Below are positions 1 to 64,000 of a DNA stretch of 64,000 nucleotides, in pieces. The notes beneath the pieces are model-generated. The model saw nothing but the letters and a program-made list of their open reading frames with translations. It was not told the origin of the DNA and did not search any database. A program made the translations under genes and the position numbers. Source of the stretch: Acidobacteriota bacterium (lineage in GTDB: Bacteria; Acidobacteriota; Vicinamibacteria; Vicinamibacterales; UBA823). The DNA is taken from assembly GCA_002730735.1 (NCBI GenBank), contig PCAU01000001.1, positions 210,925-274,924 of the forward strand, in the 5' to 3' direction. The stretch's first letter is position 1, and each line of letters opens with the position of its first letter.

Positions 1-1545
1 AGCAAGCAGGGACTGTCTGGAGGTCTCACGCCTGACAACATCGGTGTTGAGTACTGCTGTGTTGTTTATGCCTTCGATGAGTCGCCGGCGCAGCCCGGTG
101 TGTTCTACGCCGGGTCGAACGACGGGCTCGTGCATGTCAGTCGTGACAATGGTCTTAGTTGGCAAGATGTCACGGCGAACATTCCCGACTTGCCGGAGCT
201 TGGTGTTGTTCGGGGCATTGATGCATCGAAGTGGGATGCTGGCAAGGCGTATCTCGCAGTTGAGTTCCACCAGGTGGGCAACTTTGCACCGTACGTCTAC
301 CGTACTGACAATTACGGTGAATCGTGGACGAAGATCACTGATGGCATTTCTGACAGCGTCCTCAGCTTTGCACGAAGCATTCAGGAAGACCCGGTGCGCC
401 CGGGCTTGGTGTACTTAGGTACTGAGAACGCCGTCTATGTTTCGTTCAACGACGGCGACCAGTGGCAGCCGCTGCAAACGAACATGCCAGCCGCGCCGAA
501 CTACGGTCTTGTCATCCAGGAACACTTCAACGACCTAGTCGTCGGAACCTACGGCCGGGGGTTCTGGATTCTTGACGACCTGTCCCCATTGCAACAACTC
601 ACACCGGAGGTGGCTAGCTCCGAGGCGCACTTATTTGAACCGCGCCCGACCTATCGCCTACATAACATTACGTCACCACAGGCGATGCCGAACGATCCGT
701 CTGACGGTGAGAACCCACCGTATGGTGCCTCGATCAACTACTGGCTCGGGTCTGATGGTCACGGTGACGTGAGTATTAGAATCGAAAACGACCGCGGCGA
801 AACTGTTCGTATCCTCGATGGAACTACGCACGAGGGGATCAACCGAGTTTGGTGGGACCTCCGAAGTGAACCGTCAGCAGAGATCAAGCTGCGGACGAAG
901 CCGACCTACGGAGAGTGGTTGGATCTGGGCGACGAGCGCTGGAGGTCGGGTGGTGGTGAAATCACTATTCTTGAACCACCGGGAACCTACACGGTTGTTC
1001 TGGACCTAGACGGCAGTGAACAGCGCCGGCAGCTTCAGGTTTTGAAAGACCCGAATTCCGAGGGAAGCGAGGACGACATCGCGGAACAAACCGCGCTGCT
1101 GTATCAACTACGTGACGATCACGAACAGGTGACAGCGGCCATCAACCAACTGGAGTGGCTCCGCCGGCAGCTTTATGACCTGCAGGCGGTTCTGGCCGAT
1201 GCTCCCGCAGGCCGTGACTCACTCATTGAAGCGACCGAGGAAGTGGACGGTACCCTCATCGCGGTCGAGGAAAAGCTAGTCCAGATGAAGCTGACCGGCA
1301 CCGGGCAGGATAATGTCCGATGGCCGACGATGTTGTCTGGACGGATCGGATATCTCATCAGGAATGTAGCCACCTACGATTTCCCGCCAAATGACCAGCA
1401 GCGCGAAGTGCAAGACGTGCTCGAAACGCGGATGCGGGATACGCTGGTCGAGGTGCGTAGAGCGATCGAGAATGTCAGGTCGCTCAACGAAACCCTGGCA
1501 GGGCAAGGGGTCCCGCCGGTCTTGATTGGAACACCGCAACCGTAA
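1..1545 (+). CDS. Asp-box (BNR/VPS10-like) beta-propeller protein, 5' truncated
   Basis: The frame is open from base 1, so the N-terminus lies outside the window; the part seen is about 514 residues. Three Asp-box motifs (S/T-x-D-x-G-x-x-W type) are visible: SRDNGLSW, RTDNYGESW and SFNDGDQW, each followed by a short strand. This is the hallmark of sialidase/sortilin-like propellers. A YGRGFWILDD segment closes the propeller, and the last ~250 residues hold a beta-rich FlgD-like stretch (GTYTVVLDLDG) and a helical tail. Proteins of this layout are usually secreted and are often annotated as glycosyl hydrolase or VPS10-domain proteins, but I see no catalytic residues, so no reaction is assigned. 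The APC permease follows 56 bp downstream on the same strand. Confidence 0.85.
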   Translation, partial: SKQGLSGGLTPDNIGVEYCCVVYAFDESPAQPGVFYAGSNDGLVHVSRDNGLSWQDVTANIPDLPELGVVRGIDASKWDAGKAYLAVEFHQVGNFAPYVYRTDNYGESWTKITDGISDSVLSFARSIQEDPVRPGLVYLGTENAVYVSFNDGDQWQPLQTNMPAAPNYGLVIQEHFNDLVVGTYGRGFWILDDLSPLQQLTPEVASSEAHLFEPRPTYRLHNITSPQAMPNDPSDGENPPYGASINYWLGSDGHGDVSIRIENDRGETVRILDGTTHEGINRVWWDLRSEPSAEIKLRTKPTYGEWLDLGDERWRSGGGEITILEPPGTYTVVLDLDGSEQRRQLQVLKDPNSEGSEDDIAEQTALLYQLRDDHEQVTAAINQLEWLRRQLYDLQAVLADAPAGRDSLIEATEEVDGTLIAVEEKLVQMKLTGTGQDNVRWPTMLSGRIGYLIRNVATYDFPPNDQQREVQDVLETRMRDTLVEVRRAIENVRSLNETLAGQGVPPVLIGTPQP

Positions 1546-1601
1546 TGGAACGGTAAACAACCGAGGGGTGTGTCGATCCGTCGCACCCTTCTTTCATCAC
1601 G

Positions 1602-2930
1602 ATGACCAATGTAGGTAACGGTGGGAGCAAACCGCTCGGTCTAACGACGGCCACGGCGTTCGTTATTGCGGCGATGGTCGGCACTGGCGTTTTCACGACG
1701 CTCGGGTTTCAGGTTGCCGACATCCGGTCACCGTTCGCCATTATGATGCTGTGGCTCGTTGGTGGGGTGGTCGCACTATGTGGCGCGCTCAGCTACGGCG
1801 AGCTGGGAGCAGCACTACCACGCTCAGGCGGTGAGTATCACATCCTCCGTCGGGTCTACACGCCGGCGTTGGGGTTTTTGGCCGGGTGGGTCTCGGCGAC
1901 AGTTGGGTTTGCCGGGCCGTCGGCTTTGGCTGCTATAGCCTTGGCGTCATACACCGACGCGTTCATTCCTGGCCTGCCTGCAAAACATCTAGCCGCTGGG
2001 GCGGTGCTTACTTTCACGCTGATCCACGCGTCGAGCCTCCGGGTTGGCGCCCTGTTCCAAAACGTGCTGACCGGTCTGAAGGTGTGTCTCATCTTGGGAT
2101 TTATCGTCGCTGCCTTCACTGTCGACCGCGCGCAGGAATTGTCGCTAGTGCCGCAGGTAGGAGTCCTCGGCGTCATGACCGGACCAGCCTTTGCGGTAGC
2201 GCTGATCTTCGTTTCCTACGCCTACACGGGTTGGAACGCGGCGATTTACGTCATCGATGAGATTGACCAACCAAGCCGCACGCTGCCGCGAGCGTTGCTT
2301 CTTGGCACTGGCGTGGTCACCGTACTCTACGTGCTGCTCAACTACGTGTTTCTCCGGACTGTTGCGATGGACCAACTGGCTGGTCAGATCGAAGTCGGTT
2401 TCTTGGCGGGCGTGCAGATCTTCGGCGAGGCCGGCGGGCAGATCACGGCCGCCATCATCGCAGGTCTACTAGCTTCGACTGTGAGTGCCTATGTTTTCCT
2501 GGGGCCAAGAATCTTAATGGTAATGGGCGAAGACATTCCGGCGTTGGCGTGGCTGTCGGTGAAGAGTAGGCGCGGCTTGCCTGTGAACGCCTTCATTTTT
2601 CAGACAGTCCTAGCTCTCACGTTTATCTATACATCCACGTTTCCTCAAGTGCTTCTCTACGCGTCGATCTTGCTGACCATGATCTCAACTTTGGCTGTCG
2701 CTGGTGTGTACGTTCTCCGGTCAACCGAGCCTAACCTGGTGCGGCCATACCGAACTTGGGGCTACCCGGTCACGCCTGCCATCTACCTAGCAGTTAACGT
2801 CTGGGCACTAACGTTCGTGCTGATGAATGAGACGTTCGCCTCACTCGTCGGTCTTGGTATCCTTGGCGTCGGCCTTGTGCTGTATGCGGTTATGCAGCGT
2901 TTGATTTTTTCACGTGTTCCTTTAGACTAA
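1602..2930 (+). CDS. APC-family amino acid permease
   Basis: A 442-residue integral membrane protein with about 12 hydrophobic segments. The N-terminal segment (AMVGTGVFTTLGF) has the G-x-G-V/I-F substrate-loop signature of TM1 in the amino acid-polyamine-organocation family, and SYGELGAALPRSGGEY matches the conserved TM2-TM3 region. The C-terminal RPYRTWGYP motif is also typical. Length is normal for the family. It probably imports or exchanges an amino acid across the inner membrane; the substrate cannot be told. The ATG at 1602 lies 56 bp after the previous stop, and the next gene starts 5 bp after this stop, so it may be co-transcribed with the small Cys/His-rich gene. Confidence 0.9.
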   Translation: MTNVGNGGSKPLGLTTATAFVIAAMVGTGVFTTLGFQVADIRSPFAIMMLWLVGGVVALCGALSYGELGAALPRSGGEYHILRRVYTPALGFLAGWVSATVGFAGPSALAAIALASYTDAFIPGLPAKHLAAGAVLTFTLIHASSLRVGALFQNVLTGLKVCLILGFIVAAFTVDRAQELSLVPQVGVLGVMTGPAFAVALIFVSYAYTGWNAAIYVIDEIDQPSRTLPRALLLGTGVVTVLYVLLNYVFLRTVAMDQLAGQIEVGFLAGVQIFGEAGGQITAAIIAGLLASTVSAYVFLGPRILMVMGEDIPALAWLSVKSRRGLPVNAFIFQTVLALTFIYTSTFPQVLLYASILLTMISTLAVAGVYVLRSTEPNLVRPYRTWGYPVTPAIYLAVNVWALTFVLMNETFASLVGLGILGVGLVLYAVMQRLIFSRVPLD

Positions 2931-2935
2931 CCAGG

Positions 2936-3334
2936 ATGTCTCTGTTTCGCCGACGAATGGCTCGGTGTTGTGTTTTTACCCTCTTGGTCCAGATGACCGT
3001 GCTGCTGACGGCTGTGCTGGCGTGCTGCCAAGACAACTGTCTGATGCACCATGGCTCTCAAGCGACCGAACACCACAGTAGTGACCTGCGGAGTGGTGCG
3101 CATTGCGCAATGCAAGATATGGACTCGGCAGGAAGTGCTGACCTAGCCGACTTAGGTTTTCGTTGCGCCTGCAGTGATGATCAGGCGATTGATCTGTTAC
3201 TAGGTGCGTCTGGCATCCTCGTATCCAAGCAATTGATTCACAACGTTAATAGCGTCCACGGCCGTTTGGCTTTATTCCTGCCTTTGCCTATCGAAATACC
3301 TGGAGACCTTTCTCCTCACCCCCCTCGCCTATAA
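2936..3334 (+). CDS. Small exported Cys/His-rich protein, possibly metal-related
   Basis: A 132-residue protein of no family I can name. After a basic start (FRRRMARCC) comes a hydrophobic segment (residues ~12-30) ending in ACCQDNC, so it is likely exported or membrane-anchored. The next 40 residues are rich in His and Cys (MHHGS, EHHSS, HCAMQDM, CACSDD), consistent with metal binding. It is followed on the same strand by CopC and CopD, which suggests a role in copper handling; this is inference from context. An alternative ATG lies at 2957. Low-complexity composition makes the call less certain than for its neighbours. Confidence 0.6.
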   Translation: MSLFRRRMARCCVFTLLVQMTVLLTAVLACCQDNCLMHHGSQATEHHSSDLRSGAHCAMQDMDSAGSADLADLGFRCACSDDQAIDLLLGASGILVSKQLIHNVNSVHGRLALFLPLPIEIPGDLSPHPPRL

Positions 3335-3400
3335 CTGGCTTAGCCTCGATTCACTCAAAGTTTCCCTTGGAAACACAACAGCGAGCGCTCATCTAGCATC

Positions 3401-3433
3401 CGCAGTTGGTGTATTTCGGTTTGGGGAACTGCG
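3401..3433 (+). repeat. Hairpin upstream of copC
   Basis: A perfect 7-bp inverted repeat, CGCAGTT at 3401-3407 and AACTGCG at 3427-3433, lies 42 bp before the copC start and is followed by a T-rich run (3450-3462). It could be a leaky terminator after the preceding small gene or a regulatory hairpin; the sequence does not decide. Confidence 0.3.
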
Positions 3434-3474
3434 AGTTTGGAGTTACGACTTTTTAATTTTTTTGGAGGTGTATT

Positions 3475-3849
3475 TTGAAACGAAAAACCAGATGGATTCT
3501 TGGCGTCGGAATTACCGTGTTTCTTTTTGGGCCTACTCTTGCTGCCCACTTGGCCGTCACCAAGACTGAGCCGGAAGCTAACACCACCGTAGAGTCGCCA
3601 TCACTCGTGCAAATTTGGTTCACGCAGAAACCAGAACTGGTGGTGAGCACACTAAACTTGAAACAGGGCGACTTAGACGTCTCGATTAGTGACGTTGAGG
3701 CTGGTAGGGATAACTCACTTGTCGCTAGGGTGGACGATGTTCTGCCGTCGGGCAATTACATCGTAGAGTGGAAGACCGCCGGCGATGATGGCCATGTTCT
3801 AAGAGGCGAATTTTCCTTCAGTGTGTCAAATGTTGTTGCTCAACGGTAA
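3475..3849 (+). CDS. copC: CopC-domain periplasmic copper-binding protein
   Basis: A 124-residue secreted protein. The signal peptide (MKRKTRWILGVGITVFLFG...LAA) would be cleaved just before HLAV, leaving His as residue 1 of the mature chain, the classical Cu(II) ligand of CopC. The C-terminal half has YIVEWKTAGDDGHVLRGEF, matching the conserved Y-x-V-x-W...S/D-x-D-G-H-x-x-x-G-x-F ending, which supplies the second ligand His. The start is TTG at 3475, placed by a strong GGAGG (3464-3468). It precedes copD by 41 bp, the usual copC-copD order for copper uptake or delivery across the inner membrane. Confidence 0.88.
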   Translation: MKRKTRWILGVGITVFLFGPTLAAHLAVTKTEPEANTTVESPSLVQIWFTQKPELVVSTLNLKQGDLDVSISDVEAGRDNSLVARVDDVLPSGNYIVEWKTAGDDGHVLRGEFSFSVSNVVAQR

Positions 3850-3890
3850 CTGACTGGGATGAGTTATAGAACCGCAAGGTTTGATTCAAG

Positions 3891-4811
3891 ATGACACCTG
3901 AGACTGCCGTTACTGCCCTGTCAGGAGCCACGCGTTGGATGGCCTATGTAGGCGGCGTCCTTGCGGTTGGGGCATGCGGTTTTCGGTTCGCCGTGCTAAC
4001 TGCTGTGCGCCGTTGCGAGGGGTCTGGTCAGTTCCACCGACGGGCCAGTCAAATAGGCCTCGGCGGCGCCATGCTGTTCTTTGTTGCCTCGCTCAGTCGG
4101 ATTTATGTCCAGACCTACGTGTTCTTCGGTTCTGAACAAACCATCACAGTCGACTTATTACGAACGGTTGTTTTCCAAACCCGTTGGGGCAGCGGATGGA
4201 TGTGGCAGTTTGCTGCCTCGGCGGCGTGTGTGGTCGCGTATTTGGCAATCCTTAGGTCGCCTCGACTTGGCTGGCCAGCGGCAATTCTCACAGGATTGGC
4301 GATATGCGCGACGAGTCCGCTGACCGGTCACGCGATGAGCCACGTCGTCCCTTGGCAGGCGGTGTCGTTGCAAGCATTGCATTTGGCCGGTTCAGGTCTT
4401 TGGCTTGGGACGCTAGTCATCGTTTTCTCCGTCATTGTCTGGCCACCAACTGATGGTGAGGCTCGTCCGCTAATTCAAGAGCCAACTGTCGTGGTGAATG
4501 CATTCTCTCGGGTGGCGCTTGCTGGTTGTGGTCTTTTAGTTGTTACCGGTTGTTTGACGACCTGGCTCTACATTGATGAAATGACCGTGCTGTGGACCAC
4601 TGCTTACGGTCAGACTCTTCTAACCAAATTAGGACTGTTTCTAGCCGTTGCGTCCTTGGGGGCGTACAATTGGCGACGACTCAAGCCCCATCTAGGTAGT
4701 CCCAGTAAGACAGCGTCACTTCTTCGATCCGTAGCCGCAGAATTGGTGCTGGCTGGCATAGTCCTAGCGGTGACGGCGTTCTTAGTGGGGTTACCATTAC
4801 TCGCGCAATGA
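3891..4811 (+). CDS. copD: CopD-family copper transport membrane protein
   Basis: A 306-residue polytopic protein with about eight hydrophobic segments. Features of the CopD/YcnJ family include GHAMSHVVPWQAVSLQALHLAGSGLWLGTLV in the middle (summarised: HAMS and HLAGSGLWLG) and the later LLTKLGLF segment with NWRRLKP. Conserved His and Met residues in the membrane (HAM, LHLAG) are candidate copper ligands. With CopC just upstream it likely moves copper from the periplasm into the cytoplasm. It stands in the run of plus-strand genes from 1.6 to 5.1 kb. Confidence 0.87.
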   Translation: MTPETAVTALSGATRWMAYVGGVLAVGACGFRFAVLTAVRRCEGSGQFHRRASQIGLGGAMLFFVASLSRIYVQTYVFFGSEQTITVDLLRTVVFQTRWGSGWMWQFAASAACVVAYLAILRSPRLGWPAAILTGLAICATSPLTGHAMSHVVPWQAVSLQALHLAGSGLWLGTLVIVFSVIVWPPTDGEARPLIQEPTVVVNAFSRVALAGCGLLVVTGCLTTWLYIDEMTVLWTTAYGQTLLTKLGLFLAVASLGAYNWRRLKPHLGSPSKTASLLRSVAAELVLAGIVLAVTAFLVGLPLLAQ

Positions 4812-4888
4812 GGATCGCTATCGTGTCCGCGCCAGACTGTTTACACTAGAGAGTTTGTGATTTCCGATTGATTTGCCAAAGGAGCGTT

Positions 4889-5080
4889 ATGGCTGCGTAT
4901 ACCTGTCCGAAGTGTGGGATGAGCGTGGGGACGATGACCTGTGGAAAGTGCGGGAAAGAGTTAGTGCACGATACGTTGATTTTAGATGGGAAGGCCGTGC
5001 ACATTTCGAAGTGCCCTGATGATCACGGCAAGATTAAGTCGCCGATGTGTTGCGGCGAAGATATGACTTGCGCCGTGTAA
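4889..5080 (+). CDS. Small Cys-rich zinc-ribbon protein
   Basis: A 63-residue protein with four Cys pairs: CPKC near residue 6, CGKC near 17, KCPDDHG, then MCCGEDMTC at the end. The start is ATG 4889, placed by AAAGGAG at 4878-4884; a longer reading from 4868 has no ribosome site. The repeated C-x2-C pattern suggests one or two zinc or iron knuckles, as in rubredoxin-like or zinc-ribbon proteins. I recognise it only as a conserved small protein with the CGKCGKEL...KIKSPMCCG pattern and assign no function. It follows copD by 77 bp and ends at a strong terminator, so it may belong to the copper operon. Confidence 0.8.
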   Translation: MAAYTCPKCGMSVGTMTCGKCGKELVHDTLILDGKAVHISKCPDDHGKIKSPMCCGEDMTCAV

Positions 5081-5101
5081 CTGCGGGCATTTAATAGCAG
5101 G

Positions 5102-5139
5102 AAAAAGGAGGCAGAGACATTAATTTCTGCCTCCTTTTT
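5102..5139. terminator. Bidirectional intrinsic terminator
   Basis: A 14-bp stem (AAAAAGGAGGCAGA at 5102-5115 with TCTGCCTCCTTTTT at 5126-5139) flanks a 10-base loop. Read on the plus strand it ends in a run of seven T after the GC-rich core; read on the minus strand it also ends in five T. It lies between two convergent genes (stops at 5080 and 5142), so it likely serves both. Confidence 0.9.
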
Positions 5140-5141
5140 TT

Positions 5142-6044
5142 CTAGTCACTCAATGTGCGGGATAGGTAGCTCTTCAGACGCTGCCATGCATTGAGGGCGG
5201 GTTCTGTGCGTGTATCAGGTTCTTGGTCTACAAACAGCCAGAACCCGTGGTTCACCTCGTCGTAGATGTGGACATCATTCTCAATATTGGCCGTCCGTAA
5301 TGCCTCGACGAACTGTTCGACATCTTGGGGCGGAATCCCTGCATCCTCCGCAGCGAATGTACCATAGACCTCATGCGTGATCCGCTGCAGTATCTCTGGA
5401 TCCTGCACGAGTTGCCCATAAAACATTGCTGTGCCTTCGTGCATGTCACCGTCAAGACCATAGCTCAGCGCGATCCCGCCGCCAAAACACCAACCCATTA
5501 CCGCGACCTTACCGCTCGTGTCGACTCGGTCGCGTAGATAGGCGGCCGAGACGTTCAGGTTGGTGACCACCTGATCCATGTTTGCCCGAGCCTCTCGGGT
5601 CAAGGCACGATTTTCGTCAGGGTTACTTCCTGTTCGACCCTGAAAGAGATCGGCCGCAAGTGCGACATAGCCTTCTGCTGCGAGTGCATCAGCCACTTGA
5701 CGCACCCGGTCTTTTAGGCCGTCCCACTCATGCACCAAGATAATCGCAGGGTGTGGTCCGTCACCATCGGGTAGCGCAAGATAACCTGTGGTTGCGGTAT
5801 CTCCAGGTAGGTAATGGAGCGCCTGACCCTGTGGGGGCGGTGCGGTACCGAGTAAGGCGGCCGGCAACTCGTCGTCGGTCGTTGGCTCATGCACAATGCG
5901 CAGTTCTGCTGAAGGCGCCGGCGTTTCCTCGGTGGCCTCATCAGCCGGGGCTTCACCATCTGCGCAGGCGCCGGCGAGACTGAAACTACTAGCCAGCAGC
6001 GCTGACAAAAAGCCGCGCATCCAAAAAGACATTGTGGTTGACAT
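5142..6044 (-). CDS. Dienelactone hydrolase-family lipoprotein
   Basis: A 300-residue alpha/beta hydrolase with a lipoprotein signal peptide: the lipobox LAGAC puts the acylated Cys at residue 27, followed by an acidic, Pro-rich linker. The nucleophile elbow is GWCFGG with Cys at residue 186, the Cys nucleophile of the dienelactone hydrolase (DLH) family; the Asp of AAEDAGI and the His of NHGFW complete a Cys-Asp-His triad. HEWDGL early in the fold is also typical. It is about 50-60 residues longer than cytoplasmic DLH because of the export signal and linker. The substrate is unknown; periplasmic ester or lactone hydrolysis is inferred. Its stop abuts the bidirectional terminator. Confidence 0.88.
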   Translation of the reverse strand: MSTTMSFWMRGFLSALLASSFSLAGACADGEAPADEATEETPAPSAELRIVHEPTTDDELPAALLGTAPPPQGQALHYLPGDTATTGYLALPDGDGPHPAIILVHEWDGLKDRVRQVADALAAEGYVALAADLFQGRTGSNPDENRALTREARANMDQVVTNLNVSAAYLRDRVDTSGKVAVMGWCFGGGIALSYGLDGDMHEGTAMFYGQLVQDPEILQRITHEVYGTFAAEDAGIPPQDVEQFVEALRTANIENDVHIYDEVNHGFWLFVDQEPDTRTEPALNAWQRLKSYLSRTLSD

Positions 6045-6243
6045 GATTTATCTCCTTCAAAATCACTCAGGCTTGCAGTTATCTTGGTAAGCCCTGATCA
6101 ATCTATCACGCTGCAACACTCCAGAGTGACACTCACTGCAAATGCGTTGTCCTCTCGTTCATCGAGCGTGCTCGCATCGAGGGAATCTATGTCGACCAGC
6201 CAATTTTTGCCACCTGTGGCATGATTGACTGGATCACCTGTTC

Positions 6244-7722
6244 TTGGAATGTCTTACTAAAGATATCCGCTTGGCGAAACTTCTTAACGAATCTGTCGTG
6301 TCGGAGCCTAAAGACCTGTTGCCCGAGGTCGGAATTGATGACCTCGAAGAACCCTTGCGTGCAGGGGCAGCCCGCGCGGGTTGGACGACTCTCATGCCAG
6401 TGCAGGCGATGGCGATTCCGTATCTGCTGGCCCGCCGGGACATGCTGATTCAAGCTCGGACTGGCAGCGGCAAGACCGGTGCGTTTTTACTGCCGATGCT
6501 AAAACGCCTGGATCGATCGCATCCTCACTGCCAAGCTCTCGTGCTTGTGCCGACCCGCGAACTCGCGAGACAGGTGTGGCATGAGGCCGAGACGCTCTGC
6601 GGGGATGCTGGTCTGCGCCACGTTCCAGTCTACGGTGGTGTTGGTTACGGCCCGCAGGTTGACGCGCTACGCGACGGGGCGCACATCATCGTAGGCACAC
6701 CGGGTCGCGTGCTTGACCATTTACTCAAACGGACGATGTCGTTCAAGCACCTCAAGATGGTCATCTTTGATGAGGCCGACAGGATGTTGTCGATGGGCTT
6801 CTATCCGGACATGAAGGAAATGCAACGGCACTTTCCGGAGCGTCGACTGCACAGCTGTATGTTCTCAGCGACCTTTCCAGACTTTGTCATGCGCACTGCT
6901 CGGGAGTTCCTTCACGAGCCCGAGTTCCTATCCCTCAGCCGCGACCACGTCCATGTGACTGATACCGAGCACGTGTACTACATTGTGCCCGGGATGGATA
7001 AGGACCGCAGTCTAATGCGTATTATCGAACTGGAAAATCCGACGTCAGCCATCATTTTCTCGAACACGAAGTCGATGGTGCACTACGTGTCCAATCTGCT
7101 GAAGAACTTTGGTTACGACGCTGACGAATTGAGCGCGGATTTATCCCAGGCTGAGCGCGAACGCGTGCTAAAGCGTGTGCGACAGGGATCGCTTCGGTTT
7201 CTCGTGGCAACCGACGTAGCCGCACGTGGGCTCGACATTCCCGACTTGTCGCACGTCATTCAGTATGAGCCACCAGCCGACATCGAAGGTTACATTCATC
7301 GTGCGGGCCGGACCGGTCGGGCCGGTGCGACCGGCATCGCCATGTCGCTTGTCACAGAATTAGAGTGGTTCACGCTGAATAAGATTGCAAAGGCCTTTGG
7401 TATTGAGATGCAGGAACGCCCCTTGCCAACGCCGTCGGATGTAGAAACGTTGGTGGCGGAACGTGTCACCGTCCTACTCGAGGCAAGACTCCGAGACCGG
7501 GATGCGCTGAAACGTGAGCGGAGCCAGCGATTTATTGCGCTTGCCCGGCAACTGGCTGAGAACGAAGACGAGTCTGCGCTCATTGCCATGTTGCTTGATG
7601 ACTACTACCAACAGAGCCTTCATGCGCCACTTCACCGACCAACTGAACCGCCGCTACCCAAGAAAAAGGTCGGCACCCCCCGACCGCGACGGCGTTCTTC
7701 GGGACGCTCACCGCGTCGATGA
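6244..7722 (+). CDS. DEAD-box ATP-dependent RNA helicase
   Basis: A 492-residue superfamily 2 RNA helicase with all main motifs in order: Q-motif region (WTTLMPVQ), motif I ARTGSGKT (~70-77), Ia PTRELA, II DEAD (176-179), III SAT, then in the second RecA domain RGLDIPDL and motif VI HRAGRTGRAG. A basic tail (KKKVGTPRPRRR and onward) probably adds RNA affinity. It unwinds or remodels RNA, as in ribosome assembly or mRNA decay. The frame begins with TTG at 6244; no other start is clearly better. It overlaps the potassium channel gene by 4 bp (ATGA), so the two are translationally coupled. Confidence 0.92.
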   Translation: MECLTKDIRLAKLLNESVVSEPKDLLPEVGIDDLEEPLRAGAARAGWTTLMPVQAMAIPYLLARRDMLIQARTGSGKTGAFLLPMLKRLDRSHPHCQALVLVPTRELARQVWHEAETLCGDAGLRHVPVYGGVGYGPQVDALRDGAHIIVGTPGRVLDHLLKRTMSFKHLKMVIFDEADRMLSMGFYPDMKEMQRHFPERRLHSCMFSATFPDFVMRTAREFLHEPEFLSLSRDHVHVTDTEHVYYIVPGMDKDRSLMRIIELENPTSAIIFSNTKSMVHYVSNLLKNFGYDADELSADLSQAERERVLKRVRQGSLRFLVATDVAARGLDIPDLSHVIQYEPPADIEGYIHRAGRTGRAGATGIAMSLVTELEWFTLNKIAKAFGIEMQERPLPTPSDVETLVAERVTVLLEARLRDRDALKRERSQRFIALARQLAENEDESALIAMLLDDYYQQSLHAPLHRPTEPPLPKKKVGTPRPRRRSSGRSPRR

Positions 7723-8591
7723 GGCCACGAGGTATGACCAACCCTCCACCTATCAGTTTCATGGCGCCCTGGCGGCGTCGCGTCCATGAAATTGTGTTCG
7801 AGGCCGACACAGCTGCCGGCAAGCTGTTTGACGTCTTGTTGATTACGGCGATCGTTATCAGCGTGACAGCGGTGATGCTCGATAGCGTCACCTCGATTCA
7901 CAACCGCTATGGCCAAGAGTTACTCCTGTTGGAGTGGGTCTTCACCATCCTTTTTACGGTCGAGTATGTCGTTCGGCTAATCAGCGTACAAAACGCGCGA
8001 CGTTATGTGACTAGTTTCTTCGGCGTGGTGGATCTATTGGCCATTTTACCCACCTACCTTAGCGTTCTTATGCCAGGCAGCCAGTCGTTGCTCGTGATTC
8101 GTGCACTGCGTCTATTGAGGGTCTTCCGTGTATTAAAGCTTGCTAGTTACGTGAAAGAGGGCGATTTCTTGATGGCAGCCTTACGGGCAAGCCGAGCGAA
8201 GATCACCGTATTTGTGAGTTCCCTGCTGTCAATCGCGGTCGTTGTTGGCTCCGTGGTGTATCTCATCGAAGGCGAGGCGAGCGGTTTTACAAGCATTCCG
8301 CGAGCCATGTACTGGGCAATTGTCACGATGACGACTGTTGGATACGGCGACATTGCGCCGGCGACCACGTTGGGCCAGGTTGCGGCTGCAGGGTTGATGA
8401 TCCTAGGTTACGCCATTATCGCCGTGCCGACTGGTATCGTCTCGGTTGAATTGGCTAAGTTAAATCCAATTTCGAAGGTGTCGACACAGGCCTGTCTCGT
8501 GTGCTCTCGAGAAGGCCATGATCACGATGCCTCTTACTGTAAGTACTGTGGCTCAGCACTATATGCTGACGGCGAGTCGGGGAGTTCTTGA
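7719..8591 (+). CDS. Kv-like voltage-gated potassium channel with C-terminal zinc ribbon
   Basis: A 290-residue six-TM channel subunit. S4 is RALRLLRVFRVLKL, with Arg/Lys every third position as a voltage sensor, and the selectivity filter is TVGYGD near residues 206-211 between S5 and S6. The S6 has GYAIIAVPTGI. After S6 comes a short cytoplasmic tail with CLVC...HDHDASYCKYC, a four-Cys zinc-ribbon-like module that is unusual for this family. The start ATG overlaps the helicase stop. It would conduct K+ across the inner membrane as a tetramer. Why it is paired with a helicase is unclear. Confidence 0.9.
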   Translation: MRPRGMTNPPPISFMAPWRRRVHEIVFEADTAAGKLFDVLLITAIVISVTAVMLDSVTSIHNRYGQELLLLEWVFTILFTVEYVVRLISVQNARRYVTSFFGVVDLLAILPTYLSVLMPGSQSLLVIRALRLLRVFRVLKLASYVKEGDFLMAALRASRAKITVFVSSLLSIAVVVGSVVYLIEGEASGFTSIPRAMYWAIVTMTTVGYGDIAPATTLGQVAAAGLMILGYAIIAVPTGIVSVELAKLNPISKVSTQACLVCSREGHDHDASYCKYCGSALYADGESGSS

Positions 8592-8665
8592 TCGCGCACC
8601 CTCGACTATTGAGAACTACAGTCGGATTGCGAACACTGGTGGGCAGCCTTTGCTAATTGGTCCGT

Positions 8666-8750
8666 AGCAAAAGCGACCAACAGGTTGCATCGGTCGACTG
8701 CCTCACGTAGGCTTTCAGTTAGACGTTGGTTATCTAGCGTCGCTTTTGCT
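8666..8750. repeat. Perfect 12-bp inverted repeat before leuC
   Basis: AGCAAAAGCGAC at 8666-8677 is matched exactly by its complement GTCGCTTTTGCT at 8739-8750, with 61 bases between the arms. It sits in the 179-bp gap before leuC, whose ATG is at 8771. It could be a leader RNA structure acting on leuC translation, or a decayed mobile or terminator remnant. No protein-coding content is seen in this gap. Confidence 0.4.
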
Positions 8751-8770
8751 GCAGAATATCCCCAAAGCTT

Positions 8771-10189
8771 ATGAACCGCACATTGTTACAGAAAGTCTGG
8801 GACGCACACCGAGTGCGCCATCTTCCAACTGGTCAGACCCAGATGTTCATTGGTCTTCATCTTGTGCATGAGGTGACAAGCCCACAAGCCTTTGACATGC
8901 TGCGCGGCCGCGGATGGAAGGTAGAATTTCCCGAACGGACGTTTGCCACTGTTGACCACATCGTGCCAACCCGTGACCAGACTCGGCCATTCGCCGACGT
9001 GCTTGCTGAAGAGATGTTGTCGGCACTCGAGCAAAACGCGAAGGAGTTCGGGGTACCGCTTTGGGATCTATCGAGCCCAAGACAGGGCATTGTCCACGTG
9101 ATTGCTCCAGAACTCGGACTGACGCAACCGGGCATGACAATTGCGTGCGGTGATAGTCACACGTCCACGCATGGGGCGTTTGGTGCTGTAGCGTTCGGCA
9201 TCGGCACGTCGCAAGTCCGCGACGTTCTGGCATCACAGTGTCTAGCTATCGACCCCTTAAAGGTGCGCCGGATTGATGTGACGGGTTCTCTTGGCCACGG
9301 CGTCTATGCAAAAGATGTAATTCTCGAGATTATCCGTAGGCTTGGCGTAAAAGGTGGAGTTGGCTACGCCTACGAGTATGGTGGTGAAGTTCTCGATGGT
9401 ATGACGATGGACGAGCGAATGACCGTGTGCAACATGTCGGTTGAGGGTGGCGCGCGCGTTGGTTACGTTAACCCCGACACCACGACGTTCGCCTATCTCG
9501 ATGGTCTACCGTTCACGCCATCCGGTGAATCATTTGAAACGGCTAAAACTTGGTGGGGGTCAATGGCCTCAGACACTGATGCCAACTACGATGATCGCGT
9601 CCAGATTGATGGCACTGCCCTAGCGCCGGTCGTCACTTGGGGAATCAACCCGGGTCAGTCGGTCCAGGTCGGTGAGACAATCCCAGCGCCAACAGATGTT
9701 GGAGCAAAGGATCGGCCAGCGGTTACTGAAGCTCTGGAATTTATGGGACTTGATAGTGGCGCACCGATCGCCGGCACCAAGATTGACGTAGCGTTTATTG
9801 GCTCATGTACGAATTCCCGGCTGACAGATTTGCGCGAAGCCGCTCAAGTTATCGCCAAAAAACGAGTTTCACCCCACGTCACTGGTTTGGTCGTGCCCGG
9901 GTCGCAGGCAGTTCGTGTGGCTGCTGAGCAGGAGGGTCTCGATGAGATTTTCCGTGACGCTGGCTTCGAATGGCGCGGTGCGGGTTGTTCGATGTGCCTA
10001 GCGATGAACCCCGACAAGCTTGAGGGCCGTCAGGTGTGCGCGTCGTCGTCCAATCGCAACTTTAAGGGTCGCCAAGGAAGTCCCACTGGCCGGACTCTCC
10101 TCATGAGCCCCGCAATGGTTGCCGCTGCGGCAATCGCTGGTGAGATAACGGACGTACGTGCACTCATGCCAGTCAAAGAGGGTGCGTGA
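8771..10189 (+). CDS. leuC: 3-isopropylmalate dehydratase large subunit
   Basis: 472 residues, the normal length for LeuC of the bacterial aconitase-like type. It isomerises 2-isopropylmalate to 3-isopropylmalate in leucine synthesis, using a [4Fe-4S] cluster. The three cluster Cys are at residues 346 (SCTNSR) and 406/409 (GCSMC). [14 protein letters not shown] and NRNFKGRQG are further family signatures. Its stop overlaps the leuD start, as expected for a two-subunit enzyme made in equal amounts. The start ATG at 8771 fits the conserved N-terminus ([11 protein letters not shown]). Confidence 0.97.
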
Positions 10190-10809
10190 TGGGTGGTCAG
10201 AGCCACGCCGTGCCGAAGATTGAGCGTATTACCGGCACCGCGGTTCCGATGCGCGGCCAGGACATCGACACCGACCGGATTATTCCGGCCCGCTTTCTTC
10301 GGTCGGTGCGGTTCGAAGGGCTTGAGGCGCACGTATTTGAGGATGACCGAAAAGCGCTTATCGAAGCGGGTGCGCGGCATATCTTTGACCAGGCCCAGTA
10401 TCAGGATGCGTCGATTTTGTTGACCAACGCGAATTTTGGCTGTGGTTCTTCGCGTGAGCACGCGCCTCAGGCACTGAAACGCTGGGGCATCGAAGCTTGT
10501 GTCGGCGAATCGTTCTCGGAGATTTTTCTAGCGAATTCAACGGCTTTAGGACTTCCGTGCGCGACAGCGACGCCCGAGATAATCGAAGGACTAATGCACT
10601 CAGTGGAGGAGCAACCTTGCCTGCCGATGGTTTTCGACCTCCACGCTCTAAGTATCCAAACCGGCGGTCAAACGGTTGAAGTGTCGATGGCGCCTGCCCC
10701 GCGCGAAGCGCTTCTATCCGGGACCTGGGATGCGACCGGTCTTTTGCTTAGTCAGTTTGGCGAAGTTCGAGCCGTTGCGGAAAAGCTACCTTACGTCACT
10801 GGTTTTTGA
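10189..10809 (+). CDS. leuD: 3-isopropylmalate dehydratase small subunit
   Basis: 206 residues. The swivel-domain partner of LeuC: DIDTDRIIPARFL and NFGCGSSREHAPQAL are the conserved motifs of the small subunit. The start is taken as ATG 10189, which overlaps the leuC stop (TGATG); a GTG lies one codon earlier at 10186, but the GAGGG at 10178-10182 is better spaced for the ATG. The gene is convergent with the LysR regulator, with only 30 bp between stops. Confidence 0.96.
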   Translation: MGGQSHAVPKIERITGTAVPMRGQDIDTDRIIPARFLRSVRFEGLEAHVFEDDRKALIEAGARHIFDQAQYQDASILLTNANFGCGSSREHAPQALKRWGIEACVGESFSEIFLANSTALGLPCATATPEIIEGLMHSVEEQPCLPMVFDLHALSIQTGGQTVEVSMAPAPREALLSGTWDATGLLLSQFGEVRAVAEKLPYVTGF

Positions 10810-10839
10810 GTCCGTTGCAAATCCGTCCTTTTCGTTGTT

Positions 10840-11730
10840 TTAATCCAGTTTGCGTGCCGCTTGCTTCGCGGAATCAAGAAAGGCAGCTGCAGCGCGTGAG
10901 AACTCGCCAGACCGCCGGTAGACCAGTCGCACCTGACGCGGTAGGCGAAGCTGTGAAACCTTGACAACGGCAACTTGCTGACGAGAGATTTCTGTGAGAG
11001 CGCACCGGCGTGGCAGTAAGGCGACACCAAGCCCCATTTCCACCGCGCGCTTAATGCCATCGAGACTCGGGAATGACATCTGTATGTTTATTGGCGCATG
11101 ACGCTGCTCGGACAGCCGCAGCACGCGCTCCCGTGCGGGGGACGGATCATTGTGTGCGATCACGGTCTGTCGTCCGAACTCCTCCATAGAAATTTCTTTC
11201 CTGGCAGCCAAGGGATGGTCTGGGCTGGTGAGTAAGACGAGTTCGTCGGCTCCAATTGCCACTGAATTCAAGCCGCGCTCGGCTGGATCAAACGTGAGTA
11301 CACCAAAATCCAGTGCTCCGTTAATCACCTCGTTTGCAACTTGTCGCGCGGGGATACGCCGTACTTCTACCTGGGCGTCCGGATGTGCGTTACGGAAGTG
11401 GCTTACGATGGGTAGTAATACATGCACTGCAGCCTCGTTAGCGCCGATCGTCACGCGCCCACGCCGGAAATCTTGTAACTCGCGGACCGCGTTTTCTGCT
11501 TCGTCGCGTAATTCAGTCAGGCGCCGTGCATAATCGAGCAGGATACGCCCTGCCTCGGTCAGTCGCCCGCCTTTCGAGGTGCGGTCAAAAAGTCGTTCGT
11601 CTAGTTCCTCCTCGAGGCGCCTTACTGCCTGACTGACAGCCGGCTGGGTTCGGTGCAGCTTCGCGGCAGCACGTGAGAAACTACGCTCTGAAGCAACAGT
11701 TAGAAACGTTTGCAGCTCAGCAAGATTCAT
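10840..11730 (-). CDS. LysR-family transcriptional regulator in the leu cluster
   Basis: 296 residues, typical LysR length. The N-terminal winged helix-turn-helix is MNLAELQTFLTVASERSFSR with the recognition helix in RTQPAVSQAVRRLEEEL; the rest is the periplasmic-binding-like effector domain (residues ~90-296). The gene is convergent with leuD and divergent from leuA across a 111-bp AT-rich region with a LysR-type palindrome. It probably controls leuA and itself, sensing a pathway intermediate such as 2-isopropylmalate in the way E. coli LeuO/IlvY-type systems respond; the effector is inference. Confidence 0.9.
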   Translation of the reverse strand: MNLAELQTFLTVASERSFSRAAAKLHRTQPAVSQAVRRLEEELDERLFDRTSKGGRLTEAGRILLDYARRLTELRDEAENAVRELQDFRRGRVTIGANEAAVHVLLPIVSHFRNAHPDAQVEVRRIPARQVANEVINGALDFGVLTFDPAERGLNSVAIGADELVLLTSPDHPLAARKEISMEEFGRQTVIAHNDPSPARERVLRLSEQRHAPINIQMSFPSLDGIKRAVEMGLGVALLPRRCALTEISRQQVAVVKVSQLRLPRQVRLVYRRSGEFSRAAAAFLDSAKQAARKLD

Positions 11731-11841
11731 GGGCAGATTTCAGGCTCGAATATATAATATCTATTTATTAAATAGTAATAATTATAATCTTGACGAAGGT
11801 TCGATTTGGGGCGTACAAGGACACTTGAGGGGTTACCTTTC
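11731..11841. promoter_or_regulatory. Divergent lysR-leuA control region with LysR-type palindrome
   Basis: The region between the two start codons is very AT-rich compared with its surroundings. CTATTTATTAAATAG at 11761-11775 is a perfect 15-base palindrome (7-bp arms, one central base) and contains the LysR T-N11-A signature (T 11762, A 11774). A second perfect palindrome, ATAATTAT, is at 11778-11785. A candidate leuA promoter is TTGACG at 11790-11795 with TACAAG at 11814-11819 (18-base spacer). GAGGGG at 11827-11832 is the leuA ribosome site. Confidence 0.6.
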
Positions 11842-13044
11842 ATGACGACTGAACGGTTGCAGATTTTTGACACGTCGCTGCGTGACGGTGAGCAGGCGCC
11901 GGGATTCTCTCTGCGAATTGATGAAAAGCTCAGGTTGGCCAGGCAGCTTGACGCGTTGGGCGTCGATATCATTGAGGCTGGTTTTCCGATCGCGTCGAAG
12001 GACGATGCCGAGTCCGTGCGTCGAGTAGCGAAGGAGGTCAGGCGACCAGTAATTGCGAGTCTGGCGCGCTCCCGGCGCGCTGATATCGAATGTGCCGGTG
12101 AAGCCGTTGAAGGTGCTGAGCGCAGTCGAATTCACACGTTCCTCGCCACCTCCGACCTCCACCTTGAGCACAAGCTTCACATGTCACGCGAACAGTGTCA
12201 GGAAGCTGCGGTCGATGGTGTGAAGCTGGCTCGACAGTACACCGACAATGTTCAGTTTTCAGCCGAGGACGCATTGCGCACGGACATCGACTTTCTCTGC
12301 CAGGTCGTCGAAGCGACGATTTCGGCTGGTGCGACAACAATCAATTTGCCCGACACGGTTGGCTACTCGACACCGGATGAAATTTTTGATTTCTTTACAA
12401 CCATTATCACGCGTGTCCCGAACTCCGATAAGGCTGTTTTCAGTGCGCATTGCCACGACGACCTTGGCCTCGCCGTTGCGAATACTTTGGCGGCGTTACG
12501 GGCAGGTGTAAGGCAAGTTGAATGCACGATTAATGGGATTGGTGAGCGCGCCGGCAATGCGTCGCTTGAGGAGATTGTAATGGCAACTCGGGTGCGGGCA
12601 GACCGTCTACCGTTCGCGACCGGAATCAACACGGAGGCCATTTATGAAACCAGTCAATTGCTCTCAGCGTTGACTGGTGAGGCGGTACAGGCCAATAAGG
12701 CGATCGTTGGACGTAACGCGTTCGCTCACGAGGCTGGTATCCACCAAGACGGTATGCTAAAGGATCGACGCACTTACGAGATTATGAAGCCTGAAGATGT
12801 TGGGGTTTCGCAGACTACACTCGTGCTTGGTAAGCATTCGGGACGGCATGCCGTGCAGAATCGCTGCGTGGAACTCGGCTACGAACTTAGCCGGTACGAG
12901 CTTGATCAGATTTATCAACGCATGATCCGTCTAGCCGATGCCCAGAAGACCGTTGGTGATGAGGACTTGGTTGCGATGATCGAGACAGTGCATATGGAGG
13001 AGACTGAATCAGAATCAACAGCAGCCGGTGCCAAGTCGGCATAA
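11842..13044 (+). CDS. leuA: 2-isopropylmalate synthase, short form without the regulatory domain
   Basis: 400 residues. It condenses acetyl-CoA with 2-ketoisovalerate, the committed step to leucine. The TIM barrel starts with [15 protein letters not shown] and carries the metal-binding [13 protein letters not shown] and [22 protein letters not shown] marks subdomain II. ATG 11842 is chosen over an upstream in-frame start because it sits 9 bases after GAGGGG and gives the usual N-terminus. Feedback-inhibited LeuA proteins are about 510-570 residues; this one ends right after subdomain II and lacks the whole C-terminal leucine-binding domain. No matching sequence in another frame follows. A role as homocitrate or citramalate synthase is possible, but the leu context favours LeuA. 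Confidence 0.88.
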
Positions 13045-13177
13045 GGGACTCGGGTCGGCAAGAGGTATCGCCTAGTTCATCCAACGCAACATCAAATCTG
13101 CATTGACGGGAACGTTCATCTGCCTATAGGTCTGGCCGATTCCGTCGTGTCTTGGTCGGAGAAGAATGGGGAGTTCG

Positions 13178-14257
13178 ATGAAGGTTGCCACAATTGCTCT
13201 ATTGCCGGGAGACGGGATCGGCCCGGAGGTGACTGCTGCTGCCAGTAGCGTCCTGAAAGCCGTGGAGGATCGTTTCGGTCACGCTTTTGACCTTCGAACC
13301 TATGCGGTGGGTGGTGCGGCGCTGGATGCAGGCTACCCCCCATTGCCAACCGAGACGCTTGAGGGTTGTCTCGGAGCCGACGGAATCTTCCTCGGCGCGG
13401 TTGGCCATCCCAAGTTTGACGACAAGGCGCCAGAAGAGCGCCCTGAAGCGGCAATTTTAAAGCTCCGCCGTGAGCTGGAGGCATTCGCAAACCTTCGGCC
13501 TGCGCGGGTCTGGCCGGGCCTAGAAAATGGAGGCTCACTTAAGCCTGAGGTCGTGAAAGGCGTCGATATCTTAGTTGTCCGTGAGTTAACTGGTGGTTTG
13601 TACTACGGCCTGCCTCGTGGCGTTGCTGAAGACGGTCAGTCAGCCTTCAACACCATGCGCTATTCGGTTGAGGAAATCGAACGGATCGCCACCGTCGCGT
13701 TTGAAAGTGCACGCCTCCGCGGGAAACGGGTCACCTCTGTAGACAAAGCCAACGTCCTCGAAACCTCAAGACTCTGGCGGAAGGTTGTGACGGACGCCGG
13801 TAAGCGGTACCCGGATATTGAACTAAGCCATGAGTATGTTGATGCATGCGCCCTGCTAATTGCGTCAAAACCTGATCGTTACGATGTCATCCTTACGGAG
13901 AATCTGTTCGGCGATATTTTGTCGGATGAATCCGGTGCCATTGTGGGTTCGTTAGGCCTGTTGCCATCGGCGAGTGTCGGCGGAAAAGTCGGCCTCTTTG
14001 AGCCGGTTCACGGGTCGGCACCAGACATCGCGAACGAGAACAAGGCAAATCCGATTGGTGCAATTGGCTCAGTGGCGATGCTCTTGCGGCATTCACTGAA
14101 GCTAGACGTTGAGGCGACGGCTGTGGAGCAAGCGATCGGTGATACCCTTGCGGCCGGTTATCGTACGGTCGACTTGGTCCCGATGGACAATAAGCCACCG
14201 GTCGGCTCAAAGGCGATGACTACCGCCATCATCGAACAATTCCACGCTGCAGCATAA
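13178..14257 (+). CDS. leuB: 3-isopropylmalate dehydrogenase
   Basis: 359 residues from ATG 13178 (MKVATIALLPGDGIGPEV). It oxidises and decarboxylates 3-isopropylmalate with NAD+. Visible family features are the N-terminal LLPGDGIGPEV, the substrate-binding region around ELTGGLYYG and the signature NLFGDILSDESGAIVGSLGL. An in-frame ATG at 13166 adds four residues and has an equally spaced ribosome site, so the exact start is open. It follows leuA by about 130 bp and completes the leuCDAB set. Confidence 0.96.
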   Translation: MKVATIALLPGDGIGPEVTAAASSVLKAVEDRFGHAFDLRTYAVGGAALDAGYPPLPTETLEGCLGADGIFLGAVGHPKFDDKAPEERPEAAILKLRRELEAFANLRPARVWPGLENGGSLKPEVVKGVDILVVRELTGGLYYGLPRGVAEDGQSAFNTMRYSVEEIERIATVAFESARLRGKRVTSVDKANVLETSRLWRKVVTDAGKRYPDIELSHEYVDACALLIASKPDRYDVILTENLFGDILSDESGAIVGSLGLLPSASVGGKVGLFEPVHGSAPDIANENKANPIGAIGSVAMLLRHSLKLDVEATAVEQAIGDTLAAGYRTVDLVPMDNKPPVGSKAMTTAIIEQFHAAA

Positions 14258-14329
14258 GGTCACAGACTAGAAACCGGTTGCTGCGGTATCCTTAGGAACG
14301 GGCTGTGTTCTAGGCGCAGTGCCATGACA

Positions 14330-14423
<94 letters not shown>

Positions 14424-14528
14424 GTTCTGTATTGGTCGCCCTACGTGTGACGCGGGTGTGCCAAGAGCGTCAAAGGAGCGATCTTTCTCTCATGTTCTGG
14501 CGAAGAACACGTGAGGATTGTGTAGTAG

Positions 14529-14879
14529 AACCTTCGGGGACCCTCTCGAAGGGGGCAGGAGGCACTTGAATCGACCACCGAAGGCCTTCTCGAGGGACTT
14601 AGACCATCGAAGGGGCGCGAGGTGGTGCTTGAGAACTGCGTTCTCTGTCACTCGACAGCGATCATTCTTTCGAGTCACATGAACCGCAACCGGTGGGACG
14701 AGGTGATCACTTGGATGCAAGACGAGCATAACCTGTGGCCGCTTGAAACTGTCGACCGAGCACTTATCCTAGATTATCTTGAAACCACCCAAGGAGAGTT
14801 GGCATTTAACGATGACCAACTCAATCTAAGATCGAGTCCATGGGCTTGGCCTTTCTACCGACCGAATCCGATCTGGTAA
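14529..14879 (+). pseudogene. Cytochrome c domain remnant without export signal
   Basis: From 14529 to 14879 the frame is open after a TAG at 14526. It encodes a single haem c motif, NCVLCHS, followed by a helix with M-N-R-x-x-W (a possible distal Met) and PLETVDRALILDYLETTQG, the usual end of small c-type cytochrome domains of sulfite-dehydrogenase or alcohol-dehydrogenase systems. The only starts near the domain are GTGs at 14622 and 14625, which leave just ~5 residues before the CxxCH, so no signal peptide is present and the haem could not be attached in the periplasm. No signal peptide is seen in other frames either. Best read as a decayed gene; a small functional fragment is possible. 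Confidence 0.5.
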
Positions 14880-14992
14880 TAGTTTGGTAGCTGTTTATCG
14901 CACTCTTTCCGGCGCGTAGAGTGGACGCAGCAGTGATGATGCTAGCTTAGGTCGGAATTCGGGACTTGGGTTGAGAAACTCATGAAAGGGGC

Positions 14993-15490
14993 ATGATGAT
15001 ATTCAGAAATCGCACAGACGTTGCCACACTAATCACTTTGGCTGTTCTAATCGTTGTAATCCCGATGATCGTCGCGTCGGATGGCAAGGCATCCACGCGG
15101 CAGGTAATGGAAGAGCGGCAGGTTATCAGGCCCGAGACCTACCCATATTTCGGACTGCCCTACAGCCCAGGTATTCTGACCGGCGACACCTTGTACATCG
15201 CCGGACATCTCGGACGCGATCCGGTAACTACCAATTTGGTGTCTGGTGGCATCGAATTAGAAACGCGGCAATCCCTGGCGAACATCCGTGAGGTGCTGCT
15301 GGCTGCCGGGATGGATTTTGAGAACGTCGTATCGGTGACCGCCTACATAGTGGACATCGATGAATTCGCAACGTTCAATGAGGTGTACCGTGAGTATTTT
15401 CCCGAGAATCCCCCTGCGCGGGCGACCGTCCAGGTGGCGGCGTTGAACGTTGGTGCAAAGGTCGAACTACAGATGATCGCGGTCCGCTAG
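14993..15490 (+). CDS. Exported RidA/YjgF-family protein
   Basis: 165 residues. Residues ~42-165 form a RidA fold: LYIAGHLGRDP, then ENVVSVTAYIVDIDEF and the C-terminal PARATVQVAAL...VELQMIA, with the conserved Arg of the active site in PARATV. RidA enzymes hydrolyse reactive enamine/imine intermediates. Unusually, an N-terminal hydrophobic segment (LITLAVLIVVIPMIVAS, residues ~12-28) predicts export or membrane anchoring. ATG at 14993 is followed directly by a second ATG. The gene shares the palindromic CTAG with the convergent gene: the two stop codons overlap at 15487-15490. Confidence 0.86.
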   Translation: MMIFRNRTDVATLITLAVLIVVIPMIVASDGKASTRQVMEERQVIRPETYPYFGLPYSPGILTGDTLYIAGHLGRDPVTTNLVSGGIELETRQSLANIREVLLAAGMDFENVVSVTAYIVDIDEFATFNEVYREYFPENPPARATVQVAALNVGAKVELQMIAVR

Positions 15491-16578
15491 GCTAACGTAT
15501 CAACTGCCTGAATGAGCCCCTTGATATAACCATACCCGAACGCAAACGCCTGACGCCCATTCGGGTCGTCTGGGTGGCGTGGCATATGATCGGGCATAAC
15601 CATATAAGGGTAATCAACTTCCTTGAGGGTCATCATGACTCGCACCATGTCCATGTCACCCTCGTCGGGGAAGACCTCCTGGAAATCGTCTCGCCTGCCG
15701 AGGATGTTACGGAAATGGATATTGAAGATCTTTCGCCTCGAGCCAAAGTAGCGAATTACGTCGTGAATCTCCTCGGCAGGATTTTCCAGCATCTCAGCGG
15801 TGGTACCCAGACACAGATTGAGACCGTGGTGTGAGTTTTCCTTAATGTTCACGAATTTTTTGAGGCCGTCGACTGTACCGAGTACCCGGGCAATGCCATG
15901 AAACCCCTCGGGCGATACCCCCGGGTCGTGTGGATGGCAGGCCAGTCGAATGTCGTATTCCTCGGCCACTGGGATGACCCGTTCGAGAAAATACGTGATG
16001 CGTTCCCACATTTCATCTGCCGCCACTTCACCCGCGCGCGTCTCGATATTCGGGTCGGCATCCACCAAGCGCCATGTACTGTAGCTAGTGCCGCCACGGC
16101 CACGCGTGGGATCGGTACGGAGTACGCCCAGTAATGATAGGTTGTACTTGATGGCCGGAATACCAGCTTCGGAACAGCGCCGAATAATCTCGCAGGCTTC
16201 GTCAATCTCCTTTTGACGCTCAGGATCCTGACCTAGCATGATTGCCTTACGGTCGGCGCGATCGATGTGTGACGATGACATGAACGGAAACTGGACCATG
16301 TCCAACGAAATGCCGTGCAATTCGCAACGCTCACGCAGCTGCTGTAGCCGTGGTCCCGTCCAGCCGTCAGTTTCTGGATAGCCGCAGATGTGTTCAATGC
16401 CGTGACGCCTGAAGTACAGCAACATCTCATCGGTCGTCGGTGACCGCTGGGTACCCACCGTCATCCGAACCCGTGGTCGGCGCTTGGCTTCGGGAAGCGT
16501 TCTGGTGACTTGGCATCCTGTAATGGAAAGCGCTCCTGCCACTCCACCAGTCAACGACACAAATGTTCGTCGGTCCAT
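15487..16578 (-). CDS. Mannonate dehydratase-like TIM-barrel lipoprotein
   Basis: 363 residues. The N-terminus MDRRTFVSLTGG...ITGC combines a twin-arginine signal with a lipobox, so it is probably a Tat-exported lipoprotein. The body resembles the UxuA (mannonate dehydratase) family of xylose-isomerase-like barrels: RLACHPHDPG, the metal-site region NIKENSHHGLNLCLGT, NIHFRN and MVMPDHMPRHP match conserved UxuA blocks. Classical UxuA is cytoplasmic and acts on D-mannonate from glucuronate; an exported version suggests either a different sugar acid or a divergent activity. No other uronate genes are near. Confidence 0.8.
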   Translation of the reverse strand: MDRRTFVSLTGGVAGALSITGCQVTRTLPEAKRRPRVRMTVGTQRSPTTDEMLLYFRRHGIEHICGYPETDGWTGPRLQQLRERCELHGISLDMVQFPFMSSSHIDRADRKAIMLGQDPERQKEIDEACEIIRRCSEAGIPAIKYNLSLLGVLRTDPTRGRGGTSYSTWRLVDADPNIETRAGEVAADEMWERITYFLERVIPVAEEYDIRLACHPHDPGVSPEGFHGIARVLGTVDGLKKFVNIKENSHHGLNLCLGTTAEMLENPAEEIHDVIRYFGSRRKIFNIHFRNILGRRDDFQEVFPDEGDMDMVRVMMTLKEVDYPYMVMPDHMPRHPDDPNGRQAFAFGYGYIKGLIQAVDTLA

Positions 16579-16708
16579 CCGTTTATCCTTTCTTTTATGG
16601 GAACCTAGACAGCATACACTCGATAGGCTTCAGAACTGGCCATAGTTGCATTGATCAGGCGGCCTCACATACTCTTCCGGGACACAAAGTTCGAGTCGGG
16701 GGTGCACA

Positions 16709-18415
16709 ATGGTGGGTATGAGAACGCGAAGCACGTTGGTCGGTGTGTATTTGTCCATGACGGTTGTCTTAAGCCTTGGGTGCGGTCCCGGGCTCGAGCC
16801 AGCCGACCTCGTGTTGCATAACGGCAAGATTGTGACAGTCGACGACGCCAATCCCGAGGCGCAAGCGTTAGCAGTGCGTGGCAATGAAATCGTCGCAGTT
16901 GGCACGAATGACGAGGTTGACGCCTACCGCAGTGAGATGACCACGGTCATCGACCTAGATGGGCGGCTGGCTATTCCGGGTTTCATCGAGGGTCACGGCC
17001 ACTTTCTCGGTGTCGGTAACGCGCAGATGCAATTGCGCCTAATGGACACGCAGAACTGGGAGGAGGTCGTGTCGATGGTGGCCGCGGCCGTCGAACAGGT
17101 AGAGCCGGGTCAACTTATCCGAGGTCGGGGCTGGCACCAGGAGAAATGGGACCCGCTGCCGGAGCCGAATATCGAAGGCTTTCCCTTTCACGACCGTCTG
17201 AGTGAAGTTTCACCTGACAATCCGGTGTTGCTGACCCACGCCAGTGGGCACGCAACGTTTGCGAACGCTCGGGCGATGGAGATGTCAGGCATCACGCGTA
17301 ACACGCCGAACCCCGACGGTGGCGAAATTCTTCGGGATTCCCGCAATAATCCGATTGGTGTATTTCGAGAAACAGCATCCCGCCTGCTGAGTGCCGCCTC
17401 AGCTGATGCGACTCCACCGGACCCCCGTCGACAAGTCGAACTGGCTGTGGCGGAGGCCCTATCCAAGGGCGTGACCAGTTTCCAGGATGCGGGCTCGTCG
17501 TTTGAGACTGTCGATCTGTTGAAGAGCATGGTGGATGACGGAAGCTTGGGGATTCGACTTTGGGTAATGCTCAGGGAATCGAACGAGGCTTTGGCCGCGC
17601 GAGGCGCCGACTATCGGATGGTTGGCTATGGCGATAACCATTTGACAGTACGGGCGATTAAGCGCTCTATCGATGGAGCACTGGGCTCCCGCGGTGCCTG
17701 GCTTCTGGAACCGTACAGTGACTCGCCGGAGAGTACTGGATTAAACACGACGACACCGGAGTCGATTAGCAACACAGCTGCTTGGGCGATTGCTAATGAT
17801 TTTCAGCTGTGCGTCCACGCGATTGGGGATCGCGCTAATCGAGAGACGCTCGATATTTTTCAGCGTGTGTTTGAGGCGAATCCGGATAAAAGCGACCTCC
17901 GCTGGCGGGACGAGCACACCCAGCATCTGCATCCTGATGACATTCCACGCTTTGCAGAACTCGGTGTGATCGCATCGATGCAGGGGGTGCATTGCACGTC
18001 TGATGCGCCCTACGTGGTGGCACGCCTTGGTGAGCAGCGTGCCGAGCAGGGTGCTTATGTCTGGAAAACGCTGCTAGAAACAGGGGCGGTGGTTTCCAAT
18101 GGTACCGACGCACCAGTCGAGGACGTTAGTCCACTCGCTAGCTATTACGCAACGGTATCGCGCAAGCTAGCCGATGGGTCCGTGTTCTACCCCGACCAGC
18201 GACTCAGTCGGTTGGAAGCACTCCAGACCTATACCATCAATGCGGCGTTCGCAGCGTTTGAAGAGGATATTAAGGGCTCGTTGAGCGTTGGGAAGCTTGC
18301 GGATATCACCGTACTGTCGAAGGATGTCATGACGATTTCAGAAGACGAGATTCCGTCAACCGAGGTGTTGTACACGATCGTAGGTGGCAAGGTGATGTAC
18401 TCGCAAAGCAACTAA
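16709..18415 (+). CDS. Amidohydrolase family 3 lipoprotein (YtcJ-like)
   Basis: 568 residues. Signal peptide with lipobox LSLGC near residue 25, then the small beta-sandwich start ADLVLHNGKIVTVDDANPEA and the metal-site motif EGHGHF near residue 93. The remaining metal ligands are in VHAIGDRANRE and DEHTQHL, and DAPVEDVSPL supplies the late catalytic Asp. SLSVGKLADITVLSKD is the typical C-terminal return strand. Length matches YtcJ/amidohydrolase_3 proteins, metal-dependent hydrolases of amides or formamides; the substrate is not evident. The lipobox predicts a periplasmic location. Confidence 0.9.
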   Translation: MVGMRTRSTLVGVYLSMTVVLSLGCGPGLEPADLVLHNGKIVTVDDANPEAQALAVRGNEIVAVGTNDEVDAYRSEMTTVIDLDGRLAIPGFIEGHGHFLGVGNAQMQLRLMDTQNWEEVVSMVAAAVEQVEPGQLIRGRGWHQEKWDPLPEPNIEGFPFHDRLSEVSPDNPVLLTHASGHATFANARAMEMSGITRNTPNPDGGEILRDSRNNPIGVFRETASRLLSAASADATPPDPRRQVELAVAEALSKGVTSFQDAGSSFETVDLLKSMVDDGSLGIRLWVMLRESNEALAARGADYRMVGYGDNHLTVRAIKRSIDGALGSRGAWLLEPYSDSPESTGLNTTTPESISNTAAWAIANDFQLCVHAIGDRANRETLDIFQRVFEANPDKSDLRWRDEHTQHLHPDDIPRFAELGVIASMQGVHCTSDAPYVVARLGEQRAEQGAYVWKTLLETGAVVSNGTDAPVEDVSPLASYYATVSRKLADGSVFYPDQRLSRLEALQTYTINAAFAAFEEDIKGSLSVGKLADITVLSKDVMTISEDEIPSTEVLYTIVGGKVMYSQSN

Positions 18416-18450
18416 TGGATTGAATGGTGGAAATGGCGGCAAATGGTCGG

Positions 18451-19389
18451 TCAGCGTCGTGGTGGCCGGATGTTGAAACCGGTGTCGACGCCGAAGCGCC
18501 GGTAGTTGGAGTAGGTCGCCTCACACCGAATCGTCATCTTGGAACTCGCGAAAAACTGTCGTTGAGACGGGATTTCAGCCGACACGGTGGCCCCCCGGAT
18601 CGTTGACTGGCCGGGTTGAACTTTTACGTCCACGCTGTAGTGTTCTGTCATCGTTGCCGGTACTAGCATGCCCATCGACTCATTGTGTTGGTAGCGCACG
18701 CGCATCTCGATCGTGAGTCCAATTGCGTCGTCCTCCACCAGAAAATCAGTCTGCAAGACACGCCCGGTGGCCGGTTCAATCCAGAACGCACCATGTGAGA
18801 GGAGACCCTGCTTCTGAGCATCCTGAATCAACGCGGGCGAGTCGACGGCCTGAAATGCTATGACCCAGGTCTTGAGATCACCCAAAAGCTCCTCCTGGGT
18901 CTTTTCCAGGACCAACCGTGACCTTTCTCGGTTGGTAAGTAGTTGCAAGGCCATCGTTGGCACATTCAGATCCCGGCGAATGAAACCGATATTGAAACGC
19001 GCGCTCTCAGTTCGAAGCTTGAGTTCGAGCGCCGCAGGGACATCTGGTGTTTCCTGGAACAGATCCGCGAGGCGTTGTTCGCGGTCTTCGACTGGCTTCC
19101 CGTCCACCTCGATAACATCGCGAAACACGAGCCAACGCTCGTCATCGGGAGGACTAAACACGAGGAGTTCTGAGTCCATCCGTCTCGTCCGCCCGGGATC
19201 GACTGCTTGCGTATACTCTTCGTCGGCGATGATGTTGCCCAAATCCTGCTGATAGATTGACACGTAGTCAGCAGCACGAGCGAGCACGGTCTCGAGAGAA
19301 GGTGTCTGAGCTCGAACCGGTTCCCGGTCGGCCAGCACCGCAAGAAGGGTCAGAGCCAACACTACTAGGCGAGCAAACGACACTGGCAT
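18451..19389 (-). CDS. Secreted protein of unknown function, paralogue of the gene at 38546
   Basis: 312 residues with an N-terminal signal peptide (LVVLALTLLAVLADREPVRAQ). I do not know a function. Shared blocks with the protein at 38546-39394 show a common family: FRDVIEVDGKPVEDR, then RLADLF, ESARFNIGFIRRDLN, PTMALQLL, and near the end ATYSNYRRFGVDTG. The first block resembles outer-membrane-lipoprotein-carrier-like beta folds, but that is only an impression. The gene stands alone between the amidohydrolase (convergent, 35 bp) and gltX (divergent, 282-bp gap in which I see nothing). Confidence 0.8.
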   Translation of the reverse strand: MPVSFARLVVLALTLLAVLADREPVRAQTPSLETVLARAADYVSIYQQDLGNIIADEEYTQAVDPGRTRRMDSELLVFSPPDDERWLVFRDVIEVDGKPVEDREQRLADLFQETPDVPAALELKLRTESARFNIGFIRRDLNVPTMALQLLTNRERSRLVLEKTQEELLGDLKTWVIAFQAVDSPALIQDAQKQGLLSHGAFWIEPATGRVLQTDFLVEDDAIGLTIEMRVRYQHNESMGMLVPATMTEHYSVDVKVQPGQSTIRGATVSAEIPSQRQFFASSKMTIRCEATYSNYRRFGVDTGFNIRPPRR

Positions 19390-19671
19390 AACTGTTCCCG
19401 CGCAAAATCGTATCGGAATTCGCTACACGGTGAGGTGTCTAAACGCCCACATTGAATTACCGACTCCCCGCACACCACAAAATAATGCTGCGGGTATTTG
19501 GAAGGGCAGGCCGTAGGTGGCAGCATAAAGTGGGGCCTTGATGGATACATACCTGCCTTGTCCTAGATAATAATCATACTTTGTAATGCGTTGCCGCTGG
19601 TTGCGTTCCATAGTAAACCCATGGGACGCTTGTAGTGAAAGTGAAGAAGTAGTAATACGAAATCGATTCAA

Positions 19672-21171
19672 ATGTCAGTAACCCCACGCCTTCGTTTCGC
19701 ACCCTCACCGACAGGTTTCCTACACATCGGCGGTGCCAGGACGGCACTGTTCAACTGGCTCTACGCACGCCGTCACGGAGGTGTTTTTATCCTCCGAATC
19801 GAGGATACCGACAGCCGTCGTTCCTCAGAGGACCTAGTGGCTGGTATCCTCGGCGGATTGCGCTGGCTAGGGATCGATTGGGATGAAGGCCCTGGCGTGA
19901 ACGGTCCGCATGGTCCCTATTTTCAATCGGCCCGCCTAGAGAACTACCGTGTGGCCGTTGACCACCTCGTGGCCAGCGGCCACGCATACCGTTGTTTTTG
20001 CCAACCCGAGGAACTACAGGCGCGTCGGGCAGTTGCGCAGGCCGAGCACGCAGGTTGGATGTACGACCGTACATGCCTTCACCGCAGCGACAAGGCACTG
20101 GCGCAGCTAAAGAGCACTGGTGTCCCGCATGCGATTCGGTTCAAAGTGCCTAAGGGACGCACTCGATTCGACGATGTTGTTCGTGGTTCGATCGAGGTCA
20201 ACAACGCGACCATCGACGATTTTGTCCTCCTACGCTCGGACGGTCACCCCACCTATCACCTGTCGGTTGTCGTTGATGATGTGGACATGGCGATAACTCA
20301 CGTCGTGCGTGGTGACGACCACACCTCGAACACTCCCAAGCACGTATTACTCTTCAGAGCACTGAACGCGAAACTACCTCAGTTTGCTCACGTGCCACTT
20401 ATTTTCGGAGCTGACAAGAAACGATTGAGTAAGCGGCACGGTGCAACCTCGGTCGCTGAATTTCAACAGTTGGGCTATCTGCCAGACGCTTTGGTGAACT
20501 TCTTAGCCTTACTCGGTTGGTCACCGGGTGAGGACCAAGAGATGTTAACGCGCGACGCACTGGTGCAGGCATTTACACTGGAAGGAGTCAGCGGCGGCAA
20601 TGCTGTCTTCGATCAAAAGAAGCTCGACTGGTTTAACAGCCGGCACATCGAATTACTCCCGGCGGACGAGATCATCGACAAGATCCAGCCGCTCCTCGAG
20701 GAATCGAGACTATGGCGTGAGGAGTACGCCAGCGTAGGGGACTCACGCACGAGGCTCGCCAGCATTATCAATCTACTAAAATCACGTGCCACAGTTCTTC
20801 CCGACTTTGTTGAGTACGGCCGACCGTTCCTAGTTGACGAAGTGACATACGAGCCAGAGGCTGTGAAAAAGCGGTTATCAGTAGTTGGCCTAGCCGATCA
20901 CGTTGCTGCTCTTCGCGAGGCGTATGCTGCGCTTGAGGAAGACCGATTCGACTCCAGTTCCTTGGAGCGTGTACTTCGGGGCATCGCCGACAGCAGAAGC
21001 ATAAAGGCTGGTGTCCTAATCCACGCCACCCGAGTTGCCATGACCGGGACTACCGTCAGCCCTAGCCTCTTTGAGATGGTTGAACTCATGGGTCGGGCTA
21101 AGACGATCGGTCGGCTAAAAGCACTTGAGCAGTTTCTTGCCGAGCAGCCACCGCTCGACTCACTGTCGTGA
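19672..21171 (+). CDS. gltX: Glutamyl-tRNA synthetase
   Basis: 499 residues, class I synthetase. RFAPSPTGFLHIGGARTAL holds the HIGH-type motif (HIGG, residues ~18-21), and KKRLSKRHGA the KMSKS-type motif near residue 255. The Rossmann domain continues with IEDTD and VRGDDHTSNTPKH. It attaches glutamate to tRNA-Glu. Whether it is discriminating cannot be told, but the window also encodes a tRNA-Gln 2 kb downstream. It overlaps the glycosylase gene by 4 bp (GTGA), so the two are co-translated. Confidence 0.97.
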   Translation: MSVTPRLRFAPSPTGFLHIGGARTALFNWLYARRHGGVFILRIEDTDSRRSSEDLVAGILGGLRWLGIDWDEGPGVNGPHGPYFQSARLENYRVAVDHLVASGHAYRCFCQPEELQARRAVAQAEHAGWMYDRTCLHRSDKALAQLKSTGVPHAIRFKVPKGRTRFDDVVRGSIEVNNATIDDFVLLRSDGHPTYHLSVVVDDVDMAITHVVRGDDHTSNTPKHVLLFRALNAKLPQFAHVPLIFGADKKRLSKRHGATSVAEFQQLGYLPDALVNFLALLGWSPGEDQEMLTRDALVQAFTLEGVSGGNAVFDQKKLDWFNSRHIELLPADEIIDKIQPLLEESRLWREEYASVGDSRTRLASIINLLKSRATVLPDFVEYGRPFLVDEVTYEPEAVKKRLSVVGLADHVAALREAYAALEEDRFDSSSLERVLRGIADSRSIKAGVLIHATRVAMTGTTVSPSLFEMVELMGRAKTIGRLKALEQFLAEQPPLDSLS

Positions 21172-21815
21172 CCGAGCCGCTCATTACCCCAAACGACTAC
21201 CGGCGGGCCTGTCGTTATTTGACAGCTCGCGACCCCGTCATCGCGGCGATCATCCGTCGGCAGGGACCATGCGGAATGGGACGCTTCAAGCGGACCGACC
21301 CCTATTTAGCCCTGGTGGAAGCTATTGTCTGGCAGCAACTGTCGGTTAAGGCTGCAAAGACGATTTATACGCGTCTCTTGGCTAAGTTTCCTGCTGACGG
21401 TGGTCTCACTGCGGCCGCGCTTGGTAAGACCCGCCGCGCTCGGCTCCGTCACGCCGGGTTAAGTTGGGCGAAGGTGGATTATCTGAAAGACCTGTCCGAG
21501 AAGGTCAACCGAGGCACCCTTGACTTGGCCGCGCTTGAAACCGAGTCTGACGACCAGGTCATTTCGGTGCTGACATCGGTGAAAGGGATTGGTCGCTGGT
21601 CGGCCGATATGTTTCTGATGTTCCGACTCGGCCGGCCCGACGTGTTTCCTGTCGGAGATTTGGGGATCGTTAAGGCAATGCAGAAGGCCTACCGGATGCG
21701 TAAACCACCCACTCCTCAACGTATGTTCAAGATCGCCGAACCTTGGCGACCTTACCGCTCGGTGGCATCTTGGTATCTCTGGGAGAGCGTCGAGAATGCG
21801 CCGTTGGACGGGTGA
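21168..21815 (+). CDS. AlkA-like DNA-3-methyladenine glycosylase (HhH-GPD)
   Basis: 215 residues with the helix-hairpin-helix-GPD fold: VKGIGRWSADMFLMF is the hairpin, and the downstream DVFPVGDLGI carries the catalytic Asp of the GPD loop. No Fe-S Cys set is present, in agreement with the AlkA/Mag subgroup rather than MutY/Nth. It removes alkylated bases to begin base excision repair. The GTG start overlaps the gltX stop. WQQLSVKAA near residue 53 is also conserved. Confidence 0.92.
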   Translation: MTEPLITPNDYRRACRYLTARDPVIAAIIRRQGPCGMGRFKRTDPYLALVEAIVWQQLSVKAAKTIYTRLLAKFPADGGLTAAALGKTRRARLRHAGLSWAKVDYLKDLSEKVNRGTLDLAALETESDDQVISVLTSVKGIGRWSADMFLMFRLGRPDVFPVGDLGIVKAMQKAYRMRKPPTPQRMFKIAEPWRPYRSVASWYLWESVENAPLDG

Positions 21816-21838
21816 TGACTGAACTAGGCCACGGAGAC

Positions 21839-22990
21839 TTAACGTTCCCCGCGGGCCAGTTCATCATTGATCACTGTTTCGAAGGTTTCGAACGGTAGGG
21901 CGCCAGAGATCATCCGACCGTTGATGAAGAGCGTTGGCGTAGACGTCACACCGTAGCTTTCCGCCTCCGCGATGTCCTGACGCACCAAGTCTGCTGTCTC
22001 ACCAGAATCCAAACACGCATCGAACGCCAACTGGTCGAGGTCTAACTCTCCGGCGTATCGCTTCAGGTCCGGAATCGCCAGTGCCCGTTGGTTCACGAAC
22101 AGCTTATCGTGGTACTCCCAGAACCGCTCTTGGGCATGCGCGCACTGAGCCGCCTCGGCCGCTTTGAAGGCTTGGGGGTGGGTGCTTAGGGGCAGGTCCT
22201 TAAAGACGAAGCGCACTCGATCACCGTATACCTCGGTGATTCTTTCGAGGGTCGGACCGACCCTCCCACAAAACGGTCACTGAAAGTCGGAGAATTCGAT
22301 GATCTCCACGATGGCGCCCGACGTACCCTTGATTGGGTCGGTCGGCGCGCGTGCAATGGCCATCCGCGGTGGCTCAAGGAGCCGTTCAACTCGCACATCC
22401 AGACTATCTGACAGCTCAGCGATCAGCGTGGCACGTGCTTCTACAGACTGCTGCTGCTGCAAGAAGTTGTTGATCGGCCTACGCAATTGTTCAAGCGTAC
22501 GCCCCTGGGTCTGTTGTTCCCCGAGGCTACTGTAAAACCGCTCAACGTCAGTATCTGTAATCGGTGTCACTCGGGCCGACATTTCCTGTCGTAGAAGCGT
22601 CTCTGGGGTGAGACCTCGATTAGCGGCTTCGATCTCGAGGATCTGATTACCCACAACCATGTCAAGATAAAGGACCAACGCATCGTAGCGTGACTGCGAG
22701 ACCTGCATGAACGACCCGGCGTCGATCTCACGCCAGTGTTCCTCGACCTCGCCGAGCGTAATCTCACGATCACCCACACGCGCGACGACCTCATCCGATA
22801 AACCGAACTGTTGCTTAGAAAGAAGAGCCCCCACGCCCACGACGAGGAGTAGCACGCACGACCAGAGCACACCGCGCTTCAGGCCCATCCCGGAAGACTG
22901 ACCCCCAGTTGGAACATTCGACGGTAGTTGCTCACTATCAGCCATATCGTATAAGACGCGCCCTGCACCCTTCTGGCTTGGTAGCGTCAT
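21839..22990 (-). CDS. SurA_N-DsbA fusion, probable selenoprotein (in-frame UGA at the active-site Cys)
   Basis: Read through one TGA (22277-22279) the frame encodes 383 residues. Residues ~38-57 are a membrane anchor (VLWSCVLLLVVGVGALL), ~65-215 resemble a SurA N-terminal chaperone domain (VARVGDREITLGEVEEHWREID), and the rest is a DsbA-like thioredoxin fold. At the junction the sequence is EFSDFQ-[UGA]-PFCGRVGPTLE, where DsbA relatives have FxDFxCPFC: the UGA (residue 238) replaces the first, reactive Cys. Downstream the fold continues normally to GVTSTPTLFINGR, the cis-Pro region. A SECIS-like hairpin follows the UGA. Without readthrough the protein would stop before its catalytic domain. 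The likely role is a periplasmic thiol oxidase or reductase. Two fragments would be reported by a standard gene finder (22277-22990 and 21839-22216). Confidence 0.88.
22247..22265 (-). promoter_or_regulatory. Bacterial SECIS-like hairpin in the DsbA-like gene
   Basis: Downstream of the UGA, on the minus strand, GAGGGTCGGTCCGACCCTC forms a perfect stem: 7 bp with loop GGUCC, or 8 bp with loop GUC. Numbering from the base after UGA, the loop GGUC occupies 19-22. The E. coli fdhF SECIS, as I recall its sequence, also has GGUC at 19-22 in its apical loop. A G in the first two loop positions and a loop 16-37 bases from UGA are the published requirements for a bacterial SECIS, and both are met. Confidence 0.8.
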
Positions 22991-23121
22991 GCCAGCATAC
23001 CGGCCGCCGAACAGATTCGCAAATGCGGTGAGTATAAATCGTACAGGGACGATCCCCGCTCTTGTAGGGTAGCTTCACGCTATTTATAATTGGGGTTTCT
23101 GAGTCCCACCGCGGCCGATAC

Positions 23122-23195
23122 TGGGAGGTCGTTCAATGGTAGGACACGCGGCTCTGGACCGTGGAATCGGGGTTCGAATCCCTGCCTCCCAGCCA
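23122..23195 (+). tRNA. tRNA-Gln (anticodon CTG)
   Basis: 74 bases including an encoded CCA. The acceptor stem TGGGAGG (23122-23128) pairs with CCTCCCA (23185-23191), with the weak T-A first pair usual in tRNA-Gln. The D arm is GTTC/GGAC, the anticodon loop CTCTGGA gives CTG (reads CAG), and the T loop is TTCGAAT. It is divergent from the DsbA-like gene and stands 125 bp before the convergent TonB receptor stop. Confidence 0.97.
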
Positions 23196-23319
23196 ACTTC
23201 TCGCCCTGCGAGTTTGTGATCCCTTTCCAGCGCTCCGGGCATCAGGCAGAAAGTTCGATACGTACCCCGAAGGCCAGCACGCTCTCGGGAGGCATGCCGG
23301 TCATAAATCGAAAAACTCT

Positions 23320-25635
23320 CTAAAAGAAGCGAAGCGAATAGGACACTTTCACCCCGCGCCCGATTTCTGGCGCGAGGTCTTTGATGAATGATGTGTGGAG
23401 CCGATAACTTTCGTTTGTCAGGTTGTACCCCGAGACGGCCAGAATGTGGGCCATGTGCTGCATGGGCCATACATACGAGGCTTTAATGTTTAGAAGAGAA
23501 TAACCATTAGTAGGAGTTTCATGGCGATCCACCTTGTTTTGTTTGGCAGATACGATCCACCCGGGTGTAACCGTCAATCCTCGATAGGGGAAATTGAAAC
23601 TCAACTGCGCACGGAGTGGAGGAATCCGAGGGAGTGCTTGCTGTGTCGTAGTCAATTCTGCATTTACAAGTCCGATGCCCAAATTTGCCCAAACGGAGGT
23701 GCCGAGTCGAGCGCTCGCCTTGGCATCGAATCCGACAAACCGCGCGTCACCTTGAAGAAAATTAGCAACACGCAACTTGTTCTTGATTTGGTTGGTTTGG
23801 GACGGGAACACAAAGTTGTCGATGTCGTAGATATAGAAGTTGAAATCGCCACGAAGTCGGGTTGCCTGGTGCCGAAGGCTCACATCGAGTCCTAGGGTGG
23901 ATTCAGTGTCCAGGTTGGGATTGCCAACCTCGAAGGTGAGGTTGCCAACGTGCGGACCAAAATTGTAGAGCTCCTCTAGCGCCGGGGCTCGGTATGAACG
24001 GGTCAGGTTGACGACGAAGGCACCGGTTTCGCCAAGGTCAGTCTGGAAACCCACTGAACCTGACGCGGTGGTGAAGTCACGGTTACGCACGGCCGGTGCC
24101 TCAAGGTGGTCGTCGTCATGGTCGTCGTGGCTGGCCTGACGCGCCGCAACCGAGTAGGCGTTGCGTTCGATACGCCCGCCAAGTTGAAAGCGGTATCGAC
24201 CAAAACTTAACTCCTCATAAGCAAAGGCGGCGAGCGACACTTGATCGGTCGCAGGCGCCAGCGCTTCCTCTCCCTTGGCAACGTAATCACGAAATTGAGC
24301 CCAGACGCCGAACTTCCCCGCGACTCTATTGGTCTGTCGTTGATCCATTTCTATCCGCGCGATATAGCTCCGATTGTTGAACGTTGTCCCAATGGTTTCA
24401 ACGCCCTTATGGTCAACGTCGAGTTCATCATGCTGCCAGTCGACGACTTTGGTTACCATGCGGAGCGAGTTTACGAAACGATTGTTTAGATCGCGCATTC
24501 CAACTTCGATGTTACCCACCCGTCGTGTTGAGCCGACGTCGATGGTGCCCTCCTCTTCATGGTCCTCTCCGTGGTCATCTTCGTCATGGTCGCCATGTCC
24601 ATGGAAGTCCTCGGCGAATGGAACGCCATAGCGGCCATCCTCAATAGTTACCCCACTGCTCACAAACAGATGCTCGCCAAAGTAGCCGACACCAGCTCGA
24701 CCGTTTGACAGACGGGTCGCCGAATTCTTGATCTTGCCGGCCGGCGTGTTGTAATCATCGGTTCTCCGTGTGCCACCGCCGGCCCACATCATGAGCGGTC
24801 CCTGGGCATGTTGCATGCTGCCATTGGTTCCCGCCTGCCGGTTGGCGCTTCCCCCATCAACACTGAGTTGCCCGCGCGTTCCCTCGGTCAGCGTATTACG
24901 GTAGCTTTCGTGCGGTGTGATGGTGTTGATGACACCACCTACTGCGTTGGACCCATAAAGTAGAGTTGCCGGTCCTCGCACAATTTCGATGCGTTCGAGC
25001 CCATTCGGGTCAACTGACGTACCGTGGTCCGCGGATTGACTGGCCAAGTCGCCGGTGCGGACTCCGTCTTCCATCACGAGTACCCGGTCACCATCAAAGC
25101 CGCGAATGATCGGGCGACTTGAACCCGGACCGAAGCTCCGCTTCCAGACCCCCGGCTCATTTTCGAGTGCCTCTCCAAGGGACCCCTGGGCATCAGTGAC
25201 AAGATCGAACGCGTCAAGTGTACTGATGGCATTGAACGCTTCATAGGTTGTGGCGGAATCCGCTACCGTACCCGTGACGGTCACTTCCTCGTGCACGGGC
25301 GAAAGTGCCAGTTCAAACTCGACGGTCGTCGTTTCCCCTGCAAGGATTGTGATTGCTTGGCGACTGGCAGTGAGGTGCTCGCGTTGTGCCAAGATTTCAT
25401 AAGTGCCAACGGGCACGTCCTCAACAACGAACATGCCCTCTGCGTTGGTCAACACCGTCTGGCCGGGTCCAATCACCAACACCAATGCTCCGGCGATGGC
25501 ATCGCCGTTCTCGGTCAGCGTAACGCTGCCGCGGACAGTGCCAGTGCTCTGGGCCCATGCCGGCGTCCAGGCAAGACACACTAGGACCCCACTTACGAGT
25601 AGTGTGCTTCGGACGATTCGAAAACAATTCCACAT
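23320..25635 (-). CDS. TonB-dependent outer membrane receptor with His-rich loop
   Basis: 771 residues. Signal peptide ending in AWAQ, a carboxypeptidase-regulatory-like domain (residues ~30-115, GSVTLTENGDAIAGALVLV), a plug domain (GSSRPIIRGFDGDRVLVMEDGVR; ERIEIVRGPATLLYGSNAVGGVIN) and a 22-strand-type barrel ending in an aromatic residue (SLRFF). An extracellular loop near residue 340 is HGHGDHDEDDHGEDHEEEG, and a second His/Asp cluster (SHDDHDDDH) occurs near 510. Such His-rich loops occur in zinc receptors such as ZnuD, so zinc or another divalent metal is the likely cargo. The small CxxC/His-rich gene just upstream supports this. Confidence 0.93.
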   Translation of the reverse strand: MWNCFRIVRSTLLVSGVLVCLAWTPAWAQSTGTVRGSVTLTENGDAIAGALVLVIGPGQTVLTNAEGMFVVEDVPVGTYEILAQREHLTASRQAITILAGETTTVEFELALSPVHEEVTVTGTVADSATTYEAFNAISTLDAFDLVTDAQGSLGEALENEPGVWKRSFGPGSSRPIIRGFDGDRVLVMEDGVRTGDLASQSADHGTSVDPNGLERIEIVRGPATLLYGSNAVGGVINTITPHESYRNTLTEGTRGQLSVDGGSANRQAGTNGSMQHAQGPLMMWAGGGTRRTDDYNTPAGKIKNSATRLSNGRAGVGYFGEHLFVSSGVTIEDGRYGVPFAEDFHGHGDHDEDDHGEDHEEEGTIDVGSTRRVGNIEVGMRDLNNRFVNSLRMVTKVVDWQHDELDVDHKGVETIGTTFNNRSYIARIEMDQRQTNRVAGKFGVWAQFRDYVAKGEEALAPATDQVSLAAFAYEELSFGRYRFQLGGRIERNAYSVAARQASHDDHDDDHLEAPAVRNRDFTTASGSVGFQTDLGETGAFVVNLTRSYRAPALEELYNFGPHVGNLTFEVGNPNLDTESTLGLDVSLRHQATRLRGDFNFYIYDIDNFVFPSQTNQIKNKLRVANFLQGDARFVGFDAKASARLGTSVWANLGIGLVNAELTTTQQALPRIPPLRAQLSFNFPYRGLTVTPGWIVSAKQNKVDRHETPTNGYSLLNIKASYVWPMQHMAHILAVSGYNLTNESYRLHTSFIKDLAPEIGRGVKVSYSLRFF

Positions 25636-25689
25636 GTGTTGCTTTCCCGAAACTCAAGTTACCTCTGTGCCGGACGGCGCTCACCTTTC

Positions 25690-25726
25690 AGTCGGCCAGG
25701 CAGTCAAATCACAGGAGAGGCCGACT
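25690..25726 (-). repeat. Inverted repeat in the leader of the TonB receptor gene
   Basis: AGTCGGCC at 25690-25697 and GGCCGACT at 25719-25726 form a perfect 8-bp stem with a 21-base loop, in the 131-bp gap between the small Cys/His gene and the TonB receptor on the minus strand. It has no T run, so it is more likely an RNA structure that affects receptor expression or mRNA stability than a full terminator. Confidence 0.35.
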
Positions 25727-25766
25727 TCTAAGCGAACAACTAAAACGACTAAAGGTGGTGGAAAAA

Positions 25767-26042
25767 CTAGGCGGGTGGGCCGCGAGCAGGATCGTTCTGG
25801 CCGTAATGGGAAGTGATTGTATCGGTCGAGTGAACCAGTATGGGCGATTCAGTCCAGTCTGCTGGACTGAGCAGGGGAGTCGCGGTCAGGGAATTGACAG
25901 CCTGATGCCGCAGTTGGCAAATCGCACAATCTTGGTCTGACCCATGATCTGGGTGCAAGGGGCCAGCAATGGAGGCCACGGCGACCACCGCAACCACCAA
26001 AACGACAGTGAGGCTACGAAAAACACGGCCGTACGGAAGCAT
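25767..26042 (-). CDS. Small exported CxxC/His-rich protein upstream of the TonB receptor
   Basis: 91 residues: a signal peptide or anchor (SLTVVLVVAVVAVASIAG) followed by PLHPDHGSDQDCAICQLRHQ, a compact cluster of three His and a C-x2-C pair able to bind zinc or copper. The rest is low in features. Small proteins of this kind precede metal-linked TonB receptors in other bacteria (DUF2946-like), but I cannot prove membership. The minus-strand promoter TTGACA (26097-26102) with TAATAT (26076-26081) lies directly upstream, so it probably leads the operon with the receptor. Confidence 0.68.
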   Translation of the reverse strand: MLPYGRVFRSLTVVLVVAVVAVASIAGPLHPDHGSDQDCAICQLRHQAVNSLTATPLLSPADWTESPILVHSTDTITSHYGQNDPARGPPA

Positions 26043-26075
26043 TGTCTCTCAGAAAAAGCCCTAAGTGGATCGAGG

Positions 26076-26102
26076 ATATTAGGAAATCCGATTCTTTGTC
26101 AA
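26076..26102 (-). promoter_or_regulatory. Candidate sigma70 promoter for the small metal protein and TonB receptor
   Basis: On the minus strand a consensus TTGACA (26097-26102) is followed after 15 bases by TAATAT (26076-26081), 34 bases before the ATG at 26042. The -35 is a full consensus match; the spacer is shorter than the ideal 17. No Fur/Zur box is clear. Confidence 0.45.
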
Positions 26103-26195
26103 GTAAACGAAGCTTCTCCTTGACAGCGTCGCGCCTCTCACCAGATCATCGCCGCATATATTAATTATTTGCGCACTGTTATCTTTTTAATCGTT

Positions 26196-28151
26196 ATGAA
26201 TGACCGTGAACTCGGCTTGGGTCGGCGGATTACCCGCCGTGATTTCGTGCAGGGTGTTGCGGTGCCGGTCGGAGGGTCCCTTGTGCTTCCTCGCTGGACC
26301 GAAGCGCTGGGCGAAGATATCAACGCCGACGCACCGTCCACAGAAAATTACCCACCTTTACGCACCGGGATGCGTGGAAGTCACGCTGGCTCGTTCGAAA
26401 TCGGCCATCAGCTCCGTGATCAACGGGGCTGGGATTTCTCGGATGCCGTTGACACGGGAGAGCGCTACGACTTGGTCATTGTTGGTGGAGGCATCAGCGG
26501 GCTCGCTGCAGCGCATTTCTTTATCAAGTACGTTGGTCGCGACTCGCGAGTGCTAGTTCTCGACAACCATGATGATTTTGGCGGCCACGCGAAGCGAAAC
26601 GAATTTCACCATAAGGGGCGAACCCTGGTGCTTAACGGTGGAACGCTGAACATTGAATCACCCGAGCGCTACAATCAGCCATCACAGCAGCTCCTCCAGG
26701 ACATTGGTATTGACCTCGGTCGGTTCCTCTCGGACAACGCAGATTCACGACAGATGTACCGGCGGATGGGTCTTGGCTCCGCTTATTTTTTTGATCGTGA
26801 GACGTGGGGAGTAGACCGGCTTGTGAAGAATGACCGTGGTGGTTTCACGGAGGCGTTTGTTGCCAAGACGCCACTCTCTCCGGCCGCACAGCAAGATTTG
26901 CTGAGGTTGAATGGGTCAGATCAGCGCGACTATTTTTCTGGCCTGACCTCGGCCGAAAAGAAGGTACGACTAGCCAAGATGAGCTATGCCGACTTTCTGC
27001 AAGACCTTGCCAAGGTTGACCCGCAAGTGCTGTGGTTCTACCAAGGAACAGGTGCAGGTAGTTTCGTCACGGGGATTGACACACTACCCGCGCTATTTGC
27101 TTGGGAGATGGGTCAGCCTGGGTTTGGTGGCTTAGGTCTCGAACCAACACCAGACGGTATGCTGGCCGACCTTCCCGGTGGACACCACGGACGGCAGAGG
27201 CCGGGCGCTGGTTCCGTCCATTTCCCCGACGGTAACGCCACTGTTACCCGCCTGATGGTTCGATGGTTACTCCCAGATGCCGTGCCGGGTTCAACCCAGG
27301 AAGACGTCGCCACAGCTCACGTGGACTATGGCCTACTGGATCGTCTAGGGCAGACTGCACGAATTCGGCTCGATAGCACTGTCGTTCGTGCGAGACACAC
27401 CGGGGCCAGTGGTAGCGATGCAGTGGAAGTGAGCTATGTGCGCGACGGTCGGACCCACCACGTCCGGGGTCGTCACGCGGTAATGGCCTGCTGGAACCGC
27501 ATGATTCCGTATCTGGTTCCCGAACTGCCGGCCACCCAGAAGGAAGCCCTGCGGTTCGGTGTCAAGGCGCCACTCGTCTACACAAGTGTCGCGATACGCA
27601 ACTGGAAGGCGTTTGCGAAGCTAAGCGTGAGCCGCGTCAGCGCGCCGACGATGTACCACGCTCGCGTGAGGCTTGACGAGGCAGTTAGCCTGGGCGACCT
27701 GCGACACGCGGAGAATCCCGAGGAACCGATCGTGCTGAGTCTTACGCGCTACCCGGTTACCCCTGGTCCACCCCGGAAGGTGCAGTATCGCTTAGGCCGC
27801 GAAGACCTTCTCTCGACCTCGTTTGAGACGTACGAACGGAAGATCCGCGACCAACTCGGGCGCGTGCTCGGTGACGGTGGGTTCGACCCCGCACGCGATA
27901 TCATTGCTATTAGCGTCAACCGTTGGCCACACGGTTACTCCTATACTTACAACAGTCTGACCGATCCGCTGGAATGGGTGTTCACGGCGAGCGATGAGCG
28001 TCCGTGTGTCAAAGCTCGCCAGCCGTTTGGCTCAATTGCCATTGCCAACGCCGACGCTGCCGCGAGTCCGCATACGGACGCCGCGATTCTCGAAGCGCAC
28101 CGTGCCATACAGGAGATCATCCACCGCCGAGCCATGCCGGCGCTCGGTTAG
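26196..28151 (+). CDS. Tat-exported FAD oxidoreductase, spermidine dehydrogenase-like
   Basis: 651 residues. The N-terminus has a twin-arginine signal (GRRITRRDFVQG). The dinucleotide-binding motif YDLVIVGGGISGLAAAHFF starts near residue 91, followed by LDNHDDFGGHAKRNEF. The segment NYPPLRTGMRGSHAGSFE before it is the block I associate with spermidine-dehydrogenase-like flavoproteins. ATG 26196 is preferred to a TTG at 26169. A TTGACA (26120-26125) with GATCAT (26144-26149) is a candidate promoter. It likely oxidises an amine in the periplasm; the substrate is uncertain. Confidence 0.85.
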   Translation: MNDRELGLGRRITRRDFVQGVAVPVGGSLVLPRWTEALGEDINADAPSTENYPPLRTGMRGSHAGSFEIGHQLRDQRGWDFSDAVDTGERYDLVIVGGGISGLAAAHFFIKYVGRDSRVLVLDNHDDFGGHAKRNEFHHKGRTLVLNGGTLNIESPERYNQPSQQLLQDIGIDLGRFLSDNADSRQMYRRMGLGSAYFFDRETWGVDRLVKNDRGGFTEAFVAKTPLSPAAQQDLLRLNGSDQRDYFSGLTSAEKKVRLAKMSYADFLQDLAKVDPQVLWFYQGTGAGSFVTGIDTLPALFAWEMGQPGFGGLGLEPTPDGMLADLPGGHHGRQRPGAGSVHFPDGNATVTRLMVRWLLPDAVPGSTQEDVATAHVDYGLLDRLGQTARIRLDSTVVRARHTGASGSDAVEVSYVRDGRTHHVRGRHAVMACWNRMIPYLVPELPATQKEALRFGVKAPLVYTSVAIRNWKAFAKLSVSRVSAPTMYHARVRLDEAVSLGDLRHAENPEEPIVLSLTRYPVTPGPPRKVQYRLGREDLLSTSFETYERKIRDQLGRVLGDGGFDPARDIIAISVNRWPHGYSYTYNSLTDPLEWVFTASDERPCVKARQPFGSIAIANADAAASPHTDAAILEAHRAIQEIIHRRAMPALG

Positions 28152-28172
28152 TTAACGAAAGGGTTGTCGAAG

Positions 28173-29240
28173 CTACCGAAACCGAGTGAGTGAAACGTCG
28201 ATTGCACGCTCGCGGCGTTCACTTCGCTGCCACTGCACCAAGATCGGACTCTGGAACGGCCCCTCGGCGAGTGTGCCGAGACCGGGCTGATCCTCATCGG
28301 AAACCAGTAGACAGACCGAGCGTTTCATGCGCAGAAAGCGCCGCGCAGGAGCACCGATAAAACGGGCGAGGATTTTTTCTACCACCGATTCGTTCAGCCC
28401 AAGGGCGTCAACGAGTTCGTTGAACACGCGAACCATGTCGTACTTGGCATAGCCGATCGTTTTGTTTGGGATGGCGCGTGGATCAGCTAGGAGGTGGCGA
28501 CTTTTTTCAGCCATGAATCGCAGGGGATTTCGAAGCACTTCCGCTAGGTCGTGTTGCATTAGCAAGGTTTCGTATTCGTTGACGGTGAGGCCAGCTTGGT
28601 GCTCACCTGGTGCCAAGGTGATGTGGATGCGGCCTTTGTCTACACCGTGCTGGTTGATAAGTTCTCGACAGCGGTCATACAAGCCGAGGCGCGGGTCCTT
28701 CAGGTTCACCGAATCTACTGGATGCCCGGAGATTGGTACTGTCACGCGCACGGTCGCAACTGGTTCTTCTGAGTTATAGCCAAGAATGCTGGTTACACGC
28801 TGCCTAGGTTGCCCATTGCTGATGCCATCAAGATCAATGAAATAGACGGGCTCGCCACGCCGCCGGCGATACGTGACACAACTACGAAGGCCAGCGCTGA
28901 TAAACGCTAGGTGTGAGTCGGCGTTGCGCGGCTCGACCCGCCGCTGCGCTTCAGACAACTCCTCACGGAGGTGGAGTTCGTCATGTTGATAGCCGCCTCC
29001 TTCAGGGAACAAGGCTTGGAAGAAATTGAGATATGGCGCAACTCCGTCGCGTTTTCTGTTTAAACGCATTGCCAGGCCTTGGTCAAGGTAGCCCGCCGTC
29101 GTGTGGAACGAATAGTAGAGTGCGCGTGGGAAATGTTCGAGGAGGTCGCCGTGAGCCGAAGCTGCGCGCGCACGGACATCCACGACGTCGGTGCGAGTGC
29201 GAGGGCTGACTGACAGAGTAACTTGGGCCGGCGTGCTCAT
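28173..29240 (-). CDS. YjbQ/UPF0047-like domain protein with unknown C-terminal half
   Basis: 355 residues from ATG 29240. Residues ~20-170 resemble the YjbQ (UPF0047) fold: LYYSFHTTAGYLDQ, the LFPEGGGYQHDELHLRE block and NADSHLAFISAGLRSCV correspond to the HTTA, Y-x-H and NADAHL-x-x-S blocks of that family, whose members show thiamine-phosphate synthase side activity. The C-terminal ~185 residues match nothing I know; they have LGLYDRC and KTIGYAKYDMVRVFNELVDAL. A longer start at 29297 is possible but has no ribosome site. The gene is convergent with the flavoprotein. The YjbQ link is an inference from motifs and should be tested by profile search. Confidence 0.68.
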   Translation of the reverse strand: MSTPAQVTLSVSPRTRTDVVDVRARAASAHGDLLEHFPRALYYSFHTTAGYLDQGLAMRLNRKRDGVAPYLNFFQALFPEGGGYQHDELHLREELSEAQRRVEPRNADSHLAFISAGLRSCVTYRRRRGEPVYFIDLDGISNGQPRQRVTSILGYNSEEPVATVRVTVPISGHPVDSVNLKDPRLGLYDRCRELINQHGVDKGRIHITLAPGEHQAGLTVNEYETLLMQHDLAEVLRNPLRFMAEKSRHLLADPRAIPNKTIGYAKYDMVRVFNELVDALGLNESVVEKILARFIGAPARRFLRMKRSVCLLVSDEDQPGLGTLAEGPFQSPILVQWQRSERRERAIDVSLTRFR

Positions 29241-29405
29241 TACCGTAATATGGCCTAGTCCAGAGCTAAGTCTAACCGGCTTTGTGCGAAACGTCACCCT
29301 ATGAGTTTTCTCTAGTCAAGCGTAATCAGTCATTTACCACTGTGCTAGATTGTGCTGGTTGGTTTAACGCGAGGGTTACGAGATGTTAGCCGGTGCCGCT
29401 CTGTC

Positions 29406-29924
29406 ATGAAGTGCAACATGGTCCGATATGCTTTACTTTTGATCTGTTGTTTACCTATTAGTTGCGGTGAATCACTTGACACTGTCGGTGACGCTGAGCT
29501 TGGTTCGACGACAGTACAATCTGGGGTGAAGACGCCCGAGGGTGGTGCAGACTTAGTCATTGATTCGGCCACGATTGAGAATTCTGTCTTAAGCGTTGTT
29601 GGCGGCGGCACCTTGCCCAACGGTGCTTTGATCTCCTATGAGGTGAAGCACGATGGGTTCGATAACGGTGATTACGATGGCTACGAGACCGGACAAAACG
29701 AATTTGATCATGGGGCTTTCACATTTGAGATGTCGGTCAACGATTGGCCAACGGGTCACGCACTGATTCGGTTAAGCTTTGAGATGCGACCGAGTGGTGC
29801 TTCACAACCTTCGGCTGTCCTGGAAGCCTACGGCGAGAACGGTGAGAAACTCGTTGGTCCCAAAGTTGAGGAATTCGGAGGCCGGAAAACGATCACGGTC
29901 TCAGGTGAAGCAGAGATTTCCTGA
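29406..29924 (+). CDS. Lipoprotein of unknown function
   Basis: 172 residues with a lipoprotein signal: MKCNMVRYALLLICCLPISC, the lipobox LPISC giving the acylated Cys at residue 20. The mature part looks like an all-beta domain (SYEVKHDGFDNGDYDGYETGQNEF is acidic and Gly/Asp-rich, and LIRLSFEMRPSG follows). No family recognised. A second Met at 29418 is an alternative start. It stands 72 bp before glpK on the same strand, with no functional link visible. Confidence 0.75.
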   Translation: MKCNMVRYALLLICCLPISCGESLDTVGDAELGSTTVQSGVKTPEGGADLVIDSATIENSVLSVVGGGTLPNGALISYEVKHDGFDNGDYDGYETGQNEFDHGAFTFEMSVNDWPTGHALIRLSFEMRPSGASQPSAVLEAYGENGEKLVGPKVEEFGGRKTITVSGEAEIS

Positions 29925-29996
29925 CCAGCCACCCCGTTTTGCCTGCCTTCTGGTGGTCTGGTCTTCAATTCAAGGGTCCTCAGTGGAGTGAGGAGC

Positions 29997-31496
29997 ATGC
30001 CCGACGCTATTCTCGCGCTTGATCAAGGCACGACCGGAAGTACAGCACTCGTCTTTTTTCACGACGGCTTCATCGTGAGTCGTGCCTACTCTGAGTTCAC
30101 ACAGTCCTATCCTGAGCCGGGTTGGGTCGAACACGACCCTGAAGAGATATGGCGTGTTAGTCGGCGTGTGATGTCCGAAGCTTTGGCGGAGGCGAGCGTG
30201 CAGCCGAACGAGCTTAAGGGGATTGGTATTACAAATCAACGTGAGACGACGGTCGTCTGGGAGCGACAAACCGGCAACCCAATTCATCCAGCAATCGTGT
30301 GGCAAAGCCGTCAAACTGCTGGGATCTGCGAAGAACTAATTCAAAATGGCTTTTCCAAGACTGTCCGCGATCGGACGGGTCTGGTTATTGACGCTTACTT
30401 TTCGGGTACGAAAGTTAAGTGGATCCTTGATCGATACCCAGAGGCACGTGCGAAGGCACGCGATGGCGAATTACTGTTTGGCACCATCGACACGTGGTTA
30501 TTGTGGAAGTTGACCGGTGGTGCTTGGGCTACTGACCCGACCAATGCGTCGCGGACCCTTCTCTACAATATCCACGATCGGCAGTGGGACCCGACTCTGC
30601 TGGAGATGCTAGATGTTCCCGCAGCAATGTTGCCACCGGTGAAGCCCAGTAGTGGCATGTTTGGTGAGACCTGCCAGCACGATGGAATTCCTGCCGGTGT
30701 GCCGATTGCCGGCATTGCGGGCGACCAGCAGGCGGCTCTCTATGGTCAAGGGTGTTGGGAGCCGGGGATGGCGAAGAACACTTACGGGACCGGCTGCTTC
30801 GTGGTTATGAACATGGGGTCGCAGCGGCCGCCGGTTCGTGACGGGCTGTTGACAACACTTTGCTGTGACTCCATGGGGCAGACGATGTATGCCCTAGAAG
30901 GATCAATCTTTGTAGCTGGTGCAGCAATCCAATGGCTGCGTGACGAACTTGGCTTAATCGAATCAGCGGCTGACACTGAGTCGATTGCGACCAGTTTAAC
31001 TGACACCCATGGTGTCACGGTCGTACCCGCCTTCACCGGGCTGGGCGCGCCTCACTGGGACATGAACGCACGTGGTGCGATTGTTGGTCTGACCAGAGGC
31101 GTGAACCGTAAACACATCATACGGGCCACCCTAGAGAGCCTGGCATATCAGACGCGCGATGTTGTCGACGCAATGGCTGATTCAGGAGCAACGATTCAGG
31201 AGCTACGGGTCGATGGTGGAGCTGCAGCGAATAATTTCTTGATGCAATTTCAGACGGATATGTTGGGCGTTCCAGTAAACAGGCCGACGGTGCTTGAAAC
31301 CACCGCATCTGGTGCGGCATTTCTGGCTGGCCTCGGCGTTGGCTTCTGGGACAGCCCCGAGGCTCTGCGTGGTGTGAGACGTCGCGATCGAATGTTCCAA
31401 CCAGCTATGGTCGCCCATGAACGAGACAAGCTGTATGCGACTTGGACACAAGCTGTCGCCCACGTGCGTGCGGCCGGCGACAAAACCTCCGGGTGA
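29997..31496 (+). CDS. glpK: Glycerol kinase
   Basis: 499 residues, FGGY carbohydrate kinase. [16 protein letters not shown] is the N-terminal phosphate-1 motif, [14 protein letters not shown] and GAPHWD are glycerol-kinase-specific blocks, and [15 protein letters not shown] is the C-terminal FGGY signature. It phosphorylates glycerol to glycerol 3-phosphate. ATG 29997 is used; an in-frame GTG at 29988 lies nine bases upstream, and the AGGAG between them fits neither start well. glpF and glpD are not in the window. Confidence 0.95.
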
Positions 31497-31542
31497 CTTC
31501 CTTTACCAAACTGTGTTCTGCACCTCTAGTTGTCAACCTCTT

Positions 31543-33033
31543 TCAGACCCTCGACCAGGCTTGACCGTCACGGGATGTTGCGAAGAACCGCTTCAGCACA
31601 CGCGTGGGTGCCGGAGACGTGATCGGCGTTAGCCCGACGATTAGTGCGAGACTCAGCGCCATCCCGGGGACGATAGGGTGGACGGTGACGGCCCAAGGGA
31701 CCTCAGCGAGGGTGAGGCCAGTCCACACGGTGGTGATCGTTAAACCACCGATCGCTGAAGCGGCTGCGGCCGCGGGCGTCGTGCGCGGGGAGGTCAATCC
31801 GAAAAGCAATGGGAAGAAAAAAGTGGCCCCGACCATGGCGACCGCATACGAAACAATAGCCAGAATTAGCGCTGGAGTGTTGAGCGCGGCGGCGAGTGAG
31901 ACGACGCCGATTACGATGATGGTTAACCGCGACACGCGCAGATAGTAAGCTTCGTCTCGGACGATGCCGCGTGGCTCGTGAATCGATTTTCGCAGAAAGT
32001 CACGTGCAACAGCGGCTCCCGAGAGTAGTAGCAGCGAGTCGGTAGTTGACATGGCGGCGCTGGCGATGCCGGTTAATGCGACTGCCGATGCGAGCGGGCC
32101 AAGAACACTCGCTGAGAGTGCAGGAAACGCTTGATCGGGAATATCGATCTGGTCCCAAACTAGGATTCGCGCTGCACCGCCAAGATAAAGGTTGCCGTAG
32201 AGTATGAAAATGCAGACGAGTAGGCACGTGGTCGGCAGGGCGTAACGAGCGGCCTTTGAATCCCGTGCCACGAAAACTTTGGTTAGCAACTCCAAACGGG
32301 TGGCGTAGGCGACGAACCAGACGAGCCACCAGGACAGCAGGTAACCCCAGCTCCACGACGTACCCGTGACCGAAGTCCATCCGGGAGCAACGTGTTCGAC
32401 GTTCTGCATTACCGTTGTGAACCCGCCTACTGCGTTGTACACGGCCGGCATCATGATGATGAGACCGACCCACATGAACATGAACTGCAGGATGTTTGTC
32501 CAGATGATGGCCAGCATTCCGCCGAGAGCCACATAGAAGATGAACAGTGCCGTGCCGATCACCATCGACCACTCCAGCCGGAGGCCGAGTAGGCCCTCGA
32601 GGATCAACCCCATGCCAAGGATTTGTGCGATGAGGTATACGATGCTGGAAGCCGCAATGACGAACGCGCTGAACGCTCGGAGCGAATGGCTGTCAAACCG
32701 TTCGCCCATGTAGTCGGGCAGCGTGCACGCGCCGATCTCGCGAAGCTTTCTAGCAAAGAAGAGAAGGATGACAAGAAAGCCCAAGGCGAAGCTCATCAAG
32801 GGCAAGATTGCGACACCTCCGAACGCTCCGGCGAAAGCTACACCACTCAGTATGGAGCCGCCATGCATGATGGCTGCCATCATGCCGAGCGTCATGATGG
32901 TCGTGCCGAACCGACGTCCTGCAACCCACAGGTCAGCCTCGTTCTTCTGTTGCTGACCTGACACAATACCGATCGCGACGATAGCCACAAGGTAGGCCCC
33001 GAAAATGAGTAGGCCGATAGCAGACGGAGTCAT
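31543..33033 (-). CDS. Sodium:solute symporter (SSS family)
   Basis: 496 residues with about 13 hydrophobic segments. DLWVAGRRFGTTIMTLGMMAA matches the conserved A-G-R-x-x-G loop after TM1, LPDYMGERFDSHSLRAFSA the L-x-E-Y/D-x-x-x-R-F motif of SSS transporters, and ASAAMSTTDSLLLLSGAAVARD the TM8 block with the Na2-site Ser residues. Substrate unknown (relatives carry sugars, proline, pantothenate or short acids). Its ATG lies 3 bp after the stop of a 36-residue membrane peptide, a pairing that recurs with this transporter class. Confidence 0.93.
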   Translation of the reverse strand: MTPSAIGLLIFGAYLVAIVAIGIVSGQQQKNEADLWVAGRRFGTTIMTLGMMAAIMHGGSILSGVAFAGAFGGVAILPLMSFALGFLVILLFFARKLREIGACTLPDYMGERFDSHSLRAFSAFVIAASSIVYLIAQILGMGLILEGLLGLRLEWSMVIGTALFIFYVALGGMLAIIWTNILQFMFMWVGLIIMMPAVYNAVGGFTTVMQNVEHVAPGWTSVTGTSWSWGYLLSWWLVWFVAYATRLELLTKVFVARDSKAARYALPTTCLLVCIFILYGNLYLGGAARILVWDQIDIPDQAFPALSASVLGPLASAVALTGIASAAMSTTDSLLLLSGAAVARDFLRKSIHEPRGIVRDEAYYLRVSRLTIIVIGVVSLAAALNTPALILAIVSYAVAMVGATFFFPLLFGLTSPRTTPAAAAASAIGGLTITTVWTGLTLAEVPWAVTVHPIVPGMALSLALIVGLTPITSPAPTRVLKRFFATSRDGQAWSRV

Positions 33034-33036
33034 ATG

Positions 33037-33147
33037 CTACTCACGCCGCCCTGACTTAATCTGCCAGCAGATGTAATACTGCCAGACGATGATGGCTAGG
33101 GGGATAGCAATGAGAACGATAAGACTTGACCAGGGGAGACCAAACAT
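33037..33147 (-). CDS. 36-residue single-TM protein, symporter small accessory subunit
   Basis: A short frame: MFGLPWSSLIVLIAIPLAI, then IVWQYYICWQIKSGRRE, stop. It has one transmembrane helix and a basic tail, and lies immediately upstream of the symporter with only three bases (33034-33036) between its stop and the next ATG. A small hydrophobic protein in this position is known as a 'symporter small accessory protein' for many SSS transporters; the start MFGLP and the basic cytoplasmic end fit. The ribosome site is weak, which lowers confidence. Function would be assembly or stability of the transporter. Confidence 0.68.
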   Translation of the reverse strand: MFGLPWSSLIVLIAIPLAIIVWQYYICWQIKSGRRE

Positions 33148-33280
33148 GTTCGTAAGGATACTGAATTCTCGAACCGGGTGTCCTCAAACCGGGCTAAAGA
33201 TATAGGGAGGCGTTGTTAGCAATTTGGCTCTCGTCCTGTTCGACTGAGAGTCGTAAGTCTAAATCTTTCCTCTATCGAGT

Positions 33281-34189
33281 ATGATCCGCATGTTTTCTGC
33301 TGAAAGGAGCATTCAAGTGTGCACAGTATGTCGCCTTGTGACAGCGGTCCTTTTGGCCGCGACGCTTGCGGCTTGTAGCCCGCCCCAGGAGCCCGAGTCA
33401 ACACCGAAACCCGAACCGCTTACCGGCCTAGTCGACGGCCTTGCTTCGGGATCGGTGAAAGTCGTCGACCTTACGCAACCTCTTAATGCGGCAACTCCCA
33501 TTATCCAGCTTCCACCACCGTTTGCGAATACGCCAGGGTTTACGCCGCATCTGATTTCTAACTTCGATGCCGATGGACCAGGTTGGTATTGGAACTGGAT
33601 GGAAGTCGGGGAGCATGTTGGCACCCATTTCGATGCGCCGTGTCACTGGGTTTCCGGGCGTGATCTACCCTGTGTGGACGCGCTTAATGCCGACGAATTT
33701 ATTGGACCTGCTGTTGTGATCGACGTTACTGCTGCAGTCTCGGACAATCCTGACTTTGTGGCGACCCAAGAGACGATCGAAAGTTGGGAAGCCGAGAACG
33801 GCCGAATTCCAGAGAGAGCATGGGTAATTCTCAAAACCGGATGGGGTTCGCGTGCCAGTGATAGCGAACTGTTTTTCAACGCGGATGACTCCGGTATGGC
33901 GCACTATCCTGGCTTCGGACTTGAATCGGCAACGTTCCTCACGACCCAACGCAACATCCTCGGCGTTGGCACGGAAGCTGTCGGCACAGACGCGGCGGTG
34001 GGTGCGATCGCCGATCCAGCGTTTCCAAATCACTTTACAATGCACGGGGCTGGCAAGTACGGATTGACCCAACTCGCCAACGTGGACCAACTTCCAGCCA
34101 CAGGTGCTGTGATCATCGCGACGCCGCTCAAGATCGATCGTGGTTCTGGCAGTCCAGTACGTGCCATCGCACTGGTTCCGGCATCATAA
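33281..34189 (+). CDS. Cyclase/kynurenine-formamidase-like lipoprotein
   Basis: 302 residues. Lipoprotein signal with lipobox TLAACS (Cys near residue 31). The core is HVGTHFDAPCHW, the H-x-G-T-H-x-D-x-P-x-H metal motif of the cyclase family (PF04199: kynurenine formamidase, polyketide-cyclase-like hydrolases). ILKTGWG and NHFTMHGAGKYGLTQLANVDQLP are the later family blocks. Zn- or Mn-dependent hydrolysis of an amide or ring is expected; the lipidation means a periplasmic location. The exact start is open (Met 33281 or 33290). Confidence 0.9.
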   Translation: MIRMFSAERSIQVCTVCRLVTAVLLAATLAACSPPQEPESTPKPEPLTGLVDGLASGSVKVVDLTQPLNAATPIIQLPPPFANTPGFTPHLISNFDADGPGWYWNWMEVGEHVGTHFDAPCHWVSGRDLPCVDALNADEFIGPAVVIDVTAAVSDNPDFVATQETIESWEAENGRIPERAWVILKTGWGSRASDSELFFNADDSGMAHYPGFGLESATFLTTQRNILGVGTEAVGTDAAVGAIADPAFPNHFTMHGAGKYGLTQLANVDQLPATGAVIIATPLKIDRGSGSPVRAIALVPAS

Positions 34190-34220
34190 GAACTGGTTCC
34201 ACGTGTGAGGCGGTTGAAAA

Positions 34221-34676
34221 GTGGTTAACAACTTTTTTAGGGTCAATATTCGGGTTCATTGGGCCGATACCGACGCCGCTGGAGTGGTGTGGTTTGGCAA
34301 CTTTCTTCGGTTTTTCGAGGAAGCGGAGGACGAGCTGTTTCGAGCGCTTGGCAGAACCCGTATGGAACTCATGAAAGATTTCGGCATTCTCATGCCTCGT
34401 GTCGATGCTTCATGCAAGTTTCGCGCACCGGCACGCGCTGAAGAGGTGCTCGAAATTGGGATTGCTATTGAATCGATCACTATGCGTCGGATTTCATATC
34501 GGTTCGAGGCACGAAAAGTCGACTCCCGCAAGCTGATTTGCGAAGGGTCTTATCGGGTTGCTTGCATCCGGCAAAGGACCTTTAGAGGCATCGAGTTTCC
34601 GGCTAAGCTCCGCGGGCTGCTTAAGCGGATGGACGGATTGGTTACCGCACAGCGCCAGGAGACAAGCGACCGTTGA
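34221..34676 (+). CDS. 4-hydroxybenzoyl-CoA thioesterase-like (YbgC family)
   Basis: 151 residues, hot-dog fold. VHWADTDAAGVVWFGNFLRFFEEAEDELF holds the conserved D-x-D-x-x-G-V-V catalytic Asp region, as in 4HBT/YbgC thioesterases, and the length is typical. It hydrolyses an acyl-CoA thioester; the chain is unknown. GTG start at 34221 with a weak AAAAG site. It follows the cyclase gene by 31 bp. Confidence 0.9.
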   Translation: MVNNFFRVNIRVHWADTDAAGVVWFGNFLRFFEEAEDELFRALGRTRMELMKDFGILMPRVDASCKFRAPARAEEVLEIGIAIESITMRRISYRFEARKVDSRKLICEGSYRVACIRQRTFRGIEFPAKLRGLLKRMDGLVTAQRQETSDR

Positions 34677-34719
34677 TAATCGGCACAGACCTGGGAAGTT
34701 CTCGCTGGAGTTTCTAGGA

Positions 34720-34827
34720 ACAACCGCTTAAATGTCTAAGAAATTCTCTATAGAAGAGCATGCAAACAGTGACACAATTGGCATAACCGCCGTACGGCAG
34801 CGAAACGAGCGGTGTTTCAGCGGTTGT
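34720..34827. repeat. Perfect 9-bp inverted repeat between thioesterase and doxX-like genes
   Basis: ACAACCGCT at 34720-34728 is matched by AGCGGTTGT at 34819-34827, 90 bases apart, in the 187-bp gap between the thioesterase and the DoxX-family gene. No coding sequence is seen here. Function unclear; chance is possible. Confidence 0.25.
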
Positions 34828-34863
34828 CTAGGGGCCGAGTTCCTCTGATCGACGGGAGAGTCC

Positions 34864-35316
34864 ATGATGCAAGCGTGGGGCGTGACCCTACTCCGGTTAA
34901 CTGTTGGAGTGGTCTTTGTCGCACACGGAGTGCCGAAGTTGTTTGGGCCGATGTGGGGCGGCACTAGTCCGGAGGACACCGTTGCCTTATTCGCCTTGGT
35001 AGGTTTGCAGCCAGCGCCCTTGCTTGCCGTTACGGTAGGAATTGTTGAACTGGGTGGTGGCATAGCGCTTTTTTTTGGTGCCTTCACGCGCCTAATGAGC
35101 GCGCTCCTGACGATCATTATGGCTGTAGCGATTTGGAAAGTGCACTGGCCGCATGGCTTCTTCCTGAATTGGTCTCTCGAACCGGGTGTCGGACACGGCT
35201 TCGAGTATGCGCTCGTCTTACTCGTTGCTTTGTTTTGCTTAATGCTGACCGGACCTGGCGTGTTGTCGTTCGACGGGTACGCTGGCAAGTCGGCGAAGTC
35301 CGCCAAAGGGCGATAA
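34864..35316 (+). CDS. DoxX-family membrane protein
   Basis: 150 residues with four hydrophobic helices. LRLTVGVVFVAHGVPKLFG and the later ELGGGIALFFGAFTRLMSALLTIIMAVAI match the DoxX/TQO small-subunit family, including its characteristic R-x-x-x-G-x-x-F-x-x-H-G-x-x-K helix. GGGAGAG places the ATG at 34864. DoxX proteins are linked to thiosulfate/quinone or redox functions but many are uncharacterised. The SDR gene follows by 60 bp. Confidence 0.9.
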   Translation: MMQAWGVTLLRLTVGVVFVAHGVPKLFGPMWGGTSPEDTVALFALVGLQPAPLLAVTVGIVELGGGIALFFGAFTRLMSALLTIIMAVAIWKVHWPHGFFLNWSLEPGVGHGFEYALVLLVALFCLMLTGPGVLSFDGYAGKSAKSAKGR

Positions 35317-35376
35317 CGTCGGGATAAGGTGTAGCGCGCCCTCAACACTCTCCTACCTTTTTCCGGATCTTCCACC

Positions 35377-36117
35377 ATGCAATTAACGGGTCGATCAGCT
35401 TTAGTGACCGGCGGTAAGAGAATTGGTGCAGTAGTCGCCCAGGCGCTGGCGGCACGTGGAGCGGACGTAGCGCTTTCATTCAACCGCTCTCGTCACGAGG
35501 CCGAACAGGCCGCAGAAGCGATTCGCGCGCATGGCCAGCAAGCCTTCATCGCACCGGCGGATTTGTCGCAAGCCTCTGCATGCGGTGAAATTGTGCAGGC
35601 CACTACTGAGGCTTTGGGTCGACTCGACATACTGGTACACATGGCCTCGGTCTACGCTCAAACACCGTTTGACCAGCTAACTGTTGACGACTGGGATCGA
35701 TCACTCGCGGTGGATCTCCGTGCAGCCTTTCTCTGTGCGCGTGCGGCTGTACCGCATATGCGCACCGCTGGAGGTGGGCGTATCGTTATGTTCTCGGATT
35801 GGACAGCCAAGAGTGGCCGACCAACCTACACGGGCTATCTGCCGTATTACGTCGCTAAAGCTGGCTCAGTCGCGCTGGCCGAAGCGTTAGCGTTCGAATT
35901 GGCACCCGACCAAATTCTTGTTAACTCAATCGCTCCTGGACCCATCCGTGCACCGGCACAACTGGGAAAGGCAGTCCAAGAGGAGGTCATCCGCGCGACG
36001 CCGCTCAGCCGATGGGGCGGCGATGAGGAGATTGCAAAAACTGTTCTTTGGCTTATCGAAAGTGATTTCGTAACGGGTGAGACAATTCGGGTAGACGGTG
36101 GGCGCCACCTGCGTTGA
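35377..36117 (+). CDS. Short-chain dehydrogenase/reductase (pteridine reductase-like)
   Basis: 246 residues. SALVTGGKRIGAVVAQALAARGADVAL is the Rossmann fold; the GGKRIG variant of the G-x3-G-x-G motif is the form I associate with pteridine-reductase-like SDRs. The catalytic Tyr and Lys are in YYVAKAG. NSIAPGPIRAP and VTGETIRVDGGRHL are later family blocks. It reduces a carbonyl or pterin with NAD(P)H; substrate unknown. It ends at a hairpin shared with the convergent aminotransferase gene. Confidence 0.92.
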   Translation: MQLTGRSALVTGGKRIGAVVAQALAARGADVALSFNRSRHEAEQAAEAIRAHGQQAFIAPADLSQASACGEIVQATTEALGRLDILVHMASVYAQTPFDQLTVDDWDRSLAVDLRAAFLCARAAVPHMRTAGGGRIVMFSDWTAKSGRPTYTGYLPYYVAKAGSVALAEALAFELAPDQILVNSIAPGPIRAPAQLGKAVQEEVIRATPLSRWGGDEEIAKTVLWLIESDFVTGETIRVDGGRHLR

Positions 36118-36134
36118 GTCTGGGTTCAGGCTCA
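36115..36134. terminator. Hairpin across the convergent stop codons
   Basis: TGAGTCTG (36115-36122) and CAGGCTCA (36127-36134) form an 8-bp stem, one U-G pair included, with loop GGTT, spanning both stop codons. No T run follows on either strand, so it may act as a weak or Rho-assisted terminator, or only protect mRNA ends. Confidence 0.35.
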
Positions 36135-37319
36135 CACGTTAAGCAGAGCTTTCATTGAGGCGAGTGCGCCCGTCAATTCGTCGCGGTTCTTCCCAAAGGC
36201 CAGCCGGATATACCCCTCACCGTGCGTGCCGAAATCGGCGCCGGGCACACAACCGATACGACCTTCCTTAATCAGGTACTCGACCAATGCCCACGAGAGT
36301 GATTCCGGACTTCCCGTGTTGCCCGGTGGGCGCCAAGCCGGATCGATCCGGAGGAACGCATAGAACGCCCCCTTGGGAGGTTCGCCGCTGAGTACCCCGG
36401 AGCCTAATTCGCGGATGCCCTCGTAGAACAGGTCGCGCCGTGCCTGCAACTCGACCCGATAAGCCTCCACTTGATTTTTTGCGTCCTCTAAGCCACCGAC
36501 GCCACCCCATTGCACAACTGTGCCAGTGTTGCTACACGTATAGTAAAGAACTTTCTTAATACGGTCGGCAATGACTGGATCCTTTATCGCGAAATAACCC
36601 AGACGGAGGCCGGTCATCGCGTACGATTTGCTAAACGTGTAAACAGAGATCGTTCGGTTGTACATGCCCGGCAGGGACGCTATGCTCACATGACGTTCGC
36701 CGTCGAAGACGATGTCTTCGTATGCCTCGTCGGAGATTACCCACAGATCGTGCTCTTGTGCGATCGCCGCGATCCGCTCAATATCTGCCTGGGTGAGGAG
36801 GCCGCCGGTTGGGTTCTGGGGTGAATTCAGCAGGATTGCCCGCGTCTTTTGTGTCACCTTCGATTCCAACTCGTCTAGGTCTGGCCGCCAGCGACGCGAT
36901 TCATACAACGGGCAGTCGATGGGTACACCTTGAGCTGATTGGATGGTACCGCGTGTCGCTGGCCACATTGGGTCGGCACAGAGCACTTCGTCGCCTGGTT
37001 CCAGTAAACCGTGGAAAATCACGTAGAGACCATGGATACCGCCGTTGGTGACCATGACGTCGCCAACCGATTCAATCGGAATCTTGTTTTGGTTTTGAAG
37101 CTTGTCAACAATGAGTTCACGGAGGCGGGGAATGCCAACCGTCTGAACATAGTGCGTACGATTCTCAGCGATGGCTCGACTCATTCCAGCTTTAACAGCG
37201 TCCGGAGCGTCAAAGCCGACGTCACCTTGATCGAGACGATAGGGGTTTTCGATACCGAACATCATGTCGCGAATCCGCATAATGCCCGAGAACGGAATGG
37301 AGTCGAGGCGCTCACCCAT
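36132..37319 (-). CDS. Class I/II PLP-dependent aminotransferase
   Basis: 395 residues from ATG 37319; in-frame starts at 37337 and 37397 also exist. Fold type I features: NSPQNPTGGLL, ISDEAYEDIVFDG, then the PLP lysine in FSKSYAMTGLRLGY, and the substrate-carboxylate Arg near the end (YIRLAFG). It transfers an amino group between an amino acid and a keto acid; the specific pair is unknown. The divergent neighbour encodes a DcyD-like PLP enzyme. Confidence 0.92.
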   Translation of the reverse strand: MGERLDSIPFSGIMRIRDMMFGIENPYRLDQGDVGFDAPDAVKAGMSRAIAENRTHYVQTVGIPRLRELIVDKLQNQNKIPIESVGDVMVTNGGIHGLYVIFHGLLEPGDEVLCADPMWPATRGTIQSAQGVPIDCPLYESRRWRPDLDELESKVTQKTRAILLNSPQNPTGGLLTQADIERIAAIAQEHDLWVISDEAYEDIVFDGERHVSIASLPGMYNRTISVYTFSKSYAMTGLRLGYFAIKDPVIADRIKKVLYYTCSNTGTVVQWGGVGGLEDAKNQVEAYRVELQARRDLFYEGIRELGSGVLSGEPPKGAFYAFLRIDPAWRPPGNTGSPESLSWALVEYLIKEGRIGCVPGADFGTHGEGYIRLAFGKNRDELTGALASMKALLNV

Positions 37320-37481
37320 TCGCTCAGAGTGGCACATAGTGCTAGGTCTTGGCAAACCCCCGATGTTTAAGGTTCTTGTTGTTTTCCACAGCCGCACAGT
37401 CGTGGCGGCAGCGGCGATCGGTTATCCTTGCGGTCTCGAAACGCTCGCTGAGCTTTATTGGGAGACCCCGCTGTTCAACCG

Positions 37482-38459
37482 ATGAGCACCGATCCGATTT
37501 CTATACTGAGCGCAGTACCGGCGATTGCGCTAGGGCATTATCCGACTCCAGTGGAGGAACTGAACGGCCTACGTGCCGCACTGGGCGGTGGGCCCCGGCT
37601 TATCGTCAAACGCGACGATTCCATCGGATTTGCTTTCGGTGGTAACAAGGTCAGAAAACTTGAGTTGGTGTGTGCACGGGCACTGAATGAGGGTGCCGAT
37701 ACCCTCATCACGGCCGGTGGTGTGCAGTCGAACCACGCACGGGTGACAGCGGCGGTCGCGGCTCGTCATGGCCTACGTTGTCTGCTCGTGGCGAACGGTG
37801 TGCCACCGGATAAGCCAACGGCAAATGCGTTACTCGACGAGCTATTGGGTGCTGAGGTTCATTACGTTAAGTCTCGTGAAGACCGGTCGCCCACGATGGC
37901 GTCGGCAGCGGCACGCTTGGTTGCGGCGGGACGGCGTCCCTATGTGATTCCCGTCGGTGCCTCAACTCCACTAGGAGCACTGGGATATGTTCGTGCAGTG
38001 GGCGAGTTGGCTGGTCAGGTGACGCCTCCCGACGTAATCGTCCACGCCAGTTCGTCCGGTGGAACCCAGGCTGGTCTTGTGGCTGGGTGCCGCCTTTACA
38101 CGCAACGCACCCAAGTCATCGGTGTCAGTGCTGACGATTCAGCTGAATCATTACTCCAGACGATAGCGACACTGATTAGAGGGATCGAGACGATCCTTCA
38201 ACTCGCACCGGGCTCACTGTCTAATGGCCCATCTGTGGAGGTAGAGGACGGGTTTTGTGGTGATGGCTATGGAATTCCCACCGAGCTGTCACGCGAAGCG
38301 CTCGATCTACTAGCCCGACGAGACGCTATTTTTCTTGACCCTACTTATACGGCTAAGGCAATGGCAGCACTTATCGCTTACATACGAGAAAGCCGGTTTC
38401 GGGATGATCAAACGGTGCTTTTTTGGCATACCGGTGGCCAGGTGAATCTGTTTGCCTAA
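37482..38459 (+). CDS. D-cysteine desulfhydrase/ACC deaminase-family PLP enzyme
   Basis: 325 residues from ATG 37482 (MSTDPISILSAVPA). Fold type II PLP enzyme: GGNKVRKLELV contains the PLP lysine, QSNHAR is the nucleophile/substrate block, and SSSGGTQAG binds the PLP phosphate. Length and blocks match DcyD/ACC deaminase. It likely releases pyruvate, ammonia and sulfide from D-cysteine, or acts on a related D-amino acid. An in-frame TTG at 37458 is an alternative start. Confidence 0.9.
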   Translation: MSTDPISILSAVPAIALGHYPTPVEELNGLRAALGGGPRLIVKRDDSIGFAFGGNKVRKLELVCARALNEGADTLITAGGVQSNHARVTAAVAARHGLRCLLVANGVPPDKPTANALLDELLGAEVHYVKSREDRSPTMASAAARLVAAGRRPYVIPVGASTPLGALGYVRAVGELAGQVTPPDVIVHASSSGGTQAGLVAGCRLYTQRTQVIGVSADDSAESLLQTIATLIRGIETILQLAPGSLSNGPSVEVEDGFCGDGYGIPTELSREALDLLARRDAIFLDPTYTAKAMAALIAYIRESRFRDDQTVLFWHTGGQVNLFA

Positions 38460-38545
38460 TGCGAATTTTGATACATTGGCTCTATCGTTCCTCCAGTTGG
38501 TCTCGCTTCAGCGTTGGGTTGATTAAATCTAAGGGCAACGGACGG

Positions 38546-39394
38546 GTGAAAACTCTATTGACGGGAGTCGTCGTCGCTGGGTTTGCGGCGACCGTGTTTA
38601 CACAGTCATTAACGCTGGATGAGTTGCTATTCCGAGCGAGTCAGTCCGTCGTCGCTTATGAACGAGTGTTTTCGAATGCCGTTGCCGAAGAGCAATACGT
38701 ACAGCGGATTCTTCGATTTAATGGAACATTACGCCGCCAGCGGGATTTACGGTCCGACATGCTACTCGTGCAGCTACCGGGGGCCGTTTCGTGGTTCGGA
38801 TTCCGTGACGTTTTCGAAGTCGACGGGAAGCCAGTACGTGATCGTGACGAACGCTTACAGAAGCTGTTCCTTGGCGAGGCACGGCCAGCTGTGGAGCAAG
38901 CCACTACACTTACGCGGGAAAGCGCTCGCTATAACATCGGTGAAGTCGTTCGCACGGTGAATTTACCGACAATGGCGTTAACGTTCCTTCACCCGCTCAA
39001 CCAGCACCGGTTTGACTTCAAGCGTGTGGATGAGGAGGTGATTGCTGGGCGGCCCGTCTGGGTCGTGCAGTACAGTGAACAAGCGCAACCGACATTTGTC
39101 CAGATTCCTGCAGGCGATATGTTCGCCCGCGGTAGATTTTGGCTCGATGTTGAAACGGGGGACACTTTACGTAGCGAGTTGGTTCTCGGCACGTCCCACA
39201 GTGAGCTCCTGACGACGATCGTCGTCGATTATCGCCAGCACGAAGCATTCCGGTCTTGGGTACCGCATTCGATGCGTGAAATTTATGAGCGACCACTTGA
39301 GTCCAGGGCCGAGTCGATCGAGGCGACGGCCATTTATTCAAACTTTAGGCAATTCGGTGTGGAGACCAAGGAATCGGTGAGGGTGCCAAGATGA
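38546..39394 (+). CDS. Secreted protein of unknown function, paralogue of the gene at 18451
   Basis: 282 residues from GTG 38546, which gives a clean signal peptide (VKTLLTGVVVAGFAATVFTQ). An earlier ATG at 38459 overlaps the stop of the previous gene. The shared blocks with the protein at 18451-19389 are FRDVFEVDGKPVRDRD, RLQKLF, ESARYNIGEVVR, NLPTMALTFL and ATAIYSNFRQFGVET. Function unknown. It lies between the DcyD-like gene and the M49 peptidase gene, 34 bp before the latter. Confidence 0.78.
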   Translation: MKTLLTGVVVAGFAATVFTQSLTLDELLFRASQSVVAYERVFSNAVAEEQYVQRILRFNGTLRRQRDLRSDMLLVQLPGAVSWFGFRDVFEVDGKPVRDRDERLQKLFLGEARPAVEQATTLTRESARYNIGEVVRTVNLPTMALTFLHPLNQHRFDFKRVDEEVIAGRPVWVVQYSEQAQPTFVQIPAGDMFARGRFWLDVETGDTLRSELVLGTSHSELLTTIVVDYRQHEAFRSWVPHSMREIYERPLESRAESIEATAIYSNFRQFGVETKESVRVPR

Positions 39395-39428
39395 CGTTGG
39401 TCGCCAAGCTGATTGGTAATGGCACTGT

Positions 39429-41504
39429 ATGTTCCGGCGAGGGGTGATGATAGTGGTCCTTGGGCTGACTATGGGTTCTGCGGTAGCGGGTGGATGGGAA
39501 TTACCAGACTCGGCTGGTGATTCTCCAGCTCCAGTTGTCAGGGGTGGAGACAAAGCGGCCGACCGGCCGTATTTGCTAGAGCGGGTCGGTGAAGCGGCAG
39601 TTGTTCAGCTTTATGCCGACGGGTTCGAGAGCCTGCCCCTCGACCAGCGCATCCTGGTCTATCACCTCTACCGGGCCGCACTCGCTGGTCGTGACATCTT
39701 TTTCGATCAACGGTACGTGCACAACCTTGAGATGCGAGAAGTACTCGAGCAGATCCTGACTCATGCCGATGACGTGGACCCGGACACTCGCGCCAAGATC
39801 GAGCGCTACACCAAGCTCTTTTGGATTAACACCGGTCCCTACAACAATTTGACAGCTAGGAAGTTCGTTCTTACCTGCACCGGGGAGGCCTTTCTTGCCG
39901 CTGCTCAAGCAGCTGTCGATGGAGGCGCGAGATTTCCCACACGTCACGGCGAGACGCTGGACGTCATGCTGACGCGCATGTTGCCTCTTTTTCTTGATCC
40001 ATCGGTTGATCCGAGCGTGACAACTAAAACACCAGGTCTGGAAGAAGACCTTCTAATGGCGAGCGCCAACAACCTCTACGTGGACGTCACAATGGACGAC
40101 CTTGAGAGTTTCACGGAACAGTACGCCTTAAATTCACGTCTTGTAAAACTCGGGGACCACGTTGTTGAGGAGGTTTACAAGCTCGACGGAAAATACGGCG
40201 AACATATTTCTCGAATCATTAAGCACTTGGAAGCCGCGATTCCATATGCCACTGAGTCGATGGCCAAAGCACTCAAAGCCTTGATCCGGTTCTACCGTAC
40301 TGGAGAAGACGCCGACCGCAAAGCCTATGACATCGCATGGGTCCAGGACGATGCCTCACCCATCGACACCATTAACGGGTTCATCGAGGTGTACATGGAC
40401 GCCCGTGGCACGAAAGGGGCGTGGGAAGCGTTGGTCTACTACGTTAATCAGGAGAAAACTGCGGAGATCCAAGTTCTCGCTGATAATGCTCAATGGTTTG
40501 AAGATCGAATGCCATGGGACCCGAAGTATCGGAAGAAGGGTGTCCGTGGTATTACGGCCAACGCCATTGATGTCGTCATTGAAACCGGTGAATCAGGGCC
40601 GGTGACCCCGATTGGCATTAACTTGCCAAATGATCAGAGTGTTCGGGAGGAGCACGGGAGTAAATCAGTGTCACTCTCAAATGTAGTGGAAACCTATGAA
40701 CACGCAACACCGTCAGGATTTCGCACGGAATTCTCCTGGACCCCCGCTGAGGCCACTCGCGCTGAACGCTGGAGCAGGACTGCTGGTGAACTCACCACAA
40801 ATATGCATGAGGTGATTGGACACGCCTCGGGTAGGCTGGCAGATCACCTTAACGGGAATCCGCAAGCTGCGTTGAAGGAGCAGTATTCCGCACTTGAGGA
40901 GAGCCGAGCAGACTTAGTGGCGCTCTACTTTCTCCCTGATCCGCAGCTGGCCGAATTTGGACTTGTACCAGTAGAGCATCACAACGAAATCGTACTAGCA
41001 GGGTACGAAGGTTATGCGCGGAACGCTATCACACAGCTTCGGCGTGTCCGGAAAGGGACACAGCTCGAGGAGGATCACATGCGTAACCGCCAGATGATCG
41101 TCAGGTGGTTAATGGACAACACGACCGCTATCGAAGAACGTGTGCATAACAGCAAGACTTTTTACGTGATTACTGACGTGACTGTGTTCCAACAGGGGGT
41201 AGGTGAACTGCTCGCGGAAGTACAAAGGGTCAAATCTAAGGGTGATTACGAGGCGGCGAAATGGTTGTTTGAGACCTACGGGATCCATTTTGATGCAGAC
41301 CTCCGTGATCAGGTCGTCGAACGCGTGGACGCGTTAAACCTTCCATCCTACTCGGGTTTTGTGCAACCAAAACTCGACGTAGAACGGGACGCTGACAACA
41401 CAATTATCGATGTGACCATCTCCTATCCGCAGGACCTTATGACCCAGATGCTCGAGTACTCTGGAAATGCTGTCGGGATGGTGCGTCCTAGAGGTCTTCA
41501 CTAA
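39429..41504 (+). CDS. M49 (dipeptidyl peptidase III-like) zinc peptidase
   Basis: 691 residues. HEVIGH at 460-465 is the H-E-x-x-G-H zinc motif specific to peptidase family M49, and EESRAD at 490-495 supplies the third ligand, equivalent to E-E-C-R-A-E in DPP III. The two motifs lie 30 residues apart, closer than in eukaryotic DPP III. A short hydrophobic N-terminus (RRGVMIVVLGLTMGSAVAG) suggests export. It probably removes dipeptides from peptide N-termini. It overlaps the next gene by 1 bp (TAATG), so the two are co-translated. Confidence 0.88.
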   Translation: MFRRGVMIVVLGLTMGSAVAGGWELPDSAGDSPAPVVRGGDKAADRPYLLERVGEAAVVQLYADGFESLPLDQRILVYHLYRAALAGRDIFFDQRYVHNLEMREVLEQILTHADDVDPDTRAKIERYTKLFWINTGPYNNLTARKFVLTCTGEAFLAAAQAAVDGGARFPTRHGETLDVMLTRMLPLFLDPSVDPSVTTKTPGLEEDLLMASANNLYVDVTMDDLESFTEQYALNSRLVKLGDHVVEEVYKLDGKYGEHISRIIKHLEAAIPYATESMAKALKALIRFYRTGEDADRKAYDIAWVQDDASPIDTINGFIEVYMDARGTKGAWEALVYYVNQEKTAEIQVLADNAQWFEDRMPWDPKYRKKGVRGITANAIDVVIETGESGPVTPIGINLPNDQSVREEHGSKSVSLSNVVETYEHATPSGFRTEFSWTPAEATRAERWSRTAGELTTNMHEVIGHASGRLADHLNGNPQAALKEQYSALEESRADLVALYFLPDPQLAEFGLVPVEHHNEIVLAGYEGYARNAITQLRRVRKGTQLEEDHMRNRQMIVRWLMDNTTAIEERVHNSKTFYVITDVTVFQQGVGELLAEVQRVKSKGDYEAAKWLFETYGIHFDADLRDQVVERVDALNLPSYSGFVQPKLDVERDADNTIIDVTISYPQDLMTQMLEYSGNAVGMVRPRGLH

Positions 41505-43585
41505 TGAGTTTTTTGTCAAATCAACCCTTGCGCGCGTTTGTGGCTTGCGTCCTTTCTGCCGTGGTTCCTGTGATCGGTATGCCGATCGAGTCGGCGGCTC
41601 AGGATTCGTCGGTGGAAACTCTTGCTTTTCGCCAAGCCATGCTAGTGGCTGAAGATTCCCGCGCGACGGATCCAGTCAGTCTAGCGACGCTCCTGACCGG
41701 CATCGATAGTCCGAACGAAGAGATTCAGAAGATTGCAGTGCGCGCCCTTGGGCGGTTGGAGCGCTTCGATCTGAGTGGTCGGATCGCCAGACTACTCGAG
41801 GCCGGTCAGCCAGCCGTGCGGCGCGAGGCCATCAACGCCCTCGGCCAGAGCCTGCAGCGTGGCGGTGACCTTTCAGCTTACGTGTCAATGCTGCTAGCTC
41901 GGCTCCAAGAGGAGAAAGATCCTGAGGTGCAAGGTGTCGTCGCCGAGACGCTCGGGCGATTACCATATCTAGACTCTCAGACACTGCAGCGTGTGGAATT
42001 AATGCTGGGGTCTTTCGTAAGTTCTGTAGATCCCGCTGTTCGTCTCGGAGCCGTTGATGGTCTTGAAGCGATAGCTAGGTTGCGGGGTGATCAAACGCCG
42101 CTGGCGGATCAGACAATTGCGCAGCTCCGCGTAGTCTTGACTACTTCAGGCAGTGATGAGAATGCCTTACGGACTCGGCGGCTCGCGTTGGCAGCTTTTA
42201 ATGCCAGCGGGTCAGTCGATGTAGGGACTATTTCTGCGGCGCTTGATGATAGTGACGCGCAGATGCGTCGACTAGCTACGCTGGCGCTGCTTGATGCTGA
42301 CGACCTGCCTGAGAGGCAATTGCTGATTGAGAAGGCACTAACCGACAAGTCCGCGATGGTGCGGCTCGACGCTTTGGTTGCGTATGGCAAACACGGTCGG
42401 TTAAGGGGGTGTAATTCGCTCGTCGATGCTGTCGAGGATCAGAATTCACATGTTTCTCTCCGGGCGCTGGATCTACTTGGCGAAGGTTGTCCCACGGGTC
42501 CGTCACCAACGAGCTTTGTCGCGAGTATTGTTGGTGGGCTCAACACGGATGGTGATTGGCATCGGCCGGTACACGCCCTGGTCGCACTGGCTAGACTCGA
42601 TCAGAACCGTGCAGCTGGTTTGCTGCCGCGATTCGTTGAGCATCCGGTCTGGCAGGTCAGGATGTATGGAGCGCGAGCTGCAACACAGTTAGGTCCCGCC
42701 AGTGGCGTGATACTTGCCGAGCTTGCTGACGATCCGAATGCTAATGTACGCGGGGCGGCACTACGCGGTCTTGTAGCACTGGAGGGGCACGCTGCTGACG
42801 ACGTTCTGTTGCAGGCGCTGGCCAGCGATGACTATGGCCTATTACGCACGGTGGCTAACCTGCTCGAAGGAAGCCCAGATCGGCGCACGCCAACGATTTT
42901 ACTTTCGACGTTGGCTAGGCTTACTGCGTCGGCTAGGGATACGTCGCGCGATGCACGAGTGGCAATTCTCCAGCGCCTTAAGGAATTAGGTTCGCGACGC
43001 AACGCCGGGGTGCTGCGACCGTACCTGGAGGACCCCGACCTCCGAGTAGCCGCTACGGCAGCCGAAGCGCTATCCGACTGGACCGGCCAGACGGTTTTAG
43101 CGAGGACATCCCGTTTACGGACTGGAACACCGCCATCACTTGAAGCCGCACTCGGTCTTATTGGTGCCCACGTCCGGATGGTGAACGGCGCTGAGTTTCA
43201 ACTCACACTATTTCCCGAAGAAGCACCCGCGACGGTCGACCGATTTTCTCAGCTTGCACGGAAGGGTTACTACAACACGTTGACTTTTCACCGCGTGGTC
43301 CCGAACTTTGTGATCCAGGGCGGGAGTCCTGGCGCTAATGAATTCATGGGAGACGGTCCCTACATGCGTGACGAACTCGGCCTTCGTCCACATGTTCGTG
43401 GTGCAGTCGGAATCTCCACCCGCGGTCGTGATACCGGCGACGCCCAGATCTTCATTAATCTCGTGGACAACCCTCGACTTGATCACAACTTCACGGTGTT
43501 CGCGCAGGTCACCGCTGGCATGGACACGGTGGACGCCATCCTTGAAGGGGACGCAATCGATCGGATTGAGATTATTGAGCGTTAA
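41504..43585 (+). CDS. Secreted HEAT-repeat protein fused to a cyclophilin domain
   Basis: 693 residues. Signal peptide (to about residue 28, ending SAAQ), then ~500 residues of HEAT-like helical repeats (for example VRALGRLERFDL, VRREAINALGQSL, VRLDALVAYGKHG), then a cyclophilin-type peptidyl-prolyl isomerase domain (residues ~545-690) with FHRVVPNFVIQGG and AQIFINLVDNP. The PPIase catalyses prolyl isomerisation in the periplasm; the HEAT scaffold probably binds clients. The ATG overlaps the peptidase stop, so it may chaperone peptides or proteins handled with the M49 enzyme (inference). Confidence 0.92.
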   Translation: MSFLSNQPLRAFVACVLSAVVPVIGMPIESAAQDSSVETLAFRQAMLVAEDSRATDPVSLATLLTGIDSPNEEIQKIAVRALGRLERFDLSGRIARLLEAGQPAVRREAINALGQSLQRGGDLSAYVSMLLARLQEEKDPEVQGVVAETLGRLPYLDSQTLQRVELMLGSFVSSVDPAVRLGAVDGLEAIARLRGDQTPLADQTIAQLRVVLTTSGSDENALRTRRLALAAFNASGSVDVGTISAALDDSDAQMRRLATLALLDADDLPERQLLIEKALTDKSAMVRLDALVAYGKHGRLRGCNSLVDAVEDQNSHVSLRALDLLGEGCPTGPSPTSFVASIVGGLNTDGDWHRPVHALVALARLDQNRAAGLLPRFVEHPVWQVRMYGARAATQLGPASGVILAELADDPNANVRGAALRGLVALEGHAADDVLLQALASDDYGLLRTVANLLEGSPDRRTPTILLSTLARLTASARDTSRDARVAILQRLKELGSRRNAGVLRPYLEDPDLRVAATAAEALSDWTGQTVLARTSRLRTGTPPSLEAALGLIGAHVRMVNGAEFQLTLFPEEAPATVDRFSQLARKGYYNTLTFHRVVPNFVIQGGSPGANEFMGDGPYMRDELGLRPHVRGAVGISTRGRDTGDAQIFINLVDNPRLDHNFTVFAQVTAGMDTVDAILEGDAIDRIEIIER

Positions 43586-43780
43586 TTTCAACACTCGAAA
43601 TCATTGTGCACCTCGAGTCGTCTCGCTCGTGTCGGCCGGAAGTAGTTGTAGCTCCTCATGCTATTAACCGGTTGTTTCATTAAAACCAGTTGTATGTATA
43701 AACGTAGTTGCTCGTTGAAGTTGGCGGATTTCGGTCGGTTGGGTGCCTAGGTACACATGTAGAATGACGGCCTGACGAAA

Positions 43781-45001
43781 ATGGGAACACCTCACTTCGG
43801 TGTGTCGTATTGGATCGACCGGTTGCCCCGCCGCCGGCCATCCTACACTCGGTATCGTGGTCAGACCGACGTCGGCGTTGCGATTATCGGCGGTGGGATG
43901 GCAGGTTGTGCAACCGCATACGCCCTGTCGACGGCGGGTGTGCGCGTTTGTCTCTTTGAAGCAGATCGAATTGGTCAAGGTGCAGTCGGTTCGAGTACTG
44001 CACTCGTAATGCAGGAACCTGACGTCGATTTTCAAGATGTACTTGACGTGCACGGCCTTCGCGCAACCCGAACGATTTGGAGAATGACGCGCCGTGGTGC
44101 GCTGGATTTTGTGGCGGCTATCCGTCGACTCAAAATACCGTGCCAACCTGAGGCACAGGATTCGATCTATTTTGCGAATGACTCTGCGTCGGCGCAGCGA
44201 CTGCGCTACGAACTGGGGTTGCGTAAAAAGGCTAAGTTGGAGGCTCGCTGGCTCACGGTCGAGCAACTACGGCGCGAGACAAATGTGGAGGCCGAAGGTG
44301 CTATTCGTGTCACGGGCAATGCACAGGTTGAGCCACTGCGTACCTGCTTAGGCTTTGCGGCTGCAGCGGTGAAACGAGGTGCCTCCATACACGAACGATC
44401 GCCCGTCGAGCGGATCAGAACCGGACGAGAACATGTTGAACTGCTGACCGCAGGCGGGACAGTTCGTGCTGATCGGCTCGTCATTGCGACCGGACACCCG
44501 GGGTCGTTGTTCAAACCATTAGCGCGGCATTTTCGTGTTGCGGAAACTTACGCTGTCGCGACCCTGCCGCTAGGTGCTCGGATTCGAGCCGGCCTTGGCC
44601 GGCGTCGGGCAATGCTGTGGGACACCGCTGATCCGTATCACTATCTACGCTGGACGAGGGATGGGCGGATCATCTTTGGCGGCGGTGATCGATCACAACC
44701 CCATCCAAGATCTCGTGCCAGAGTACTCGTGCAGCGTACAGGGCAACTTATGTATGAGCTGTCGGTGTTATATCCGGTAATCTCCGGTATTCAGCCTGAG
44801 TACGCGTGGTCAGGCCCCTCAGTGACCACAGCTGATGGACTGCCCTACATTGGCCCTCATCGGAACTATCCGCGACATTTGTTTGCGCTCGGTTTTGGCG
44901 GTAATGGGCTCGCGCAGGGATTCTTGGCGTCGCGTATCCTACTGCGGCACTACCTTGGTGAGCCCGCGAAGGGCGACGAGCTCTTTGGCTTCGCTCGGTG
45001 A
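43781..45001 (+). CDS. DAO-family FAD-dependent oxidoreductase
   Basis: 406 residues. VGVAIIGGGMAGCATAYALSTAG is the dinucleotide-binding motif, and GLPYIGPHRNYPRHLFALGFGGNGLAQG the C-terminal FAD-binding block of glycine/D-amino acid oxidase-like proteins. ATG 43781. No signal peptide, so cytoplasmic. It likely oxidises an amine or amino acid. The 195-bp gap before it shows nothing beyond weak repeats. Confidence 0.9.
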   Translation: MGTPHFGVSYWIDRLPRRRPSYTRYRGQTDVGVAIIGGGMAGCATAYALSTAGVRVCLFEADRIGQGAVGSSTALVMQEPDVDFQDVLDVHGLRATRTIWRMTRRGALDFVAAIRRLKIPCQPEAQDSIYFANDSASAQRLRYELGLRKKAKLEARWLTVEQLRRETNVEAEGAIRVTGNAQVEPLRTCLGFAAAAVKRGASIHERSPVERIRTGREHVELLTAGGTVRADRLVIATGHPGSLFKPLARHFRVAETYAVATLPLGARIRAGLGRRRAMLWDTADPYHYLRWTRDGRIIFGGGDRSQPHPRSRARVLVQRTGQLMYELSVLYPVISGIQPEYAWSGPSVTTADGLPYIGPHRNYPRHLFALGFGGNGLAQGFLASRILLRHYLGEPAKGDELFGFAR

Positions 45002-45091
45002 TCCGTCATAAGAGTCGTCGTGCTGGCTATTGAACCGCATCCTGACGACAACAAAAGAGGACTATTATCGCGAGGTCGTTGAGCACACGGA

Positions 45092-47773
45092 ATGACCAGC
45101 GTGAGGTATAGTCGAAGGACTCGTATGATTTGGCGATTTTGTGTGCTGGTCCTGTATGTCTGGTGGTTTGCCCTGTCGCCGGTATATGCCCAGATGCAGG
45201 TTCGGCCAGTGGCCGGCCAGGAGGGCTACGTTGGCCTTGGCCTGCTTCTTCGCAAGCTCGAGACCGTTGGCACCTTCATGATGGCGACAGCGCACCCAGA
45301 TGATGAGAATAACGCGTTGCTGGCCCTATTGAGTCACGGTGAGGGCATACGGACCTCTCTTGTATCGGCGACCCGCGGCGATGGTGGCCAGAATGAAATC
45401 GGTGCGGAGTTATTCGATGCATTAGCGGTTCTTCGGACTGAGGAACTCCTTGCTGCACACCGGTTCGATGGTGCCGAACAGTACTTCACGCGTGCGGTCG
45501 ATTTCGGCTACTCCTTCAGTATCGATGAAACTTTCAACCGATGGGGTCGTGAAGAGATTCTCGGTGATTTTGTCAGGATGGTTCGTACTCTGCGACCGGA
45601 TGTTATCACTGGGATGCAGGTCGCTGGACGGGGAGGCGGGCAACACCATCAAGCTTCAGCGGTGTTGGCGCGCGAAGCCTTTCATGCGGCGGCCGATCCG
45701 AAGCAGTTTCCTGAGCAAATAGTGGAAGGCCTTCGGCCGTGGCAGGCTAAGAAGTTCTACTTTAGCGACAGTTTCAGGTTTCAGAACGAACCGCCTGACA
45801 CCGACCCGAGCGGCCTCGAGTCGATCAACTTAGAAAGTTATGACTCGTTGCTCGGACGCACGTACGCGGAGATCGGAAGTGAGGCGCGGAGCATGCACAA
45901 GTGTCAGGGGATGTCGCAACTTCTGAGACTGCCTGGCAACGCGCGAGCAAGGTATGTGTTAGCCGAAACGGCTAATGAAACACAGAATCTTATTGGTGGT
46001 GATGTACCGCTCTTTGGAGGAGTTAACACCAGCGTAAGCGGATTAACACAGTATGTAGTGGCCCAGACACCAAATGCTCTCAGGGTCGCCCTGACCAACA
46101 TCGAGCGGCACGCGCGCGAAGCGAGACAGCAGTTTAAACAATCCGGCATCGACGCAACCCGGCAGTCTCTCGTGGACGGGCTGGTAGCCGTCAGGAACCT
46201 CCGAGGACGGTTAAAGAACTTGGGTATTAGCGACGGCGCGGTGTATGAAATTGATTTTCGTCTAGAAACGAAAGAGGCCCAGTTTGAGCGAGCAGTGATT
46301 CTTGCGCACGGTCTCCGGGTCGCAGCGGTGGCCGAGGACGGAGTCGTTGTTCCTGGTCAGCCGGTGCGCGTGTCAGCTGTGGCAGCCAATCGAGGCGAAG
46401 TTGACGTGGTTGTACACCACGTATCGTTCGCAGGGCTAGGCAGCAATACAGGTAGTTGCGTCGAAGAAGTCATACCCGCTGGCGATATGTATAAATGTGA
46501 CTCATCTTTCACTATACCGGTCGATGCTGAGTTCACAACACCGTACTTTTCGCAATTGCCTGATGCCGCACGTTACAACTTTGAGGATACGGTTCCCTTC
46601 GGGGTACCGTTTGAGCCGACTCCGTTCCACGTGACGTTTACGATCGAGTTCTTGCGTGAACGAGTGGACGTGCGCGTCCCGGTTGAGTACCGCTACGAGA
46701 AAGAGATTTTCGGCGGCGAGAAGCGTATGGAGTTGAACGTGGTGTCGCGCTTGTCTGTTGAGATGTCACCTGAAATCGTCGTAGCTCCGATGCCGGCCGG
46801 AGAGGCGGTGCGGCGGGAGATTCAGGTTGTCGTCTCGAATCGGGGCCCGAGTTCAACCGAAGCGGTGGTCGAGCTTGAAATGCCGCCCGGGTGGCGGTCG
46901 GAGCCAGAGCGAGCCTCGATTACTTTCTCGCGCGAAGATGAAGAACGTACGGTCCGATTTTTTGTAGATCTACCATTTAATGTGCCGGCTGGTGATTATG
47001 TGATCAGGTCGAGAGTGAGCAGTGCTGGCGCGATCTTCGACCGGGGGTTTCAGGTCGTCGAATACCCGCACATCCAGCCACGACATTTAATGACGGCGGC
47101 CGAGACAAGTATCAAGGTGATTGATGTACGAGTGGCTTCAAGCCTACTGATTGGGTATGTCATGGGCGCCGGTGATCACATGCCGGTGGCGATCGAACAG
47201 CTGGGTGCCCGGGTGGAACGTCTGAGCGGAACAGATCTCGCGTGGGGCAACTTGACCCGCTACGACCTCATTATCACGGGTGTGCGTGCTTATGAGCTTG
47301 ATGCCAATCTGCGTGCACATAACGACCGTCTAATGAACTACGTTGAGAACGGTGGGACGGTTATCGTGCAGTACAACAAAGTCGGCTTCAACGAGGCGCA
47401 GTTCGGGCCATACCCAGCTCGTGTCAGTCGGGACCGTATCACCGATGAACGGGCGCCGGTCGATGTGCTAGTACCGGATCATCCGTTGTTCAATGAGCCT
47501 AATGCCATCGATCCGACTGTCTGGGAAGGGTGGGTTCAAGAACGAGGGCTGTATTTTTTGGGCGAACGCGACCCCCAGTATATGGACCTAGTGGCGATGG
47601 AAGATCCCTTTGAATACAACCCTGGTGTGAAGAGGGGTGCGCTCGTTGAGGCTCGGGTCGGGCAAGGTCGTTGGCTCTATGTGGCGTTGAGCCTGTGGCG
47701 TCAGCTACCGGCTGGTACGGAGGGCGCCTATCGCCTGCTTGCAAACCTAATCAGCCTGCCGGACTCTCCATAG
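45092..47773 (+). CDS. Large secreted PIG-L family deacetylase
   Basis: 893 residues. Signal peptide (MIWRFCVLVLYVWWFALSPVYAQ from an internal Met at 45125). The first ~280 residues are a PIG-L/LmbE N-acetylglucosamine deacetylase domain with AHPDDENNALLALL (Zn-binding H-P-D-D motif). Two beta-sandwich segments follow, the second near residues 550-680 resembling the NEW3/NPCBM-associated fold (VVVSNRGPSSTEAVVELEMPPGW). The last 200 residues are of unknown fold. It removes acetyl groups from an amino sugar, outside the cytoplasm. Confidence 0.9.
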   Translation: MTSVRYSRRTRMIWRFCVLVLYVWWFALSPVYAQMQVRPVAGQEGYVGLGLLLRKLETVGTFMMATAHPDDENNALLALLSHGEGIRTSLVSATRGDGGQNEIGAELFDALAVLRTEELLAAHRFDGAEQYFTRAVDFGYSFSIDETFNRWGREEILGDFVRMVRTLRPDVITGMQVAGRGGGQHHQASAVLAREAFHAAADPKQFPEQIVEGLRPWQAKKFYFSDSFRFQNEPPDTDPSGLESINLESYDSLLGRTYAEIGSEARSMHKCQGMSQLLRLPGNARARYVLAETANETQNLIGGDVPLFGGVNTSVSGLTQYVVAQTPNALRVALTNIERHAREARQQFKQSGIDATRQSLVDGLVAVRNLRGRLKNLGISDGAVYEIDFRLETKEAQFERAVILAHGLRVAAVAEDGVVVPGQPVRVSAVAANRGEVDVVVHHVSFAGLGSNTGSCVEEVIPAGDMYKCDSSFTIPVDAEFTTPYFSQLPDAARYNFEDTVPFGVPFEPTPFHVTFTIEFLRERVDVRVPVEYRYEKEIFGGEKRMELNVVSRLSVEMSPEIVVAPMPAGEAVRREIQVVVSNRGPSSTEAVVELEMPPGWRSEPERASITFSREDEERTVRFFVDLPFNVPAGDYVIRSRVSSAGAIFDRGFQVVEYPHIQPRHLMTAAETSIKVIDVRVASSLLIGYVMGAGDHMPVAIEQLGARVERLSGTDLAWGNLTRYDLIITGVRAYELDANLRAHNDRLMNYVENGGTVIVQYNKVGFNEAQFGPYPARVSRDRITDERAPVDVLVPDHPLFNEPNAIDPTVWEGWVQERGLYFLGERDPQYMDLVAMEDPFEYNPGVKRGALVEARVGQGRWLYVALSLWRQLPAGTEGAYRLLANLISLPDSP

Positions 47774-47788
47774 TCCAAGGGGTGGTCG

Positions 47789-48727
47789 TTACTGCAAGAT
47801 CGCGGTGAGCGCTTGGCTAATTGTTGAAAAGTTGAATCTAAAGCCGAGTTTCAATGCGCGGGACGGTTGGACACGTTGCCCCCCCAACAGCAGTGCATCG
47901 GCCATTTCGCCAAGCATAAGCCGCAATGCGAATGCTGGTGCGGGTAGCAGGCTCGGTCGGTGGAGAGCACGGCCGAGTGCCTTCGAAAATTCAGAATTTG
48001 TCACGGGTTCAGGTGCCGTTGCATTAAAGATGCCTGTTACCTCTTCTGTCACAAGAGCCCACCGCACGAGGTCCACCCAGTCGGCATAATGAATCCACGA
48101 CATATACTGCCGGCCGGAGCCAAGTTGTCCCCCGACGAACATCTTAAACGGCGGAAGCATCTTCTGTAGTGCACCGCCGGTTCGATCAAGGGCGATCCCA
48201 GTACGCAGGATCACCAGTCGCCCAATAATACCTTCCGCCTTGTGCGCTTCCGCTTCCCAATCGATACAGCACTTGGCCATAAAGTCATTACCGGGAGCGG
48301 AGTCCTCGATTAACTCCTCGTCACCTCGATTACTGTAGTAGCCGATTGCCGACGCGTTGACCAAAGTCGCCGGTGGGTCACTGGCAGCCCGGATTGCGCC
48401 CACAACCGACCGTGTACCAAGCACTCGACTGTCGCGGATACATGCTTTCTGTGCAACCGACCAGCGTTTAGAGGCGATAGGTTCTCCCGTAAGGTTAACG
48501 ACCGCTGTAGCTCCATCAATGAGTCTTGCCCAAGAACCGACCCCATTGGTACCGTCTGGCTGCCAGCCAGCGTTAGTTAAGCCCGGTAGGTCCACATTTG
48601 ATTCATGCACAACTACGCCGGGCTGCAGTGACCGCGTTAACACGACTACTTCGTGGCCATCCTGTAACAATGCCTTGCTGAGCGAACGTCCGAGTAGCCC
48701 GGAACCACCGGGAATCACGATCCTCAT
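47789..48727 (-). CDS. TIGR01777-family NAD(P)-binding epimerase/SulA-like protein
   Basis: 312 residues. IPGGSGLLGRSLSKALLQDGHEVVVLTRS is the Rossmann nucleotide motif; VNLTGEPIASKRWS and NASAIGYYSNRGDEELIEDSAPGNDF match the TIGR01777 family (YfcH-like, misleadingly called cell-division inhibitor SulA homologues). WIHYADWVDLVRW and NATAPEPVTNSEF are further blocks. Its ATG overlaps the stop of the upstream gene by 4 bp, in a three-gene operon. Activity unknown. Confidence 0.9.
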   Translation of the reverse strand: MRIVIPGGSGLLGRSLSKALLQDGHEVVVLTRSLQPGVVVHESNVDLPGLTNAGWQPDGTNGVGSWARLIDGATAVVNLTGEPIASKRWSVAQKACIRDSRVLGTRSVVGAIRAASDPPATLVNASAIGYYSNRGDEELIEDSAPGNDFMAKCCIDWEAEAHKAEGIIGRLVILRTGIALDRTGGALQKMLPPFKMFVGGQLGSGRQYMSWIHYADWVDLVRWALVTEEVTGIFNATAPEPVTNSEFSKALGRALHRPSLLPAPAFALRLMLGEMADALLLGGQRVQPSRALKLGFRFNFSTISQALTAILQ

Positions 48728-49395
48728 TCCTTGCCTTTGTCTAGAGTTAGAAAATCCAAGCCATCAAGGCAGCGGTTTTTGGATTCAATGGCCGGCGTTG
48801 GTGGTCGTGCCCACTTGTCCTGGTCAGGATTGAACCAATTGAAATGCAGCGACCCAAGGCCGTCATTCGTTTTAGGAAACCAGTACTCGGCCGGAACAGT
48901 ACCCATGACTCCCTCATAGAAAATTGTGACCGGTTCGTTGAGGTCAACAATACCCTTGAATGCCACAATAGCCTCCGCAGTTAGCCCCGGCACACCTTGG
49001 AGCACAGTCGTTGGCAGGTCTAGCTCGACGCTGTCAATCACATTGTATCGGCGGTCGCTTTGGATCATGTAGAGTCGGTTGAGTCGGAACAGATAAAGTG
49101 CCGAACCTTCGGCGCCGATCCAGAATACGTGACGATTCTCACCATTAGTAAACTCTGGTGTCAGGGTTTCAAACGAAGCGCCCAACGTGCACTGGCCGAG
49201 CGATGTCGAGCTTATGTAGATAAACCACATCCTAAGTCCAGCCATACTCGGGTCGCTTATTGTTAAGTCAATGACGCTTTCGTTTGCGCGCAACTCTTTC
49301 CACGACGGGCACTGTGCGCTCGTATGATTTGGGTACAGGGCGAGGAGTGCGCAGGTCAGGAGAAAGCGCGATGCGGTGGAGGGCAAACCGGACAC
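48724..49395 (-). CDS. Secreted protein of unknown function in FMN-binding operon
   Basis: 223 residues with a signal peptide (LLTCALLALYPNHTSAQ). GTG start at 49395, two bp after the stop of the gene upstream. The mature chain is rich in beta-type sequence and aromatic residues (FWIGAEGSALYLFRLNRLYMI), with four Cys in two possible disulfides (AQCPSW, GQCTL, RCLDG). No family recognised. Position between an FMN-binding protein and a TIGR01777 protein suggests a shared function at the membrane. Confidence 0.72.
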   Translation of the reverse strand: MSGLPSTASRFLLTCALLALYPNHTSAQCPSWKELRANESVIDLTISDPSMAGLRMWFIYISSTSLGQCTLGASFETLTPEFTNGENRHVFWIGAEGSALYLFRLNRLYMIQSDRRYNVIDSVELDLPTTVLQGVPGLTAEAIVAFKGIVDLNEPVTIFYEGVMGTVPAEYWFPKTNDGLGSLHFNWFNPDQDKWARPPTPAIESKNRCLDGLDFLTLDKGKE

Positions 49396-49397
49396 GG

Positions 49398-49949
49398 CTA
49401 CTCGTTCTCGCGGTCCGCAAGATGCGCCCGGACAACCCGCCGTGCGGTCTTCCGGATTACACGGGTTGCGCTCGAGACGGTGATCGTCGCCGTAGTTACA
49501 CCATCGACGTCTTCACCTACACGGAATCGGTCGAGTACGCTCTTACCCACGAACTGCGCAGAGAACTCCGGCAACTCAATCGAAAAATATCCATATGGTT
49601 CACGATGAGAAATGAGTCTGATTCCGCGCAATGTGCCCGAAGTATCCATGCCAACAAGCATTTCGATAGGGCCTTCATAACCGCGTTCGAGGGGTTCAAC
49701 ATCGACCGTCGAACCTACGAATCCGATCAAGTGTTCGTTGTCGTCGTCGCCTGCGAACACCTTGATGTGAGCAGGCGCGCCGGTTCTTCCTGAGAAGCGC
49801 GAGGCTTCGGGAAACAACCCACTGAGATGTAACTCGAGCCCTCGAATCGATGATTGCAACCAGGCGTCGACGTGTACGACCGCCACTAGCAGCGATACCA
49901 TCACTATCCAAGGCTGAAACAACCGACTCTTGATTTCCCTCAAGGTCAT
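49398..49949 (-). CDS. FMN-binding domain membrane protein (RnfG/NosR-like)
   Basis: 183 residues from ATG 49949. One N-terminal transmembrane helix (PWIVMVSLLVAVVHVDAWL) precedes a periplasmic FMN-binding domain. The motif DGVTTATITV is the S/D-G-A/V-T-x-(S/T) pattern in which a Thr carries covalent FMN in RnfG, NqrC and NosR, added by the ApbE flavin transferase. A longer start at GTG 50006 is possible. It leads the operon with the two genes below. Likely a small electron-transfer or sensor unit. Confidence 0.8.
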   Translation of the reverse strand: MTLREIKSRLFQPWIVMVSLLVAVVHVDAWLQSSIRGLELHLSGLFPEASRFSGRTGAPAHIKVFAGDDDNEHLIGFVGSTVDVEPLERGYEGPIEMLVGMDTSGTLRGIRLISHREPYGYFSIELPEFSAQFVGKSVLDRFRVGEDVDGVTTATITVSSATRVIRKTARRVVRAHLADRENE

Positions 49950-50127
49950 AAGTAAGAAATTACGTGGTATTGCACCGGCCCGAGACCGTAGGAACCGGAC
50001 TTGCACCAGAAACTCTAACGGTCTACTTCACTAACCATGCTTCACTTGACAATGTTGGTGAGGTCGCAGGGTTGTGAGGTAGGCTATCCGTTGAGTGTTG
50101 GCAGTGTCAACGAAAGGGTTAGAGAAA

Positions 50128-51786
50128 ATGCGAGCGAAACGTCCCAATAGTCCAGCGCTGGATAGTCGATCCTTCCGGGTGGCGGGTGTTGTAACCGCTA
50201 TCTTTGTCGCCGCCATCACGGCGTTGGTCCCGTTGCTCGCTTCGGGTGAGCAACGCTTTGAGGTGTCATTTCCGTCAGCAGTACACGAGGAGGCACTGAC
50301 CGGGCGGATCTATGTGATGATTTCTCGGACCGCTGAACGAGAACCCAGACTTCAGATCGGCCGCACTGGTGTTCCATTTTTCGGTCGTGATGTAGTGAAT
50401 TTACTGCCTGGGGAGCCTGGCATTATCGATGCGACCGACCTCGGTACACCGGTGGCCAGCCTACGCGACATCCCTGCGGGTGACTATTACGTACAGGCTT
50501 TCGTCAACGTCTATTCCGAGTTTCGCCGTGCTGACGGCCATGTTATCTGGATGCACGACGATCGGTGGGAAGGGCAGCATTGGAATCGATCGCCGGGTAA
50601 TCTTTACAGTGCTGTTGAGCGTGTGCGACTCGACCCTGAAGCTGACGCGGTTATCGCACTGAGCGCCGAGAACGCTATCCCGCCTGTTGTTGTCCCGCCA
50701 GATACTGAATGGGTTAGACGCTTCAAGTTTCAGAGTTCGATGCTTACGGAGTTTTGGGGACGTCCAGTGTACTTGGGGGCGACGGTGCTGTTACCACGCG
50801 GCTACGACAGTTCAACGATTAGCTATCCGGTAAATTATATTCAAGGGCATTTTTCCCTGAACGCGCCGAATCGGTTTCAAATTGGGGACGATCTGTATCG
50901 CGAGTGGATTCGCGATGACTTCCCTCGGATGATCCTGGTAACGTTTCAGCATCCGAATCCGTATTTTGACGACTCCTATGCGGTGAACTCGGTGAACGTA
51001 GGCCCATATGGTGATGCGATCCTCCAAGAGTTAATACCTGAGATCGAAAAGCGGTTCCGAATCCTCGCGGAACCATACGCGCGCGTGCTTTCGGGTGGTT
51101 CAACGGGCGGATGGGAGTCATTGGCACTACAGATCTTCCATCCAGATTTTTTTGGTGGGACGTGGTCCTATTGTCCGGACCCAGTGACGTTTACTGATGT
51201 AGAGGGAATCAATATTTACGAAGATGTCAACGCGTTCTACAAACAGCACGAATGGCGTCGTGTGCCGACCGCAAATACGAGAGAAATTAACGGCGAGATC
51301 CGTCTCACCTCGCGCCAGCGAAATCACTTCGAATTGGTTAACGGTACCAAGGGACGCTCTGGGGAACAGCTCGACATCTGGTCGGCTGTGTTTGGGCCGA
51401 TTGGTGATGATGGGTACTTTGAGCCCCTGTTCGACAAACGTACCGGTGAGATCAACGCTGCAGTGGCCGAGTACTGGCGGGACAATTATGATCTCCTACA
51501 TTACCTTCGTCAAAACTGGGCTGAGATAGGTCAAAAACTTGTGGATAAACTTCACATCTATACCGGCACTATGGACAATTTCTACTTGAACAATTCCACG
51601 CGAGATCTTGAGTTGTGGATGAAGACAACTGAGAATCCCCATTACGAGGGGTTTTTTATGTATGGCGACGGCAAAGGGCACTGCTTTAGCGGGCCGGTGA
51701 CGCGGGCCGCAAGGTTGCGTGAGATGGCGCAGTTCATCATGCGAAAAAAACCCGACGGTGCCACTACTCCGTGGTGGCGTTACTGA
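50128..51786 (+). CDS. Exported esterase-family alpha/beta hydrolase
   Basis: 552 residues. Signal anchor (VAGVVTAIFVAAITALVPLLASG), a beta-rich N-terminal region (~residues 35-200), then an esterase D/putative-esterase domain: YLGATVLLPRGYDSSTISYPVNYIQGH and SGGSTGGWESLALQ, with Ser of the G-G-S-T-G-G elbow as nucleophile, and a late H in GDGKGHCFSG. ATG 50128 is placed by GAAAGGG. Related proteins hydrolyse polymer or acyl esters. It overlaps the convergent regulator by 7 bp. Confidence 0.88.
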   Translation: MRAKRPNSPALDSRSFRVAGVVTAIFVAAITALVPLLASGEQRFEVSFPSAVHEEALTGRIYVMISRTAEREPRLQIGRTGVPFFGRDVVNLLPGEPGIIDATDLGTPVASLRDIPAGDYYVQAFVNVYSEFRRADGHVIWMHDDRWEGQHWNRSPGNLYSAVERVRLDPEADAVIALSAENAIPPVVVPPDTEWVRRFKFQSSMLTEFWGRPVYLGATVLLPRGYDSSTISYPVNYIQGHFSLNAPNRFQIGDDLYREWIRDDFPRMILVTFQHPNPYFDDSYAVNSVNVGPYGDAILQELIPEIEKRFRILAEPYARVLSGGSTGGWESLALQIFHPDFFGGTWSYCPDPVTFTDVEGINIYEDVNAFYKQHEWRRVPTANTREINGEIRLTSRQRNHFELVNGTKGRSGEQLDIWSAVFGPIGDDGYFEPLFDKRTGEINAAVAEYWRDNYDLLHYLRQNWAEIGQKLVDKLHIYTGTMDNFYLNNSTRDLELWMKTTENPHYEGFFMYGDGKGHCFSGPVTRAARLREMAQFIMRKKPDGATTPWWRY

Positions 51787-52265
51787 GATATAGATACCTT
51801 AGGCTTCTTGATCTTCGCTTTCGCCTTTTGTTGGTGTAGTGGTGGGGGTTCGGCTTCCCGTGCGATCATTACCTCCGTGGATTTGACCAACGCTGTGGCT
51901 GCGCTCCCTCGATGGAGTTTGAGGGCCGAAGCCGCGTCACGCGTGATGATAGCTGTCAATACCTGATCACCGACGCGTAGCCGTACCTGCGCCAATAACC
52001 CTTCCAGGCGAATTTCGTCGACGATCCCGCGTAGCTGGTTGCGCCCACTGACCGCAACGAGTGTTCCACTGCCGATCGCTGATTTTTTTCTTGAGGTTGG
52101 TAGATGGCCCTGCTTGGCCAGTAGGCGTTCAACCTCCATCTCAGCAATCCGATGGTGACCACCTTCAGTGCGTGTTGTTCGGACGCTTCCCTTGAAAATC
52201 CACTGTTTGAGCGTGGAGTAGCTAACCCCAAGCCGTCCAGCTGCCTGTCGGACAGTCAAGAACAT
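51780..52265 (-). CDS. HTH-TOBE (Mop) regulator of molybdate transport
   Basis: 161 residues from ATG 52265. Residues ~1-55 form a MerR/excisionase-like HTH (LTVRQAAGRLGVSYSTLKQWI). Residues ~72-140 are a Mop/TOBE domain: SGRNQLRGIVDEIRLEGLLAQVRL...LTAIITRDAASALKLHRGSAATALVKSTEVMI, the molybdate-binding fold. So it senses molybdate or tungstate and probably represses modBC, which is divergent. ModE has a different HTH, so this is an alternative regulator type. Two direct repeats upstream are the likely operator. Confidence 0.85.
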   Translation of the reverse strand: MFLTVRQAAGRLGVSYSTLKQWIFKGSVRTTRTEGGHHRIAEMEVERLLAKQGHLPTSRKKSAIGSGTLVAVSGRNQLRGIVDEIRLEGLLAQVRLRVGDQVLTAIITRDAASALKLHRGSAATALVKSTEVMIAREAEPPPLHQQKAKAKIKKPKVSISQ

Positions 52266-52267
52266 AT

Positions 52268-52303
52268 AAATCAATCTAAATCGATTGTTAAATCAAACTA
52301 AAT
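52268..52303. promoter_or_regulatory. Direct-repeat operator between regulator and modB
   Basis: AAATCAATCTAAAT (52268-52281) and AAATCAAACTAAAT (52290-52303) match at 13 of 14 positions. They start 22 bp apart, two helical turns, so a dimer or two proteins could bind the same face. They lie directly upstream of the regulator start in an AT-rich region, 127 bp before modB. Confidence 0.6.
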
Positions 52304-52429
52304 AATATTAAAATGATTACAAAAATAAGGCAAGTCGATTTGACTCCTAGTGGATGAAAAGGGCTGGATCGGCTGGGGATCAGGGCGCGACGGGTTCGTT
52401 GTGCTGGGCTGCGTGGATGAGAACGGCTA

Positions 52430-53086
52430 ATGGCGGACGACGTTTGGCAAGTTGCTGTGTTTACGCTCACTATGGCGGTGGTTGCAACCTTGGTCATGTT
52501 GCCGCCTGGGATCATGTTTGCCTGGTTGTTCGCACGACATCGTTTCCATGGTTGCACTGCTCTTGAGACGCTGGTGATGTTACCGCTAGTGATTCCACCG
52601 GTTGCGACCGGGCTCATCCTTCTCCGGCTCTTCGGCCGACGTGGGCTCTTCGGCCGGGTTACAGAATCGGTGGGTCTCGAGATCATATTCACTTGGAAGG
52701 CGGTCATCCTAGCAATGGCAGTCATGGGATTGCCACTCCTCGTGCGCGCGGCACGCGGCGCGTTTGAACAGGTCGACCGGCGTTACGAGCGAATAGCTGC
52801 GTCATTGGGTGCTGGACCGCTCAGAATTTTTTTCACCGTAAGCTTACCCATGGCCGGCCGTGGTGTGCTGGCCGGTGTTCTACTGGCGTTTTCTCGTGCG
52901 GTCGGTGAGTTTGGGGCAACCATGATGTTGGCTGGGAACATGCCCGGGTCGACCCGTACGATCGCGTCGGGGATTTATATCTACACCGAGGTGGGGAATG
53001 ATGCTGCCGCGACTAGCTTAATGTTGGCATCCATCATGATTGCGTTCGGTTCCCTATGGTTCTCGAATCGTCTTGCGCGACCCTAA
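52430..53086 (+). CDS. modB: Molybdate ABC transporter permease
   Basis: 218 residues, five to six TM segments, normal for ModB. The EAA loop is in EQVDRRYERIAASLGAGPLRIFFTVSLP, and AFSRAVGEFGATMMLAGN is the conserved ModB/CysT block. It forms the membrane channel for molybdate (or tungstate) with ModC. The ATPase gene follows after 7 bp. No modA-like binding protein is encoded nearby. Confidence 0.93.
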   Translation: MADDVWQVAVFTLTMAVVATLVMLPPGIMFAWLFARHRFHGCTALETLVMLPLVIPPVATGLILLRLFGRRGLFGRVTESVGLEIIFTWKAVILAMAVMGLPLLVRAARGAFEQVDRRYERIAASLGAGPLRIFFTVSLPMAGRGVLAGVLLAFSRAVGEFGATMMLAGNMPGSTRTIASGIYIYTEVGNDAAATSLMLASIMIAFGSLWFSNRLARP

Positions 53087-53093
53087 CTCTGAG

Positions 53094-53762
53094 ATGCCAT
53101 TTTCTTTAACCCTTGAGTTCACGCTTCAGCAGGGTGAATTCTCAGTCGAAATAGATGAAAGGATTGAAGCCAACGCGATCGCGCTCTATGGCCCGTCCGG
53201 AGCAGGCAAGACGACGGTGCTCGAAGCCATTGCGGGTTTACGGCAGCCAGAGAGAGGGCGTATTGCGGTGGGCGATAGGACGCTCTTCGGTTCAGAGAAC
53301 GGTATCGACGTGCCAGCACGGCACCGTTGTATAGGCTACGTACCGCAGGAGGTCGCACTGTTTCCGCACATGAATGTTCGGCAGAATGTGACTTATGGTG
53401 CTCACGGTGCGCCGACGGAAGACCTCGCCCGAGTTCTTGCCGTGCTTGACCTTGAACCTCTTGTCGAGCGGCGAGTGGAACAACTGTCAGGTGGTGAACA
53501 AAAGCGCACAGCGATCGCTCGTGCCCTCATGGCGGGATCACGAATGTTGTTGCTAGACGAACCGCTTAGTGCCCTTGATGTGGCATTGCAACGACGCGTA
53601 ATGCAGTATCTCGTCCGCGTGCATGACGAATTTAACATTCCAATGCTTTATGTGTCCCACCGTGCCGACGAGGTGTTAATGCTCACTGACTGGGTAGTTC
53701 AACTCGACAACGGTTGCGTTATGGCGAGCGGTCCTTCAAAGGACATCTTACCGCGCGTGTAG
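53094..53762 (+). CDS. modC: Molybdate-type ABC transporter ATPase, short form
   Basis: 222 residues from ATG 53094. Walker A GPSGAGKTT, ABC signature LSGGEQKR, Walker B MLLLDEPLSALD and the switch His (YVSHRADEV) are complete. Typical ModC is about 350 residues with a C-terminal Mop/TOBE domain that regulates transport; this one ends after the ATPase domain. The Mop domain is instead present in the divergent regulator. A longer start at 53040 overlaps modB and has no support. Confidence 0.9.
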   Translation: MPFSLTLEFTLQQGEFSVEIDERIEANAIALYGPSGAGKTTVLEAIAGLRQPERGRIAVGDRTLFGSENGIDVPARHRCIGYVPQEVALFPHMNVRQNVTYGAHGAPTEDLARVLAVLDLEPLVERRVEQLSGGEQKRTAIARALMAGSRMLLLDEPLSALDVALQRRVMQYLVRVHDEFNIPMLYVSHRADEVLMLTDWVVQLDNGCVMASGPSKDILPRV

Positions 53763-53813
53763 CGCATGTAGTATTTTGCGGACTGACTAGTAGCTGCACA
53801 TCGGGTGTTGAGA

Positions 53814-55349
53814 TTAGTGGCCGGTAAGTACTTGAGTATGCTGTTGGATGAGTTCCCAGGCGCGGGCGACGTGCTGTTCAGCTGTCCGAATGTGGCCGAT
53901 TGCGAGGCGGATCACGTAGCGGCCCTCCAGCTTACCCTGCGAAAGAAAAATCTCACCAGACGCATTCAGTGCGTCAAGGAGTTTGATATTAAACCGTTCA
54001 AGTTCAGCTTCATCCGTGCCCATACCGGCGGGCTTGGCCCGGAAGCAGACGACACTAAATGGTACCGGTGCCAAACGCTCAAAATCGTTGTGCGCGTCAA
54101 CCCATTCCGCAAAGAGGCGTGCGAGACGCATATGCTCAGCTAGTCGTTGGCGGATACCCTCAGCCCCGAAATGGCGCAACACCATCCATAGCTTGAGCGC
54201 ACGGAAACGGCGTCCGAGTTGAATGCCCATGTCCATAAGGTTGCGCACTTGGTCGCCCTCGGCAGTGCGAAGATATTCCGGAGTTAACGAGAACGCCGCC
54301 TTCACCATGTCCATCCGACGCGAGAACAGAGCACTCAGGTCGACGGGGGTGAACAGCCACTTGTGTGGATTCATCACAACCGAATCGGCCTCGTCGCATC
54401 CGTCGAGAATCTGTGCACAACTTGGCACCATGGCCGCGACGCCGGCGTAGGCAGCGTCGACATGTAGCCAGATTTGTTCCGCTGTGCATATTCGTGCGAT
54501 GGCAGGTACAGGGTCAACACTCGTGGAGATCGTGGTGCCGACGGTTGCGACCACGGCCATTGGGACGCATCCAGAAGCGCGATCTTCAGCTATAGCCTCG
54601 GCCAAAACTTCCGGTCGCATTCGAAGGTCTGTATCGACTGGAATCTTTCGAAGCGCAGATTGACCGAGGCCGAGCAGGATCACGGCCTTGTCGAGCGAGG
54701 AATGCGCTTGTTCGGAGCAATACACCCGAATGCCAGTTAGGTCGCTCCTGCCGACGAGGCCCTGGTCCCGGACATTGGGTATTACGGCCTCACGCGCAGC
54801 TGCCAGCGCGTGCAGCGTGCTCACCGACGCCGTATCGTATATGACACCCTCGAAGCCGTCAGGCAGGCCTACAAGTTGCCGGAGCCAGTCGAGGGTAAGT
54901 GCTTCTAGCTCAGTCGCGGCAGGTGATGTCCGCCACAGCATGGCATTCTGGTTGAGGGCCGCGGCAAGTAATTCTCCGATAATGCCCGGTGCACTGCTGC
55001 TAGTAGCGAAGTAGGCGAAGAACCCTGGGTGATTCCAGTGAGTGAGGCCGGGCGTGATGATTTTTTCGAAGTCGTCGAAAATCGCCTCAAATGTTTCGCC
55101 CCGCTGCGGTGGCGTTGCGGGTAGCGCGGCACGAACGTCGCCAGGGCCAACACGTGCCATCACCGGATAGCGCTCAGAGTCGCGAAGGTACTCAGCGATC
55201 CAGTCTAGGGTGCGCTGTCCGTGGCGCCGGAAGGCGTCGGCATCCATATCTCCGAGGGCGGGCGGACTGACTTCAGGCGGACTTTTTGTTTCGGGTTCGT
55301 TCGAAACACTTCCGCCCGTTAGGTCACGGTCACTGGCGGACATACTCAA
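53814..55349 (-). CDS. Aromatic-L-amino-acid decarboxylase-like PLP enzyme
   Basis: 511 residues, group II PLP decarboxylase. HWNHPGFFAYFATSSSAPGIIGELL and the PLP lysine in NPHKWLFTPVDLSALF (normally N-x-H-K-W-x) are diagnostic, and HVDAAYAG holds the cofactor Asp. It removes CO2 from an aromatic amino acid such as tryptophan, tyrosine or DOPA. Start at 55349 or 55343; either way its start lies within the last 20 bases of the upstream phosphatase-like gene. Confidence 0.92.
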   Translation of the reverse strand: MSMSASDRDLTGGSVSNEPETKSPPEVSPPALGDMDADAFRRHGQRTLDWIAEYLRDSERYPVMARVGPGDVRAALPATPPQRGETFEAIFDDFEKIITPGLTHWNHPGFFAYFATSSSAPGIIGELLAAALNQNAMLWRTSPAATELEALTLDWLRQLVGLPDGFEGVIYDTASVSTLHALAAAREAVIPNVRDQGLVGRSDLTGIRVYCSEQAHSSLDKAVILLGLGQSALRKIPVDTDLRMRPEVLAEAIAEDRASGCVPMAVVATVGTTISTSVDPVPAIARICTAEQIWLHVDAAYAGVAAMVPSCAQILDGCDEADSVVMNPHKWLFTPVDLSALFSRRMDMVKAAFSLTPEYLRTAEGDQVRNLMDMGIQLGRRFRALKLWMVLRHFGAEGIRQRLAEHMRLARLFAEWVDAHNDFERLAPVPFSVVCFRAKPAGMGTDEAELERFNIKLLDALNASGEIFLSQGKLEGRYVIRLAIGHIRTAEQHVARAWELIQQHTQVLTGH

Positions 55350-55866
55350 TGGCGAATTCTTTTAGCGCAGGGGACCGGAGACCAATCACCTCAGCTTCAG
55401 CCGTGGCGCTTTCAATATCCCAATTGTCAAGTTTGACCCGTTTGATCAACCACATTCCCCCAACGCGATTGGCTGACCCGCAGTGAATGAATGTCGGTTG
55501 ATTATCCGGGTTGGCAATGACCTCAAGGAACTGTTCGGCAGCCCAAGCCCAGGTCTCAGAAGACCGAAATGGAATATGAAAATACTTCAATCCGAGTTCT
55601 GAGGCTTTTTCGGATGCTTCACCAGGGTTGGTGGCGCCGTTTTCACCTTCGGTGCGGAAGTTGACAACGGATACAAACCCCCGCCGCCGCACTTCCTCGA
55701 GTGCTTCCAGTGTAGTGGCTCCAGCGCATGCGACTGTCGCATTCACTTGGGTGTAGTTTCGAATCCCCGGGATCTCTTCCTTTATCAGCTCTTGTGCGGT
55801 AAGGGAGATCGGGGTCATTAGAACGAGCATCAGAAACACGGAATGTGTAACGTTTTGAAATCGCAT
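55330..55866 (-). CDS. Exported CX5R (dual-specificity phosphatase/DUF442-like) protein
   Basis: 178 residues with a signal peptide (FLMLVLMTPISLTAQ). HCGSANRVGG carries the H-C-x5-R phosphatase loop seen in beta-lactamase-hydrolase (DUF442/BLH-like) and dual-specificity phosphatase folds; RRGFVSVVNFRTEGE is the matching early strand. A phosphatase or sulfur/persulfide-linked role is possible. It is divergent from the Sec-OsmC gene with just 36 bp between starts, suggesting joint control. Confidence 0.82.
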   Translation of the reverse strand: MRFQNVTHSVFLMLVLMTPISLTAQELIKEEIPGIRNYTQVNATVACAGATTLEALEEVRRRGFVSVVNFRTEGENGATNPGEASEKASELGLKYFHIPFRSSETWAWAAEQFLEVIANPDNQPTFIHCGSANRVGGMWLIKRVKLDNWDIESATAEAEVIGLRSPALKEFAIEYVRQ

Positions 55867-55902
55867 AGCCTAGAATTATAACTCGATCATAAGGAGGGTA
55901 AT

Positions 55903-56367
55903 GTGGCCGAGCTCATTCACACCAGCCGAATACGCTTAGAGAAGATTAAGGGTTCACTTCGGCACGCGTACGTCGAAAACTTTAAGGCCCCAATCCGCTT
56001 CGGTATTCATGGCGGCATCAAGAGGTTCTACGGTATCGAACCTGACGAGGAGTTGCCAGCCACCCTCGATCATCTAATTGCGGCGGTTGGTGGTTGACTG
56101 CTTGGCACCTTGGCCGGCGCACTGGAAGTGCGCCAGATCCCGTCTGGTGACGGCTGTCTCACGGCCGCCGTGGAAGGCGACATTGAAGCGGTCGACAAGA
56201 TCCTGCGTATAACCGAGATCCGAGTTCGTTACACACTCAAGATTCCCGCAGGCACCCGCGCAGCGGCTGATCGTGCGCTGACAACTCACGAGAGTAAATG
56301 CCCGGCCGCCGTAAGCGTCCGTAGCTGTATTAAGATTGTGATCACAGCTGATGTGACAGAAGAATAG
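55903..56367 (+). CDS. OsmC-family protein, probable selenoprotein (in-frame UGA at the peroxidatic Cys)
   Basis: Read through TGA 56095-56097 the frame gives 154 residues, normal OsmC length. The first part ends PATLDHLIAAVGG-[UGA]-LLGTLAGALEV, where OsmC proteins have G-C at the peroxidatic Cys. After it come ILRITEIRVRYTLKIP (the R-I-x-V block) and HESKCPAAVSV with the second conserved Cys. So UGA is residue 65, and Sec plus Cys would be the redox pair reducing organic peroxides. GTG 55903 follows a strong AAGGAGG (55891-55897). A SECIS-like hairpin lies 19-37 bases after the UGA. A normal pipeline would report two broken ORFs (55903-56097 and 56110-56367). Confidence 0.88.
56116..56134 (+). 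promoter_or_regulatory. Bacterial SECIS-like hairpin in the OsmC-like gene
   Basis: GGCGCACTGGAAGTGCGCC forms a perfect 7-bp stem (GGCGCAC/GTGCGCC) with loop UGGAA. The loop spans bases 26-30 after the UGA, and its second base is G, which satisfies the bacterial SECIS rule (a G in the first two loop positions, loop 16-37 bases from UGA). The hairpin lies inside the coding sequence for LAGALEVRQ. Confidence 0.72.
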
Positions 56368-56480
56368 AGAGGCATCCGATTTAGTAGTGGTAGAGGACTG
56401 CTGTAGGATTGCCTATCATGTGGGCCCTGGATGCGATCGGAACTCGTCGTTCTCATTACGGGGACCTACGGCACTGATTT

Positions 56481-56768
56481 ATGGCTCGACTATCGGCCGC
56501 AGCGATCACCGAACAACTTGCGTCGCTCTCCGCTTGGATTCGTGACGGCCAGGCCATCCAGAGGGAGTTTACGTTCCCGTCGTTTTTGGAGGCTGTAGCG
56601 TTTGCGAATCGTGTGGCGATGGAGGCCGAACGTGCAGATCATCACCCTGACATTGTGATTCGCTTTCGGAGTGTCATGCTGGTCTACGTGACACATAGCG
56701 AGTCTGGACTCACCCAGAAGGACTTCGATGGAGCGCGGGTGGCCGACCGGGTAGCCGAAGCTCGATGA
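56481..56768 (+). CDS. phhB: 4a-hydroxytetrahydrobiopterin dehydratase
   Basis: 95 residues, the normal PCD length. ERADHHPDIVIRFRSVMLVYVTHSESGLTQKDFDGA holds the His-His-Pro active site and the T-H/S-x-x-x-G-L-T-x-x-D ending. It dehydrates 4a-hydroxy-tetrahydrobiopterin, recycling the cofactor for phenylalanine hydroxylase, and can act as DCoH. No phenylalanine hydroxylase is in the window. The MerR gene follows by 14 bp. Confidence 0.93.
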   Translation: MARLSAAAITEQLASLSAWIRDGQAIQREFTFPSFLEAVAFANRVAMEAERADHHPDIVIRFRSVMLVYVTHSESGLTQKDFDGARVADRVAEAR

Positions 56769-56782
56769 GAGGCTGACTGACT

Positions 56783-57301
56783 GTGCGGCTAAAGAAGACC
56801 TACAGTTCCCGAGAAGTCGCCGCGCTGACGGGGCTTTCTGCCCGCCAACTGCAGTGGTGGGACGCACGGAAACTGCTGACATCAACAGTGGCATCGCAGC
56901 GAACTGCTGCTGGGGGCTTCACTGAGCGGAGGTACTCTCCCGTCGAGTTGTACGAGCTCCTTGTGCTCGCTGACTTGCGCCGCCACGGCTTTTCCGTTCA
57001 AAAAATTCGTGCGCTGCTCAAAACACTGAAACGGCAATTCGACATACGGCTCTACGACGCCATCCGCGGTGGTGGGGAGATTACGTTACTGACCGATGGA
57101 CGCGAGGTGTACGCACGTACTTTGAAGGGGGAGTTCTACAATCTGCTGCGCGCGCCGAGTCAGCCTTTGCTGGTGCTTGGTGAAGGAGAAGATTTGAAGG
57201 AGTTCAGTACGCGAGCTCGCCCACGACGGTCCAAGAAGCGCCTCGCTGCGAGGCGAAATGCGACAAAGCCGACCAAAAAAACGAAGCGTCAGCGTTCCTG
57301 A
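56783..57301 (+). CDS. MerR-family transcriptional regulator
   Basis: 172 residues. YSSREVAALTGLSARQLQWWDARKLL is the winged HTH, and YSPVELYELLVLADLRRHGFSVQKIRALLK the second, helical element, which continues as in MerR. The C-terminal ~90 residues contain no Cys-rich metal site, so the effector is unknown. A basic tail (RPRRSKKRLAARRN) is unusual. GTG start. It may regulate phhB or the convergent catabolic genes. Confidence 0.86.
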   Translation: MRLKKTYSSREVAALTGLSARQLQWWDARKLLTSTVASQRTAAGGFTERRYSPVELYELLVLADLRRHGFSVQKIRALLKTLKRQFDIRLYDAIRGGGEITLLTDGREVYARTLKGEFYNLLRAPSQPLLVLGEGEDLKEFSTRARPRRSKKRLAARRNATKPTKKTKRQRS

Positions 57302-57323
57302 TGCGATGATCACGCACTAACGT

Positions 57324-58448
57324 CTACACAATCTTCCCACGCGCCTCGACTGGGAGTGTCTCGATGACTGTCCATCCATCGACGAGTTGGACAGCATCCA
57401 CTAGGTTCGATACAACGCACGAATGATTCGGCAGAACGCGTACGCGGTCACCAGGTTCTAGGCCTGTAGCGCCATTCTGCACTTCTACGACCCCGTGTTC
57501 TTCCGAAAGCCGCGTGATCTGCAGTGAGTCGTCTGGTGTTGTCTCGTCGAGAGTGGAAAAAACGGCGCCGTAGCCCACCGGGCGGACCATTCCACGACCG
57601 GTGTCTGAGGTAAGTGTCTTGCTACCGCAGTCGAGAACGATGCGGTTGCTTGCCGGCTTACTGACCACGGTCGCCATCACGGAGAGTGCGCAATCGTCGA
57701 GTGAGGCAGAGCCAATGGCAACCTGGCTACGATCGTAATAGACGTAGTTGCCTGGCCGAAGCTCCGTAAGGTCAGGCTCTGAAGCGCTTAGCATTGCTGT
57801 GGCGGTAGAGCCGACGCTAATTTCGTCGATTTTGACTTCAGCCTGTCGTGCCCCGTCAGCCAGCGTTCGTAGCGTCTCGGCTTCGTCCTTCGCTACGGCG
57901 GCCAGTTCCTCTGCGGAACCTACGTCGTAACACTGGCCGGCGTGACTGAGGAGTCCACGGAGTCGTAGTCCTGGCAGGGTAGTTACGTGTGAAAGAAACG
58001 CGACGGCCTGAGTCATCTCGGGAGCAATGCCACACCGCTGATACCCGACGTCAACCTTGACGAGGACGTCGAGTTGCCGGTCGTATGCACACATCGCCTC
58101 GGACCACTGTTCAGCCACTGTTGGATGATCGATTGCAAGTGAAAGTTTTACACGGTCCATCAGTGCCATGACACGTGTGGCACTGAACGGATTGATTGGA
58201 TAGGGCAACCGGATGTCGGAGATACCCGCGTCGGCAAAAACTTCCGCCTCGCTGACTTTCGCGCAGCAGATCCCTGCCGCACCTTGTTCGAGTTGCCACT
58301 TTGCAATCCGAGGGCTCTTGTGGGTCTTGGTGTGCGGTCTAAGCGTCAGCCCCCCTGATGTTGCGACGGTTTGCATTCGCTTGATGTTGGCCATAAGCCG
58401 GTCCCGATCGATGAGGACTTGCGGTGTGGGGAGTTCGGTCAATTGCAT
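57324..58448 (-). CDS. D-threonine aldolase/D-serine dehydratase-like PLP enzyme
   Basis: 374 residues, fold type III (alanine racemase-like). RPHTKTHKSPRIAKWQ has the PLP lysine, and PNHSCVVSN near residue 345 carries the H-x-C metal site of the DSD1/D-threonine aldolase family. It splits D-threonine to glycine and acetaldehyde, or dehydrates D-serine. It runs in the same direction as the P5C dehydrogenase-like and oxidoreductase genes, so an amino-acid breakdown role is likely. Confidence 0.88.
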   Translation of the reverse strand: MQLTELPTPQVLIDRDRLMANIKRMQTVATSGGLTLRPHTKTHKSPRIAKWQLEQGAAGICCAKVSEAEVFADAGISDIRLPYPINPFSATRVMALMDRVKLSLAIDHPTVAEQWSEAMCAYDRQLDVLVKVDVGYQRCGIAPEMTQAVAFLSHVTTLPGLRLRGLLSHAGQCYDVGSAEELAAVAKDEAETLRTLADGARQAEVKIDEISVGSTATAMLSASEPDLTELRPGNYVYYDRSQVAIGSASLDDCALSVMATVVSKPASNRIVLDCGSKTLTSDTGRGMVRPVGYGAVFSTLDETTPDDSLQITRLSEEHGVVEVQNGATGLEPGDRVRVLPNHSCVVSNLVDAVQLVDGWTVIETLPVEARGKIV

Positions 58449-58479
58449 GATGGCAATTATCCATTTCAGTGAGTCAGTA

Positions 58480-60063
58480 TTAGTAGATCCTTACCCGGCT
58501 CTGCTCTTTCAGAAACTGCTGGACGTAGTAGGGCCCACCAGCACCGCGACCAGACGAGCCACTTGCTTTCCAACCACCGAACGGATTGATACCTGGCCAG
58601 GCGCCAGTTGTCGCGCCAGCCTGCCGGTTGGCGTAAACGACGCCAGCTTGGATTTCGTCGAAGAAATTGGCTATTTCATCCTCATCGCTGCTAAAAATAC
58701 CAGCCGTTAAACCGTATTCGGTCTTGTTGGCGAGCCGTATTGCTTCGTCAAACGACGTTACTTTACCCACGACAGTGATCGGGACGAACAGCTCATCGGT
58801 GAATAATCGGTGGCCGTTCGGTAAGCCATCAATGACGGTCGGTTCGAGAAAGTAGCCATGTCGAAAGGGCTCTTCGGTAATTCGACGCCCCCCGGTGAGG
58901 ACCCGCCCGCCGTCGCGCTTAGCCTCTTCAATTGCCCGTTCATAAGTCTTAACCGCCGCTTCGTTGATGACAGGTCCCATCCAGACATCGCGCTCAAGCG
59001 GGTTACCAATCTTGATCTTTCTGGTTTTCTCCACAAGTTCCTCGACGAACCTATCGCAGACATCGGTCGCGACGTACACACGAGAGCATGCGGAACATTT
59101 CTGGCCTTGGGCACCGAACGCCGAGCGCCACACACCTTCGGTAGCTTTATCCAGGTCAGCTGATGACATGACTAGAGTGGGATTCTTGCCTCCCATCTCG
59201 GTGATGACCGGGCGCGGAGCTGGACGTCCGCCGTTCTCACGGGACAGCATCATTCCAACTTCTTTTGACCCGGTAAAAACGATGCCGTCGATGTGTGCAT
59301 TTTCCGCAATTTCCTGGCCGACTGAGTTTCCAGGCCCGGTTACAACGTTGAATACACCTGGAGGTACGCCGGCCTCGGCGGCGATATCGTAAAGCCTCAA
59401 ACCGAGCCTTGGCGTATCGCTAGCTGGTTTCAGCACGACGGTGTTCCCCGCGACAAGTGCGCCGCCCGCCGGACCTGCGGCCAGCGCCATGGGAAAGTTA
59501 AACGGGGAGATGACTGCCCAGACCCCATGAGGACGCATGACACTGGTGTTCTCTTCATTCGGCTCTAGTTTGTCCATCGTCTGGCAAAAGCCGTCGTGTG
59601 CCTCTATCTGATCGCAATAGTAGGTCATGAAATCGGCGGCTTCTTCTATATCGCCTACGCATTCAAGGCGATTCTTGCCAGTCTCAAAACCCATCCAGGC
59701 TGCTAGTTCCCAACGCTGGGCTCGAATGCCGTCCCCAATCTTACGGACTATAGCCACCCGCTCTCTCCATGATCGCCCACCCCAATCAGCCGCGGCTACG
59801 CGAGCAGCACGAACCGCATCGCGCACATGGTCGGCGGTACCCTTTTGAAACCGCGCCAAAACAATCCGCGTATCGTTCGGGCTTAAGTCTTCAAACTGTT
59901 CGGCTGATTCGATGGCCTCACCGTCAATGTACATTGGATAAGTTTTGCCTAGCTGCGCTTTGACCTGTTCGATCGCCTCGTCAATTCCAAGGTGAAGCGC
60001 TTCCATCTGGTCGGCGCTCATCGTCGCGTAGGTGATTTTCATCTCGGGTTTACTACCGCTCAT
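58480..60063 (-). CDS. Aldehyde dehydrogenase, L-glutamate-gamma-semialdehyde dehydrogenase-like
   Basis: 527 residues. GFETGKNRLECVGDIEEAADFMTYYCDQI and SPFNFPMALAAGPAGGALVAGNTVVLKPASDTP are typical of P5C dehydrogenase (RocA/PutA-C type). Catalytic Cys lies in GQKCSACSR, the catalytic Glu in VITEMGGKNP. It oxidises glutamate semialdehyde to glutamate in proline or arginine breakdown with NAD+. Length matches RocA. No PutA or proline dehydrogenase is in the window. Confidence 0.92.
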   Translation of the reverse strand: MSGSKPEMKITYATMSADQMEALHLGIDEAIEQVKAQLGKTYPMYIDGEAIESAEQFEDLSPNDTRIVLARFQKGTADHVRDAVRAARVAAADWGGRSWRERVAIVRKIGDGIRAQRWELAAWMGFETGKNRLECVGDIEEAADFMTYYCDQIEAHDGFCQTMDKLEPNEENTSVMRPHGVWAVISPFNFPMALAAGPAGGALVAGNTVVLKPASDTPRLGLRLYDIAAEAGVPPGVFNVVTGPGNSVGQEIAENAHIDGIVFTGSKEVGMMLSRENGGRPAPRPVITEMGGKNPTLVMSSADLDKATEGVWRSAFGAQGQKCSACSRVYVATDVCDRFVEELVEKTRKIKIGNPLERDVWMGPVINEAAVKTYERAIEEAKRDGGRVLTGGRRITEEPFRHGYFLEPTVIDGLPNGHRLFTDELFVPITVVGKVTSFDEAIRLANKTEYGLTAGIFSSDEDEIANFFDEIQAGVVYANRQAGATTGAWPGINPFGGWKASGSSGRGAGGPYYVQQFLKEQSRVRIY

Positions 60064-60084
60064 CTTCAGTTTCTCCTCGTCCCG

Positions 60085-61695
60085 TTAGTTCTTCCGCAGG
60101 TCCTTTAGAATCTCGCGACTCGCATTCAATCCGCAAGCGCCGGTTACCCCGCCGCCAGGGTGGGTACCCGCGCCGCAAAGGTACAGGCCAGCAACCGGAG
60201 TCCGATATTGGGCCCAACCGAGTGCCGGCCGCATTGTGAAGAGTTGGTCCAAGGTATGCTCGCCATGAAAAATGTGGCCGCCGGTTAGACCGTAGACCGT
60301 TTCCAGATCGACAGGCGTCAAGATCTGCCGATGCAAAATCCGGTCTTCAAGTCCAGGCGCGTAAGCAGTGAGTACGCGAATAACCCTGTCGCCGAGACCA
60401 TCGCGAGCTATGTGCCAGTTCTCGTCACGCAAATGGTACGGGGCGAATTGCGCGCAGATCGACATAACGTGTTGACCGTCAGGTGCCAAGGTCGAGTCAT
60501 TAACCGTTGGGATCGTCACGTCGAGATATGGAGACTCAGAATAGCCTCCGTACTTGGAAGCATCGAATGCCCTCTCGAGGTACTCCACGCTAGGCCCAAT
60601 GTGAATCCGCCCACCGAGCGCGTTTGTTCGCTCCGTAGAAGTTGCCGAAGCCAAGGCCGTGAATTCCGGAAGAGCGTCGAGTGCCAGGTTAATCTTAGCC
60701 ATGGTGCCGGCCGCTCGATATCCCTTGATGGTGGCCACGAACGCAGGTTCAAGAGCGGCTGCTGAAATCAGTTTAAGAAAGGTTCGCTTGGGATCGGCGC
60801 CCGACACAACAGTGCGAGCAGTAATCACCGTCCCATCACTGAGGACCACGCCGGCAACTACACCCTGCTGGACATCGATGTGAGTTACCTCAGTGCCGGT
60901 CCTGATCTCGACGCCGACGGTCTGAGCAGCCTTCGCTAAGCCCTCGCTCAGTGAGCCGGGTCCACCTCTCGTGGTGGTCGCTGTAGGAAGCACGTGACCC
61001 CCAAGTGCCTGCTGCAGGAGGAAAGCCATACCCGAACCCGCCGATTTTGGACCCAGGTTCATGCCGTAAATGCCGCGGGCGGCCACGATGGCTTGCAGCG
61101 CTTCGGTTTCAAACCAGTCGGCGACTATGTCGGCCACTGGCATTGCTGACCACCTGAGTAGTCGGAACATGTTTTGTTTGCCGAGACCGCGAAACCGTCG
61201 GCCCGCTCTAATTAGCTGCCAGACGTCGCTAACCTTAGGATGCTCGGTTGATGGAGGTGTGCGCCACAGGAAATCACGTAGCACGCTACCGATTTCATCG
61301 AGGCATTCACTGAAGGCAAGGTACTGTTTGCTGTCGCGTTGTGAAAATGCACTGATTGAGTCTGCGGCGCGAACCGGGTCAGCATGAAGTAGAAGGGTGT
61401 GGTGGTCCGGTAGTGGCGCGAAAAGTCTCACCTCGGGTTCCGTGAAGCGAACGCCATGATGATGCAGGGCAAGGTCGTCGACCACTTTAGGATGCAGTGG
61501 GCCCACGGCGTGCGCCAAAGCAGGACATTTAAAACCTGGGTAGAGGTCTTCTGTTACCGCGGCACCACCGACTCCGTTTCGGCGCTCCAGCACGAGCGTT
61601 CGTACGCCTGCCCTAGCCAGATAAAACGCCGTAACGAGCGCGTTATGACCACCTCCTACAATAATTGCGTCGTACGACTTCACAGTGGAATTCAC
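60085..61695 (-). CDS. Phytoene-desaturase/PYROXD2-like FAD oxidoreductase (copy 1)
   Basis: 536 residues. DAIIVGGGHNALVTAFYLARAGVRTLVLERRNGVGGAAVTED is the dinucleotide motif, and LYLCGAGTHPGGGVTGACGLNASREIL the C-terminal FAD block. Its relative is the gene directly upstream (61692-63314); the two share blocks along the whole length. Such enzymes oxidise carotenoid-like or related substrates, but PYROXD2-like members are mostly uncharacterised. Start ATG overlaps the previous stop by 4 bp. Confidence 0.9.
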   Translation of the reverse strand: MNSTVKSYDAIIVGGGHNALVTAFYLARAGVRTLVLERRNGVGGAAVTEDLYPGFKCPALAHAVGPLHPKVVDDLALHHHGVRFTEPEVRLFAPLPDHHTLLLHADPVRAADSISAFSQRDSKQYLAFSECLDEIGSVLRDFLWRTPPSTEHPKVSDVWQLIRAGRRFRGLGKQNMFRLLRWSAMPVADIVADWFETEALQAIVAARGIYGMNLGPKSAGSGMAFLLQQALGGHVLPTATTTRGGPGSLSEGLAKAAQTVGVEIRTGTEVTHIDVQQGVVAGVVLSDGTVITARTVVSGADPKRTFLKLISAAALEPAFVATIKGYRAAGTMAKINLALDALPEFTALASATSTERTNALGGRIHIGPSVEYLERAFDASKYGGYSESPYLDVTIPTVNDSTLAPDGQHVMSICAQFAPYHLRDENWHIARDGLGDRVIRVLTAYAPGLEDRILHRQILTPVDLETVYGLTGGHIFHGEHTLDQLFTMRPALGWAQYRTPVAGLYLCGAGTHPGGGVTGACGLNASREILKDLRKN

Positions 61696-63314
61696 CTACC
61701 TGGAAATCTCCATTCCTTGAGAATCCGCTGCGCCGCGTTGCGCCCTGAGGCACCCATGATGCCGCCGCCGGGATGCGTGGATGAGCCGCAGAGATACAGG
61801 CCTCGAACCGGTGTGCCATAACGAGCCCAACCCGGAACCGGTCGTAGGAAAAATAACTGCTCTAGGGTCAGCTCGCCTTGGAAAATATTGCCCTCAGTCA
61901 GGCCAAACTCACGCTCGAGATCAAGTGGAGTGATGACCTGTCGATGCAGGATGATGTCTTTGAGGTTCGGCGCGTAGTTAGCGAGCGTGTTAACCACACA
62001 GTCACCAAATTGCTCCCTTTGGTCATCCCAAGTGCCAGAACTTAAGTGGTATGGCGCGTACTGGACGAAGCAGGACAGGATGTGTTTGCCTGGAGGTGCC
62101 ATTGACGGATCACTCAGAGTGGGAATGACCATGTCAATATAGGGATGCCGAGAATATTGTCCGTATTTGGCGTCGTCATAAGCACGTTCCATGTAGTCGA
62201 CATCTGGCGAAATCGTAAGTCCTCCTCGCAAGTGCGGACCTGCGCCAGGCAGGCTCGTAAAATTGGGTAATGCGTCGAGTGCCAAATTGACCTTGCCGGA
62301 CGAACCGCGCAGCTTGTAACGACTAACGTCTTCAACGAAGTCGTCCGGTAGCAGGTCTTTCCCGACCATCTTGAAGAATGTTAGGCGTGGGTCAACGCTC
62401 GATGCAACGATGTCAGCGCGTAATTCATCTCCGTTCTCTAACACTACCCCAGAGGCCTTTCCGCGCTTGACAAGTATCTGTGCGACTGGTGTTCCTGTAC
62501 GGATCTCGGCTCCAGCTTCTCGAGCCGCGGCAGCGATCGCATTCGAGATTGCACCAGTGCCACCTCGAGGAAGGCCCCACGATCGAAAGGCACCGTCGAT
62601 CTCTCCCATGTAATGATGCAGGAGGACATAGGCCGTACCGGGTGAGCGCACACCGAGAAATGTCCCGGTTATTCCCGAGGCCGCCATTGTGGCCTTTAGG
62701 ACGTCGGTTTCGAACCATTGGTCTAGGAAGTCGACAGCGCTCATCGTCCCTAATTGCACCTGCATCTGCTGGAAGGAACGTGGAAGCTTTCGGAAACGGT
62801 TACCGATTGCCAGCAGTTGCAGAAGCGCTCGCGGGTCGCGTGACGTTGGATCGCGCGGCGCCATTTCAAGCATTGGCTTGACGAACCGACCCATGTCGAC
62901 CATCGTCTTGCTGTAGTCCTCGTAAGCTTCGGCATCGCGTGGAGAATGACGAGCGATCTCCCTGTAGGTTTGGGCATGGTCATTGACGCGCCAGAGATAA
63001 TCGCCGTTCGGCATTGGTGTGAACGTGCCATCGAGAGGAAGAATCTCGAGGCCGTGCCGCGCCAGTTCAAGTTCACGGATGATTTCGGGCCGAAGAAGTG
63101 AAACGACGTAGGAGCACACTGAGAACCTAAAGCCTGGAAAGATTTCTTCAGTGACGGCCGCGCCACCCACTAATCGACGGCGCTCGAGAACTAGCGTTTT
63201 CTTTCCACTGCGCGCGAGGTAGGCTGCAGTGACTAAGCCATTGTGCCCACCACCGATGATGATTGCGTCGTATGTGCTTGCCATTGCTCGAGTCGACGGC
63301 TCGTGGGGAGCCAC
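61692..63314 (-). CDS. Phytoene-desaturase/PYROXD2-like FAD oxidoreductase (copy 2)
   Basis: 540 residues, tandem paralogue of the gene at 60085. DAIIIGGGHNGLVTAAYLARSGKKTLVLERRRLVGGAAVTEEIFPGF and LYLCGSSTHPGGGIMGASGRNAAQRIL align with its partner, as does the central YVLLHHYMGEIDGAFRSWGLPRGGTGAISNAIA. A start at 63284 (MASTYDAIII) is more typical than 63314. The pair is translationally coupled, as for a heterodimer or two-step path. Divergent from the GcvT-like gene. Confidence 0.9.
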   Translation of the reverse strand: MAPHEPSTRAMASTYDAIIIGGGHNGLVTAAYLARSGKKTLVLERRRLVGGAAVTEEIFPGFRFSVCSYVVSLLRPEIIRELELARHGLEILPLDGTFTPMPNGDYLWRVNDHAQTYREIARHSPRDAEAYEDYSKTMVDMGRFVKPMLEMAPRDPTSRDPRALLQLLAIGNRFRKLPRSFQQMQVQLGTMSAVDFLDQWFETDVLKATMAASGITGTFLGVRSPGTAYVLLHHYMGEIDGAFRSWGLPRGGTGAISNAIAAAAREAGAEIRTGTPVAQILVKRGKASGVVLENGDELRADIVASSVDPRLTFFKMVGKDLLPDDFVEDVSRYKLRGSSGKVNLALDALPNFTSLPGAGPHLRGGLTISPDVDYMERAYDDAKYGQYSRHPYIDMVIPTLSDPSMAPPGKHILSCFVQYAPYHLSSGTWDDQREQFGDCVVNTLANYAPNLKDIILHRQVITPLDLEREFGLTEGNIFQGELTLEQLFFLRPVPGWARYGTPVRGLYLCGSSTHPGGGIMGASGRNAAQRILKEWRFPGR

Positions 63315-63416
63315 CGGAAGTTCGCATTGTAAGCGATTATAAAACTTGTCGGAGTCGTTCGATGGTTTCTATAATCCAAGGTTAACTGCTGCGCCTGTCG
63401 CAGAGTAGGAGTCGTT

Positions 63417-64000
63417 GTGCCTATCGGATCCGCGGTTCATGACCGCACTTTAGCGCTCTGCAAGAGCTTAAATTATCGCGAATGGTCTGGTTTTTTCTCC
63501 GTTAGCGCCTACGAAGCCCATCACGAACATGAGTATGCGGCCATCCGCACGTCTGCAGCGTTAATCGACATTTCACCCCTCTACAAGTACTTAATTACAG
63601 GCAAAGAGGCGACAGGGTTCGTCAATCGCTTAATCACCCGAGATGCAACAAAGCTTGCCGTAGGCCAGGTTGCGTATACCACTTGGTGCGACGAGGACGG
63701 TAAGGTCATTGATGATGGGACGGTTTCGCGTCTCGGTGATGACCGGTATCGCTGGACTGCCGCCGATCCCAACCTCCGATGGTTTCAAGGGAACGCTGGC
63801 GGGTTCGACATGACTATTCGCGACGTGTCGGAGGAGGTCGGTGCCCTCGCGTTACAGGGCCCGACATCAGCCGACGTGTTGAGGCAGGTTGCTGATGTGG
63901 ACATCGACGCGCTGAAATACTTCCGCGTCACTAGTGGTGCTATTCGGAATGTGTCGGTCGATGTTTCCCGCACTGGATACACTGGCGACTTGGGCTACGA
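63417..64000 (+). CDS. Aminomethyltransferase (GcvT-like) protein, 3' truncated by the window
   Basis: Open to the window end; 194 residues are seen. GTG 63417 follows AGGAG (63407-63411) by 5 bases. EYAAIRTSAALIDISPLYKYLITGKEATGFVNRLITRDATKLAVGQVAYTTWCDEDGKVIDDGTV matches the GcvT/folate-binding family, where the D-x-S and G-K-x-x-x-x-F-x-x blocks are typical, and ALQGPTSADVL and SRTGYTGDLGY follow. It may be a glycine-cleavage T protein or a demethylase such as dimethylglycine or sarcosine type; the missing part would decide. Confidence 0.9.
   Translation, partial: MPIGSAVHDRTLALCKSLNYREWSGFFSVSAYEAHHEHEYAAIRTSAALIDISPLYKYLITGKEATGFVNRLITRDATKLAVGQVAYTTWCDEDGKVIDDGTVSRLGDDRYRWTAADPNLRWFQGNAGGFDMTIRDVSEEVGALALQGPTSADVLRQVADVDIDALKYFRVTSGAIRNVSVDVSRTGYTGDLGY

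Follow-up and report, generated by a model that had tools for sequence, protein, structure and literature searches.

DsbA-like selenoproteins with a UxxC active site were reported in 2008 from the marine GOS metagenomes as 'DsbA 1' (PMC2398784), and appear in a 2026 review as 'DsbA-like protein form 1', under PF01323 and NF041057 (PMC13188914). For the bacterial SECIS element, the bSECIS model specifies a loop of 3–9 nt with G in the first two loop positions, a stem of 4–16 bp, a distance of 16–37 nt from the UGA and an energy of −7.5 or lower (PMC13188914).

The UGA codon and its hairpin

The gene in this study lies in a stretch of 64,000 nucleotides from the draft genome of an uncultured Acidobacteriota bacterium, and the whole stretch is referred to here as the window. 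The gene is very probably a selenoprotein gene, in which the UGA would be read as selenocysteine (Sec). Translation reproduced the claim of the initial annotation that a single minus-strand frame is interrupted by one TGA only, at the first Cys of the active site (EFSDFQ-U-PFC), and that the remainder of the site is undamaged, with the second Cys at residue 241 and the cis-Pro loop (STPTLF) both intact (Table 1). The true start is probably Met35, at 22888, because in genome G126 (L122) the stretch upstream of it lacks a Met and runs into a stop within a short distance, and the protein of genus g2 starts at the point matching Met35. On the upstream side the gene is neighbored by a TonB-dependent receptor gene with a tRNA-Gln, and on the other by a DNA-glycosylase and Glu/Gln-tRNA synthetase pair on the opposite strand, with no redox partner adjacent to it in this neighborhood.

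Table 1. Positions of the probable selenoprotein gene and its elements in the window.
Feature	Position	Strand	Remarks
ORF of SurA_N-like/DsbA selenoprotein, including stop TAA	21839..22990	minus	383 aa, proposed Sec at 238
Hydrophobic N-terminal segment from Met35, signal or anchor	22808..22888	minus	inferred from hydrophobicity
SurA_N-like helical N-terminal domain	22355..22795	minus	residues about 66-212
DsbA/Thioredoxin_4 catalytic domain, UPFC site, Thr351-cisPro352	21860..22345	minus	residues about 216-377
In-frame TGA, proposed Sec codon, first Cys of CPFC active site	22277..22279	minus	
Predicted SECIS hairpin GAGGGTCG-GTC-CGACCCTC, 8 bp	22247..22265	minus	+12..+30 after TGA

In its RNA form the hairpin reads GAGGGUCG-GUC-CGACCCUC, and the perfect 8-bp pairing and the GGUC at +19 to +22 after the UGA, as first described, were both confirmed. 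Compared with the printed values (PMC13188914), the hairpin agrees with all of the bSECIS constraints. The 40-nt stretch containing it has a folding energy of −15 kcal/mol, with a z of only −1.5 against shuffled sequences, and the energy is therefore not used as proof. The window holds 80 TGA codons that are preceded by 60 or more open codons and followed by 25 or more; only two of these have, at the SECIS position, a hairpin of at least 7 bp with GG near the tip. An Rfam search of the window returned two tRNAs and nothing else. Another open-flanked TGA, at 56095 on the plus strand, has an 8-bp hairpin with the loop GGA at +27; it is without homology evidence and is probably a chance occurrence.

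Conservation and distribution among relatives

A TGA at the same codon was found in 17 genomes of the order, spread over four families, and the hairpin is present in every UGA form. The remaining homologues examined encode Cys (TGC or TGT) in this column, so that Cys, and no other residue, aligns with U, as the initial annotation had proposed to check. Among the 14 long UGA forms, the residue at codons +5 to +10 (RVGPTL) is invariant and the codon nearly so, with a synonymous difference of 0–0.26 against a background of 0.45 at conserved columns; in 34 Cys forms both residue and codon vary at these positions. In two genera (L148, L149), AGA...ACT replaces AGG...ACC, which exchanges a G-C for an A-U stem pair through two synonymous changes. 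As this is the only stem pair that covaries, weight is placed instead on the synonymous constraint and on its restriction to UGA forms. Of about 100 Cys copies, three fold as strongly in the hairpin stretch, and in three a stem of 7–9 pairs occurs somewhere in the 48 bases, which looks like chance.

A DNA pattern scan of 396 Acidobacteriota genomes recovered 13 carriers, nine of them outside the order, with none for the reversed control pattern, and every match sits in a DsbA-like frame that continues past the TGA. Since the pattern fixes most of the stem bases, the nine carriers outside the order are not independent proof that the stem is conserved. Past the TGA, dN/dS is 0.11–0.17 within the genus and 0.09 against G126; purifying selection thus acts on this sequence.

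These observations bear on two explanations in which the TGA is not a codon for Sec. A pseudogene, or a recent nonsense mutation that happened to strike the Cys codon, would account for a lone stop in an otherwise intact frame, but would not be expected to recur as an identical TGA across many species and genera, with a near-invariant hairpin and a downstream sequence under purifying selection; it is considered highly improbable, in agreement with the view taken when the gene was first noticed. A single-base sequencing or assembly error is conceivable in a draft metagenome assembly, but assemblies made independently for several species and genera show the same TGA, which also settles the sequencing-error check set out at the start and makes this explanation more improbable still.

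The Sec forms do not make up one clade, since the tree of the DsbA domain needs five changes of Sec, at least three of them forced by well supported branches. This scatter may reflect ancestral Sec with losses or transfer, both of which are compatible with the tree. The nearest Cys relative, in G125 (L125), carries GAGTCGGTCC-AGTTCTT at the hairpin site, a sequence that suggests loss of Sec to Cys with a decayed SECIS. This Cys-type sister lies at G125:C5:33954-34970, where the possible decayed SECIS reads GAGTCGGTCCAGTTCTT. The record NZSH01000062.1, titled "Woeseiaceae bacterium EAC2037", matches in sequence G125:C5, a contig from a genome placed in this Acidobacteriota family, and its title looks mislabelled. 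On the whole, it is rather probable that the genes represent an undescribed Sec form, in Acidobacteriota, of a SurA_N-DsbA family of chaperone-oxidoreductases, in which one near-invariant, RVGPTL-coded SECIS has been kept with the DsbA domain across different N-terminal architectures, with several switches between Sec and Cys among relatives.

Selenocysteine machinery and the decoding of UGA

The source genome, a metagenome-assembled genome (MAG) that is 61% complete, encodes a tRNA-Sec with the anticodon TCA (UCA in the RNA; L001), selA (549 bits) and selD (350 bits). The weaker RF01852 matches in this genome are genes for tRNA-Ser, Leu, Trp, Thr, Gly and Tyr. The selD gene has an in-frame TGA of its own, in SSCAGUASK, where SelD usually carries Sec; this locus (L111, 8626-7517 minus, in G000:C1:150000-165000) also has a predicted hairpin after the TGA. 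No selB was found in the MAG, nor in G004, a 97% complete genome of the same species, and the matches resembling selB in the source genome (G000) are read as other translation GTPases because none reaches the cut-off and the similarity lies mainly in the GTPase part. Elsewhere in the genus, selB was found in each of the three other species, at 326–336 bits. In G004 the matching contig breaks off at the very point where the match ends, upstream of selB, with no flank there (L173), and the simple reading is therefore an assembly gap, which explains the missing gene but does not prove its presence. The search for Sec genes that had been suggested for this organism thus succeeded for tRNA-Sec, selA and selD, and for selB in the three congeners but not in the MAG. 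Across the 17 UGA genomes of the order, selA and tRNA-Sec are each found in 15; the assemblies lacking one or both are G121 (neither, with its copy of the gene on a 3.3-kb contig), G003 (no selA) and G123 (no tRNA-Sec).

Given that Sec insertion into this protein is deduced from sequence, the UGA might instead be read as Trp, Cys or Arg, or serve as regulated termination that yields a SurA_N-only protein. Set against these readings, 16 of the 37 long frames in the window end in TGA, more than in any other stop, the genome has a tRNA-Sec, selA and a Sec-type selD, and the hairpin accompanies UGA and not Cys codons, so that they are regarded as very unlikely. For decoding as Sec, we infer that SelB with Sec-tRNA(UCA) would bind the hairpin directly downstream of the UGA, and that Sec would be put in as the N-terminal, attacking residue of the DsbA-type UPFC site.

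Architecture, redox role and described relatives

The initial annotation described the product as a fusion of SurA_N and DsbA. The DsbA part is firm, as the catalytic part matches DSBA (PF01323) with 83.2 bits against a Pfam cut-off of 25.6, with U-x-x-C at the active site; the SurA_N part is supported through the family and not by the window protein alone, in which SurA_N_3 gives an E-value of 0.0025, under the Pfam cut-off. This domain is matched by 31 of the 35 aligned family members at an E-value of 0.01 or better, and the N-terminal part of the family profile matches the SurA-type proteins HP_0175 and LIC12922 (PDB chains). No PPIase domain was found in the N-terminal part. The AF2 model of the protein has a mean pLDDT of 87, and the PDB matches to this predicted fold are of the DsbA type, including C. 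diphtheriae DsbA, ScsC and BdbD. In several relatives the hydrophobic segment is followed by a lipobox-like Cys; in the window protein the segment is plain.

Other UGA carriers have different N-termini, being either short with a hydrophobic segment (L057, L155, L195-L199, L203) or part of a neighboring pair (L200), and L202, from outside the order, resembles the SurA_N form. In this pair, L200/L208 (G413:C15:6865-7509), two Sec-DsbA copies that share the UGA and the hairpin are separated by about 600 bases within a single Acidobacteriota genome.

The product would be anchored at its N-terminus and act outside the cytoplasm, where the SurA_N-like domain, by analogy, probably holds unfolded exported clients, whose disulfides the Sec-DsbA domain would exchange. 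Whether this exchange amounts to an isomerase or reductase role is, by analogy with characterized enzymes, an evenly balanced question. Net oxidation is somewhat less likely than a reducing or isomerizing role, given the Thr before the cis-Pro and the presence elsewhere in the genome of a VKOR-DsbA fusion of the Cys type (L169, G000:C3:86652-87812, with a CPPC site), which is likely a partner or a parallel disulfide pathway. A Thr precedes the cis-Pro in DsbC and ScsC, and a Val in classical DsbA; selenosulfides tend to be more reducing than disulfides. It is also possible, at a little short of an even chance, that Sec is correctly assigned and that, instead of an isomerase-chaperone, the enzyme is a net oxidase partnered with VKOR or an oxidative-stress reductase. 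Among the nearest structures, several are thiol oxidases, such as BdbD and C. diphtheriae DsbA, and VKOR is encoded in the genome, but it is already fused to a CPPC DsbA domain of its own, Thr-cisPro is invariant across the family, and the reducing tendency of selenosulfides speaks in the same direction.

Ordinary gene callers stop at the UGA, so that the catalytic half of the protein is lost and the family stays hidden in draft genomes. With the Sec form recognized, the selenoproteome of this large and poorly studied phylum would gain an exported enzyme of protein folding, and the Sec/Cys pairs scattered over a single tree, together with the near-invariant SECIS, make it testable whether ancestral Sec was retained with repeated loss or the domain was transferred with its SECIS.

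The novelty first claimed for this protein was overstated in that DsbA/DsbG-like UxxC proteins are already an established class. The literature search on Rcas_1661, on selenoprotein with SurA and on selenocysteine with Vicinamibacter, which covered material other than supplements and subscription papers, found nothing on a SurA_N-DsbA Sec family, no description of the SurA_N fusion with Sec and none of a near-invariant SECIS common to different N-terminal architectures. The protein is therefore placed as a variant within the known class, as it passes PF01323, misses the NF041057 cut-off and had, within that search, no described Sec counterpart with a SurA_N fusion.

With the DsbA-like UxxC selenoproteins of PF01323, the window protein shares the DsbA domain, with Sec in the first and Cys in the second active-site position; the tables of both sources name no SurA_N fusion (PMC2398784; PMC13188914). 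The best NCBIfam match of the catalytic domain is NF041057, the DsbG-like/Rcas_1661 thioredoxin-like (seleno)lipoprotein, which also has UxxC but differs in its N-terminal part: the window protein scores 105.9 bits, not reaching the curated cut-off of 190, and matches the profile only from position 83. ScsC of Proteus mirabilis and C. diphtheriae DsbA/TsdA share the catalytic fold, but both are Cys enzymes, and ScsC also has a helical N-terminal extension that is not SurA_N. In ScsC this extension is a trimerization stalk. The Cys-type SurA_N-DsbA proteins of Acidobacteriota and Myxococcota have the same architecture as the window protein, with 34–54% identity and a CPFC site, but carry TGC or TGT where the window has TGA, and their hairpin codons are unconserved.
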